Source of the DNA: Eublepharis macularius
Taxonomy: Eukaryota; Chordata; Lepidosauria; Squamata; Eublepharidae
Length of the DNA: 64,000 bases
Direction: 5' to 3'
Assembly (NCBI RefSeq): GCF_028583425.1
Contig: NC_072791.1
Span: 13,721,868 to 13,785,867 of the forward strand
The notes beneath the pieces are model-generated. The model had not been told where the DNA came from. It searched no databases and was given only the letters and a program-made list of their open reading frames with translations. The translations under genes and the position numbers were made by a program. Positions within the stretch are counted from its first letter, which is position 1. The number at the start of each line of letters is the position of its first letter. Shown here one piece after another: positions 1 through 64,000 of the stretch.

Positions 1-2160
1 ACAGCCTGTGAAGATCTTGTCTTGAAACCTGCAGGCAAAAGAGGAGCTGTTGTGGTGTGGGATAGGCAAGATGACGTTAAGGAGGCCTACAGGCAATTAA
101 ATAACAGCTCGCAGTAGAGTGAGCTTACTGAGGAACCCTTCTTTAAAATTAAGAAATTACTTGTATCTTAGATGAAGCCTTACTGGCAGAACTTCTGTCT
201 AGGTCTACTTATGATTTTCTCCAACAAACTGAAAATAAACTTCCGCAGTTCTACCTCTTGCCAAAAATTCACAATGTTGTGATCCCAGTTCCTGGAAAAC
301 CTATTGTCTCAGGATAGGGTTCTGTTCTTGAAAATTGCACTGTGCATTTTGATTAATTTTTGAAACCTTTCATTCTTAAAATTAATATCGATCTAAGGGA
401 TAGAATGGATTCTATATAGAATGGATTCTAAGGGATAGAATGGATTCTAATCTTAAAAAGATTACCTTTACCTTTTTAAGGGATAGAATGGAATTTCTAA
501 GGCCACATTAATTACATTCAACTTGAAATGAAGGATATGATTTTGTTACCTTAGATGGGGTCTCTTTATACACAAATATATCACAGGACGAAGCCTTAGA
601 AGTATCGCAGGAAACACTGGACAGGAGACAAAATGCTTCTAAACCTCCACCTAATTCTTTATGTCAAATAACTGGATTTCCAATTTCAAGGGGAAAAAAT
701 TTTTGGCAAATCTCAGGGACTGCTGTGGGGTACATATTGCCCCAGAACTTGCTAATGTATTCATGAATATATTAGAAGACAAATTTATTCTGTTTGCAAG
801 CAATATGTGTAGAAGCAAAATCATTTTATATAAGCAGTATTTAGATGATATTTTTATGATTTGGAAAGGTTCAGCACATCTGCTGTCACAATTCAGGCAA
901 TTCATTAACACCATTCATTATACAATTAATTTTGAAATAACATTTGACAAGAAAAAAATTAAGCTTTTAAATGTGGAGATTAGAAAGGTGGGAAATACGA
1001 TTGAGGTGGATATATATAGAAATATATTGAGGTGGATATATATATAGGAAGCACACTGATGCAGATTTCTTCCTTGCCGGGGACAGCTTCCATCCCTCCC
1101 ATCTAAAAGGAAATCTACCCTGTTCACAAATGTTTAGAATAGGAAGATACTGCAATCATTTCACAGACTTTGTTGCAAGGGCTGATGAGACAGTTTGTAG
1201 ATCGGGGTTATTCTTCTAAAGTGGGTGATCAGGGTTTTGATAAAGTAAAAAATACTCCTAGATCATCACTATTGGCTCCTAGAATTAGACGGCAGTACAG
1301 ACATTAACTTTTGATGGTAGATACACACAGGTTAAAAACATCATCAATAAACATTGGCACCTTCTGTCAAATATTCAGAGATGCCGTTCTACCCGTCTTT
1401 TCACTTACAGGTGCTCTAAAAATTGGAAGGACTTGTTGGTTAGAAGCAGATTGAAATCTTCCTTCAGAGATAAGATTGGAATTGACAGCAAAGCTAAACC
1501 AGTTGAGAATTTTCCTTGCAGAAGCTGTTCAGTTTGTTCTTGTCTTTGTAGTACCTTTTTCTATAATTCGTCCAAATGAAGCAGATATTCTATAAAATCA
1601 TTTGTTTAATTCTAATGAGTTATGTATGTAATCCAATGCCCTTGTGATCTAATGTATGTAGGCTTTACCACCAGAGCTGTAAGGAAAAGAGTTTGTGAAC
1701 ACAGAAGCTGCATTAGATTACAAAGAAGAAAGAAACCCCTTTGGTCCAGCATTTCAAGGCCTTGGGACATACAGATAACCAGCTGCATTTCTGGGTGCTG
1801 GAGAAGATTCAGGCTCCTAGCTTACATCTTTTGCAATGTCTGAGGGAGTGAGAGACCTATTGGATTTACACTCTGAACACTCTATATCCATATGGCCTGA
1901 ATGAGGAAGTGAATTGGTTGTGCGTCTGATACTAAGTTGCCCTTTTAGTATGTATTTATTGTGTTACGTATTGTCGATATTCATTTATACACTGTAATTT
2001 TTTTCCTTTCCCCCTATTTCTTCTGCCATTGTGCACTGGGACATTCCCAATGTATATTTGCCCCCTTACTCTGATTGCATCACCCCCTTGCCTGATATAT
2101 AAGGACTGCGACACTTTCCCCTTTCAACTTACATTACCACGTGCCTCCACTTAAAATTTG
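1..2160 (+). mobile_element. Penelope-like element (PLE lineage 1), degraded, 5' end outside window
   Basis: The plus strand carries broken reading frames matching a PLE reverse transcriptase followed by a GIY-YIG endonuclease. Near 50-130 there is a segment reading like GKRGAVVVWDRQDDVKEAYR, near 240-265 a YLLPKIHN-type motif, and at 840-870 the catalytic stretch YLDDIFMIWKGS. A LLNVEIRK stretch near 960 is the usual motif after the palm. The GIY-YIG module is at about 1622-1740 (YVIQCPCDLMYVGFTTRAV). The remainder to about 2160 is AT-rich and looks like 3' UTR. PLEs use target-primed reverse transcription with the GIY-YIG nuclease. The copy is clearly not functional, and short internal tandem duplications (around 400-490 and 1000-1050) add to the decay. 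Its lineage differs from the PLEs at 9.3, 48 and 58 kb. Confidence 0.8.
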
Positions 2161-2970
2161 AATTTTTTTAATGATACTTTTTTATTAATTTGATGGTATT
2201 ATTATATATAATTTAATACTTGTGGTTTGGGGTTCTTTTTTATAGATTTCTTATATAGAAAATTTTGTTCTTAGTGTCAGTCTATGAAATTCAAGTTACT
2301 CTGATTTCATCTCCCACCCCTTGCTGCAAGAAGTACAGGTGTCCATAGTAAATCCAAAGGCAAGGAAGCTTCTGGCTGAACACAAAGCTTTGTTGAGAAT
2401 GACATGTTAGTTACAAGTTGCAGTGTATCAAATCCTTTCCATCCCATATGCCTAGTAAAAGCAGAGGCTTGGGAATGAGACATGAACTCCTCCAAGGTCT
2501 GTGGCTAGCGGAGCTAGATAAGGCCTTCCTGGGAACACAGCTGTCTCTGTGAACCTGCATACAAACAACACTGGAAAAATACAGTAGTGAGTTGCATCAG
2601 AAAACAATATGGCAGTACTTTGGGTATCAGGCCTGACACTTAGGATGTTGGTTGAATATTTTTTCAGGTACACAATTGAATTACCACTCAAGATATGTGC
2701 ACTTCATGAGGGCAGAAGGGGATTTCAGTTGAGGCGTCTTAAGTTCATTTCAGCCTTGAGTTTTGCACATTAATTAGACACAAGTCATTTTGCTTAATTT
2801 CTTTTAAGAAAAACATCTTTTTATGCCATAATTAAAAAAATGTAAATTTTCTGTCAAATTGAAACAATTTTTTTTCATTTTTCCTCATTTTTTTGTAGCA
2901 TAATTCCAATTTCATCCTACATTGACTAAACATATTATAGCATTATGTGGAGTTAATGTGTAAGAACTAT
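2161..2970. other. No recognisable gene
   Basis: AT-rich sequence between the old PLE and the hammerhead-like tail motif. It could be PLE 3' UTR or older unclassified repeat. I see no coding region, RNA gene or clear repeat boundary. Confidence 0.4.
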
Positions 2971-2971
2971 A

Positions 2972-3020
2972 CTTGAACACTAAAGAAGACCATAAGGCCG
3001 AAATACGTTTGGTCAGGGGT
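2972..3020 (+). ncRNA. Degraded hammerhead-like motif, probable PLE tail
   Basis: The stretch reads CUAAAGA (2980-2986), one extra A, a short helix GACC/GGCC with loop AUAA, then GAAA at 3000-3003. This follows the hammerhead order CUGANGA - helix II - GAAA, with a changed G5 position and one mismatch in helix II. It resembles the tail motifs of the better preserved PLEs in this window (50.6 and 58.5 kb). I infer it marks the 3' terminal repeat of an old PLE. It is unlikely to be catalytic. Confidence 0.4.
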
Positions 3021-3098
3021 GCATAAAGTCTTTGTTTGAGATTTCAGTATGATTTTAATGTGTACTGAGACTTTATTTGGCCCTGTATTAGTTTTATT

Positions 3099-3132
3099 AT
3101 GTGTGTGTGTGTGTGTGTGTACACACACACAT
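3099..3132. repeat. GT/AC microsatellite
   Basis: A run of GT dinucleotides switches to AC dinucleotides, making a simple-sequence palindrome. Confidence 0.9.
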
Positions 3133-3313
3133 ATGTTATATATTTAGCTGTTTAAATACTAAGCTATTCAATTTGGACTCATTTAAGCTTTGAGGTTTGT
3201 AAGCCTTATGTTCCCAGAGTAATTCTGAAAGCAACTTTGTGGTCAGGAAAGAATTTCCCTCCAGGCCACATTTGCCTCGAACCTAGAGGGTTTTTTGCCT
3301 TGCTCTGGACATG

Positions 3314-3603
3314 GTTCCAATACACAAACTATGCACAGGGAAAAAAAATAACAGTCACCTGAAAAATTAGTATGTACAATTGCAAATCTTTTTAAAATAT
3401 TTTCACATACTTAAAGATGAAAAACTGTTAAGAACGCTGTGGACTGAGCTGTTTGTTTCTTCTGTTATGTGTAATGAGCACCAATCTTACTGGTTTTTCA
3501 TCTTTAAGTATGTGAAAATATTTATAAAAGATTTGCAATTGTACATACTAATTTTTCAGGTGACTGTTATTTTTTCCCCTGTGTATAGTTTGTGTATTGG
3601 AAC
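3314..3603. repeat. Long inverted repeat (two ~111-bp arms) between 15-bp direct repeats
   Basis: The arm at 3314-3425 is matched in reverse complement by 3493-3603 with about five differences, separated by a 67-bp loop. The same 15 bases, TTGCTCTGGACATGG, occur just outside at 3300-3314 and 3636-3650, as expected of a target-site duplication around a 321-bp insertion. No transposase or known terminal motif is visible. It could be a foldback element or a retroelement end duplicated in inverted orientation. Confidence 0.8.
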
Positions 3604-3819
3604 GGTTAGTATTGGGGAAAGCCTGTTGTGTTTTGTTGCTCTGGACATGGGGCAGGAATCACTGAGGGAGTAGCACGGGATTAGCTCTGAAATTTCCCCA
3701 CCCTTTGTTCCTTTATTTGTTATTTGCCATTGGCCATCATGGGCCCAAATGATTACATGCGGGATTGCGCAATATGCACTGCTGAGAGTGGGTTGTAAAA
3801 TTGCTTCTGCTCTTTTTTT

Positions 3820-3962
3820 ACTACCAGTTTTAATTATTTTAATTTCTATTTATTTTTAAACTGCTGTGATCCGCTCTGAGCCTGATTGTGGAAGAGCAGA
3901 CTACAAATTGAATCAATCAATAGGTTGGACTCGATGGCCCTTCCGGTTCTATTTTTCTATGT
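3820..3962 (+). mobile_element. LINE tails (L2-like, then CR1-like)
   Basis: 3820-3921 resembles the L2-type tail that ends in an ATAAAT/AATCAATCAA-like run after a CCGCTCTGAGCC segment. 3922-3962 has the GTTGGACTCGATGGCCCTTC segment followed by TTCTATTTTTCTATG, a form of the CR1 3' end. Both are short fragments. Confidence 0.6.
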
Positions 3963-4112
3963 TCACCCTACATGAAAACTCAATGATCAAAATTTAATAT
4001 GTGGAATGTCTCCTGTTAATGGGTTTTCTGTTGTTATCAAGAGTTGTTAATGGCCTTTCTCCCTTAATTCTGCTTTTGTTTGAAGGGCTAACGAGTCTCC
4101 TCTTTATTCCAG

Positions 4113-6397
4113 AGGCTGGGAGTCCCAGGAGAAAACCTCAGAGAGAACTCCCATTGGAAGAGGAACAGCAGAGAAGAAGCAATGGGACAAAAGGAAAAAG
4201 AGGGGAGGAATCATTCCATCAACAAAACCATACAGGAGAGAAAAGACATGAACATGAGCACTGGCGGAAGAGTTTTGCTCAGAGTGGAGAACTTACTGTC
4301 CATCGAGGAATTCAAGCAGGGGAGAAACTGTATAAATGCACCGAGTATGGAAAGAGCTTTGTTCGGAATGAAGAATTTACTGTCCATCAACAAATACATG
4401 AAGGGGAAAAACCATATAAATGCGTGGAGTGTGGGAAGAGCTTTGCTGACAGTACATACCTTACTGTCCATCGACGAATTCACACAGGGGAGAAACCATA
4501 CAAATGTGTGGAGTGTGGGAAGAGCTTTGTTCGATGTCAACAGCTTACTGTCCATAAACGAATTCACACAGGGGAGAAACCATATAAATGCATAGAGTGT
4601 GGAAAGAGCTTTGCTCGGAATACACATCTTACTGTCCATCAACGAATCCACACAGGGGAGAAGCCATATAAATGTTTAGAGTGCGGGAAGAGCTTTGTTC
4701 ACAGTCCACATCTTACTGTCCATCGACGAATCCACACAGGGGAGAAACCATATAAATGTGTGGAGTGTGGCAAGGGCTTTGCTGACAGTCCACAGCTTAC
4801 TGTCCATCGACGAATCCACACAGGGGAGAAACCATATACATGCGTGGAGTGTGGGAAGAGCTTTACTCGGTGTCAACAGCTTACTGCCCATCGACGAACC
4901 CACACAGGAGAGAAACCATATAAATGCATGGAGTGTGGGAAGAGCTTTGCACGGAATACACACCTTAAACTCCATCGTAGAATCCACACAGGGGAGAAGC
5001 CATATAAATGTGTGGAGTGTGGGAAGAGCTTTGCTGACAAGTCACATTTTAATGTCCATCGACGAATCCATACAGGGGAGAAACCATATAAATGTATGGA
5101 GTGTGGAAAGACCTTTGCTCAGAAGCTACAGCTTACTGTTCATAACCGAATCCACACAGGTGAGAAACCATATACATGTGTGGAGTGTGGGAAGAGTTTT
5201 ATTCGTAGTCAACAGCTTACTGTCCATCGACGAATCCATATAGGGGAGGAACCATATAAATGCATGGAGTGTGGCAAGACCTTTGTTCAGAATATAGAGC
5301 TTACCATCCATCACCGAATCCACACAGGGGAGAGACCATATAAATGTGAGGAATGTGGGAAGAGCTTTGTTCGGAGTCAACAGCTTACTGTTCATCGACA
5401 AACCCACACAGGGGAGAAACCATACAAATGTATGGACTGTGGGAAGACGTTTGCTCGGAAGTCAAAGCTTATTGTCCATCAACGAATCCACACAGGGGAG
5501 AAGCCGTATAAATGTGTAGAGTGTGGGAAGAGCTTTTCTGACAATTCATATCTTACTGACCATCGACGAACCCACACAGGGGAGAAACCATATAAATGCA
5601 TGGAGTGTGGGAAGAGCTTTTCTCAGAGGGCTCACCGTTCTGTCCATCGACGAATCCACAGAGGAGAGAAACCATATAAATATAGGGAGAGTAGGAAGAC
5701 CTTTGCTAAGAGTACACAACTGAAGGACCATCTACAAATCCAGACAGCGGAGAAACCATATAAATGTGTGGAGTGTGGGAAGACGTTTGCTCAGAGTACA
5801 GCACTTAACGTCCATCAACGAATGCACACAGGGGAGAAACCATATCACTGTGTGGAGTGTGGGAAGAGCTTTGCTCGGAAGCCACATCTTATTGTCCATC
5901 GACGAAGTCACACAGGGGAGAAACCATATAAATGTGTGGAGTGTGGGAAAAGCTTTCCTCAGATAGCCCACCTTATTGTCCATCGCCGAATCCACACAGG
6001 CGAGAGACCATATCACTGTGTGGATTGTGGGAAGAGTTTTCCTCAGATGGCCCACCTTACTTCCCATCGACGAAGCCACACAGGGGAGAAACCATATAAA
6101 TGCATGGAGTGTGGAAAGGCATATGCTTGGAGTACAGAGCTTACTATCCATAAACGTATCCATACAGGGGAGAAACCATATAAATGCATCGAGTGTGGGA
6201 AGAGCTACACTCGGAAAAAACATCTTACTGTCCATCGACGAATCCACACAGGGGAGAAGCCATATAAAAGTGTCAAGAACGGAATACCTTTACTCTCAGT
6301 ACACAGCTTACTGACCATCAATGAATCCACACAGGAGAATCCATATAAATCAGAACCCTACTTGGGTTCTGATGACATCGAAGTCAGCATAGAATAA
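4113..6397 (+). CDS. Gene A: C2H2 zinc-finger protein, terminal exon
   Basis: The reading frame is open from 4001, but a pyrimidine-rich tract and TTCCAG end at 4112, at the same place as the acceptors of genes B and C. The coding exon therefore most likely starts at 4113 in the same phase. After a linker resembling [20 protein letters not shown] there are two decayed fingers, then 15 intact fingers of the form YKCxECGKSF-x9[10 protein letters not shown], one finger that lost both Cys ([10 protein letters not shown]), six more intact fingers and a decayed last unit. That makes 21 intact fingers. Such arrays bind DNA base by base through the -1, 2, 3 and 6 positions of each helix, and these vary here (for example RCQQL, DSPHL, RKPHL). 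No SCAN or KRAB exon is visible upstream in the window; they may lie before base 1 or be lost. The stop TAA lies inside an AATAAA hexamer (6393-6398). Confidence 0.9.
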
Positions 6398-7740
6398 AGG
6401 GCAGTTGCCGGTAAAGTTTGACCTCCATTTCTAACCATATTTTTTTATTTTCTTTTTTTCCCACAAACCTGAATTTTTTGACTCATTTCTAACGATTTGC
6501 CTTGGAAATACAACTTATCTTGGAATGCTGGTAAATCCCCAGCAGTGTCTGACTTCAAAAATGCTGGAAAGAGTTTCTGAAATTATGGATTTACTAGGAT
6601 TTACTAGGTACAAAGTACAGAGAACTTATTCATTCAAGATAAACTATTGAACTGTGCCTAAATTAATTTAATTACTTCTTTCTAAACAGCTCTAACTTAA
6701 ACAGAGCGGAAACATAAGAAGCATGGAATAATTTGCATTCTTTCCTTCCCAATCTAACAAATGCTTGTTCTTCCTGTCCTTATTCATATATATTTTTATA
6801 TATATATTTCAACAGGACTTCCTGTTGAAGGGAGCGGAGCTTCAGCTCTGATGCGACACAGCAAAAGAACAGCTTGGCAGATTCGACACACACACAGCTT
6901 AACAGGAGGATACAAAAGAAATAAATTACTTTTTTATTTTAATGTTATCAATCAGGGCACCATCTCTGACAATTTCTAATATACTGTAACAACAACAACA
7001 TTCAACTTATATACCGCCCTTTAGGGCAAACGTAACACCGATTCAGAGCGATTTACAAAGTATGTTATTATTATCCTCACAACAATCACCCTGTGAGGTA
7101 AGTGGGGCTAAGAGAGCTCCAGAGATCTGTGACCGACCCAGGGTCACCCAGCTGGCTTCAAGTGGAGTGGGAAATCACAGCTGGTTCTCCAAATTAGAGT
7201 CCCACCGCTCTTAACCACTACACCAAACAAGATGATCTTGGACTTTGTTCCTTCCCCCCCCCACCCCTTTTTCTTCAGGCAACAGGAAGCAGAAAGGAAT
7301 CAGCATATTAGAAAATAGAAATATCGCTGCTGGGCCAGCCTCCTGTTTGTTACTTTTGTCTTTTTGACTTTTTTTGGGCAAAATATTATTATAGATTTCC
7401 ATTCTCTCTCTCTCCACCCATTATTTTTTCCTTATTATCTCCCTTTCCCTTTTCTTTATTAAATTTTCATATCAAATTTAAGTTTCATTAGAAGGTACAA
7501 AATATTTTGCTGGTGTCATCATTATGATTTTGAAATGGTGACTAGGAAATATGCCATACTTTTTATTTTTCACTTTTCTCTCTACTTTTATTTGCAAAGG
7601 CATAAGACAACATCTGTCCCTATCATATTGATAATAGTTTGGATATTCTAACTATAAAATGTGATAATTGTAAACTCTTAGCTACATAGAAAAAAGTATA
7701 TGGAAGTAGTACATAGAAAATTTGCATAATATTTTTATAA
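6398..7740 (+). other. 3' flank/UTR of gene A, inverted copy of the flanks of genes C and D
   Basis: This stretch matches the reverse complement of 43860-45400 (downstream of gene C) and 61860-63250 (downstream of gene D) in long blocks. An example is the segment GGTAAATCCCCAGCAGTGTC at about 6530. The gene A copy differs by a SINE at about 6986-7230. The match shows that the duplicated unit includes the 3' flank and the start of the L1 beyond it. No coding region is supported. Confidence 0.7.
6986..7230 (+). mobile_element. MIR-like (CORE-SINE/L2-tail) SINE
   Basis: The sequence carries the MIR-type order: TATATACCGCCC near the start, CCTCACAACAATCACCCTGTGAGGTA, then CCCAGGGTCACCCAGCTGGC and CTCTTAACCACTACACCAAAC. 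It is absent from the homologous flanks of genes C and D, so it either inserted after the duplication or was lost there. Confidence 0.75.
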
Positions 7741-7742
7741 GC

Positions 7743-8756
7743 AGAAGGGCAAGAAGAAGAATGGCAGCTAGAATACATCAAAAAAGACAAAAAGAAACTA
7801 GAAAAACTGGGGAAGAACAAAAAAACGAAGAGTTGGTGGAAAAGCTATTGTGAATACTGGTGAAGCAAATGCAACAATTTGAGGAAAGAACTCAGAACGT
7901 TCTGAAAAATATTCAAGAATCTAGGTTAAGAATTCAGAAGAGTATTCAGAGTAACATTCAAGTATCTGAGCAAAGTACACAGAAAAAATATTCAAGAAGC
8001 ATACCAAGAACTATCAGCTGGGTAGTAAAAATTAACACAAAACTACAAGATCAAACACAAGAAATGTAAAATATTGAATAGTAGCAAAAAGAAAATGACA
8101 TATTCTAGAAAGACAAGATGCACGGAGTCTCAAAGAGAATTCTCATTTACAGTAGCTGGAAAAGAAGTGCAGATGTTTCAGGAGTTACCAACAACTGTGT
8201 TAAGGAAAAGAAAAGACAGGCTTTTTGAGAAAAATTCTACAAGAGAAGGAAATAAACTGGAACCACTGGAAAATACCATTTGCAAATCAGGTATACTTAC
8301 AGAAAGAAAGGAAAATAATCCAAACAGAAGAATAAGACAACTGGCTGAGGAATTTCAAGTGGAGGATCCATGTAGAGCAACCGACGGAAAATCTTCAACT
8401 AATATAAGAGCTCAGGAGAAGAAATGGCCATGGCATCAAAATCAGAACAAAATGAATAAATTAAAAATAATATGAGAAAATATTAATGGACTCAACTCTT
8501 CTCAGAAATGTACAATTTTTTTAACCAACTTAAAAAGCTAAATATAGGTATTTTATGCTTAAAAGAAACTCACGTAAAGAAGAAATATGAACCTTTTTTA
8601 AATAATAAAAAATTAGGCTATGTATATCTTGCCTCAGCACCAAATAGCTCTTTATATAAACATTCCATAACTAGAAGTAATAAAGAAATTAAGAGATTCA
8701 GAGGGTAGATATTTAATTTTAAAAATGAGACTTCCAGAAGGTGAGTGTATGTTAGC
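7743..8756 (+). mobile_element. L1 copy a, ORF1 and start of endonuclease
   Basis: 7860-8070 encodes a coiled-coil segment typical of L1 ORF1 (FEERTQNVLKNIQESRLRI). The ORF1 frame is broken before 8460. 8460-8740 encodes the N-terminal part of the apurinic endonuclease (ENINGLN, then IGILCLKETH). The copy is cut at 8756 by the PLE insertion and resumes at 11347. L1 makes a 12-bp target duplication around that insertion (GTGTATGTTAGC). Confidence 0.85.
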
Positions 8757-9329
8757 AGAAGAAAAAACACAGGCTCTCTATGTCAGCAATACAGCCAATC
8801 TTTTCTTAATTCAACATAATAATAAACAACAGTGCACAATTAGGAAGTGTGAAAAATAAATTGATTACATCATCATCGTTATTGAATCCATTACATCCAT
8901 TATACATAATCATTCATTTAGATTGAGAATATACAAACAACACACAAACTGTGGGCTCCAAGTGATGAAAGGCAGCTCATAAAAGCTACAATTCTCAACT
9001 AATTAGCAACTGTGTGCAAGTCTCTCATAGAGGGTAGTAATTGCAGTTGACTTCCAGCTCTCTCCAAGCCGCAGAAGAGATGAGATAAACGTCCCGTTGG
9101 CCCGACAATCAGTTAGCTTGAAATGATTGTTTCACGTGAGCACAAATGTGCCTCAGCTTTCTCAAGAGCACAGGGCTAAAACAACAAATAAAGTGACAAT
9201 AAATTGTAACTCCTTCTGTTTGTTGCATCTTACAAAATGTTTTAGGAGCTTACTCAAAACAATAAATAAAGTGACATTGAATTGTAACTCCTTCTGTTTG
9301 TTACATCTTATAGAAGCTTTTAAGAGTTT

Positions 9330-10240
9330 GTATTGTCGAAGGCTTTCAGTGCCGGAGAACGATGGTTGTTGTGGGTTTTCCGGGCTGTATTGCCGTGGTC
9401 TTGGCATTGTAGTTCCTGACGTTTTGCCAGCAGCTGTGGCTGGCATCTTCAGAGGTGTAGCACCAAAAGACAGAGATCTCTCAGTGTCACAGTGTGGAAA
9501 AGATGTAGGTCATTTGTATCTACTCAGGAGGGGTGGGGTTGAGCTGAGTCATCCTGTAAGAGTTTCCCAGGGTGTGGAATGCTAATGGCGGGAGGCTTCA
9601 CTGTATCCTGAGGAGGTTCTTTTGCATATGGATTGGTACTTGATGTGCTAATCTTCTCTGCAGGGCTATTGTCGGGGATAGAATGTTTTGTTAGCCTGGT
9701 GTTTTTCAGAACTGGAAACCATGCTCTGTTCATTCTTAAGGTTTCTTCTTTTTGTTGAAGTTTTGCTTATGCTTGTGAATTTCAATGGCTTCCCTGTGCA
9801 GTCTGGCAAAGTAGTTGGAAGTGTTGTCCAGTATTTTGGTGTCCTGGAATAAGATGCTGTGCCCTGTTTGCGTTAGGCTATGTTCAGCCACTGCTGATTT
9901 TTCAGGTTGTCCAAGTCTGCAGTGTCTTTCATGTTCTTTTATTCTTGTCTGGATGCTACGCTTTGTGGTCCCGATGTAAACTTGTCCACAGCTGCAGGGT
10001 ATACGGTATACTCCTGCAGAGGTGAGGGGGTCTCTACTGTCTTTTGCTGATCGTAGCATCTGTTGTATTTTTCGGGTGGGTCTGAATACTGCTTGAAGGC
10101 TATGCTTTTTCATAAGCTTTCCCATCTGATCAGTAATTCCTTTGATATATGGCAAAAACACTTTTCCTGTAGGAGACTGTTTTTCCTTGGTTGTTTGATT
10201 CATCCTGGGTTTGATTGCTCTTCGGATTTCATTTCTGGAG
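9330..10240 (-). mobile_element. PLE lineage 3, 3' fragment nested in PLE lineage 2
   Basis: Target duplications TTTTAAGAGTTT lie at 9318-9329 and 10241-10252. The minus strand encodes a GIY-YIG domain (VYRIPCSCGQVYIGTTKRS and IKEHERHCRLG) at about 9736-10203. It ends in the conserved tail seen at 48.0, 50.7 and 58.5 kb (ATTGTCGAAGGCTTTC at the outer edge). The reverse transcriptase is absent, so only the 3' third was integrated. The tail contains a hammerhead-like motif at about 9414-9455 whose core deviates from consensus. Confidence 0.9.
9414..9455 (-). ncRNA. Hammerhead-like motif in PLE tail, core altered
   Basis: On the minus strand the order is CCU, CUGAAGA, U, GCCAGC, loop, GCUGGC, then the GAAAC-GUC-AGG segment in altered form. 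It is the same element as at 50635-50675, but the segment after helix II no longer matches the GAAA consensus, so activity is unlikely. Confidence 0.5.
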
Positions 10241-11346
10241 TTTTAAGAGTTTATTCACAACTCACACTAGCTTGTAAGAGCTTACTTACAATAAACCAGT
10301 AAAGCCTTCGGTTCAGACATGTTGTATTTGCTCCCTGACGGACATGTTGACCGTGAAATATAGGCATAGACCTGCCTATTGTATACACTCTAATTTAAAG
10401 GGACACATACACAGTTTTTAGAGTGTCAAAGCCATTCAGTTGTTGTTATCCATTAGCTCCACCTACTGACAAAACTCAGAATTGCCCAAATGTAACAAGA
10501 AAGGTCCCAGTGCTGATTTAAACCTCCTGGTGTCAGGGATTTCAAAGTGAAAATCCTCCACATTTCTCGTCTTAATAACATATCCCGGGTATTCTTTCCT
10601 CCCTATCCTGCACTACCTCTAACACTGTAAAACGCACATCTTGCTCAGTGTGTTTTTTTGTTAGAAAATGGGTGGTGGTGGGTGCCTCTTCTATTTTTCT
10701 ACGAATTTTGGATTGATGCTCTTGTATTCTAATTCTGACAGCTCTGTACTGCCCACATATACCAAATTGCAGGGACATTTAATAAGATATATGACTCCTG
10801 GTGTGGTACATGTGGAAAACTTCCTGAATTTGAATTCTCTTCCACCTGCCAACGTGACATTTGATCCAGAGATAACTAAACTGCAAACACTGCTATGTCC
10901 ACAACTATGATGTCCTGTTGGAAACTTCTGTGCACTCTTACCCATTTTCATGTCAGAGTGTACTATTTGATCCTTCAGGCTCTTTGTCCTCCTAAAGCCT
11001 ATGACTGGGGTGTTATTGCATCCAGGTAAATGAGAAATCAAATGCCAATGTTGTTTTATCAGATAGGCAATCTTGGAGGACAGACAAGTGAAATCAATTG
11101 ACCAGTGAATTCTTAAACTTTCTTGTCTTGGTTTCACAACTAATAGATCTTGTCTCTTGATTTTGGATGCTCTAAACTCCGCATTCTGGATAATTTGCCT
11201 TGGATAACCTCTTGATGTAAGTTTATGCACTAGATTGTCACATGTTGAATTAAGAAAAGATTGGCTGTATTGCTGACATAGAGAGCCTGTGTTTTTTCTT
11301 CTGTATTTTGCTTGCTCTCTCTTTAAGAGCCTCTGTTGTAGCCAGT

Positions 11347-12387
11347 GTGTATGTTAGCGACAATACATGCGCCAAACAATGCTAAAGTGAAATTCTTTGA
11401 GAATTTTTCTAAACTATGTTAGAATTTCAAGATGAAGTAATAATAGTTTTTGGAGACAGGTCCAGAAACTCTAAACATAGGAATTTACTGGAAAATATAT
11501 TCCAATATATGGAAATGCTAAAACTAGAAAATGCCTGGCGTATTAAACATCCAAAAGATAGGTATTTTACATTCTTTTCTGATAGACATCTAATGTACTC
11601 AACAATAGATATGTTGGATATCTAAACAGCCTAACAATAAATTTAGACAAAGCAGAAATTCATCTGAAAACATTTGCAGTTCATAATCTCAGAAATATTT
11701 TAGCAATGGAATAGAAAACTAAAAAGATGGGGAGCAAACAGTGTTCTTTTATTACAAAATAACACAATGATACTCTTTATTACAAGTGTCAAAAAATCTG
11801 GAAGAATTTTTTAAATTAAATAACTCGGAGGTGATACAGTTACAATTTGGAAGCAAGCAAATCTTTCATGAACAGAATTCTATTAGCAGTTGCTGCTAAG
11901 AAGAAAAGACAAAAAATAATGAACTAAGACATTAGTAGAAAGAATCCAGAGAATGGAGCAAGAGCATAAAAAAATTAAAGATACATTATTAGAAATTAAA
12001 AATCCACTAGATATATTTGAAATGCAGGAGGTAAAGAATTTTTTTAAAAAACAAAGGCGTTTTGAAAATGCAAACAAACCTGGTAGATACTTCACATATT
12101 GTCTTAGGAAGGAGAAAGATTATCATAACATAATAAAGGAGATCAAGTTATATATGCAGAAAAAGAAATACAAGAATAATTTATTAATGCTACCTTAGGA
12201 CTATATAAAAAGAAATGTGTTATATAAAGTGGAATAAGAGATTATTTAAAAGACATACCAATCAAAGAGTTTACACCAGAACATAGAAAATTTTCAAATC
12301 AAACAGTAACATTTCAAGAAATCTCACAAGCAATAAAAAATATGAAAAAGGACAGAGCACCAGGTCCGAATGAGCTGTTAGCAATCC
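11347..12387 (+). mobile_element. L1 copy a, continued (endonuclease end to start of RT)
   Basis: The frame resumes with CMLATIHAPNNAKVKFFENF and continues through WRIKHPKDRYFTFFSDRH, the endonuclease C-terminus. Then comes the linker FENANKPGRYF with IIKEIKLYMQKKKYKNN, and DRAPGPNELLAI at the start of the reverse transcriptase. It is broken by several stops and ends at 12387 against Helitron-like sequence. A later part of the same reverse transcriptase is at 16083-16452. Confidence 0.8.
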
Positions 12388-12540
12388 TACTATATAAAAG
12401 GCTAACTGTGTTCCAGACAACTCACTTCCTACTCTGGTGCACCTCCAGAGGGCGCTGCCATGGTAGGAAGCCCAGAAGAGGCAGCCCGTCCCTCTAAGAG
12501 CTCACTGTGGTGGGAAGCTCAGGCCAGGATCAGGTGTGGA
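12388..12540 (+). mobile_element. Helitron-like 5' end fragment
   Basis: The fragment starts TCCTACTATATAAAAGGCTA directly after an A, inside L1. This closely resembles the 5' terminus of vertebrate Helitrons (TCCTATATAATAAAAGGC type), which insert between A and T. The same start recurs at 16453. No 3' CTRR end with hairpin is evident, and the segment runs into a second L1 at about 12541. Confidence 0.5.
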
Positions 12541-13717
12541 GCAGGAGGCAAGAAAAAGCCTAAATGAACCATTTACAGTGATGGAGATAGTAGAGGCAAT
12601 ACAGAGACAAAACGATGGGAAAACTCCTGGACCAGATGGATTGCCAGCAGAATATTACAAGGCTTTAGAAGATGTTATTATCGTATCATATAAGAAGATG
12701 ATTGCTACAGTAGTAGAAGAAACATCTGTACCGGAGTCATGGACTGAAGCAACGATCTCTCTAATACATAAAGAAGGAACAGACGCAGAAGAAATTAAAA
12801 ATTATAGACCAATCTCCCTGCTTAACTGTGATTATAAAATATTTGCTACAATATTAGCTACAAGATTTTTTTAAAAAACTACTGGATATAATACATCCAG
12901 ACCAGACAGGCTTCCTTCCCAAAAGACAATTGAGAAATAATATAAGAGTGGCTCTAAATTTATTAGAGTATTATGAAGCTCACCCGGAAAAACAGATGGC
13001 AATGATATTTCTAGACGCGGATAACGTTAACTGGCAATTCTTTATTGAGCAGATGAAAGAAATAGACTTTGGAACAGAATTTATAAAAGCTGTTGAAGCT
13101 ATATATATGAAACAGAAAGCAAAAATAATTTTGAATGATGACTTTACAGAATCAATCCCAATAGAAAAAGGGATGAGACAAGACTGTCCATTGTCACCAT
13201 TCATATTTATTCTGATGCAAGAAATATTAGCAAGAGCAATAAGAAAGGATATTGTAATAAAAGGAACATTGGTGAGAGGACAGAGATATAAGTTGCAAGC
13301 ATTTGTAGATGACCTGCTATTTATACTAGAAGAACCAAGAGAATCAATAAAACATCTAATGGGAAGGAATATGGAAAGATGGTGGGAATGAAGATCAACT
13401 ACCAAAAAGCAAAAGTGATAAAAATATGACTATACAGCAAAAAATGGAATTGACTAGAATGACAGGTTTTCAAGTGAGAAAGAAAGTAAAATACCTGGGA
13501 ATAAAATTGACCCCGAGATGTAGCTCATTAATGAAAGAAAACTACATGAAGCTTCTACAAGAAATAAAAAGAGACCTAGAGAGATGGAAAGGATTACAAC
13601 TCTCATTGATGGGAAGGATTGTGACTATTAAAATGAACATATTGCCACATATAATATTTCTTTTCCAAACTATTCCGATAAATATTATGTCATTTTTTGA
13701 AGAACTAAATAAAAATA
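12541..13717 (+). mobile_element. L1 copy b, reverse transcriptase, 5'-truncated
   Basis: 12536-12874 encodes the RT fingers (KTPGPDGLPAEYYKALEDVI and NYRPISLLNCDYKIFATILA). 12930-13391 continues with the palm, including GMRQDCPLSPFIFIL and the catalytic region AFVDDLLFIL. 13426-13717 continues to IPINIMSFFEELNK. There is a frame break near 12870 and another near 13390. The element is cut at 13717 by the GC-rich insertion and resumes at 14672. Confidence 0.85.
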
Positions 13718-14671
13718 TGTGTCCGAGGGCAGGGCCTGCCGACCCTTGTACTGGCCGGTCAGCACCCCCTTCCCCCACTGGAGGCCCGACACAGGGGGAC
13801 TTACCGTCACCACCGGCCGCCGGCAGGGTCCTCAGGGGCTTCATGGGGGGGGCAGGAGCCATGACAGGGGGCCCCAGGCATGGCCTGCGCCAACCACGGC
13901 CGCTTCTCTGGCCTTCGTGCCGGCACCCGGGGCTGGGAGAGGCAGCGGCATGGCAGCGACTGACACCAGCTGTGACCACTTCTCCGGCCTTCAGGCCAGC
14001 GCCCAGGGCTGGGAGAGGCGGTGGTGCGGCGGCGCAGCAGCGGCCGACACCAGCTGTGGTTGCTTCCCCGGCCTTCAGGCCAACGCCCGGGGCTGGGAGA
14101 GGCGGTGGCGCGGTGGACTCCAGGCCAGAGCCGGACAGGGGGGCGGGACAGGCTGGGAAAGGGAGGCGGGCCCGGGAGCCACCAGGAGAGGCAGGCCAGC
14201 CTGCCTGTTAGAGAGAAGGTGGGATCAGGGAGACGCAGGGGGCGGGAGCTGAGCAAGGAGAGCAAGGAGAGCCAGTCCCGGGGGATTAGTTGCGCCAGGA
14301 AGGTGTGGCCATACCTGGCCCAGGTGGCAAGTGTAGCCATGGGGGCTGGGTCGGGAGAGAGGGGGTGGAGCTGGCCCTAGCTGGGAGGGTATTTAGGTGG
14401 GCTCCACACCCTGGCCGGAGAGGAAGTCTGCTGAGGCTCTCCCTGCTGTGAAGGAGGCAGCCGGCGAGGGGAAGCCGAGGACCTGTGGGCTTGCCAGCCC
14501 AGGCCCTGGCCCCCATTCTGAGGCCTAGGGGGAGCCCAAGGGGGGAGCGCGACTGGACGCCGCCACCAACTCACTGGACTGTTGCTGTGGGCCCCCAGGA
14601 CGGACCTGCCGCCACCTCCACTAGGGGGCCCGGACCCACCAGTGCAGCCCAGGGGCGCCAGGGGACCTGAC
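13718..14671. mobile_element. GC-rich insertion in L1 copy b, unclassified (possible solo LTR)
   Basis: A sharply GC-rich block of about 950 bp splits an AT-rich L1. The left edge reads TGTGTCCGAG and the right edge CCTGACA, with only AATA shared as a possible target duplication. Inside are three direct repeats of 76-84 bp starting at 13910, 13986 and 14070 (GGCCTTC...GGGGCTGGGAGAGGC). A GGTATTTAGG box lies at about 14388. TG...CA ends and a promoter-like box would fit an old solo LTR, but no family is recognised. The long open frames in it are a by-product of base composition. Confidence 0.4.
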
Positions 14672-16090
14672 AATAAGCAAATTTATTTGGCAAGGAAAGA
14701 AACCAAGAATTAAGCTGAAAACACTTCAAGGTCTAAAGGAGAACGCAGGCCTGGCTTTACCTGACTGGAGAACTTACTATCAAGTGTGTTGCATAGTTTG
14801 GATGAGAGAATGGATTTCATTGGAAAATCCAAGACTTCTGGTTCTGGAAGGTCATGATTTACAGTTAGGATGTCATGCATTTATATGGTACGGAAAAGTA
14901 ACTGGACACAAATACTTTAAAAACCACCTGATAAGAAAATCTGTCATAACAACATGGGAAAAAATTGTACTGCAAATATATGAGAAAATCCCACAATGGG
15001 TCTCCCCTCTAGAAGCATTTACTCAGCCAAATGTACTTTCTATGGATAAAGTTGTTAGGTATAAAGAACTCTTAGATGATAAAGGAGTATTAAAAACAAA
15101 AGAGGATCTACTAAATCAAGGTATTAATTTGGATTGGTGGTCAAGAGCACAAATTGAATCTAGATATAATAAAAACAAGAAATTGGGTGGTTTTTATCTA
15201 GAGCAAAAATATTTTGAAAAATTATGTGGCCCAGATGAAAAACTAATTAAGAAAATGTATCTTTTTAAATGCAAATGAAAAGGAATGAAGGGGTGGAAAA
15301 TGTAAAACTTTATGGATGCAGAATCTAAGAAAAAACATTGACTCAGTACAATGGAGCAAAATATGGAAAGTGAATGTAAAAATAACTAAATCTGTTGCGT
15401 TCAAAGCGAACCTATATAATATGTTTTACAGGTGGTATTTAACACCAGATAGATTGGCCAAAATGTATAAAAATGTGTCAAATAAATGTTGGAAATGTGG
15501 GGAACATACAGGAACATTTTTCCATATGTGGTGGTCCTGTAAGGAGGTGCATAAGTACTGGATAATGGTGCATGACTTGATACAAACTGTATTACAAATT
15601 TCAATTGCTCTCAAACCAGAGAACTTTTTGTTAAATTGAATACTGGACATAGACAAAGAACAGATGCATTTTACTATTCATGTATTAACTGCAGCTAGAA
15701 TTCTATTTGCATCTTACTGGAAACGACAAGCGATACCCAAACAGGAGGAATTAATAGAGAAGATAATGGAAACTGCAGAAATGGACAAATTAACTTCTAT
15801 ATTGAATGGACAAGTGGAAGAAGACTTCTTTACACCTTGGAATCCCTTTTATGAATGGATAAATAATAAATGTACAGAATAGAATCCAACATGATGGCAA
15901 CAATGTATGAAATATCAGAACTTACAGTTGTAAATTTTATTGAGATTAATTAGAAGCCTTGGAGAATCATAATGTGAAGTTAAGCAAGCCTACTGAAACT
16001 GTACTGAACTGTACTGAAAATCTTATTGCTCCTTTTTAGCTGTTTTCTTTCTTACCTGGAAAAAATAATAAAAAATATAATTAAAAAAAA
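14672..16090 (+). mobile_element. L1 copy b, ORF2 C-terminus and 3' UTR
   Basis: The L1 resumes with FIWQGKKPRIKLKTLQGLKE and continues to about 15280. 15316-15639 holds the C-terminal knuckle CWKCGEHTGTFFHMWWSC, and 15664-15880 the end (AARILFASYWKRQ). An AT-rich 3' UTR follows, with an A-rich run near 16060-16095. The frames are broken at about 15280 and 15640. Confidence 0.85.
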
Positions 16091-16452
16091 GAAAGATAAT
16101 ATCAAATTTATAATAGATGCAATTGAATTTGTGAATAAGAAAAAAAACAGCATTTTTTTCTGGATGAAGAGAAAGCATTCAATAATACAACATGGCCTTT
16201 CCTTCTGAATATACTAAAGAACATGGGATGTGGCCAGAATTCTTGAACTGTGGATGCAAGGTATATATTCAAATCGGCAAGCAAAAATTTTATCAAATAG
16301 ATAACTAACAGAAGCAAATTTGATTGGAAAAGGAAAATGTCAGAGCTGTCCTCTGTCACCTCTATTATTCATATTAACAGTAGAAACCTTAGCTATAAAG
16401 ATTAGACAAGACACAAGGATCAAAGTTATAAAAGCAAATGATATAGAATCAT
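16083..16452 (+). mobile_element. L1 fragment, RT palm (probably the rest of copy a)
   Basis: It encodes IIDAIEFVNKKKNSIFFWM, then KGKCQSCPLSPLLFILTVET. These are L1 palm-domain segments that would follow the part of copy a ending at 12387. This fits L1 copy b having landed inside copy a. Confidence 0.6.
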
Positions 16453-16800
16453 CCTACTATATAAAAGGCACCCCAGTTTCCTGGGGGCAAAGTGTAAATG
16501 ACTGGGGAAGGCAATGGCAAACCCCCCATAACAAAAGTCTGCCAAGAAAACATTGTGATGTGCTATTCCCCCATGGGTCAGTAATGACTCGGTGCTTGCA
16601 CAGGGGACTACCTTTATCTATGAAAGGCATCCCATGTTGCCAACGATTCACTTTCTATTCTGGCGCAGGAGCAGTGAGTTGTTGGCAACACTGTGCTTGC
16701 ACCAGGGTAAGTCCAGAAAAGGCGTGACCCTCCCAAGAAGGCCTCCCAAGTGACAGAGGTGGCGGAGAGGCTTGATATGTCATCTCGGCCCTCAGCGAGC
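16453..16800 (+). mobile_element. Helitron-like fragment split by a Sauria-type SINE
   Basis: TCCTACTATATAAAAGGC at 16453-16470 is the same start as at 12388. It is followed by a partial SINE at about 16473-16621, with CAATGACTGGGGAAGGCAAT-like and GGGTCAGTAATGACTCGGTG segments. After the SINE the Helitron-like sequence resumes (CATCCCATGTTGCCAACGATTCAC compares with the segment at 12404). The flanks AAAGGCACCC and AAAGGCATCC look like the SINE target duplication with one change. Confidence 0.5.
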
Positions 16801-17029
16801 CCCAAACATTTTTTAAACAGATTTCAATACTGTTCTAACTGTCACTGTGTCATGTGTGACTTAAACATCTACAGTACAGTATAATGACAAAGATGTCTGA
16901 CAACGAGATAGCTATCTTGCAAAAAAAAAATTAAACAAGAAGTGTAAAAGGGTCACATAATGTGTGAAACTGATGTCACAGCCTGGAAAAAAGGGGTGTA
17001 TAAATCAACCCTCCCTGTGAAGACTGTCC

Positions 17030-17155
17030 ACCATCCTGTTTTAAATGTGTTGTTTTTAATTAACATGAATTTTGAATTGTATTTTTAATATGTTATCTGC
17101 CCTGAGCCCACTCGTGGGGAGGGCGGAATACAAATTTGAAATAAATAAAAAATAA
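17030..17155 (+). mobile_element. LINE tail (L2/CR1-like)
   Basis: CTGCCCTGAGCCCACTCGTG, GGGGAGGGCGGAATACAAAT and an AAATAAATAAA run form the usual 3' end of a squamate LINE. Confidence 0.6.
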
Positions 17156-17159
17156 AGTG

Positions 17160-17760
17160 TAACAACCCTCAATGATGACAAAGGAGCTGCCTTACAAACG
17201 TGAAATGGAGGCACCTGTCGCAGAAAGACTGAGGAGATAGCCCGATGGAGGGGGCCCGAGCAGTATGTTGGTATGCCAGCTGGATAGGTAGTACGCCGAC
17301 CAGAGAGACAGTATGCAATTGTCAACCGTATAAAAAGGTACTGAGAAGTACGGGAAGACCAACAGAGATGCAGTCTCCCAGTCAGAGGACTAGTACAGTG
17401 GCGATGTTTCTCTACTATGATGTGGACAACAATCAGACTGAAATGGATCATCTTTATCATTTTTCCCAGGAATTGCCTGGAGCCACGTGACCTCTTCTTT
17501 CTCCAAGTTCATGATCGAAAAAAGAGCATATCGGATACTGGGCAATAGACTACGTAGGTGTTTTCCGCATAGGGACAGGCTTGTGCTGTTTCTCCGCTGT
17601 TGTTGCAGCTGCTGATACATTGCAGCAGCTACAGGACTCCACATGGTGGGTTTCTCTGTAGTTTCCCTGACAGTCTCCCAGCAATGGCCCGGCCATCCCA
17701 CACACATACACTTGCACACTGTGCTCCCACAACTTTTTTTATCCCCCCCCAAAAAGCAAT
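17160..17760. other. No recognisable gene
   Basis: Unclassified sequence. Open frames on the minus strand (for example 17390-17812) show no domain I recognise and have low-complexity composition. Confidence 0.4.
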
Positions 17761-20600
17761 TGACTATCATTATAACATTATCTTGCAGTTTTTCCATATT
17801 CCCAGCTTTCACTTTTAAAACAGCAAATCTTTAACCCCCTTTGTTTCAGAGATATGCTTTCCCTCTTATATCTCTGCAATGAAAAGGGGCTTGGGCAATT
17901 TCAGGATGCAAGGGGTGAATTCAGAGAACCTGAAAGATACATTGTTATAATGTTTGAATGATTTAAGGACATTCCATTGTTGCTTTTTTAAAAAAAAAGA
18001 CCCCTGGTGCCCGAGGGAGGGAATTACTGCTGCTGGGACAGGAAATGGAAAATGGCTGCCATATTGGCTGTTCAAGGAAAGTCCGAACTTTCCCAATAGG
18101 ACAGCCATCCAGGGTTTGCTGAGATCTTTCTCAAAACTTTGCAGCGAAGCACGTTTAGGAAAGATCATAGACAAGCTGGGGAAAACCGTGGAGGTTCACA
18201 AACGCGCCACAATACCACGGGGAAGCCAGCAGGAACCCTTCCCAACAGCATCAAGCCTGGGCCAAATACCCTTTGTGGACATGGCTGAGAGAAATCCTAA
18301 GCTCGTCTGCTCAGAAATAAGTCCCATTTTATTCAATGGGGCTTTGTCCTGGGAATTTGTTCTCAGATGTGCCACCTCTTACATAATGGAAGTATTCCGA
18401 CACCAACGAAGCTGCTTAACTCATTAGTTTGCCAAAAAACACAAATGAGCACTGATGCAGTGAACTAAATTCTTCACACAATGTTCACAAAAATAATTTA
18501 GTGAATTTGAAAGTAATATACAAGAGTGAATACAACATGTGAAATTCTAAAACATCATAATCACTATAATATCATCACAATCAATCACACACAGCAAGGT
18601 GTTACAACACCGAGTAGCATGTGTATCCTCAGAAAAGGGAAGAATCCCAAGAGTTCTCTTATGAGCTGTCTTCAGTCAGTACACTGAGGATTTCCGCTGA
18701 AACCGCGGGGGCAGATGAAAAGTCCCTCCGGACAAAGTGGAAAGGAGCTGGAAGACTGGGAGGAGAATGGAATGTGCAGGTGGAGAACAGCAACCGGGAG
18801 CCCCCGAGGGGGACCTCCCCGCCCGACAAGCCTCCGGGTATCTCAAGCTTGTTTCATGAGCACTTCCTCACGGGGCGTGGTTTCTCCTACCACGATGGTA
18901 TTTCTCCGACTCTCCCACAAACTCTTTCACGTGCTGAAACTCTGCGCACTTCCAGGGACCGCCTCGAACATCCTTCATCCCTCTCTTCGCATAGACCATA
19001 GGATGCCTCTCCTCTTGACCTTTCTTCTATGCTTACCATCTTACTCCTATTAGGGTGTTAATTCCCACATCATAAACTCCTGGGACCTTTAAAGCTCTCT
19101 ATGTCTTAGCAACAGGGTGCACAGCGTGGCCCAAATAGCCACGGAGAACAGCTCTTCACCCCCAATGGTTCCCTTCCCTCTTCCAGCCCCACTGCCTCAT
19201 CTGATGGGGGCCACCAGCTAATGGGCTAATGTGCAAGCACGCACCACCAGCGGCAGCCAGCATCAAAGTGAAGCCAAGGACTGTTGCTGCCTGTCCCCCC
19301 TCGGCTCATCCTTGCCTCATCTGGGGCTGGTGCCCCTGGTCAAGGGGGATCACTGCGGGAGCCAGTGGGGCAAAAACAAGCCAAGAGAGACAGGCAGGCA
19401 GCAGCTGCAGCACCAAGCTTTTCTGCACCACTATACCACGGGCAGATTCTTGCCTAGCCAGCCTTATGGGTCCTCCTGGCTTCCTGGACACTGGCAGGAG
19501 GAAAAGAGCACTCAGGAGTTGTTCCACAGGCTTCCATCCCGATGGAAATATTCCCCGGGAGGCCATAAGAGCAAACCTGCTCCTACTTGGAGGCCCCTTA
19601 TCTATTATATTCTAGAATAGAACATTTGCTGCTCCACCATCCTCAGCCTCCCCAGTCTTAGCATTGCCAACTTCTGCTTGGGAAATGCCTGGAGATTTGG
19701 GGGTGGAACCTGTGAAGGGTATGGTTTAGAAAGAGAAGGAACCTAATTTCCAAAATATTGTTCTCCGGTGTCTTGAATATTTCCTGCTGTTTTTTTGTGG
19801 TACTAGCATTTATTTGGTGCCCGTTTCAACCTGTTCCAGGAGCAAGAGCGGAGCCCCAGGGAAGGGGTTAATAATAATATATTTCCATGTATTCATTTCT
19901 AAAGTCTTGCTCTCCGGCGTTTTTAATGCTTCCCACTTTTTTTGGGTGGTACTAGCATTTATTTAGTGCCCATTCCATCTTATTCTGTAGTACTCCGGAA
20001 GCATTTTGAGAAGAAAAGGATTAATAAAAGCATGCCAGTTCAGTGTTTTCATTTCTAAAATCTTGTTCTCCAGCATCTTCAATGCTTTCCACTGTTTTTT
20101 TGTGGTACTACTATTTATTTAGTGCTCGTTCTGGCCTGTTCCTTGATGTTCCTGGAGCATTTGGCTGGGAAAGGGTTCATACAAGCATGCTAATTCAGTG
20201 CTTTTATTTCAACTCTTGTTCTACAGTTTCTTTAACGCTTCCCACTATTTTTTGTGGTACCAGCATTTATTTGGTGCCTTTTCCAGCCTCTTCCATAGTG
20301 TTCTAAGAGCATTTTGACAGAGAAAGGATTAATAAAGGTTTTCATTTGAGGTTTTCATCTGAGATTATTGTTTCCGGGTGTCTTTAATGCATCCAACTGT
20401 TTTTTTGCTATACCATTTGTTTTCATGCCTGTTCTGGCTTATTCCGGCTTTTATCCCGTTTGCGCAATTTGTAAGAGTGGTTCTAATTGGCATCTTCAGA
20501 GGTCCCTAAGGGGTGTGTCCAGGAGATGTGGCTACTTGGTTCTCTTCAGGAAGTGGTGCATTATGGGCCCTTTTGGCAGGCTGCTGGGAAAATAAGAATC
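17760..20600 (+). other. Inverted copy of the ZNF upstream flank, no gene attached
   Basis: Several segments match the reverse complement of the sequence upstream of genes B and C. 17766-17880 matches 39360-39470, 19480-19660 matches 39030-39240 (and 59040-59150), and the ~153-bp repeats at 19735-20470 match 37840-38040 and 58700-58920. If the arrangement were kept, a plus-strand ZNF promoter would be expected just after 20600, but I see no matching first exon, SCAN or KRAB exon there. Confidence 0.6.
19735..20470 (+). repeat. Tandem repeat, ~153-bp unit, about 5 copies
   Basis: The anchor TTTTTTGTGGTACTAGCATT-like recurs at about 19789, 19938, 20093, 20252 and 20400, giving spacings of 148-159 bp. 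Each unit also carries TTGTTCTCCxGxxTCTTxAATGC and GTTCTxxxAGCATTTTG segments. Copies diverge by perhaps 15-25% by eye. Related units occur upstream of genes B and C in fewer copies. Confidence 0.85.
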
Positions 20601-20639
20601 CTTCTCCCTATAGAGATCCAGCCCTGAATGGAAGGCCAC

Positions 20640-22100
20640 AGGAGGTCCAGAGGGGGTTCAAAACTTCCAGGTGAATACCATGAGACCCCCCACCACCCAC
20701 CCACCCCATCATTTGTGCAAAGTTCGGCATTCTTGGCTCTGGAAATAGCATTGGGAGAAGAGCATAACGTTCTGCATTTCCACTTACTAATGTGGGTTTA
20801 TTTAAATTGTTGCTGTGAGTTTCGGTGCAGGCCTCTGAGGAAAGGGGGAGGGCTGGATAGGTGAATGGAATGTGTTGTAGCCTAGTAGTCGGAGGGCAAA
20901 TAGAAGAGGAAAAAATCCACAGGGAATACAATACTAATTTACAAAATTACAAAACTGTATTCAGAGTGCAAAGGCTACAAAATTTCATCATTGTATTCAA
21001 ATAAGTAAATAACAACCTCTTGATGCAATTTTCAGGCACACACATCAACAATACAATAATCTTTTACATAATCGTACAGGGCAAGTTGCAGTAGACACAC
21101 ACAATTCCCAACAATCTTCTTGGAATAGTTATAACAATTCTTTCCAGGACTTCTCTCAGCAAGTGAACGGTGAAGCCCAGCCGCGAAGCAAAGCTCCAAC
21201 CCACGCTCAATCTGGGGCCGGCTATCTGTGGCAGATATCAGAATCCTTCATCAGGAGCGTGTGGAACGCTTTACAGCAGAAAAGGAAATTTCCAATGTGT
21301 TTAAGTCTTACATGCCCAAAACATAGCCTTGAAAATCTCTTATGCGTGTGCTGCTTTGCAAGGGAATAGCCATTTTGTTCTCCATAGTGGTCGGAGGGAG
21401 CTGCAGTTTGAGTCAGAGAGCTGAGAGAAAATTGTGTATTCTGGTAGAAAGGCAAGCTGTTTGCAGCCCGAGACTTTCTGAGAGAGAAGAGTCAGTCTGG
21501 GCAAAGCAGGTGACCTGTACGGAAGCCTGCAAAGCCTAATTCTATGTAAGAGTGTTTATTCTGTTTGTGAAGACCTGTGTGGAAAATTCCTTTGTATCAC
21601 TATGAGCCTGTGAAAATTATAATCATATTTGGAACTGCTAAGCTTAAGAATTATCCTGAAACCAATATGCTGATCAAAACTCTGCAACCATCACACTTAC
21701 TTACAAATAAATTCTACTTGTGCTTATGATAAAAAAAAGTTCCTTTTTTGCCTCAAAAGCACCCTCACGTGCTGCTCATTCTGTCAAACCACCATCTCTA
21801 ACCAAGCCTTCCTGTAGTACCAGTTCTAAGAGCTCTAAGGCAAAAGCCTTTTGGTAGCAGAGAAAACCTTTTGGAGAGTCTCCAATATACATGTTGCACA
21901 AACGAAACAGGGAAGGTATTCTTTATTAGCCTGTTCGTTATTAGCCTGTGATTTCCTGTGGATGCTGAACCAGTTCCTTTTTAAAAGTTAATTCATTAAT
22001 GGCCCAAGCAAGCCTGTTAAGCATTCTTTTTAAAATGTGTATACTCTAAAGAGTTGGTCAAGTAGGTGTGTATTGACAATTGTTCGCCACCTAGGCAGCG
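20640..22100. other. Unclassified sequence, possible retroelement 3' end at 21706-21738
   Basis: No gene is recognised. AATAAA at 21706-21711 is followed 18 bp later by an A-tract (21731-21738), as in the 3' end of a polyadenylated retrocopy or an LTR-like element on the plus strand. I cannot place the family or the 5' edge. Confidence 0.3.
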
Positions 22101-23125
22101 ACAACTAACATAAACTGGTTTCAAGCATTTGATAGTATTATTGCACTGTGGCTTACTTTGCCTGGTGGTGGTTTGGATTAAAAACTATCAAACACTTCCG
22201 CAAATTTGAAATGCTATTACAAAGAAGCTCTAGGGATTACACTCTGTCTGCACAACCCAGGCAGGCCTGACCCAGCCGACATTTGCATATATTTGCCAAG
22301 AACCAAAATATAATGTACAGGCCAGAATATTCAGACCAAGAAAATGTCTGCATCAGCTATTACCAGAATTAGCCTTACCGTACCTGTTTCCACCGGCACC
22401 TCAGAAAGTTCATTCTTATGCCTTCATAGAATAAAGACCTTTCTATGGTCAAGCAAGAGACAGGCAAGGCACAAATACATGGATTGGAGACAATGGATTC
22501 CAAGGAAGGAATTCACAACTACTTACGGATTAATAAATCATTAAAACATGATTTAATGATGTGGCACCCCAGAGGAGTTTTAGTGGACCACATGTAAAAG
22601 TCATAAGGATACTGAGGCAATGGTGACACACTTCTGCTTCTCACTTCCCTTGAAAGCCCCTTGCAGGGGTCGCCATAATGCAGCTCCAAGTTGACCCTAT
22701 CTACCAACGTAGTTAAGCATAATTGGCAGTTTACCCTTCACAGAGTCAGCTGTCTACTTTGCCTTCCATACTTGCGGGGAAATGAGCCTGTTAGAGAAGG
22801 CCTGGAATTGTGCAGCCTGCTCTGTTGAGGGAGATTCTGATAAATCTGGAGAGATCCTGATAAATCCATCTCTTTTCCACTGGCACAGCCAGGCCAGATG
22901 GTTTCAGTGAATGAGCAGACCTTTCCTTCGAGATACCCAGATAGGGTCATTGTAGCCTGAACTTTGACAGGGTGCTTTTAGAAAGCGTCCAGAAATGACA
23001 GCCGGTCCAGATTATGGCTCTCTGGCTGTTAGCAGGGGCAGGATGTTATCTTTACCTCACAACATTTTAATGGGCTGCTTCAAAGTTTCAAAGTCTAATT
23101 AAAAGTGGTGGATTTTATCTTTAAA
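22101..23125. other. No recognisable gene
   Basis: Unique-looking or anciently decayed sequence. The short open frames carry no known motif. Confidence 0.35.
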
Positions 23126-23440
23126 TTATGGAACAACAGCCTGATTCCCTTCTATGCCTACCAGCAGATCAATCTCTTTCAAAGAGGGCAGAGGGCAACC
23201 AAGATGACCAAGGGGTAGAGCATCTGCCTGTGAAGAAAGTCTGCAGAGTCTGGGACTTTGGAGTCTACAAAAAAGATGGCCAAGGGGGGCATGATAGAGA
23301 TATAAAATGCACACTGTGGAGAGGGTGGACAGAGAGACAAAAGGAAACACTTCTTTACACAATGAGGGATTATGATGTGGAATTTGCTGCCTGAAGATGT
23401 AATGTTGGCCAGAGGCAGAGACCACTTTGCTTCAGCTTTG
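23126..23440 (+). mobile_element. CR1-like LINE 3' fragment
   Basis: Segments such as GGAACAACAGCCTGATTCCC and AATGAGGGATTATGATGTGG-like text, ending in ATTTGCTGCCTGAAGATGTA, resemble the end of ORF2 and the 3' UTR of CR1-group LINEs. Heavily decayed. Confidence 0.4.
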
Positions 23441-24144
23441 TTTCTCAATCTGCTTGGAATTATGCGTGTTTTCAAATTTCTGCAATCCAAACTCTATTTA
23501 ATGAACATCCCAACTGTTCAGTGTATTGACATACATGGTGTAGTCCATGTACGTCTTAGTGATAAAAGGAGGGCTATACATGAATAAAAATATAATAAAT
23601 AAGTTCCACTGATAACCTTTTTAATGCACAACCAATCATGAGTAAGGAATGTCTACAGCATCCCACTTAGCATTTTATTTCCACCACAGTCTTCACATTT
23701 TCTCAGTATAAATGTTCCTCCAGAACCCCCAATGCTTTGCAGAAGTTTCTCCTCAGACTTCAGCTCTTGCCCCCACATATCAGTGTGGGAACATGGGAAG
23801 ATGTGAGGTCTTCCATATGCACTCCGAACTCCATTTTCACCATTCCTTCCATCAGATGCTCAGGGACTTCCACTTCAAGACAGGTTGGCTATTTTCATAT
23901 TTACCCCATTTTTAGACAAGATAGTTGTGACAGGATTTCGTAGGATTGATGGTACTATTGTGTGTGTATATGCATGTTCATGTTATTGTATCTACCTTCA
24001 TTTTTCATTGCTCTGTAAATAAACTATTTTTATTCATTTCACTGAAATTCTTTTCTAATCTCTTCGATCCAGTTAAACTCTGTCTGTTTGCATTTAGCTG
24101 TTGGCACCTTTCCCAAATCTGGGATAGTGATATAAAGAGACAGT

Positions 24145-24290
24145 GTTTCATAGTGGTTAGAGTGTTGGACTTCGATCTGCCATGGGCCAACTGGGCGACT
24201 TTGAGTCAGCCACAACCACTCAGCCTAACCTCACAAGGAGGGGAGACTTATGGCAGCCAGGAAGTAGGTTAAGTTAGTAAGTAAATGGGG
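24145..24290 (+). mobile_element. MIR-like SINE fragment
   Basis: TTCATAGTGGTTAGAGTGTT, then GACTTTGAGTCAGCCACAAC and CAGCCTAACCTCACAAGGAG follow the order of the tRNA-related/CORE SINE common in squamates. Confidence 0.5.
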
Positions 24291-24499
24291 CTGTAAAGAT
24301 ACTTGTATAAGTTAAAAAAATATGAAGTTGAGAAATTGCTGAAACAGCACATAAGTAATTCTAATATCGACATATTAAGCAACATAGGATCAACCATTAG
24401 GATCGTACTTACAGGAACAGTAGTAAAGTCTAGAGACACTCCCTATCCCTTTACTGATTTATCTCTTTGACAAAGCTTCCATTTATTTATTTTCAAGAC

Positions 24500-25140
24500 A
24501 GAACCTTTATTGGCATAACCGTAACAGTGTCGAAAACAGGTGGAGCCTGTTAATTGTTAAACATTCTAAACACACTTCTCCTCTTGTATACACGGTAAAG
24601 GAAGTTTGCCACCATTTCAGTGACAAAGAGACCACACAATACCAGGAAACCACTGTAGCAAATGTAAATATATTCCTATCCACATATAAAAGTGCAAAGT
24701 GCAAAGTGCGATGTGTTCAAATATACAATACAGGAATACACAGTACAATTATATACAGCACATATATCATTCAACCAAGTCTTTACAGTCCGTATAGTTC
24801 CTTGCTTTCATTTAAAGTGCAACATGCAAAAATTTTTATACGGAAGCCCATGGAGAGAATCATGGAAGATGTTCTAACATTCCCAGTCCCAAAATTCAAG
24901 ATTTGTCCAACAACGCCGACGGGGATGTGCAGGCAATTGTCATTAACCCGTTTCGTGAGAGAAAGCTCACTTCATCTTGGGCATGAAAAAATTCAGACTG
25001 GATACAAGAAAATTGTAAGAACCAAACTCATTCTCTGGGGGCTTGAGAAGAAGGTGGTGTTAACGGACCATTTCAGTGACTTCAACCTTAGTTGAGGCTA
25101 AAACACTCACTATCTTACTCTCAACAGATTTGCCCCCCAG
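24500..25140 (-). mobile_element. Possible PLE tail with degraded hammerhead-like motif
   Basis: On the minus strand at about 24943-24980 the order is GAUGA, A, GUGAG, loop, CUCAC, GAAAC, GG, GUU, AAUG. This matches helix II plus GAAA of the hammerhead-like motifs in the PLEs of this window, but the first two core bases are changed. No PLE protein is visible next to it, so the call rests on the motif alone. Confidence 0.3.
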
Positions 25141-25334
25141 TGATTGCAGTAGGTAATCCAAATAAAATGCACATAAATCATCATAAAATCTGCACGATAA
25201 AAGTACATAGGCTGTATCCTCGATTTCCAACATCCTTCCATTTATTACAGCCCTCCCAGCTGAGTAGAAAGCCCTCTTGAATAATTCAGTTTTGCATAGT
25301 TCGCAAAAAGCCAGGAGAGCGAGAGCTTTCCTAA

Positions 25335-26250
25335 CCTTTTTTTAAAAAAATATAAATTTTATTAAAAGTGTTTCACGACTAATAAAAAACATCACAAAAG
25401 AAGAGGAAGAAGCTAGAAATGAAAAAAAAAGATTAAAAAGAAAAAAGAACACATCCAAAAAAGGAAATGAAAAAAAGAGCTGTGAAAATTAGGAATAAGT
25501 ACCAATTTTCTCTGTGAAAAAATGTAATAATTTATGTTATATATGCTAATATAACATGTTGCACACACACATTACATATTATAACTGATTATATCTCCCT
25601 TTTCTCAAAATTATATTTCTTTTTTAAAAAATATTGTTTTCCAACACACACACACACACAAACATGAGACAGTTATCATTTTACTTGTTAATATCTGTTA
25701 TCTATTTCTTTATCTCTTATAGTTCATCTTATTACATCAATTGTGAGTTCTATTATGTCATTATACAGTTAATCTTAATATCATCTTTGTGTTTACCGGT
25801 TATAGTTATTTGTCAACCATTTATAGAAGGGATCCCATGGTACAGAGAAGTCTTCTTCCATTTGCCCTTTCATTAACAATGTTAATTTATCCATTTCCGC
25901 CATCTCCATTACCTTTGTTATTAGTTCCTCTTGCTGGGGGATTCTTTGTTGTTTCCAGTAGGTTGCTAATAAGATTCTAGATTTTATTTCTTCAGCTCTT
26001 AATCTTCAATCAAAGAAATTATAAAATAATTTCTCTGTGCTGTCTGCAAAAAGTCAATAAAGAGCTTCCAGGCAACAATATACTTCTGTTGTGATTTTTC
26101 CCTAATCAGAAATGCAAGTTTAGCCATCTCTGCATTCTCCATCATCTTCTCCGGCCATTCTTCTATTGTAGGTAATATTACGGATTTCCATTTTTGAGCA
26201 TATATCATTCTCGCTGCTTTTGTCATATATGAAAAAAGTGTTCCGAGTGT
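25335..26250 (-). mobile_element. L1 3' end fragment
   Basis: A T-rich start (25337) represents the A-tail of a minus-strand copy. 25999-26226 encodes the L1 C-terminus (TKAARMIYAQKWKSVILPTI). The copy is split by an L2-like tail at 26255-26680 and continues after it. Confidence 0.75.
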
Positions 26251-26254
26251 AGCT

Positions 26255-26680
26255 TCTGTTTATCCATTATTTATTTTATTTATGTCATTTATAGTCAGAC
26301 TTTCTCACTGAGACTCAAAGCGGATTGCATAGTGCGAGATGAGTACAGTCAATATCAAATATATTTCCATAAACAATACCAGAGGGTAAATAAATGCAAG
26401 TTTACAAAGACATAGCATTAGCAGGAATCCAATATGGAATTAAAGAAATGTGGAAACAGAGCATAAGCAATTCTAGGACGGACATTAGAGAACACAAAAC
26501 TACCCAGTAGGATCATACTTGAAGCACAGGCAGCACACAGGAGCCCTCTTATCTGAGTAAAAAAACCAGGAGGGTGGGTCTCTCCTGACCTCCTCAGGCA
26601 GGCCATTCCACAGGGTAGGAGCCATTACAGAGAATACCCGTGTCCCAGCGGGATTAGCCAGGTCAGGAAAGCCTCCGGTT
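26255..26680 (-). mobile_element. L2-like LINE tail inserted in L1
   Basis: TTATTTATTTTATTTATGTC at the left edge is the reverse complement of an ATAAAT-type tail, followed by GACTCAAAGCGGATTGCATA and CAGGCCATTCCACAGGGTAG. These are usual for L2-type 3' ends in reptiles. L1 coding sequence lies on both sides. Confidence 0.6.
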
Positions 26681-27118
26681 TCATTTGCATATTAAAAATC
26701 TTTTGGATTATTCAATTTGAAACATTCTCATACATTTTGGACAGTTTTTCTGGTGACATATACCATCTATACATCATTTTGTAAACATTTTCTTTCAAAC
26801 TTGAGCTTAATGTGAACTACACAACTTTCAGCCACGTATGTCCCCATTGCTCAAGTTTTTTAGCCCATTTTATCATACATCCTTTCACTTGCTTTTCTGT
26901 TTCCAGTCTCAACAAAAGTTTGTACCCTTTGGCTAGAACATGTCCATCATTCTTACATAGCTCTGTTTCAAATATCATCATAGAATGATTAAATCCATAC
27001 ATCTTTTTATCCACTTGAATTTTTCAGTTAATTGTATATAGAAAAACCATTGACAAGCATATCTTTGCGCATTCAAATCCTCTCTCGATATCATCTTCCA
27101 TTCACCTTGAACAAAATC
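26680..27118 (-). mobile_element. L1 fragment, continued
   Basis: The minus strand encodes KGCMIKWAKKLEQWGHTWLK and a following YGFNHSMMIF-type segment from the C-terminal third of L1 ORF2. Confidence 0.6.
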
Positions 27119-27700
27119 CAATATATCTTGGGGGAAACCTTTGTGGAGTGCAGTACAGTAGTCAAGTCTTGATGATACCATGGAATGGATCCTGGCAACC
27201 AGATAGGCCATGTCAAATGTAGGGGGCCATCTTCCAGGCTAGACTGAGTTTGTGGGAAGCATTTTTGGCTGCTGCCTTAACTTGCTTTTCTAGCAGTAGT
27301 GTTGGATTTTGCAAGGGTCAGAGAAACTCCATTGAAAGAGGGGAGTATAATGTCCTTCAAGATCTCTGGCTTCCCTATGAACTTCACTACCATCTTGTCT
27401 ATGGTCACTTTCAATTTGTTTGCTTTCAGCCATTTGAGCACAGCTGTCAGGGAGCAAACCAAAATCTCTACTGCATTCCACAGCGATTTAGATAGCAAGA
27501 TATGGAGCTGGGTGTCAACTGCATATTGATGGCATCCAATTCCATAGCTATGAATGGGTTCTCCAAAAGGCTTGAATAAGAGGTTGAATAAAATGGTGAT
27601 AAGATTGGGCCCTGGAGAACTCCACAAAATTATTCCTACTCTGGAGATAGCTGGTCTCCAACAGCAACCCCTTGAGTCCGTTCCATGAGAAACAATTCAA
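27119..27700 (-). mobile_element. L2-type reverse transcriptase fragment
   Basis: The minus-strand frame 27277-27627 reads LLFKPFGEPIHSYGIGCHQY, then AVDTQLHILL, then CSLTAVLKWLKANKLKVTID. That is the palm and thumb order of the L2 RT, with AVDT in place of the catalytic ADDT. The A-for-D change alone argues that the copy is dead. Confidence 0.75.
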
Positions 27701-27789
27701 GGTGTACCCCTTGATACCAATTCAAGGTGTACCCCTTGATACCAACATGTGCCTCAAAAAGATGGCATGGTCTACTGCAACATGGCATT

Positions 27790-27875
27790 TTGCCACATTT
27801 GGTGTAGTGGTTAAGATTCCCCACTCCTCCACTTGAAGCCAGCTGGGTGACCTTAGCCTAGTCACAGTTCTTTGG
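27790..27875 (+). mobile_element. MIR-like SINE fragment
   Basis: TTTGGTGTAGTGGTTAAGAT and CCACTTGAAGCCAGCTGGGT are diagnostic segments of the same SINE as at 6986 and 32690, here near its other end. Confidence 0.6.
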
Positions 27876-27889
27876 TACAGAGATCTGTA

Positions 27890-29575
<1,686 letters not shown>

Positions 29576-29714
29576 CTGGAATAAAGAGGAGACTAGTAAG
29601 TCCTTAAAACAAAAGCAGAATCAAGGAAAAATGGCCATTAATAGCTCTGATAACAACAGAACAAGAAACCATCTGCAGGGGAGATACATCCTACCATTTA
29701 TTGAGTATTGAGTG

Positions 29715-30190
29715 TTCATATCTGGTAAACATAGCAAAATAGAGCCGAAAGTGATCCAAGAGGTCATCTAGCCCAACTTCAAGCACAATGCAGGAAATTT
29801 ACAGCTAACCCCCTCTGCTCCCTCAGTGATCCCTGCCCTATGTCCAGAGGAAGGCAAAAAACCTTCCACCGTCCCTGGCCAATCTGGTCTGGAGGGAAAT
29901 TCTTTCCTGACCCCAAAATGGCTGTCAGTATTACCCTGGGAACATAAGAAATGTCCACAGGAGCAGAACACTGGCTCATTTCTTCCTAGTCTCCCTGTCA
30001 CGAATGTCTCCTAAGTTCATACCGAGTCAGAGAATCACCATTGCTAACAGATAGCCATCTAGCCTCTCCTGAAAAACTTCCAAAGAAGGAGAGCCCACTA
30101 CATCCCGAGGAAGCCTGTTCCACTGAGGAACTGCTCTAACAGTCAGGAACATTCTCCTACTGTTTAGCCATCAACCTTTTTGCTTTAATT
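29715..30190 (-). mobile_element. CR1 3' fragment in gene B intron
   Basis: GAGGTCATCTAGCCCAACTT, GGAAGCCTGTTCCACTGAGG and GGAGAGCCCACTACATCCCG are typical of the 3' end of CR1, in reverse orientation. A shorter version lies at the same place in gene C (47525-47695), so the insertion predates the B/C duplication. Confidence 0.75.
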
Positions 30191-30905
30191 TTACCAGAAA
30201 TTCTTTTAAATCTTCTTATTAATCTGATTTTCTGTTCGGACTGTTGTTTATTTTGCCCATCCTTGAGGGCCCTCACAACCGCCTTTCCGCCAGCCTACCG
30301 CCTTCTGAAAGGATGTGCTCCTTGGATTTTAATAGCTGCTTGACACACAGAATTTGAGGAGGCAAAATTCTTTGTGACACTGACCAAACTTCACCTGCTA
30401 AAATCCAGGTTTTTCATGGTTTGTTCTTCAAGGCTCTGACACACCCTTTCCTGCATGGATTCACCACGCCAAAGCCTACAATTTTGTCAGTGGAATGAAC
30501 ACAGTGGAATGACCCCAATTCCTCCCTTTCACCTCCTCCCCACACTGGCATTCTCCTCATGCCCAACAGGAGACCAAGAAGTCCTTGGAGCATGTTAATG
30601 TCTTTTTGTATTTTGTAAAATTATGTTTGTTACTTAAAACACTGGCTTCCTTGGCTGCTCTAGATGGCTCATGAGAAGGCCTTGTTGACATCCTGTGAAG
30701 CGTTCCTCTTTGTTTGCAAACCCATATTTTAGCTTACAGACTTGAGGAATCTACTAGATATGCATTAATCCCCCCTTTGGCCTTGTGTGGAGCAGCCCCA
30801 CTCACCTATTCAGACTCTCCATCTGAAGGACTCTAGAAGAGATCATCATAGAAGGAGCTATTTTTGCCTTAAGCTTCTATGAAGGAAGGGAAAGGGGACC
30901 CTTAC

Positions 30906-31032
30906 CCAGAGAGGCCACATTCTGAAAATTCTCCTCCATGACTTCCTTGTGAAGGCTTCTTTTTTCCTGATCCAGTAAAGCCCACTCCTCCTTAGTGAAA
31001 TGAACAGACACCTCCTCGAAGGTCACTGGACC
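30906..31032 (-). CDS. Gene B: KRAB A-box exon
   Basis: A 127-bp exon, the standard KRAB-A length, with TTTTTTCAG before it and GTAAG after it. It encodes [26 protein letters not shown] and [15 protein letters not shown] boxes recruit TRIM28 (KAP1) to silence targets. The usual DV is EV here and the usual MLE is MEE, changes that in other proteins weaken or abolish TRIM28 binding. The exon opens in phase 0 and closes in phase 1, matching the zinc-finger exon directly, so no KRAB-B exon is needed. Confidence 0.9.
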
Positions 31033-31281
31033 CTGAAAAAAGAAAGAAAAATCCCTCTATGCTCCTAAAGAATGGAACAAATCTTCCCCTAAGGACAAGC
31101 CAAAATGACTACAATTCCTTCCTTGCAAGATTCAGAATTCCATCAGAGCTTCTCATTTTACTTCTAGTGAATGGCACAGACAACAACCAAGGGAAAGAGA
31201 ACAAGGGGTCCTCTCTGGGCTGGGGAGGGGTCGGTGGTACATGGAGGCACCTGGGGTCATGATTTGGAGTTCCACCCTTAC

Positions 31282-31361
31282 CTGCTCTGGCCACACAGAA
31301 GTTGATTTCTCTGTGCTGCAAAGGTATGGCAAAGATTTTATTGCTGGTTTCAAGGCCTCAC
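31282..31361 (-). CDS. Gene B: 80-bp linker exon between SCAN and KRAB
   Basis: The exon lies between CTTTCCAG and GTAAGG and encodes EALKPAIKSLPYLCSTEKST followed by SVWPEQ. Length and phase are the same as in gene C (51380-51459). It connects the 43-bp exon (phase 1) to KRAB (phase 0). No domain is recognised. Confidence 0.8.
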
Positions 31362-31699
31362 CTGGAAAGATCAAAAGATAATTGGAAGATATTGAAATCT
31401 TTTCCTGTATTTAGCATTGCAGTTCCTTGAGTAAATTTAGCATTGAGTGGGGAAAACAGATTCTCTTGGCTCATGGTCACAACTACGCTCTCTTCCTTCC
31501 ATATATTTTTAAAAATTAATCTTGCTCAGGTTGTCATAGATAAATATAGGGCTGATTCTCCAATGGTACAGAATTCACAGAATGAAGAACTCTGAAATGA
31601 AAGGTAGAAGCAGCTCTGAACCTATTGACAGAATCGCAGCTACCAAACTCAAGAATTTCTTTGCATGTGGAGAAGACAGGCAGATATGGAAAAACACTG

Positions 31700-32095
31700 G
31701 CTTGTTATTGGTAGAATACCACTTCCCAGTTCGCTGGGAGGGCTCCTTCTGTCCATCTCCCAGTGCAGGTCATCCACCAGGGTGATCAAGGCTGTTTCAA
31801 TCCTATGACCAAGCCTGAAACCAGACTGAAAAGTAATGAAACAATCTGCCTTATCCAGGACTGCTTGAATTTGTCCAGTCGCCGCCACCTGTTCAATCAC
31901 TTTACTCAAGAACGGAATATTTCAGGCTCGTCAATTGAGAAGTCCTGCCTTGTAGGCTTCTTTAGACGTGGTACAACACAGTCTGTTTCGAGGCTGGGGG
32001 GACCTCCCCCTCGCACAAGGAGGCATTTCCTCCCTTTCAGACCAAGCCAACCAGGCTCACCCTGGCAGATTGCATCAGCCAGGAAGGCCATATAA
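31700..32095 (-). mobile_element. L2-type RT fragment in gene B intron
   Basis: The minus strand reads FQSGFRLGHRIETALITLVD, the conserved L2 RT stretch. The preceding VIEQVAATGQIQAVLD lies just upstream. Broken and short. Confidence 0.65.
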
Positions 32096-32689
32096 GCAAG
32101 TCATAAGCCTCAAGACCCCAAGGATCCTGTCCACATCCTCAGGCTGAATATACTGGAAAGTTCCCCAAAGAGCCCAATGAGTCTCCACCCGGCACCATCT
32201 GACCCTGTCACTGCTGATGCAGAGCCCAAGTCAGAACTGAGTCAGCGCTGAGCAGAAAGGGTCAGAGTGGGCCACTGAGGCCTCGACTTCCTCCTCCCTC
32301 CAGATCCCAATAGGCCTCTGACCACCCACATGAGCTCCGCTGGCCTACACTGAGCAGACACAAGGGTGGCTTAGAAGTGATCTTTGCTGCCATCACTTAC
32401 AAGGAGTGGGCATAAAAGTGAGCTTTTGTTGTCTCTCATACAATCTCTCTTGTCTTTTCATCTCTGGAGCCCCTGAAGCAGCTGTCTCATGTTCACTAGG
32501 AGCAGACATGTCAATTCCCCAGGTCATTTTGTCATTCCAGCCAGGGTATAGACAGAAGTGCCAACTATATTGGCAGGAAAATCCCCCAGTCCTATCTGAA
32601 CATCAGTTGGACCCATCAGGCTGTGGAGGCAGATCACCTTAAATGATCCCCCTCCACTGCGCAGTCCTGTCATCCTAAATCTGAGCAAG
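32096..32689. other. Intron of gene B, no gene seen
   Basis: Intronic sequence of moderate GC with no clear repeat family. It may be further old LINE sequence. Confidence 0.4.
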
Positions 32690-32955
32690 TATAACAACAA
32701 CAACAACAACAACAACAACATTCTATTTATATACCATCCTTCAGGACAACTTAATGCCCACTCAGAGTGGTTTACAAAGTGTGCTATTACCCTCACAACA
32801 ATCACCCTGTGAGGTGGGTGGTGCTGAGAGAGCTCTGGAAGAGCTTTGACTGATCCAAGGTCATCTAGCTGGCTTCAAGTGGAAGAGCGGGGAATCAAAC
32901 CCAGTTCTCCACATTAGAGTCCCGCTGCTCTTAACAACTACACCAAACTGGTGAA
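32690..32955 (+). mobile_element. MIR-like SINE in gene B intron
   Basis: An (AAC)n run is followed by TATATACCATCCTTCAGGAC, TGTGAGGTGGGTGGTGCTGA, GGTCATCTAGCTGGCTTCAA and CTTAACAACTACACCAAACT. It is the same family as at 6986. Confidence 0.8.
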
Positions 32956-33714
32956 CTGTCCAAGAGAATGGGAGCATCTTCGGTCCCCCATCCTTCACAG
33001 CACATTCCTGCTGCCCAGAGCAAAACCCCACATCAAGAGTGTGTCCTGGGCAGGATGTGGGGCCTGTTATTACTGGAGACAGGCCCAGGGTTATCATGGA
33101 GGCCTAAAATCCTGAACTGAAGCCTCTGCAAGGAGGTTGAACTCCACCATAACAACGGTTACTATGGCATAAGATCTCCTCAAGGCTTATAGTTTTCTTC
33201 ATCTTCATATCAGCCCCACACACTATCTTCCCAATTTTTAACATTAATTTACATAAGTTATCATTTTTTTGCATGTGGAACCAGCTTTGTTCTCAACATG
33301 CTAACTGATAACACCAGAGCTGAGGTGGACTGGAAATGTTTGTGTCGTATTTTCTCCATATATTTAGTAGATTCTCACTTATGACTTTATCATGGTATAA
33401 GTCTAAATCCCTATCATTTTTCTTTATTCACAACCACAAATCTACTGGCACTTTTACCAAGTAATTACCCAACTGACTAATCATATTACCCTTGCACAAA
33501 TATAATACATTGTAGATAAGGTATGGCCTAAACTGCTATTCTTCCAATGAGCTTGCACTGGTTTTAAATCGATTCTAGGTTTTTGCTTCCCCCAATGGCT
33601 ATTTCTAAACTGAGAAACTCACGTGAGCATCTTTCCCATACTAGCTGGAGGTTGGGGGAATAAAAGCAGCCCACCAAAACCACTGAGTGGGTAGGACAGC
33701 ACTTTGAATCTTAC

Positions 33715-33757
33715 CCAGAAAAGCTGCTCTGAGGCAAAAGTTGATCCTTTCCTGCAC
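33715..33757 (-). CDS. Gene B: 43-bp exon after SCAN
   Basis: Flanked by CTCTTTCAG and GTAAGAT, it encodes VQERINFCLRAAFLG. It follows the SCAN exon in phase 0. The same 43-bp exon occurs in gene C at 51765-51807. Confidence 0.75.
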
Positions 33758-33900
33758 CTGAAAGAGAAGTGGGGATCTTGAAAGGGAACAGTTTTAAGAA
33801 GGGGGGGTTTAAAAAGTTGGGGCCATTTATATGGATTTTAAGGCATCACTCACTGATCATATCCAGTGCCCCACATATTACCTAGAGGAATCCCTCTTAC

Positions 33901-34412
33901 CTCCTGGCCTCGATTCTTGTCACCTGCGTGGCTCAGGAGGAACCCTTCTGCCAGGGCCACCGCCTGGGAACTGGTCTCCGGTCCACATTCCCTGACCCAG
34001 CTCTCCATCTCTGGGGGCAGGATGGCCAGGAACTGCTCCAGGATCACCAGGTCCAGGATCTCCTTCTTGCTGTGCCTTTGTGGCTTCAGCCACTGGAGGC
34101 AAAGGTGGTGGAGTTGGCTGCAGACCTTTCGGGGCCCTTCAGCCTCCTGGTAACGGAAGTGCTGGAATTGCTGGCACTGTATGTCTGAAGGGGGAAAATC
34201 CTCTCCCAGGTTCTTCTGCAAGGTTCCTTCCCACAGTCCCCTTCTGCTCCCAGCCTCCATGGTAACAGGGCCTTTTCTTTCTTCTGGACCGACCGAGTCC
34301 AGCTCTCCCCTCATCTTCCCTTCCTCTTCAAACAGCTTCCACCTGGACCAGTGGATTGCCTTCCTCCTCTGCCAGATTCTTCTATCAAGGCAGCTGCTGG
34401 ATCATTGACCTC
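33901..34412 (-). CDS. Gene B: SCAN domain exon with start codon
   Basis: The acceptor CTCTTTACAG precedes 34412 and the donor GTAAGAG follows 33901. The chosen start is the ATG at 34312-34314 ([15 protein letters not shown]), giving 138 residues in this exon. The SCAN domain spans about residues 44-128: [38 protein letters not shown] and [24 protein letters not shown] forms dimers with other SCAN proteins and is known to descend from a Gypsy-type capsid domain. Compared with gene C the exon is 2 bp longer, the extra bases lying upstream of the start codon where the homologous frame is disturbed, so translation from that ATG is unaffected. About ten residues differ from gene C. Confidence 0.9.
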
Positions 34413-34579
34413 CTGTAAAGAGAAGTCTCATATGGGCACCCGCATGTAAAGAGGTGACCCATGACGCACGAAAGTCATAGAATAAACCAGAATCAAGGAT
34501 GTTTGAAAATTAAAAAATGGATGGAGCAAGTGAAGAGGAACTTCCACACAGCAAGCAGAAAGGCTCCACTCTGCTTAAC

Positions 34580-34700
34580 AACAGCATCTTATATACTAAA
34601 AGGCAAGTGGCCCTCATCTGAGGATACTTAAATCCAGAGACTGGAGTCATGAACTGACAAGACAGATCTTCCTACAAACCTGAAAAATGTGATTGTTTGC
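34580..34700 (+). mobile_element. Possible Helitron-like end upstream of gene B SCAN exon
   Basis: TCTTATATACTAAAAGGC directly after an A resembles a vertebrate Helitron 5' end. A related but changed copy sits at 52810 in gene C. No 3' terminus was located. Confidence 0.3.
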
Positions 34701-35009
34701 AAATCTAGAAAAAAATCTAGAAATCTGAAATCTAGAAAAAAATGAAACAATAAAAATGGGAGGTTTAAAAAAACTCAAAATGATAAAAGGAGTGCCTATA
34801 GCTTTAACCAGATGTCCTCAGTGGCTGTTGCTGAGCAACCATGACAGGTCACCCAGTATTCCAGGCTTAGTTTCTGTCTGTAAAATGAAGGTAGAAGGGA
34901 CCTCTTTCTGGGGTTGTTTTGGCCTCTCACCTCTCCACCTGATACCACATAATGTGCTTTACTTAGCCCAATCTGGCTGCTTGCTCCTGCTCTAAAACAG
35001 CCCCCTCCT

Positions 35010-35240
35010 CCAAAAGCCAGTGTAGTGTATTGGTCAGAGTTTCAGAATAGGATCTCAGAGACCCAGGTTCAAATCACCACTCTACTTTGGAAGCTCACTG
35101 GATCACATCCAGTCACACACTATACCCTAACCTACCTTGCAAGGTTGTTGTAATGTTAATATAGAAGCAAGGAGAATGATGTCAACTGCTTTGGGCTCCC
35201 ATTGTGGAGAAACACAATAAATAAATAATAAATATAATAA
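35010..35240 (+). mobile_element. tRNA-derived SINE with LINE-like tail
   Basis: GCCAGTGTAGTGTATTGGTC, then a B-box-like GGTTCAAATCA, then CAACTGCTTTGGGCTCCCAT and an AATAAATAAATAAT tail. Absent from the matching part of gene C (52.7-52.9 kb). Confidence 0.6.
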
Positions 35241-35312
35241 AATATATAGATAGAGATGAATATGTAGATAAATATGAGGAGGCAGATAAAATGTAAGGTG
35301 TTTAGTGGGTAT

Positions 35313-35525
35313 GAAGGAGAGAAGGACGTAGGGAAAGGTGAGCACATGAAGGCTGCCAGGAGGAGGGAAAGAGGAAATAGTCAGGATGGGAATAGAAGGA
35401 AACATGAAAGGGGAAAGGGGAAGAGGGGGGCAGAGAAAGGAAGGAGCGAAGGAAGCCGGAAAGGCAGAGAAGCTTTGGGGGGCAAAGAAGGGAAAGAGAA
35501 TATGGTGGGGGAAGAGGAAATGAGA
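35313..35525 (+). repeat. Polypurine tract, about 210 bp
   Basis: The plus strand is almost all A and G, with few interruptions (GGGAAAGAGG, AAAGGGGAAGAGGGGGGCAG). Such tracts can form triplex DNA. The open frame through it is a composition effect. Confidence 0.8.
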
Positions 35526-36633
35526 TATAAACTATAAACTAAAGATTCCTGAAGCATTCAGATGCCAGAGAACATGACATGGGACCAGGGGTCAGATACA
35601 TATTTACAAAATGGTTGAGAAGTTAGGAAGAGTCAACCAGGAGCAGAATGGAGCAACTGAGAGTCCCAGAGATGCTGGATCTCTCAAATCGTGCTGCAGG
35701 CAACTGGAGAAGATTTCAGGAGCAGTCTGGCTTGTCCATGGAAGCTGCTGAAGCCATAGAAGAGCCAGAGATGAGGAAGGGGACCCTACTTTGGAAGCTT
35801 GATTTCATATCTTTCCACTGACTGCAGAAACAAGGACTCTAAATGAGATAAGTTGTATGAGGTTTATATGCTGATTAAAAATGAGGTTTTGAAGATTACC
35901 TTTTAAAGTAAGGAGCTGAGCGGTGAATAATATCTTCATAGGTTGCTTTCAATCTACAAAGCCCTGTTTGTTGTCATTCAAGCATCTATGTTTTTATACT
36001 CTGGATGGGTTTTTTATGCTGGATTTTTAGTTAATCCTCATGTTTTCTTTACAATGTGCTTTGTCAGTCACCTCAGTCAGGCTCTCTGGGAATATGACTG
36101 CACTACAGCAATGCCAAGTTCATGAAAAATATTATGGGACTGCCTCTCTATCTACGCCCATGACAGCAGCTTTGCTTCTCCTGTCAGGGCCTGTATGGAA
36201 TTGTTGGTATAATGCAGGCTCCGTCTTTTAATTCTCAACCCATGCTGAGATCAAAATGGGCTCCCCATGAGGCTAGGGTCCCAGAGGCTACACCACACAT
36301 GTGCACTCTGTGTAGTCATTATAGAATGACCTCCCCAAGGAGTTCAGGAAAGCTCCCCTTCTCTTGGCTTTCTGCAAACTGTGGAAAACTGAATATTTAG
36401 AAGGGCTTTTTATTGAGGCAATAGGCCTCTGCTGTAAGAAAAGGCTCAGAGAGACGGTCTGAAAAAGGGACCGGGGGTGTGCACCGGATGTCCCAGATCC
36501 AGGTTTCAGGGATATAAAAGAAAAAACTTGGTATCCTTAAATTCTTGGTCAGATAGTCTCATCCAACTAGAGAATCCTGAACTTATCTAGTGATTATTTC
36601 CTGTGGGGGGGGGGAATGTCCAGGAGTACTGGG

Positions 36634-36926
36634 AGAGTCAGATAAGCCCATAACACAGAGTGGTAAGCTGCAGTACTGCCGCCCAAGCCCTGCTCATGAC
36701 CCAAGTTCGATCCTGGCGGAAGCCGGGTTCAGATAGCTGGATCAAGGATGACTCAGCCTTCCATCCTTCCGAGGTACCCAGTTTCCTGGGGGTAAAGTGT
36801 CAATGACTGGGGAAGGCAATGGCAAACCACCCCGTAACAAAAGTCTGCCAAGAAAAGTCATGATGCGACGTCCCCCCATGGGTCAGTAATGACTCAGTGC
36901 TTGCACAGGGGACGACCTTTACGTTT
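36634..36926 (+). mobile_element. Sauria-type SINE, near full length
   Basis: An A-box-like GAGTGGTAAGCTGCAGTA and a B box AGTTCGATCC show a tRNA-derived head. The body has CTCAGCCTTCCATCCTTCCG and GACTGGGGAAGGCAATGGCA, and the tail GGGTCAGTAATGACTCAGTG is Bov-B related. TACTGGG flanks it at 36627-36633 and 36927-36933. It is absent at the matching site in gene C (about 54640), so it inserted after the B/C duplication. Confidence 0.85.
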
Positions 36927-37310
36927 TACTGGGGGGGGGGGAGCCATTGTTCAAGTAAATTTGCAGGGAACCTATTCCTGACTGTTCACTGAAGACCCTC
37001 CAAATTAGGGGAAGATTGGACCCTGGGATCCAATTCTATGGGTCCCTGAACAAGGTGCCTCCAGCCACTCTCTGTAGTTTCCTAGAGGGGAAATTGTCCG
37101 TATTCCGTTTAAGGAAGGAAGGGGAGGGCTGAGGCTTGTTGAGTCATATAGTTTAAAAGGTGGCCAGAGATGCATCCCTTATTGCAAGGACTCAGCTCCA
37201 CCCCCAGGAAAAAGCAGCTTCCAGAGAGCAAGCAGGAAAGCCCTGGAGATCCTCTGGCTACTAATGCCGAAAGAGGCATTTTGCAAAGGAAATATTAGTC
37301 CATTACTTAC

Positions 37311-37430
37311 TTCTTTTTAAAAAGTCCTCCGGGGCTGCCTCCCCTCCCCGCTCAACCCAGGAAGTGACTGCAGCAAGTCAGGAGAATTTCTCTCTTCAGG
37401 CCTCTCTAGGAACAGACCCACTTCTGAAAA
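37311..37430 (-). promoter_or_regulatory. Gene B: probable 5' UTR exon and promoter region
   Basis: On the minus strand a conserved block ends AAAAAGAA with a donor GTAAGTAA at 37310. Copies occur at 55063 and 56334 in gene C. Upstream lies a GC-richer stretch with CACTTCCTGG, an ETS-like site. The transcription start is not visible, so the upper bound is approximate. The exon would be non-coding because the start codon lies in the SCAN exon. Confidence 0.45.
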
Positions 37431-37839
37431 AAACCCACTTCTGGCTTTGCCCTGCAGGGGTGCATTTTTCCATTGCAACAAAATAAAACCACCCTCACAT
37501 TGTAGAACATTTCTTAGTCTATAGGCATAACACTCACACATCCACCACTTCAGGGTGCTGTCACAATGCAAAAGGAAGAGTCCAAAGCACAGATCATTAC
37601 GAATCCTGTGGATTCTTAAATGGGATCCACCAAAGCTCATCATTAAATCCCATGTCATGCCCATAAACACAGACTACACCTCAAAAATCGCGCACCTGCT
37701 GCCTCATAGTGCCGAAATGTGGCTCCAAAGCAGAGATCCTCAGTGATCTTCAGGAATCCTGTGCTTGGTCTCCACAAATTCACGGGGAGGAGGGCTTAAA
37801 ACAGGCTCTTGCAGCCCTCTCGCCAAGCACTGGAATGGA

Positions 37840-38045
37840 CTTAACATGAGGCTGCCTCTGAAGGGGACGGAGTGAAAGCTGGAATGGGCATTACACAAAC
37901 AAATAGTGGTACCGCAAAAATCAGTGGGATGTGTCAAAGACACTGGAGAACAGTAGTTTAGAAATGAAAATATGGAAATACCATGCTTTTATTCCCCTTT
38001 TCTCTGCCAAAATGCTCCCAGAACACCGAGGCTGGGGATGGTGGC
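37840..38045 (-). repeat. ~153-bp repeat upstream of gene B, about one copy
   Basis: The reverse complement has CACTGATTTTTGCGGTACCA and GTTCTGGGAGCATTTTGGCA, matching the units at 19735-20470. It lies a few hundred bases upstream of the probable first exon of gene B. Confidence 0.7.
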
Positions 38046-38065
38046 GCAGCAAATGTACTCTAGAA

Positions 38066-39164
38066 CAGGGGTCCCCAACCTTTTGGCACATGGGGGCCAC
38101 ATTAGAGTGCTCAGCGCCTGAAGAGGGTCGCAGCTTAAATCAAAATGTAACAAAATCATTAACCTGCCTATTTAGATCAACAGTAAACATTCCGAGGTCA
38201 ATGAAGAAATGTTAACTTGAACACAATCCTTTTGGGAACAATATTTTACTGTCGAATCCTTTTATCTAGCTACACATGCTTACTGAGGAGTCAGTGTGAT
38301 TTTTGTGGCTGATTTCTGATAGCCAAGGCATTAATGTCCAAGTCAAGGTTTGTGACAGGCACCCTTAAAATGTCGTGTCAATGTTCATCTGTAAGTCTTG
38401 ACCTGCACTTGGATTTCACAATTTTTATCTTGGAAAAAGTTTGTTCACAGATAGGTTGATAAATCTATCTAGTAGGCCACAATAGAAATTGAACAGACCA
38501 GGGCTTTTTTTCAGCTGGAACACAGCGGAACGGAGTTCTGGAACCTCCAGTGGAGATCAGGAGGCGGGGCCACCAGCCATGTGACCATTTCCTTCGAGGG
38601 CAACCCACTTTGTTCCATCACCTCTTTTCCCAGAAAAAAAAAGCTCTGGAACAGACTATTTTCTTTGTAATTGTCTCTGAGATTATCACTGGCCAGCAAA
38701 TCAGTTAGTTCCATTTGAAAAAAAGTGACATGACTCTTCTGGTGCTACCTCGAATGGATTTTGAAACACTCTGATTTCCTTTCTGTGCTTATGGTAATGG
38801 GTGAATTGGAATTCCACCTACAATAGGTTCAGTGCTTTGACATGTCCTTCAACATGGAATGGTAAATTCACGTCTTTCTCACATTTTAGTTCATTGCAGC
38901 AGGAGAATTTTGGAAAGTTACTTTCGCTAACTTGCTTCACAGAAATGTTTAGATCAGACCAAGAGGGGGCTGCCAGAAGGAACCATGGAGACCAGAAGAA
39001 ATAATGTTACTGTTGTGTTTTTGGCAAGAAAGGGGCAGGAAGAACAGCAATAGGTGGTGCCTCTTGAAGCAGGGGGTGATAGCAGCAAACAAGCACGTTG
39101 GAGGGCTGCACAGAAAGAGCTCGGGGGCCACATGTGGCCCAGGGCTGCACGTTGGGGACCCCTG
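38066..39164 (-). mobile_element. hAT DNA transposon, internally deleted
   Basis: Terminal inverted repeats CAGGGGTCCCCAAC (38066) and GTTGGGGACCCCTG (ending 39164) are flanked by an 8-bp target duplication, CTCTAGAA and CTTTAGAA, with one difference. The minus strand at about 38300-38500 encodes a decayed transposase C-terminus (KCRSRLTDEH-type), and 38511-38714 reads ELTDLLASDNLRDNYKENSL. At 1.1 kb it is too short for a complete transposase. A MITE is nested at 38499-38648. Confidence 0.85.
38499..38648. mobile_element. 150-bp hAT-type MITE nested in the hAT transposon
   Basis: The ends are CAGGGCTTTTTTT and AAAAAAAAAGCTCTG, near inverted repeats. The perfect 8-bp target duplication GAACAGAC lies at 38491-38498 and 38649-38656. 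No coding capacity. It lies between transposase segments of the outer element. Confidence 0.9.
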
Positions 39165-39479
39165 CTTTAGAATATAAGGAAGACAAGGGGCTTCTAAGTA
39201 GGAGCAGGTTTGCCATAATGGCTTCTAGGAGAAAATTTCCAACGGGTTGGCCTCCCCTGAGCGCCTCCCCCACCTCAGGTCAGTGGCCAAACATCCAGGA
39301 GGACGGATAAGGCTGGCTAGGCAAGAATCAGCCACTGGTATATTGGTGCAGGAAAGAGATATAAGCGAAAAGCATATCTCTGCAACGAAAGGGTTAGAGA
39401 TTTTATTTTAAAAATAAATCGGGGAATATGGAAAACCTGTGAGAAACACTGTCATAATGTTAAAAGGATGTAGTCAATA

Positions 39480-39975
39480 GCTTTGTGTACGTGTGTTTAA
39501 AAAAATCAAGAAGTCGTGGAGGCACAGTGTGGGGGAAGGGATGGCCAGGCCAGAAGACACAGAACCCATAGCCCCTGACACACAAATGACAAGAATACCA
39601 ATTGGAAACAATGGGAGAGTCCTGAAGGCCCACTGGTTATGATGGGGGGGGGTGAGAGTGCCCACTGACCCGCATTGATTCCCTAGAACTATATTACCGC
39701 ATTGAAAAGATGCGAGCAGGGAACCCAGTTACAGTGGAGCTGACAATAACTGCCCTCTAAGTAGGTTTACACTGGTGTAGCAGGTGGAGACGCCAACATG
39801 GGGGCTTGTTGGCTTCCTAAGCACTCTTGGCCTCACCAGATGGGATTGCCACATAGGGTTCGTCTTCCCTTCTCTTTCAGGGATTTTGATTATGGCTTCC
39901 AAGGTCAATTGGGCGGCTGTCAATGATTACATTTACATCTCTTGAGGTTAGGAGACTGAGCATTTCTCACCAGAT
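39480..39975. other. Sequence present in the first spacer only
   Basis: The second spacer passes directly from the match of 39470 to the match of 39978 (59370-59385). This ~500 bp is therefore an insertion here or a deletion there. No family recognised. Confidence 0.5.
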
Positions 39976-39977
39976 TG

Positions 39978-41040
39978 CCTTTTCAAGCGCTTGCCAGATC
40001 TATTACATTGTTTTCCCTGCCCTTTTTCAAGTTGCTCACTGCAACAAGTATGAGTCTCCTTTGCTCTAGTTTATCCTCCCGACAACCCTGTGAAGTGGGA
40101 GGGGCCGAACTAGACCGACTGGCCCAAGATCACCCAAAGAGTTCCCATGGCTGAGTTGTTGTAGGGAGGAAACCTACAACAGGGCTACTTGTAGGGGGGA
40201 AACCTCAGGCTTCCAGCCAGGGCTGCCTGCCAGTGTGGCAGAAGGTCTCCTTGGAGGGCTTGGAGGAGACCCTCTGTCTCACTGGCACACACAACCCCAG
40301 ATGGAAGGCTGAGGTTGAGAAAAGCTTTCCCCTTTCCATCTCCAACACCCTTGCAAAGGGGAATGCTGGGGTCTCTCTTCAAGGCTTGACACCGTCCCCG
40401 GATATTTGCACCTAAGGACCTCCTCTTTCGCCTGAGCAGTGGCCCAGGGTTACAGCTGCTCCCATGGAGTTCATAACGATGCTGGCAAGGGTTTGGAGTG
40501 TGCTCTGCTACAAAAGCACAACTCTAGGGTAATACAGGCAAAAGACTATAGTCTAAGGAAAATAAAGAAACAGAAAAGCTACTCATTTAGAGGAATTTAT
40601 ATGGTCTGAGCATCAGTTCCAGCACGGACACTGGTGAGTGAGTGCATGGCATCCGCCTGTAAGTCCATGCAGTCATGCGACAGAGGCATGTGCTGCCACA
40701 GGCACAGCTTTCAGAGCTTCAAAAGCGGCTTGGCACTACGTTGCCTGGTTGTTGTTTCCAGCCCAAGACCATCAGAGGGGCAGCCAGGGTGCTATGCTGG
40801 GGCAGAAACTTCAGATAATTGCTCAGAAGCCTCCAGTCCAGCCAGATCCACAAGCGGGCAGATGCGTAGCTCCCAACTGGAAGGTGACGTGTTACCACTC
40901 TACCGGCCCAATGCATGTACATTGTGCAAATTAGTTAGGAGAGACCAGGAAAGAGGCACTTGTGCTTCGGCTAGACGCTGTTCCTCCTAAGAAGTCCCAT
41001 TAATGCTTGCAGTACTTAAGAGTGAGGCTGATCTAATTCT
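39978..41040. other. Duplicated non-coding spacer, first copy
   Basis: It matches 59385-60446 with a few percent difference by eye, over GGAGGGCTTGGAGGAGACCC and AGTGAGTGCATGGCATCCGC. A MIR-like fragment lies near 40070-40130. The open frames in it are shared by both copies because the DNA is so similar, which is no sign of coding. Confidence 0.6.
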
Positions 41041-41044
41041 TCAT

Positions 41045-41300
41045 GGGTGTGCCCAGGGCTCAGTGGAATGTCCCTTGCTTTGCATGCAGAAGGTCCCAGG
41101 TTCAATCCCCGGCATCTCCAGTTAAAAGGATCAGGTAGTAGGTGATGTGAAAGACCTTGATCTGGGACCCTGGAAAGCTGCTGCCGGTCTGAGCAGGCAA
41201 CACTGGCCTTGATTGGTTTGCCAGGTGACTGCTTGTGGGAAGCAAACACCTGGAAATTTACGCCTCTGCCAGCCAATTCTTGGCTGATTAGCGGGAGAAG
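41045..41300 (+). mobile_element. tRNA-Ala-derived SINE
   Basis: 41045-41120 can be laid on tRNA-Ala(TGC): GGGCTCAGTGGAATG for the D region, CTTTGCATGC around the anticodon, AGGTTCAATCCCCGGCATC for the T arm. Downstream TCTGGGACCCTGGAAAGCTG is the SINE body. It is a SINE rather than a working tRNA gene, since the D-arm region is disturbed and the body continues. The second copy is at 60451. Confidence 0.75.
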
Positions 41301-41339
41301 GCAGGCTGGTAACAGACTTATTTTTATATCGTCCTGAGA

Positions 41340-42300
41340 GCATTGATAAATTGTTCTTGTATTTCTTTTTCTGCATATATAACCTGATCTCCTTTATGAT
41401 TCTTTTTTCTTTCTCCTTCCTAACACAATATGCTAAATATCTGCCAGGTTTGTTCGCATTTTCAAAATGGCTTTGTTTTTTTTTTTTTAAAAAAAACATT
41501 TCTGTACTGCCTCCGTTTATAACATATCAAGTCAATTTTTTAATTGTTTAATTTTTAATAATGTATTTTAACTTGTTTAATGCTCTTGCTCCATTGTCTG
41601 GATTCTTTCTACTAATGTCTTAGTTCATTCTGTTTTTTGTCTTTTCTTCTTAGCAGCAACTGCTAATAGAAATCTTCTAAAGAAAGCTTTGCTTGCTTCC
41701 CAAACTGTAGCTGAAGACATTCCTTCTGTATTACTTAGTTTATAAAAATTCTTTCAGAATGTTTTTATCATTTTGTAATAAAAGCGTATCGTTTAGTTCC
41801 CATCTTCATCTTAGTTTGCTATTCTATTGCTAAACTACCTCTATGGGATTATGATCTGTGAATATTTTTGGTTGAATCTCTGCTTTGTCTAAATTTATTT
41901 TGGGGCTTTTTGATAGCCAACACATATCTATTCTCAACTCCCAATATCTCTTCCAAATTTGGCCTCCCTAAATCTTTTGGTATGCCTCTAAAATGTAGAT
42001 TATTAGCTCTGCATTGAGTTTCCAAGATTCTTATTCTTTGTTCTGTTTTTTCAATCTGCGAATCTTGTCTTTCTAGATATGTCATTTTCTTTTTGCTCCT
42101 TTTTAACACTCAGAATTTCTTGAGTTTCTTCTTGTAGTTTTGCATTAATTTTCGATATTCCAGCCCATAGTTCTTGACACGTTTCTTGAACGTTTTTCTG
42201 TGTTCTTCCCTGATTTTTTTTTTTTTTTTACACATTTCTCGTGTTTTTATTTTACTGGTACAATTTTTATTTTATTGTGGAAAAATTAAGAAGTACAGAA
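41340..42300 (-). mobile_element. L1 fragment (ORF1 part joined to endonuclease end), first copy
   Basis: The minus strand encodes an ORF1 piece (KKKMTYLERQDSQIEKTEQR, then PNLEEILG) joined to the end of the endonuclease (KPQNKFRQSRDSTKNIH, shifted frame), followed by the linker FENANKPGRYLAYCVRKEKE. Most of the endonuclease is missing. The same joint occurs at 60745-61690. Confidence 0.8.
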
Positions 42301-42520
42301 AGCGAAAAGAAAAACATAAAGCATACAGCTACTAAATTAATATTTTTAAAATATATCTCATCTCGTCTTCTTAACATCCCAACTCCTTATTCTTAATTGC
42401 ACCAATAATTAGTTCATTTTTCTTCTTCATTCGCAGAGAGTCATAAAGGGTTTCCACTTTGCCATGTATGTAAACAATGGTTTTATCCCGCTTTACAAAT
42501 GTAAGTTTGGCTGTCTCAAC

Positions 42521-42954
42521 CAGGGCTCATTTCGAGGGGGAATGCTCAGGAACGGAGTTCTGGCAGTTCCCCCAAGAGGTCACATGTCAGGTGGCCCCGC
42601 CCACCTGACTCAACCATTTTGGGCCCGTTTCAGCCTGGAATGGGGCCGAAATGGCCCAGACCGGGCCACTGATGGGTGGTGGATCACTTTCCCACTCAGC
42701 AGCAGCCCGATCTTGACCATTTTGGGCCCCTTTTTGGCCATTTTCAGCCCCTTTTTTGCCATTTTGGGCCCAATTTCGGCCCTGAAAGGCCAGGATTGGG
42801 TCCAAAACAGCCAGGATAGTTGATGTCAGGGGGTGTGGCATATGTAAATCAGTTATGCTAATTACACACTTCCGGTGCTGGCAAGGGGCGTGGCATATGC
42901 TAATGAGTTATGCTAATGAGTTCCTCCAGCTCTTTTTCTACGAAATGACCTCTG
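42521..42954. mobile_element. 434-bp hAT-type MITE
   Basis: The ends CAGGGCTCATTTCG and CGAAATGACCTCTG are imperfect inverted repeats, and GTCTCAAC flanks both sides (42513-42520, 42955-42962). The interior has repeated CCATTTTGGGCCC-like units and two GGCGTGGCATATG-like units. Absent from the second spacer. Confidence 0.85.
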
Positions 42955-42962
42955 GTCTCAAC

Positions 42963-43860
42963 TAAAACCCTCATATTTTCAATCCAATCTAAACTTCCAC
43001 TGATGCAGAGCCTTACACTTCCATTTTTAATACCACATATAACATTTAAAAACCATAATCTTTCCCCATTTTTATTCATATTTCCCAAAATATAAAAGTC
43101 CAGTCTAGACTATAAATTAATCTTTAAAATTCTCATTGACATACATAATGATAGCCAGAATGTTTTTATTTTGTTTCCACTCCACCCAAAATAATAAAAT
43201 AATCGTTCTTATTATTCCCATTTCCAATCTTTAACTAATATACCTTCAGCCATTTGTACCATTTTATCTAAAAACATCTACCATCAATAATTTTATAGGG
43301 AATTCTCCTTAAAGATTTAACACCAAATAAATTTGGGGCCAAATTTTCTGTTCATCCACTTGTTTATTTATGCTAAAGTTCTTTGCTCAAGTCCACATAA
43401 CAGTTCTATTCTTGTTCCTGTTCCCCTTTTGGTCTAGGATATTCCTTTATTTCTTCCCACTCTTCCTATTCTTTCAAAGGATAATTTTAAAAAAAACCTC
43501 CATTTTTATCACCACATGAATTATGACTTCTCTTGCTCATTTATTTTGGGTTCCAAATCCGGTATAAACCTTGTGAATTTTATTTTCATTCTTTGGGCAT
43601 ATGTCTATAAGCACCTGACAAATGCCATTCTTTGCTAAACATCTTCCTCTTTTCTTTCTTTAATCCCACAAAATTAATTTCTTCTCTCTTAACTCCGGTA
43701 AAGTCAAATTATTTTGGTGCCTAAAGGTCCATTTTCATAAATCAGGATTATAAAGTGCTATTTCTCATGCATCCAGAAGGTGTTGTTGTTAGACCAGAGA
43801 TTTATAATCAGGAAGGTAGAATAGTTTCACAGAGAAAAAGAGAACCATTGTATTATTTCC
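42963..43860. other. AT-rich interspersed sequence, first spacer only
   Basis: No gene is seen. The second spacer lacks the whole stretch from about 42510 to 43890. It may belong to the 5' part of the neighbouring L1 or be an older repeat. Confidence 0.4.
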
Positions 43861-45085
43861 CTAGCAGCTACTCGTATTATCTCCTTTGGAGATAAGATGA
43901 GTAGCTTCTACTGTTTATAAAAATATTATACAAATTTTCCATATACTACTTCTATATACTTTATCTATGCAGATAAAGAATTTAGAACTATCACTTTTTA
44001 TAGTTAGAATAAACAAACTATTATGAATAAGATAGAGATGTTGTCTTAAGTCTTTGTATGTCTTTATAAATAAGTCTTTATGAATAAAAGTAGAAAGAAA
44101 AGCAGAAAACAAAAAGTGTGGCAGATGTCCTAGGCATCATATCATAATCATCATTATATCACCAGCAAAACTTTTTGTATCTTGTACTGACATTTAAATT
44201 TGATAAGAAAATTTAATAAACAAAACAGGAGGAGAGATAATAAGGAGAAATGGAATTAGGAAAAAGGAATGTAGAGAGAGAGGGGGGGAAAGCCAAATAG
44301 TAAAAAGTAGCAAATGGGAGACTTGCCCAGCAGTGATATTTCTATCTTCCAGTATGCTGATTCCTTTGTGCTTCCTGTTGCCTGGAGAAAAAGAAAAAAA
44401 GAACAAAGTCCAAGGTATTTTTGTTATATTTGTATACTAGAAATTGTCAGAGATGGTGCTCTAATTGATAATATTTAAAATAAAAAAGTAATTTATTTCT
44501 TTTGTATCCTCCTGTTCAGCCATCCATTTGTCGAATCTGCCAAGTTGTTCTTTTGCGGCATCACAACAGAGCTGAAGCTCCATTCCCTTTAAAAGGCAAT
44601 CATTATCGGCACGGGAGGAAAAAAGAAAAGAAAAAGAATTATAATAAGGAGGGGAAGAACAACCAGTTGTTAGTCCACAATGAAAATAACCTGCAATTGT
44701 TGGTCCAGAGAGAAAATAATCCACAGATATTTGCAGTGAGATAGGATGTGTCCAGAATACAAATAATTCAATGCTTCTGTTGCTTCACCTGTGTTTAAAG
44801 TTAGAGCTTTCTTGAAAGAAATAATTAACTTAAGGTATGCATAATTCTATAGTTTATATCTGCATTGTTATAAATCTCTCATGAATCAGTTCTTGGTACT
44901 TTGTAAGTCCATAAATTTCAGAAACTCTTTCCAGTGAAGTCAGACACTGCTGGGGATTTACCAGCATCCCAAGGTAAGTTATACTTCCAAGGCAAATCTT
45001 TAGAAATAAGCCCAAAAGAATGCAGATGTAAGAAAAAGAGCAAAAAGAAAAAAGGAAAATATGGGTAGAAATGGGGTGGTCAAAC

Positions 45086-45091
45086 TTTATT
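45086..45091 (-). terminator. Possible poly(A) signal of gene C
   Basis: AATAAA on the minus strand, 354 bp after the stop codon of gene C. The matching positions in genes A and D read GGTAAA and AGTAAA, so only gene C keeps a perfect hexamer here. Confidence 0.4.
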
Positions 45092-45444
45092 GGCAAAGGA
45101 CCCTTTTTCTCTGCTGACTTTATGTTATCAGAACCCAGGTAGGATCTGAATAAATCAGGCAACCATTCCATGGAATTACCTATCAGTTAGGTCTCCCTTA
45201 TAGGGAGAGGTGTATAGATAGAGAAATACATTCCCTCTAACCTGGCATAAATACGTCTACAGCAAAGTAAGCATGGAGTGTTTTAGAACTGATCCAGTTC
45301 AGATCATCATTTCCCAAGAAGTTCGAAAAGATGATTGTTTAAGCACAAGTTTCTTCCAGATTCTAATCATTTATATGGTTTCTCTGCTGAGTGGATTCAC
45401 TGATAAACAATAAGTCCTGATCTCTAAGAAAACTACTTTTCACA

Positions 45445-47394
<1,950 letters not shown>

Positions 47395-47524
47395 TTAAAA
47401 CAAAAGCAGAATCTAGGAGGAAAAGCCATTAACAACTCTGATAAACAACAGAACAGAAATCACTTGAAGAGAAGAGATACCCTACCACTTATTAAGTTTT
47501 GAGTATTGAGATTTCTTGTAGGTT

Positions 47525-47697
47525 AAACATAGAAAAATAGAACTGGAAGGGATCCAAAGGGACATCTAGTCCAATCTCAAGCACAATGGAGAAAATTCAA
47601 AGCTAATTCCCGCTACTCCCTCAGTTACTCCTGTCCTATGTCCAGTGGAAGGCTTAAACACTCAAGGGTACGGGGCCAATTTAGCTTGGAAGGAACT
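47525..47697 (-). mobile_element. CR1 3' fragment in gene C intron
   Basis: GGGACATCTAGTCCAATCTC and TACTCCTGTCCTATGTCCAG match the CR1 fragment at 29715 in gene B, at the same position relative to the zinc-finger exon. Confidence 0.7.
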
Positions 47698-47698
47698 T

Positions 47699-47790
47699 CT
47701 ATCTGAAGAAGTGAGCTGTGGTTCATGAAAGCTCATACCCTGCCACCAATTTTGTTGGTCTTATAGGTGCTACTCGATTCTTGCTTTTTC
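47699..47790 (+). ncRNA. Hammerhead-like motif in an amniote repeat
   Basis: The order is UAU, CUGAAGA (47703-47709), A, helix II GUGAGC/GUUCAU with loop UGUG, GAAA (47727-47730), AGCU, C, AUA. Helix II survives through two G-U pairs. The UAU/AUA pair would form helix I and AG/CU a two-pair helix III, the same plan as the PLE motif at 50635. The flanking CATACCCTGCCACCAATTTT and GGTGCTACTCGATTCTTGC are a repeat I know from amniote genomes. One extra base stands between the core and helix II. Confidence 0.45.
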
Positions 47791-47988
47791 CACATTAAAA
47801 ATGTTTTTCCTACAAGAATTGATTCAAATTTTCTTACTTTTAATTAATGTACAAAATTCAAGGCAGAGATGTACTTAGGTAGTGTAAATTGAAACAAAGT
47901 TTTCTGTATAAGAAATGTATAAAAAGTTTTCCAAAACCACATGTATTAAATTATATTTAATAATACTACCAAATTAATAAAGATTATT

Positions 47989-48338
47989 GTCGAAGGCTTT
48001 CACGGCCGGAGAACGATGGTTGTTGTGGGTTTTCCGGGCTGTATTGCCGTGGTCTTGGCATTGTAGTTCCTGACGTTCAGCAGCTGTGGCTGGCATCTTC
48101 AGAGGTGTAGCACCAAAAGACAGAGATCTCTCAGTGTCACAGTGTGGAAAAGATGTAGGTCATTTGTATCTACTCAGGAGGGGTGGGGTTGAGCTGAGTC
48201 ATCCTGTAAGAGTTTCCCAGGGTGTGGAATGCTAATGGCGGGAGGCTTCACTGTATCCTGAGGAGGTTCTTTTGCATATGGATTGGTACTTGATGTGCTA
48301 ATCTTCTCTGCAGGGCTATTGTCGGGGATAGAATGTTA
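47989..48338 (-). mobile_element. PLE lineage 3, 3' end only
   Basis: It starts with the terminal ATTGTCGAAGGCTTTCACGG and ends in GTCGGGGATAGAATGTT, equal to the last ~350 bp of the copy at 48.9-50.7 kb in reverse orientation. Its hammerhead-like motif (about 48068-48105) has lost part of the core. Confidence 0.85.
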
Positions 48339-48339
48339 A

Positions 48340-48690
48340 GATCTCTCCCCCCGCCCCAGGCCTGCTTTGAGTGCCCCTAATGAGACATATCGGTGGTCAC
48401 CAGACACAGGGCCTTTTCAGCAGTGGCTCCTCCATTCGAGAAGCTTGCGTGGTGCCTGCTTTGTTATCTTTCTAGCACCAGGTCCAAACACTTCTTTTCA
48501 ACCAGGCTTGGAACTAAAGGGCTTCACCTTTTTTAGGTGTTTTGTGGCCTGCTTTTCTTCTCAGGACTATTCTCTGGATATTTTTGAGAACTACTCAGTT
48601 GGTATCTTAGGCTGTTCTAATGCTTGTTTAAATTACGTAATTGATGGTTCATGTTGTGTTATCTGGAGAGGCATCTAAATAAATAAATGT
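48340..48690 (+). mobile_element. L2-like LINE 3' end
   Basis: CAGTGGCTCCTCCATTCGAG, GGTGCCTGCTTTGTTATCTT and an AAATAAATAAATG tail give the order of an L2 3' end. It lies between the two PLE pieces. Confidence 0.6.
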
Positions 48691-48893
48691 TGAATATAAG
48701 GCAGTGTACAGAAGTTTCCTCCAAGATTAGGCACCACGAAGCCTACATTTTGTTCTCTGTTTTAACCGTTTGAGCAAGCTTTCCTATCTATTCTTGGCTG
48801 TTTCCTCTTCAAAAATCTTTGACTGAAGGTTAGCCAAAGAGTCCTCTCCGGATACACAAGAAAACTGTCCACACTATACAAACTGGTTCATAC

Positions 48894-50303
48894 ATGCAGT
48901 TAGAGCCCTATATAAATCTTAATAGTTTTAGGCTAACTAATGCGCTGATCAAGAATTCCTCACTTCATCCCGACATTCACAGAAAACTATGCAAGACAGA
49001 AGCACAGCCACCACGACTATATGGACTCCCTAAAATTCATAAGGATTCAGTCCCACTCCGACCCATCGTGAGTGCCATTGGTTCACCAACATATGAATTA
49101 GCTAAACATCTGGCCATTCTTCTACAGGACCACATCGGAAAAACCACGTCTTACATCAAAGATTCAGAACATTTCATCAACAAAATCAGTTCTCTGAAAC
49201 TCAATCCACAGGACATACTCGTTGGTTTTGATGTTGTATCCCTATTTACCAAGGTTCTGGTAAAAGACACAATCGTACTTATTAATCAGATTTTTCCAGA
49301 GGATGTAACAGCCTTATTCCACCATTGTCTGACAACCAGTTACTTCCAATGGGATAACGAATTCTATGAACAGATGGATGGGGTGGCCATGGGAAGCCCT
49401 CTCAGCCCACTTATAGCAAACTTCTACATAGAACATTTTGAAAAAACAGCTCTAGAATCAGCATCTCACAAACCTAGTGTCTGGTTCTGGTTTGTGGATG
49501 ATACATTTATCATTCGGAGCCATGGTGAGGAAGAATTGATGGAGTTTTTAAACCACCTCAACAATATCCACCTGAAAATACAATTCACCATGGAGAAAGA
49601 AACAGAGGGTAAACTTCCATTTCTAGATACCTTGGTCATCCGCAAAGCAAACTTTCAATTAGGTCACAAGGTGTACAGGAAACCAACTCACACGGATCGG
49701 TACTTACACAAAAACTCCAATCACCACCCTCGACAGAAAAGAGGCATAATAAAAACAGTAGTAGACCGTGCAAGATGGATATGTGAACCGCACTTTCTCA
49801 ACGAGAAAAGTAATCATCTAAACCACGCACTTCAAGCAAATGGCTACTCCAGAAATGAAATCAGAAGAGCGAGTAAACCAAGGATAAATCAAACAACTAA
49901 GGAAAATAAGTCTCCCACAGGAAAAGTGTTTTTGCCATATATCAAAGGAATCACTGATCAGATGGGAAAGCTTATGAAAAAGTACAGCTTACAAACAGTA
50001 TTCAGACCCACCAGAAAAATACAACAGATGCTACATTCAGCAAAAAACAGTAGAGACCCCATCACATCTGTAGGAGTATACCGTATACCCTGCAGCTGTG
50101 GACAAGTTTACATCGGGACCACAAAGCGTAGCATCCAGACAAGAATAAAAGAACATGAAAGACACTGCAGACTTGGCCATCCTGAAAAATCAGCAGTGGC
50201 TGAACATAGCCTAACTCAAACAGGACACAGTATCCTATTCCAGGACACTAAAATACTGGACAACACTTCCACAGGAAACAACACTGCACAGGGAAGCCAT
50301 TGA
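48894..50303 (+). CDS. PLE reverse transcriptase with GIY-YIG endonuclease, N-terminally short
   Basis: 469 residues. RT motifs in order: PRLYGLPKIHK (about residue 41), LRPIVSAIGSPTYELAK (55), VGFDVVSLFTKV (109), GVAMGSPLSPLIANFYIEHF (164), FVDDTFIIR with the catalytic Asp pair (about 200), and LPFLDTLVIRK (about 243). The GIY-YIG domain follows at about residues 390-440 (GVYRIPCSCGQVYIGTTKRS, then IKEHERHCRLGH). PLEs lack an RNase H and a capsid. Complete members are several hundred residues longer at the N-terminus, so the first part is missing here. The C-terminus diverges from the 9.7-10.2 kb copy after ILDNTS, which suggests a late frame change. Confidence 0.9.
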   Translation: MQLEPYINLNSFRLTNALIKNSSLHPDIHRKLCKTEAQPPRLYGLPKIHKDSVPLRPIVSAIGSPTYELAKHLAILLQDHIGKTTSYIKDSEHFINKISSLKLNPQDILVGFDVVSLFTKVLVKDTIVLINQIFPEDVTALFHHCLTTSYFQWDNEFYEQMDGVAMGSPLSPLIANFYIEHFEKTALESASHKPSVWFWFVDDTFIIRSHGEEELMEFLNHLNNIHLKIQFTMEKETEGKLPFLDTLVIRKANFQLGHKVYRKPTHTDRYLHKNSNHHPRQKRGIIKTVVDRARWICEPHFLNEKSNHLNHALQANGYSRNEIRRASKPRINQTTKENKSPTGKVFLPYIKGITDQMGKLMKKYSLQTVFRPTRKIQQMLHSAKNSRDPITSVGVYRIPCSCGQVYIGTTKRSIQTRIKEHERHCRLGHPEKSAVAEHSLTQTGHSILFQDTKILDNTSTGNNTAQGSH

Positions 50304-50634
50304 AATTCATAAGCTTAAGCACAACTTCAACAGGAAAGAAGAGACTTTAAGAATGAACAGAGCATGGTTTCCAGTCCTGAAAAACACGAGGCTAACAAAA
50401 CACTCTATACCCGACAATAGCCCTGCAGAGAAGATTAGCACATCAAGCACCAATCCATATGCAAAAGAACCTCCTCAGGATACAGTGAAGCCTTCCTCCA
50501 TTAGCATTCCACACCCTGGGAAACTCTTACAGGATGACTCAGCTCAACCCCACCCCTCCTGAGTAGATATAAATGACCTGCCAACATCTTTTCCACACTG
50601 TGACACTGAGAGATCTCTGTCTTTTGGTGCTACA

Positions 50635-50675
50635 CCTCTGAAGATGCCAGCCACAGCTGCTGGCGAAACGTCAGG
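50635..50675 (+). ncRNA. Hammerhead-like ribozyme motif in PLE tail, core preserved
   Basis: CCU (helix I), CUGAAGA (50638-50644), U, helix II GCCAGC/GCUGGC (50646-50651 with 50659-50664), GAA, AC/GU as a two-pair helix III, C as the cleavage-site base, AGG (helix I). Hammerheads are documented in PLE terminal repeats. Unlike the textbook hammerhead, one base separates the CUGANGA core from helix II, so cleavage is not assured. Short helix III is usual in forms that act as dimers. Confidence 0.6.
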
Positions 50676-50995
50676 AACTACAATGCCAAGACCACAGCTA
50701 TACAGCCCGGAAAATCCACAACAACCATCTAAATAGTTGTTATTTAAAATGGCTGCTCTGGAAGGCCCATTAGGAAGGCCCTGTTCACATCCCATAAACT
50801 GTTCCTTTGTTTACAAGCCAATATCTTAGCTTACAGACTAAAGCTTGAGGAGTCCACTAGAGATGCTAAAGTCCTACCATTTGCATCGTGTAGAGCTGCC
50901 CCATTCACCTACTGAGAGTCTCCGCCAGAAAAGCCCATCTTAGAAGGAGCAATTTCTGCCATAAGCCTGTGAATTGAGGGAAAGGGGATCCTTAC

Positions 50996-51122
50996 CCAGA
51001 AAGGCCACATTCTGAAAATTCTCCTCCATGACTTCCTTGTGAAGGCTTCTTTTTTCCGGATCCAGTAGAGCCCACTCATCCTCAGTGAAATGAACAGACA
51101 CCTCCTCAAAGGTCACCGGACC
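50996..51122 (-). CDS. Gene C: KRAB A-box exon
   Basis: 127 bp, flanked by TTTTTTCTCTTTTCAG-like text and GTAAG. It encodes [19 protein letters not shown] and [13 protein letters not shown], residues 180-221 of the protein. As in gene B, EV stands for DV and MEE for MLE, so classic TRIM28 recruitment is doubtful. It differs from gene B in a few residues (TEDEW against TKEEW, DPEK against DQEK). Confidence 0.93.
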
Positions 51123-51379
51123 CTGAAAAGAGAAAAAAGAAACCACTCCATCCTCTCAGAAAATGTAACAAATCTTCCCCTCATGAGAACAAGACAAAAT
51201 GACTAGAAGTAGAAGCTGTCTTGCAGGATTCAAACTTCTGCCAGACCGTTCCATTTTCCTTCTAGTGAACGGCACAGATAGCAACTGAGGCAGAGAGAGA
51301 GAGGGGTTCTCTCTGGGGTAGGAAGGAGTGGGCGGTGCACGGAGGGTCTCGCGGTCATGAATTGCAATTTCACACTTAC

Positions 51380-51459
51380 CTGCTCTGGCCATAGAGAAGT
51401 TGATGTTTCTCTGCTGCAAACATATGGCAAAGAATATATTGTTGGGTTCACGGCCTCAT
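51380..51459 (-). CDS. Gene C: 80-bp linker exon
   Basis: Flanked by CCTTCCAG and GTAAGTG, it encodes EAVNPTIYSLPYVCSRETST and SLWPEQ. It joins the 43-bp exon to KRAB in frame. Confidence 0.8.
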
Positions 51460-51764
51460 CTGGAAGGATCAAACGGTAAGCGGAAGACATTCAAAATTTT
51501 TCAAGTATTTAGCAAAGCAGTTCCCTCTCCCATGCTACCACTGGGCAAAAATAATATAATTGTAGATAAGGTATGGCCTAAACCACTCTTCTTCCAATGA
51601 GCTTGCACTGATTTTAAATCGATTCTACGTTTTTACTTCCCCAAATAGATATTTCTAAACTGAGAAGCTCAGGTGAGCATCTTTCCCAACCCGAACAAAG
51701 GTTGGGGGAATAAAAGCAGCCCACCTAATCCATCGACTGTGTAGGACAGCCCGTTCGATCTTAC

Positions 51765-51807
51765 CTGGAAATGTTGCTCCGTGGCAAAAGTTGATCCTTT
51801 CCTGAAC
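51765..51807 (-). CDS. Gene C: 43-bp exon after SCAN
   Basis: Flanked by CCCTTTCAG and GTAAGAT, it encodes VQERINFCHGATFP. Same length and phase as in gene B. Confidence 0.75.
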
Positions 51808-51973
51808 CTGAAAGGGAAGTGGAGATCCCACAAAGGAAAACTGTTGAGAAAAGGAACAGGGTTAAGGGGGGGTGGGTTGCTAAAAAAGTAGGGGCTATCT
51901 GTATGGATTTTAAGAACATCCCTCACTGATCATATCCTGTGCCCCACATATTCCCTAGAGGAATGCCTCTTAC

Positions 51974-52483
51974 CTCCTGGCCTCGATTCTTGTCACCTGC
52001 ATGGCTCAGGAGGAACCCTTCTGCCAGGGCCACCGCCTGGGAACTGGTCTCTGGCCCACATTCCCTGACCCAGCTCTCCATTTCTGGGGGCAGGATGGCC
52101 AGGAACTGCTCCAGGATCACCAGGTCCAGGATCTCCTTCTTGCTGTGCCTTTCTGGCTTCAGCCACTGGAGGCAAAGGCGGTGGAGTTGGCTGCAGACCT
52201 TTCGGGGCCCTTCGGCCTCCTGATAACAGAATTGCTGGAATTGCTGGCGCTGCGCATCTGGAGGGGGAAACTCCTCTCCCAGGCTCTTCTGCAAGGTTCC
52301 TTCCCACAGTTCCCTTCTGCTCCCAGCCTCCGTGGCAACAGGGCCTTTTCTTTCTTCTGGAGAGGCTGAGTCCAGTTCTCCCCTCATCTTCCCTTCCTCT
52401 CCATACAGCCTCCACCTGGACCAGTGGATCGCCTTCCTCCTCTGCCAGATTCTTCTAAAGGCAGCTGTTGAATCTATGACCTT
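51974..52483 (-). CDS. Gene C: SCAN domain exon with start codon
   Basis: The acceptor CTCTTTGCAG precedes 52483 and GTAAGAG follows 51974. I chose the ATG at 52385-52387 ([15 protein letters not shown]) because gene B keeps the same ATG; the frame is also open above it ([20 protein letters not shown]), but without an ATG in the exon. SCAN lies at about residues 44-128: [58 protein letters not shown]. All five coding exons (414+43+80+127+1922 coding bases) join without a break into 861 residues plus stop. SCAN likely pairs this protein with paralogs of the cluster. Confidence 0.93.
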
Positions 52484-52504
52484 CTGCAAAGAGGAAACTG
52501 ATCT

Positions 52505-52670
52505 GTAGGCTATATATATGAACTACATATATATGTGTGTGTATGTATATGTGTATACATAGATTTATATAGGTGTGTACATAGATACACACACACGCAT
52601 ATATATATAAATATACACATTTGTATGTATGTATGTATGTATGTATGTATGTATGGACATGTATATCTAA
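52505..52670. repeat. TATG/TACA microsatellite region
   Basis: Alternating TATATA, TGTG and ACAC runs, then a (TATG)n run at about 52622-52655. It lies in the first intron of gene C and gives chance open frames on both strands. Confidence 0.9.
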
Positions 52671-52968
52671 AAAGGAGACCCTGGACTTACAAAAGCTCAT
52701 GGAATACCCCCGAATCAAGAATGTTTGAAAACAAAAAGCCAGATTTAGTAAGTAAAAGTGGAGCTTCCACACAGCAAGCAGAAAGGCGCCATTCTGCTTA
52801 ATAACAGCATCTTATATACTAATTGGCAAGCGGCCCTCATCTGAGGATACTTAAATCCAAAGACTGGGGTCATGAACTGACAAGACAGATCTTCCTACGA
52901 ACCTGAAAAATCAGATGCCAGAGAACATTGCATGGGGACAGGAGAGGGGTACATATTTACAAAACAGT

Positions 52969-53160
52969 TGAGAAGTTAGAAAGAGTGAACCAGGAGCAGA
53001 AGGGAGCAACTGAGAGTCCCAGAGATGCTGGATCTCTCGAATCGTGCTGCAGACAAATGGAAAAGATTTCAGGAGCAGTCTGGCTTGTCCATGGAAGCTG
53101 CCAGAGCCATGGAGGAGCCAGAGACGAGGAAGGGGGCCCTAATTTGGAAGCTTGCAGGGT
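52969..53160 (+). other. Block conserved between genes B and C, weak Gag-like frame
   Basis: It matches 35610-35800. The plus-strand frame reads MLDLSNRAADKWKRFQEQSG, which recalls the N-terminal part of Gag-like proteins of Gypsy-type elements. If so it is a small, very old fossil in the upstream intron. Evidence is weak. Confidence 0.2.
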
Positions 53161-53464
53161 CCCAATCCACTGATTGGTTTCATACCTTTCCATTAACTCC
53201 GCAGATGAGAACTCTAAATATAATACTATGTTGGAAGAGGTTTATATCCCAAGTAAAAATGATGTTTTTGAAGGTTATCTTTTATATTGGGCTGTGAATA
53301 CTATCTTGATAGTGTCCAGTCTACAAATCCTTATCTGTTGCCATTCAACGATCTATGTTTTTATATTCTGGATGAGTTTTTTATGCTGGATTTTTAATTA
53401 ATATCTTTTAATCTTTTATGTTTTCTTTACAATATGCATTTTAAGCCGCCTTAGTCAGACTCTC

Positions 53465-53845
53465 TGGAGAGGCGGCACTAAAGTTCCCTACAGAAATAAT
53501 TATCTTTGTCGTACAAGGAAGTAAAGCCAGACCGAGATCTCGGTGGCTCATCTGGAAACCCGAGTCCGACACGTGACTTCACAGGGCTTGCTGACTCACG
53601 AAGAAGGGATCTGATTGTTTGAGGTGCCCATGATTTGAAGAGGACAGGCGGATTTCTAGAAGCAAAGGCAATTGAAGTGTGCTATGCTGCAGAAGTCACT
53701 CAGAAGACTGCAGATTTCCAGGCAAATCAATGAGGGCTGAGCCTACGGGCAGATCTTCAGTAAGCCATAACAGCATGAAGACAGGAACCCTCTAAAAGCC
53801 CATGTTTCCTATTCAAGAACAGCAAGAAAAAATAAGAAAGCCACA
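53465..53845. other. Sequence present in gene C only
   Basis: The matching region of gene B passes straight from 36098 to 36102. This ~380 bp is an insertion here or a loss there. No family recognised. Confidence 0.4.
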
Positions 53846-55062
53846 TGGGAACACAACTGCACTACAACAGCGCCAGGCTCATGACAAAAATTACAGGACT
53901 GCCTCTCTGTCTATGCCCTCCACAGCAACTTCGCTCCTCTGAGCATGCCCTTGCTGGTGCCTCCTTGGAAATGGGCAAAATCTACAGTTACACACTGTTT
54001 TGGAGATCAGAGTCATTTCTTAGGGTCAAATTATGCTGGGAGGAGAATCTGAAGGCCTTGGGGGGGGGAGGGGTGGCCCTCTACTCTTTGTGGGGAAGGG
54101 CTCTGTATAATGGATGGATGAGCTGCTCTGCATTCACTTAGGCCTATAGCGGTATTTGTTACCCTTTGCTACCTAGTGTGACTTATGGTCACCTGGTATC
54201 AGTTTGTTGGTTTAATGCAGGCTCCATCTTCTATTTCCAGGCCCTTGCTGAGACCAAAATGGGGGGGGGGTCCAATTGGGATCCCAGTACAGCTAGGGTC
54301 CCGAGGCTACCCCACACGTGTGCACTCTCTGTAGTTGCCCCCACCTCAGAAAAGCTCCCCCTCTCCCGGGTTTCTGCAAACTGTGGAAAATGGAATTATT
54401 TGGGGGGGGGGGTTGCTTTTTATTCAGACAATGGGCCTGTGCTGTAAGGAAAGACTCAAAGAAATGGTCCAGAAAAAGGACTGAAACGGTAGACCGGGGT
54501 GTGTGCACCAGATGGCCCAGATCCGGGTTTCAGGGATATAAAAGAAAAACCTGGTATCCCTGAATTCCTGGTCAGATACTCTCATCCGATTAGAGAATCC
54601 TGAATTTATCCAATGAATATTTCCTATGGGGGGAAATTTCAAGGGTACCGGGGGATCATTGTTGAAATAAACTTCACCAAATTTGCTGGTTACCTGCTCC
54701 TGACTGTTCATTAAAGATCCCCCAAATTACGGGAGATTTGGACCCTGGGATCCAATTGTGTGGGTTCCTGAACAAGCTCCCCCCCCCCCGCAGCCAGTCG
54801 CTGCGGTTTCCAAGTGTGGAAACCATCAAACCAGAGGATCCCTATTCCCTTTAGTGAAGCAAGAGGAGGGCTGAGGCTTGCTGAGTTGTGGATTTCCAAA
54901 GGAGATGCCGCCCTTATTGCAAGAAGGACTCAGCTCCACCTCCAGGAAAAAGCAGCCTCCAGAGAGCAAGCAGGAAAGCTCTGGGGGTGAATGGAGCCCT
55001 CTGGCTACTAAGGCCAAAAGCAGGGAGGCGTTTTGCAAAGGAAATATTTGTCCATTGCTTAC

Positions 55063-55180
55063 CTCTTTTTAAAAAGTCCTCCATCGCTGCCTCTCCTCCC
55101 CTTCCCCACTCAACACATGAAGTGACGGCAACAGGTCAGGTGACTTTCTCTCTTCAGGCCTCTCTAGGAATCGAGACGCC
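55063..55180 (-). promoter_or_regulatory. Gene C: probable 5' UTR exon 1 and promoter, proximal copy
   Basis: The donor GTAAGC follows AAAAAGAG at 55062 on the minus strand. The upstream block matches 37311-37430. The start site is not visible. Confidence 0.45.
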
Positions 55181-55574
55181 TTCCCTTTAACCCTTCGGCT
55201 GACTCTCCAGAAAGCCAAAATACCCCACTTCTGGCTTCACCCTGCAGAAGGTGAATTTTCCCGTGGAAATAAAAGTAAACCGATCCCCCCCCCCCTTATA
55301 GAACATTTTTTACTCCACAGGCAGCAACATAACAATCACACACCCACCATTTCAGGGTGCTGTCACAGTGCAGTAACAATAATCCATGCCACGGCTCCTC
55401 AAGGGTCCTGAAGATTTTAATTTTTTTTTACTCCTCATGGGTCCTGAAGATTTTTTAATGGAGTCCCTCAAAGCTCAGCATCAATTCACGTCATGTCCGG
55501 AGCCATAGACTGCACTGCAAAAATCATGCATCCCCTCCTTTACAAAGCCTCGAAGAACCGCCCTGAGCTGAGAC

Positions 55575-55690
55575 AGTGTGGTCTAGTGGTTAGTGTCTGA
55601 TTACAATCTAGGGGAATCAGTTTCGCATCTCACCTTGGCCACTGAAAGTTACAAGCTGACTCTTGGCGAGGCACTCTCTGTGGTGGCCCC
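55575..55690 (+). mobile_element. SINE fragment, tRNA/MIR-like
   Basis: CAGTGTGGTCTAGTGGTTAG and CACCTTGGCCACTGAAAGTT follow the order of the SINE at 24145. It lies between the two copies of the promoter block. Confidence 0.5.
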
Positions 55691-56333
55691 CCATTATAGA
55701 ATGACTTTCCTAAGGAATTGAGGAAAGCTCCTCCCCTCCTGGCTTTCTGCAAACTGTGGGAAACGGAAGTATTTAGGAGGGCTTTCTATTCAGTTCAGGG
55801 AATCTGCCTGTGCTGTAAGAAAAGGCTCAGAGAGATGCTCTGGAAAAGGGACTGGGACTGTAGACCAGGGAGGGAGGGGCATGTACCGGATGGTCCAGAT
55901 CTTGGTTTCAGGGTATCCCTGAATTCCCGGTCAGATACTCTCATCCAGTTAGAGAATCCTGAATTTAGCCAATGATTATTTATTTCCTATGGGGGAAATG
56001 CCCAGGAATACTGGGGGGGGGGCATTGTTCAAGTAAATTTTATGGGTCCCCGAATAAGCTTCCCCCTTTCACTCTCTGAGAGGGAACCACCAAACCAAAG
56101 AATCCCTATTCCCTTTAGTGAAGCAAGGGGAGGGCCGAGGCTTGCTGAGCCTCAGGGCTAAAAAGGTGGCTAGAGAAGCATCCCTTATTGCAAGAAGGAC
56201 TCAGTTCCACCCCCAGGGAAGAGGAGCTTCCAGAGAGAAAGCAGGAAAGCCCCGAAGGTGAACGGAGCCCTCTGGCTACTAAGGCCAAAAGCAGGGAGGC
56301 ATTTTGCAAAGGAAATATTTGTCCATTGCTTAC

Positions 56334-56450
56334 CTCTTTTTAAACAGTCCTGGGGGGGGGGCTGCCTCGTGTTCCCTCCCCTCATGTCCAGAAAGGCAAA
56401 ATACCCCACTTCTGACTCTGCCCTGCGGAGCGTGCATTTTTCTATGGAAA
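56334..56450 (-). promoter_or_regulatory. Gene C: probable 5' UTR exon, distal copy
   Basis: The same donor block as at 55063 (AAAAAGAG then GTAAGC at 56333). The two copies are 1271 bp apart and are parts of a tandem duplication covering about 54330-56570. Confidence 0.45.
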
Positions 56451-56765
56451 CAAAGTAAACCGAATCCTCCCATTTTAGAACATTTCTTAGTCTACCGGCA
56501 GCGCCATAACAATCACGCATCCACTACTTCAGGGCACTGTCACAGTGCAGTAACAAGAATCTAAGGCACGGACCCTCATGGATCCTGAGGATTTTTAAAT
56601 TTCTTCCGCCCCCCCCCCCAGAAACTCACATGTCATGTCCATAGCCACAGACTGCACCATGCAGTGACAGTGTGGCCATGTTCTCCTGCAGGGGGGAGGG
56701 GAGAGGCTCATCTTTGGTGCTTCAAGCAGGTTCCTGCAACCCTCCCGCCAAGCATTAGAATGCAC

Positions 56766-57205
56766 TTGAAGAACATAAGAGAAGCCATGTTGGATCAGGC
56801 CAATGGCCCATCCAGCCCAACACTCTGTGTCATACAGTGGCTAAAAAACCAGGTGTCCTCAGGTCTGCCAGTGGGGAAGGGGCTCTAGAAGTCCTCCCAT
56901 TGATTGCCCCACCTCAAACACCAAGAATACAGAGCATCACTGCCCTAGACAGAGACTTCCATCTATACCTTCTGACTAATAGCCACTGATGGACCTCTGC
57001 TCCATATGTTTATCCAATCTCCTCTTGAAGCTGTCTATGCTTGAAGCTGCCACCACCTCCTGTGGCAGGGAATTCCATGTGTTAAACACTCTTTGGGTGA
57101 ACAAGTCCTTTTATCCATTCTAAGCCGACTGTTTAGCAATTTCATTGAGTGCCCATGAGTTCTTGTATTGTGAAAAAGGAGAAAAATACTTTTTTGAGCT
57201 GTGGT
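56766..57205. mobile_element. CR1-group LINE 3' fragment
   Basis: ACATAAGAGAAGCCATGTTG, GATCAGGCCAATGGCCCATC and CTCCTTTGAAGCTGTCTATG-like segments belong to a repeat very common in reptile genomes, here about 440 bp. Confidence 0.6.
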
Positions 57206-57286
57206 AACTTTGCATGAGGCTGCCTCTGAAAGGGATAAGGGAAAAGCTGGAATGGGCATTAAACAAATGGTACTACCGCAAAAATC

Positions 57287-58701
57287 TTTTTTTTAAAAGA
57301 AATTTTTATTAGGTGAGTGTACATATAAGCAAAATCTTCAATTAAAAACCTAAATATCAATTTCCCCCATCCTTTCCCTCCCCCCTTTTCAAGAGACTTC
57401 CAACAGCTTTCCAACCCATATCTTATTCTATAACTTATCTATTCTATCTATATTTTATTATCTCATATTCCATTAGTATACTAAATATCCATTAATATCA
57501 AATCTATTCTAAACATAAACTTAACAATAATTAAAACTTCACTTTAAATGGTAAAGATCCCTATCTCTACTAATCACCCCAGTTAATAACTTTCAAATTG
57601 CCATAATTTCCCCTTCACGTCCCACTTTTTCTCCAAATACTCCTTCAGTTTCTCCCAGTCATTAAAAAATTCTTCAGGATTCTGATCTCTCAGCCTTCTT
57701 GTCAATTTGTCCATTTCCGCCATGTACAGCAACTTTTGTATCCAATCTCCAATAGATGCTATTTCTTGCATTTCTGTGCATATAATATTCTTGCAGCTGT
57801 TGTCATATAAAATAACAATGTTCTATGTTGCTCCGGAACATCTTCCATATTTAAGTTCAGTAGCAGGAGTTCTGGGTTCTTTGTTATTGAAATCTGCAAA
57901 ATCTCATTTATCACTGCTAAAATATCTCTCCAGTACTGCCTAGCAACCTCACAAGTCCACCACATATGAAACAATGATCCTTCGTGACTTTTAGATTTCC
58001 AACACTTATCTGACATCTTAACGTTACCATAAGCTATTTTTTCTGGCGTCAAATACCACCTATATATCATCTTAAAGACATTTTCCTTAATATTGGTACA
58101 AGTTGAAATCTTCAATGTATTTTTCCACAAGTACTCCCATGCCTCCATTGTTATATCTCTTTGACAATTTATAGCCCACTTCACCATCTGGACTTTAACA
58201 GTCTCATCCTCAGTATACCACTTCAAAATAATTTTATAAATCTTTGAAATTTTCTTCTTGCTTTCCTGTAGTATAATTTCTTCCAATTCTGAGTTTTTCC
58301 ATCTAATTACATCTTTTGAACGCTCCGAGTTATACAAATCCTTTATCTGCCTATACTGAAACCATCCATAACAAAAAGCTAATTGATGGTTGTTGGGGGT
58401 TTTCCGGGCTGTATTGCCGTGGTCTTGGCATTGTAGTTCCTGACGTTTCGCCAGCAGCTGTGGCTGGCATCTTCAGAGGTGTAGCACCAAAAGACTTTTG
58501 GTGCTACACCTCTGAAGATGCCAGCCACAGCTGCTGGCGAAACGTCAGGAACTACAATGCCAAGACCACGGCAATACAGCCCGGAAAACCCCCAACAACC
58601 ATCGTTCTCCGGCCGTGAAAGCCTTCGACAATACAAAAAGCTAATTCTTCTTCTGTTTTCATTCTTGTCTTATTCTGTTCCTGAATGAGAATCTTTTTAT
58701 A
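57287..58701 (-). mobile_element. L1 3' end inserted in the ~153-bp repeat
   Basis: GGTACTACCGCAAAAATC (18 bp) occurs at 57269-57286 and 58702-58719, a clear target duplication, and a T-run at 57287 is the A-tail. The minus strand encodes the ORF2 C-terminus (KMIYRWYLTPEKIAYGNVKM, CWKSKSHEGSLFHMWWTC), with the frame open from 58337 to 57759 apart from the PLE insertion upstream. It is 5'-truncated. Confidence 0.9.
58385..58632. mobile_element. PLE lineage 3 tail palindrome inserted in L1
   Basis: 248 bp between 14-bp target duplications ACAAAAAGCTAATT (58371-58384 and 58633-58646). 58385-58493 and 58495-58603 are perfect reverse complements around the single base 58494. The right side continues into the normal PLE end (CGTTCTCCGGCCGTGAAAGC then TTCGACAAT). 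A hammerhead-like motif with preserved core is on each strand, at about 58439-58479 (-) and 58509-58549 (+). Confidence 0.95.
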
Positions 58702-58702
58702 G

Positions 58703-58960
58703 GTACTACCGCAAAAATCAATGGGATGTGTTAAAGACACCGGAGAACAATATTTTAGAAATGAAAACACCAAACGGGAACGCTTTTATTAACACTTCCC
58801 CATCCAAAGTGCTCCCTGAACACCGAGGAACAGGCAGGAACGAGCACCAAATAAACGCCACTACCACAGAAAACAGCAGGAAGTATTCGGGACACGGCAG
58901 AACAATATTTTGGAAATGAGGCTCCTTCTCTTTCTAAGCTATTCCCTTCACAGGCTCCTC
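58703..58960 (-). repeat. ~153-bp repeats upstream of gene C, about two copies
   Basis: Two units (with part of the first left of the L1, at 57240-57286) carry CACCGGAGAACAATATTTTA and GACACGGCAGAACAATATTT. Same family as 19735-20470. Confidence 0.7.
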
Positions 58961-59384
58961 CCCCAAATCTCCAAGTATTTCCTAAGCAGAAGTTGGCAAT
59001 GCTACGACTGGGGAGGCCGAGGATGGTGGAGCAACAAACGTCCTGCTCTAGAATATATAACAGAGAAGGAAGAAGATAAGGGGCTTCTAAGCAGGAGCAA
59101 GTTTGCTATTATGGACTCGAGCAGAATATTTCCAATGGGTTGGCATCCTGTGGCACAACTTCTCCTGTACGCCTCCCCTCCATTCAGTGCCCAGACACCC
59201 AAGAGGACCAATAGGTTGGCTAGGCTAGATTCTGCCCATGGTAGTGGTGCAGAAAAGAGAGATAAGGAGGGAAGCATTCTGCAACGAAGGAGGTTAGACA
59301 TTTGCTGTTTTAAAAATGGAAGGTGGGAACAGGGACAACCTGCGAGACACTCTGTTATAATGATGTAGAGGGACCTATTGCTGT

Positions 59385-60446
59385 TCTTTTCAAGCGCTTG
59401 CCAGATCTATTACATTGTTTTCCCTGCCCTTTTTCAAGTTGCTCACTGCAACAAGTATGATTCTCCTTTGGTCTAGTTTATCCCCCGGACAACCCTGTGA
59501 GGTGGGAGGGGCCAAACTAGACCGACTGGCCCAAGATCACCCAGAGAGTTCCCATGGTTGAGTTGTTGTAGGGAGGAAACCTACAACAGGGCTACTTGTA
59601 GGGGGAGAACCTCAGGCTTCCAGCCAGGGCTGCCTGCCAGTGTGGCAGAAGGTCTCCTTGGAGGGCTTGGAGGAGACCCTCTGTCTCACTGGCACACACA
59701 ACCCCAGATGGAAGGCTGAGGTTGAGAAAAGCTTTCCCCTTTCCATCTCCAACACCCTTGCAAAGGGGAATACTGGGGTCTCTCTTCAATGCTTGACACC
59801 GTCCCCGGATATTTGCACCTAGAGACCTCCTCTTTCGCCTGAGCAGCGGCCCAGGGTTACAGCTGCTCCCATGGAGTTCATAACGATGCTGGCAAGGGTT
59901 TGGAGTGTGCTCTGCTACAAAAGCACAACTCTAGGGTAAAACAGGCAAAAGACTATAGTCTAAGGAAAATAAACACAGAAAAGCTACTAGTTTAGAGGAA
60001 TTTATATTGTCTGAGCATCAGTTCCAGCATGGACACTGGTGAGTGAGTGCATGGCATCCGCCTGTAAGTCCATGCAGTCATGCGACAGAGGCATGTGCTG
60101 CCACAGGCACAGCTTTCAGAGCTTCAAAAGCGGCTTGGCACTACCTTGCCTGGTTGTTGTTTCCAGCACAAGACCATCAGAGGGGCAGCCAGGGTGCTCT
60201 GCTGGGGCAGAAACTTCAGATAATTGCTCAGCAGCCTCCAGTCCAGCCAGATCCACAAGCGGGCAGATGCGTAGCTCCCAACTGGAAGGAGACGTATTAC
60301 CACTCTACCAGCCCACTGCATGTACCTGGTGGAAATTAGTTAGGAGAGACCAGGAAAGAGGCGCTTGTGCTTCAGCTAGAGAGGCTGTTCCTCCTAAGAA
60401 GTCCCATTAATGGTTGTAGTACTTAAGAGTGAGGCTGATCTAATTC
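59385..60446. other. Duplicated non-coding spacer, second copy
   Basis: Near-identical to 39978-41040. I see no gene in it. Confidence 0.6.
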
Positions 60447-60450
60447 TTCA

Positions 60451-60700
60451 GGGGTGTGCCCAGGGCTCAGTGGAATGTCCCTTGCTTTGCATGCAGAAGG
60501 TCCCAGGTTCAATCCCCGGCATCTCCAGTGAATAGGATCAGGTAGTAGGTGATGTGAAAGACCTTGATCTGGGACCCTGGAGAGCTGCTGCCGGTCTGAG
60601 CAGGCAACACTGGCCTTGATTAGGTTTGCCAGGTGACCGCTTGTGGGAAGCAAACACCTGGGAATTAATGTCTCTGCCGGCCAATTCTTGGCTGATTAGC
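60451..60700 (+). mobile_element. tRNA-Ala-derived SINE, second copy
   Basis: Same element and position in the spacer as 41045-41300. It came with the duplication rather than by a new insertion. Confidence 0.75.
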
Positions 60701-60744
60701 GGGAGAAGGCAGGCTGGTAACAGACTTATTTTTGTATAGTCCTG

Positions 60745-61690
60745 AGAGCATTGATAAATTGTTCTTGTATTTCTTTTTCTGCATATATAACCTGATCTCC
60801 TTTCTTTATACATGTTATATGATTCTTTTTTCTTTCTCTTTTCAAACACAATACGCCAAATATTTGCCAGGTTTGTTCACATTTTCAAAACGGCTTTGTT
60901 TTTTTCTGTACCTCCTCCATTTCTAACATATCAAGTTAATGTTTTAATTGTTTAATTTTCCAAAATGTATTTTAACTTGTTTAAAGCTCTTGCTCCATTG
61001 TTTAGATTCGTTCAGCTAATGTCTTAGTTCGTTCTGTTTTTTGTCTTTTCTTCTTAGCAGCAACTGCTAATAGAAATCTTCTAATGAAAGCTTTCCTTGC
61101 TTCCCAAACTGTAACTGAAGACGTTCCATTTGTATTATTTAGTTTATAAAAATTCTTTCAGAATGTTTTTATCATTTTGTAATAAAAGCGTATCGTTTAG
61201 TTTCCCTCTTCATCTTCGTTTGTTATTCTATTGCTAAACTACCTCTACGGGATTATGATCTGTGAATGTTTTTGGTTGAATCTCTGCTTTGTCTAAATTT
61301 ATTTTGGGGCTTTTTGATAGCCAACACATATCTATTCTCAACTCCCAATATCTCTTCCAAATTTGGCCTCCCAAGATTTTCCCAAGAGTTTCCAAGATTC
61401 CTATTCTTTGTTCTGCTTTTTCAGTCTGTGAATCTTGTCTTTCTAGATATCTCATTTTCTTTTTGCTTCTTTTTAACACTCAGAATTTCTTGTGTTTGTT
61501 TTTGTAGTTTTTTGATATTCCAGCCCATAGTTCTTGACATGTTTCTTGAACATTTTTCTGTGTTCGTCCCACAGATCCTTTTTTTTTCACATTTCTCTTG
61601 TTTTTATTTTACTGGTACAATTTTTATTTTATTGTAGAAAAATTTAAAAGTACAGAAAGGGAAAAGAAAAACAAAGCATACAGCTACTAA
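60745..61690 (-). mobile_element. L1 fragment, second copy
   Basis: It carries the same ORF1-to-endonuclease joint as 41340-42300 (LERQDSQTEKAEQRIGILET and SPKINLDKAEIQPKTFTDHN), so the internal deletion is older than the spacer duplication. Confidence 0.8.
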
Positions 61691-61859
61691 AGGTCTAATT
61701 AATATTTTTAAAATATATCTCATCTCATCTTCCTAACATCCCAATTCCTTATTCTTAATTGCTCCAATCATTAGTTCATTTTTCTTTCTTTTTCCACTTT
61801 GCCATGTATGTAAATAATGATTTTATCTCCCTTTACAAATGAAAGTTTGTAATGTAAGA

Positions 61860-63250
61860 TGAGTAAAGTGTAAGATGAGTAGCTCCTGCTGTTTATAAAA
61901 ATATTACTCAAATTTTCCATATACTACTACTACATACTTATAGTTGGAATAAACAAACTGTTATGAATAAGATAGAGATGTTGTCTTAAGTCTTTGTATG
62001 TCTTTATAAATAAGTCTTTATGAATAAAAGTAGAAAGAAAAGCGGAAAACAAAAAGTGTGGTGGATGTCCTAGGCATCATGTCAGAATCATCATTATATC
62101 ACCAGCAAAACTTTTTGTATAGTTTACTGACATTTAAATTTGATAAGAAATTTTAATAAAGAAAAGGGAAGGAGAGCTAATAAGAAGAAATGGAATTAGG
62201 AAAAAGGAATGTAGAGAGAGAGGGATAGGCGGAAGCCAAAAAGTAACAAATGGGAGGCTTGCCCAGCAGTGATATTTCTATTTTCTAATATGCTCATTCC
62301 TTTGTGCTTCCTGTTGCCTGAAAAAAAAGAACAAAGTCCAAGGTCTTCCTGTTATATTTGTATACTAGAAATCAGCAGAGATGGTGCTCTAACTGATAAT
62401 ATTTAAAATAAAAAAGTATTTTTTTTTCTTTTGCATCCTCCTGTTCAGTCATCTGTTTGTCGAATCTGCCAAGTTGCCCTTTTGCTGTGGCACACCAGAG
62501 CTGAAGCTTCATTCCCTAATAAAAAGAGGGGAAGAACAACCAGTTGCTACTCCACAATGAAAAAAACCTGCAATTACTGGTCCAGAGAGAAAATAATCCA
62601 CAGATATCTGCAGTGAGATAGGATGTGTCCGGAAGGTAAGAATACAAATAATCCCATGTTTCTGTTGCTTCACCTGTGTTTAAAGTTAGAGCTTTCTTGA
62701 AAGAAATAATTAACTTAAGGAAGGCATAAGTCAAGAGTTTATATATCTGCACTGTTATACATCTCTCATGAATCAGTTCTCCGTATTTTGTAAGTCCATA
62801 AATTTCAGAAACTCTTTCCAGTGAAGTCAGACATTGCTGGGGATTTACCAGCATCCCAAGATAAGTTATAGTTCCAAGGCAAATCTTTAGAAATAAGCCC
62901 CAAAGATTTATCAAAAAAAGAAAAGAGCAAAAGGAAAAAAGGAAAAAATGGGTAAAATAGGGTGGTCAAACTTTACTGGCAAAGGACCCTTATTCTCTGG
63001 TGACTTTGTGTTATCAGAACACAGGTAGGATCTGCATAAACCAGGCCACCATTCCATGAATTAACCTAATAGTTAGGTCTCCCTTATAGGGAGAGGTGTC
63101 TGGATAGAGAAATACACTCCCTCTAACCTGGCATAAATACATCTACAGCAAGGTAAGCATGGAGTGTTTTAGAACTGATCCAGTTCAGATCGTCATTTCC
63201 CCACGTGTCCGAAAAGATGATTGTTTAAGCACAAGTTTCTTCCATCTTCT
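61860..63250 (-). other. 3' flank of gene D, matching that of gene C
   Basis: Long matches to 43890-45360, for example TAAGTCTTTGTATGTCTTTA and GCTGGGGATTTACCAGCATC. No coding region is supported. Confidence 0.65.
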
Positions 63251-63336
63251 TCTAATCATTTATATGGTTTCTCTGCTGAGTGGATTCACTGATGCACAAT
63301 AAGTCCTGATCTCTAGAAAAACCTCTTTTCATATTA

Positions 63337-64000
<664 letters not shown>

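Follow-up and report, generated by a model that had tools for sequence, protein, structure and literature searches.

Inverted leader palindromes of a Penelope-type retrotransposon in Eublepharis macularius carry a tail on one arm, pointing to probable dual priming at two start sites

The palindrome at 58371-58646 of the window (the whole 64,000-nucleotide stretch of Eublepharis macularius DNA analysed here, NC_072791.1, positions 13,721,868 to 13,785,867) is one of thousands left by a Penelope-type retrotransposon (PLE). Its arms consist of the 5' leader and first codons of the element, and in almost every insertion classified one of the two arms is prolonged by a short tail. We propose, with high confidence, that each strand of a staggered target cut primes at a different start site on the PLE RNA and that the cDNAs are joined head to head. 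Elements of this type were known before; what is added here is the near-strict rule of one tail per insertion, together with its mechanistic interpretation. Thousands of natural insertions thereby yield a testable rule, one start site per target strand, which gives a simple account of why PLEs, the third class of eukaryotic retroelements, carry inverted repeats and why their tail is optional, two oddities of long standing, and counts against the published self-priming. The scope of this sequence analysis is one genome and one PLE family with its subfamilies, mostly on contig C1.

Structure and identity of the palindrome

Direct sequence comparison revealed that 58385-58493 and 58495-58603, the two arms, match base for base in reverse complement (109/109) around a single central A at 58494, and that the insertion is flanked by a 14-bp target-site duplication, ACAAAAAGCTAATT, at 58371-58384 and 58633-58646. 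The first-pass annotation had reported these arms and this duplication, and both are exact. With the C of CTTTTGG numbered +1, which places the ATG at +24, the left arm on the minus strand is antisense PLE leader and ORF start from +109 to +1, and the portion of the right arm common to both runs from +1 to +109 on the plus strand. The right arm then continues for about 30 bp (58604 to 58632 or 58635) that are absent from the left arm, an asymmetry not mentioned in the first-pass annotation. This PLE tail, +110 to +141 (58604-58635, +), would lie between two RT start sites, and the untailed arm probably begins at start site 1 (CAACCATC). The asymmetric element bases before the right duplication read GTTCTCCGGCCGTGAAAGCCTTCGACAAT, followed by an ACA common with the duplication; these three bases (58633-58635) fit the element and the duplication alike and may belong to the latter. 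The central A would be the joint of two cDNAs. In the native sequence a T precedes CTTTTGG, and therefore one arm may have been copied one base further.

The sense strand of the arm reads CTTTTGGTGCTACACCTCTGAAGATGCCAGCC and contains the ORF start MPATAAGETSGTTMPRPRQYSPENPQQPSFSGRESLRQY, of which the first 39 codons (58518-58635, +) are present before the frame is truncated by the insertion end. The arms are 5' leader plus first codons (MPATAAGETSG...), i.e. the PLE pLTR, and have no 3' tail identity. The PLE origin given in the first-pass annotation was correct, while its placement of the arms in the 3' tail has to be replaced. Three further copies in the window enter the same sequence from upstream, at 9329-9700 (-), 47985-48337 (-) and 50386-50729 (+), one of these copies standing behind an open frame of 489 codons at 48834-50300 (+). 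This frame matches Pfam RVT_1 above the cut-off (E 6.7e-9), a match that identifies an RT in general rather than the telomerase-like type in particular; no solved relative of the RT was found at E 0.001, and no RT is encoded in the palindrome itself. A GVY...YIG motif is visible by eye at 9736-10242 (-). Pfam, which returned no family here at E 0.001 and otherwise only T5orf172 (E 0.0043), below the cut-off, does not confirm the GIY-YIG endonuclease domain expected at the C terminus of Penelope/Poseidon elements.

The ATG, which Penelope/Poseidon elements have in stem II of a hammerhead motif, sits here within CTGAAGATGCC, and a hammerhead-like core (CTGAAGA...GAAACGTC) at 58512-58546 (+) of the tailed arm is mirrored in the other arm at 58442-58476. 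Its cut site, which we take to lie after GAAACGTC, falls inside the arms and at neither outer end, and hammerhead cleavage was rejected as the maker of the ends. The first-pass annotation had described such a core on each strand; a search of the palindrome gave no Rfam hammerhead match at the gathering score or at E up to 10, and the hammerhead reading therefore rests on likeness to an Anolis element, as described in the available parts of PMC11167929. The Rfam rows obtained in the palindrome (mir-559 and 16 others) were all below their gathering scores and were judged a mere effect of the perfect hairpin.

Elsewhere in the window, long open frames with an 84-bp period occur at 3998-6397 (+), 28638-29603 (-) and 45445-47394 (-). 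These are C2H2 zinc finger arrays, with 18-20 matched stretches in the two longest, and represent a zinc-finger gene cluster or its remains.

Genome-wide occurrence and target duplications

The first-pass annotation had made its reading depend on a second example elsewhere in the genome. Searching for exact 12-nt cores on both arms in four classes of gap between the cores yielded head-to-head pairs at approximately 8,248 places: 1062 with gaps of 0-30 nt, 2913 with 31-61, 3432 with 62-92 and 841 with 93-123, with a control count of 0 in each class. The figure of 8,248 is the sum of places per class, and some multi-armed elements are counted in two. The exact 33-mer at the centre of the window palindrome occurs 207 times, both strands counted (0 for the reversed-pattern control), and the 35-mer core at 58512-58546 has 28,249 exact copies in the genome. 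The 16 pairs closer than 1 kb found in the first 100 cores in genome order are without exception head to head.

Target duplications of at least 9 bp, with one mismatch permitted from 11 bp on, were found at 109/114 real loci compared with 1/565 re-paired flanks of different loci, and are not due to chance. Over 127 loci, exact duplications have a median length of 13 bp and are 67% AT, against 58% in the window; AT-rich insertion sites with target duplications are as in the Penelope/Poseidon type.

The one-tail rule

To classify outer ends, arms reaching at least +130 were called tailed and those ending at or before +118 untailed; the reference ends at +145, and tails given as 145 may be longer. 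Multi-armed loci were scored by their outermost arms. The search patterns behind all samples are independent of the outer ends. The 140 classified insertions come from five samples. Sample A holds 26 (30 loci from the 207 centre matches minus 4 duplicates), including the window element as L036. Sample B holds 43 of the 50 places listed for gap class 0-30, the other 7 being already in A, and sample C 45 from gap class 31-61 (46 of 50 listed were fetched and one duplicate was dropped). Sample D has 20 of the 50 listed for gap class 62-92, taken near list order; of its omissions, two had already been taken as L138 and L140 and two others were left out, one of which later became L174. Sample E comprises 6 of 50 listed for gap class 93-123, hand-picked for simple centres, and is the only sample that does not keep close to list order. 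Contig C1 holds all of B to E and 22/26 of A. Left out were seven duplicates (L001, L003, L010, L011, L012, L034, L078), the eight best-scoring loci L001-L008, which had been picked by likeness to the query, and L138, L140, L141 and L174, which were met outside the samples. Each of these last four has one tailed arm, the second arm of L141 ending at +86.

One tailed and one untailed arm were found in 138/140 insertions. Their untailed ends all fall within +102 to +116, 126 of them at 106-112, and their tailed ends within +135 to +145, 132 of them at 138-145. The two ends lie about 33 nt apart, and this difference is the PLE "tail": a tail of 30-40 bp at one pLTR end, which characterizes Penelope/Poseidon elements, is present in 138/140. 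The rule holds for every one of the 133 insertions whose target duplication reaches 9 bp or more. A check of all 140 uncovered two pairs with look-alike flanks on both sides, L048/L164 and L051/L079, the centres of which differ. Without L164 and L079 as possible duplicates the counts become 136/138 and 131/131; the joint and haplotype statistics below include both. At three pairs of distant places on C1 the same insertion was seen with alike flanks, namely L009/L034 (about 2.25 and 243.4 Mb), L051/L012 (about 35.9 and 62.4 Mb) and L076/L078 (about 4.66 and 7.04 Mb), indicating segmental duplications or assembly duplicates.

The two exceptions, L159 with a tail on both arms and L067 with its tailed arm ending at +125, both lack a target duplication and may be rearranged or damaged. 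L159 (C1:13553960-13554500) is the sole tail/tail palindrome of the 140 and has an extra partial arm at its left edge. L063 (C1:60472800-60473500) has three arms and L163 (C1:14511920-14512460) four; in both, the outermost arms obey the rule and are flanked by 12-bp duplications. In L063, the 7 nt ahead of an inner arm repeat the start of the right target flank in reverse complement, which looks as if a polymerase had copied back out of the target.

Longer insertions have the same ends. The first 100 cores include nine core pairs 2 to 6 kb apart, from which the four head-to-head pairs at 2.1-2.4 kb were taken; 4/4 show a target duplication and a single tail. Their arms enclose PLE coding sequence, which shares its strand with the tailed arm in two cases and with the untailed arm in the other two, and thus either cDNA can be the long one. 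Twelve cores sampled as unpaired comprised 3 palindromic and 9 solo copies (7 after look-alikes were merged), solo status being judged with about 300 bp seen upstream. Taken together with the three window copies, 4/10 solo copies are tailed, and either end is in use. The window copy from 9329 onward (-) shows, by eye, AAACTCTTAAAA on both flanks without an inverted arm. If the two ends of each palindrome were chosen independently at the rates of the solo copies, the probability of 133/133 would be near 10^-40.

Arm haplotypes and decay

Haplotypes defined by five variable non-CpG sites agree between the two arms in 122/135 elements, compared with a mean of 56.7 and a maximum of 70 after shuffling. 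The CpG sites 44 and 75 show 0 changes common to both arms and are discordant in 12 and 17 elements, respectively. At CpG site 50, 4 changes are shared (reached in 27/2000 shuffles), and at site 89, 2 (205/2000). The arms mostly start equal and then decay independently. Since the changes at sites 44 and 75 are unshared, widespread arm-to-arm conversion, by which the first-pass annotation had thought the perfect arms might be explained, is not needed.

Site 98 was inspected in 58 elements whose arms are otherwise identical from +16 to +104, giving 36 A/A, 22 C/C and 0 mixed, so the arms nearly always share a source. The haplotypes differ in 13/135, often in arms with several mutations. L035 and L151 are discordant at both linked sites 79 and 95, which suggests that two RNAs may be used sometimes; both elements carry further differences and may be old. 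RNA of one source locus bound in cis would mimic a single RNA. In addition, 22/27 palindromes with C at site 98 (GGAAAACCCCC, including that at 58371-58646) have difference-free arms when only non-diagnostic sites between +16 and +104 are scored; for the A type the figure is 36/106. The C type is a very young subfamily, and the PLE family may still be active.

Central joints

The 104 joints (samples B, C and D less four odd loci) divide into 45 with an overlap, 19 blunt ones and 40 containing inserts. Of the 64 insert-free joints, a fraction of 0.59 shows microhomology of at least 2 nt; re-paired joints gave a mean of 0.17 and a maximum of 0.28 in 200 shuffles. Inserts of at least 6 nt are templated in 13/19, being copies of nearby element sequence. 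The joints look like products of alternative end joining. Among the matches listed, 50 places in each of the four gap classes, the centres are highly diverse, and the centre of the window palindrome occurs in two mirror forms, 16 and 14 of the 30 counted (32 were given and 2 skipped), with both haplotypes. The thinning of inner ends is no more than a hint at a transcription start near -25: the sample is cut off by the gap classes, six values at -54 stem from alignments crossing the centre, and gap class 93-123 has many arms reaching further upstream. At the outer ends, target and RNA overlap by at least 1 nt at the two priming sites in 106 and 104 of 127, a count with no null that was hence unused as evidence.

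Proposed mechanism and alternatives

The sequence directly displays the anatomy of the insertions with their target duplications, a preference for two outer ends, the rule of one tail and centres that vary, and on these we build the following model of dual priming. A Penelope/Poseidon-type protein would make cuts in both target strands, offset by about 14 bp, and both free 3' ends would prime reverse transcription on PLE RNA: start site 1, at about +108 (ORF nt 85), would serve one strand and start site 2, at about +141 (ORF nt 118), its partner. Both cDNAs would extend toward the RNA 5' end and, in the window palindrome, stop at almost the same base. The cDNA ends, each antisense of the same sequence, would then be joined by microhomology or blunt end joining, and gap filling would leave two arms head to head, a single tail and a duplicated target. 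Given the one-tail rule, the two start sites published for a related element and extension on both target strands, one site per strand is the simplest reading. Twin priming on both target strands was one of two suggestions in the first-pass annotation and is retained as the best explanation. Both priming events probably take place in the same complex, using for the most part a single RNA or several from the same source locus. Host end joining probably makes the centre. Because solo copies exist, dual priming is not the only outcome, and the multi-armed L063 and L163, which require extra template switches, speak against it.

We put forward only tentatively, as possible rather than probable, that the pairing is obligatory, with one protein dimer, one RNA and each start site assigned to one target strand. 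If true, the tail would be the gap between two seats of one machine, and the inverted pLTRs and tails of PLEs would be explained generally. Combined with cDNA end joining, such a process would be unlike both LINE-type target-primed synthesis and LTR integration. The doubtful but serious contrary case is that the two strands prime on separate, freely chosen RNAs and that the one-tail rule is otherwise caused, e.g. by a fixed order of strand cuts. The 13/135 elements with differing arm haplotypes agree with it, the differences in L035, L151 and perhaps L080 falling on known subfamily variants, whereas the lack of any mixed site 98 in 58 otherwise identical-arm elements argues against free choice.

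Three explanations dispense with dual priming. The other suggestion of the first-pass annotation, snap-back self-priming, in which a strand folds at the end matching the RNA 5' end and is copied again (in PMC3846280, on an antisense template), would account for the head-to-head order and the palindromic joints; some centres (GGTGTAGCACC, AGAGATCTCT) could fold back, and the inner arm of L063 with its 7 matching nt looks like such copying. Snap-back predicts equal arms, however, and leaves unexplained the surplus of about 33 nt and the two preferred sites seen in 138/140; the linked discordance of L035 and L151, possibly old, further suggests different templates for the two arms. We regard it as very unlikely. 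Slighter still is the chance that a master palindrome is transcribed and retrotransposes as a unit like a fold-back retroposon. Such a master would fit the agreeing arm haplotypes and the 207 copies with the exact centre of the window element. It would also give few shared centres, and those listed are diverse; even the common centre exists in two mirror forms, each count including both haplotypes, and the ORF-containing insertions have the same ends. That the palindromes arose from a pair of unrelated insertion events, from recombination between two copies or from chimeric assembly has a negligible probability: L159, with two tails and no duplication, may be such a product, yet 133/140 have a single outer duplication against 1/565 re-paired flanks, the outer ends are two preferred ones and the examples number in thousands. 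The single outer duplication likewise bears out the single insertion event claimed in the first-pass annotation. Dual priming accordingly remains our preferred reading.

Comparison with known systems

In LINE-1 twin priming, an inverted 5' part arises when priming on the RNA also occurs from the second target strand; the position of this second priming event is variable, and overlap between the two parts is slight. Unlike in LINE-1, both sites are nearly fixed here, about 33 nt apart, and the arms are near-complete mutual copies. Animal retrozymes consist of tandem units yielding circular RNA. The units described here are inverted, and their outer ends lie away from the presumed ribozyme cut site, which sets them apart from those small non-autonomous retroposons with type I hammerheads, as the available parts of PMC7229834 present them.

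The closest biochemical parallel is the Anolis carolinensis PLE, PAc. According to the accessible text of PMC11167929 (2024), two adjacent internal RT start sites were mapped in vitro, the tail was stated to be the sequence between them, and both target strands were cut and extended by a protein predicted to act as a dimer. As in PAc (PMC11167929), the targets are AT-rich; the ORF would likewise start inside a hammerhead-like stem, both target strands would be extended, and the tail would be set by two priming sites that lie slightly beyond 110 nt of the ORF with 30-40 nt between them. The end point at ORF nt 118 agrees with PAc by distance and layout, the sequences being unaligned. PAc has its AC-rich priming loop at ORF nt 111-118, whereas here it is the end point around nt 85 that has the AC-rich stretch (CCCACAACAACCATC or CCCCCAACAACCATC). 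Since top and bottom strands were reported without difference in start site, a strict one-of-each rule is not predicted by that work by itself. The same text treats tandem copies and leaves start sites unpaired with strands; inverted palindromes are not discussed in its available portion, where the sole use of 'inverted' concerns a blocked oligo end, and it closes with steps "yet to be validated experimentally".

Inverted pLTRs with an optional tail (PMC3846280) and a tail between two start sites (PMC11167929) are already published, as far as the available parts of these papers go. No paper joining inverted pLTRs to the two start sites was found in a search that had most subscription papers and all preprints outside its range. 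In Adineta vaga, the accessible part of PMC3846280 describes Penelope elements with head-to-head inverted pLTRs and junction palindromes, target duplications of 8-10 bp in several cases and a 31-bp tail at one inverted pLTR, termed optional, the inversion being ascribed to self-priming on an antisense template. Compared with these few copies and their optional tail, the palindromes described here number in thousands and carry one tail in 138/140, and dual priming fits them better.
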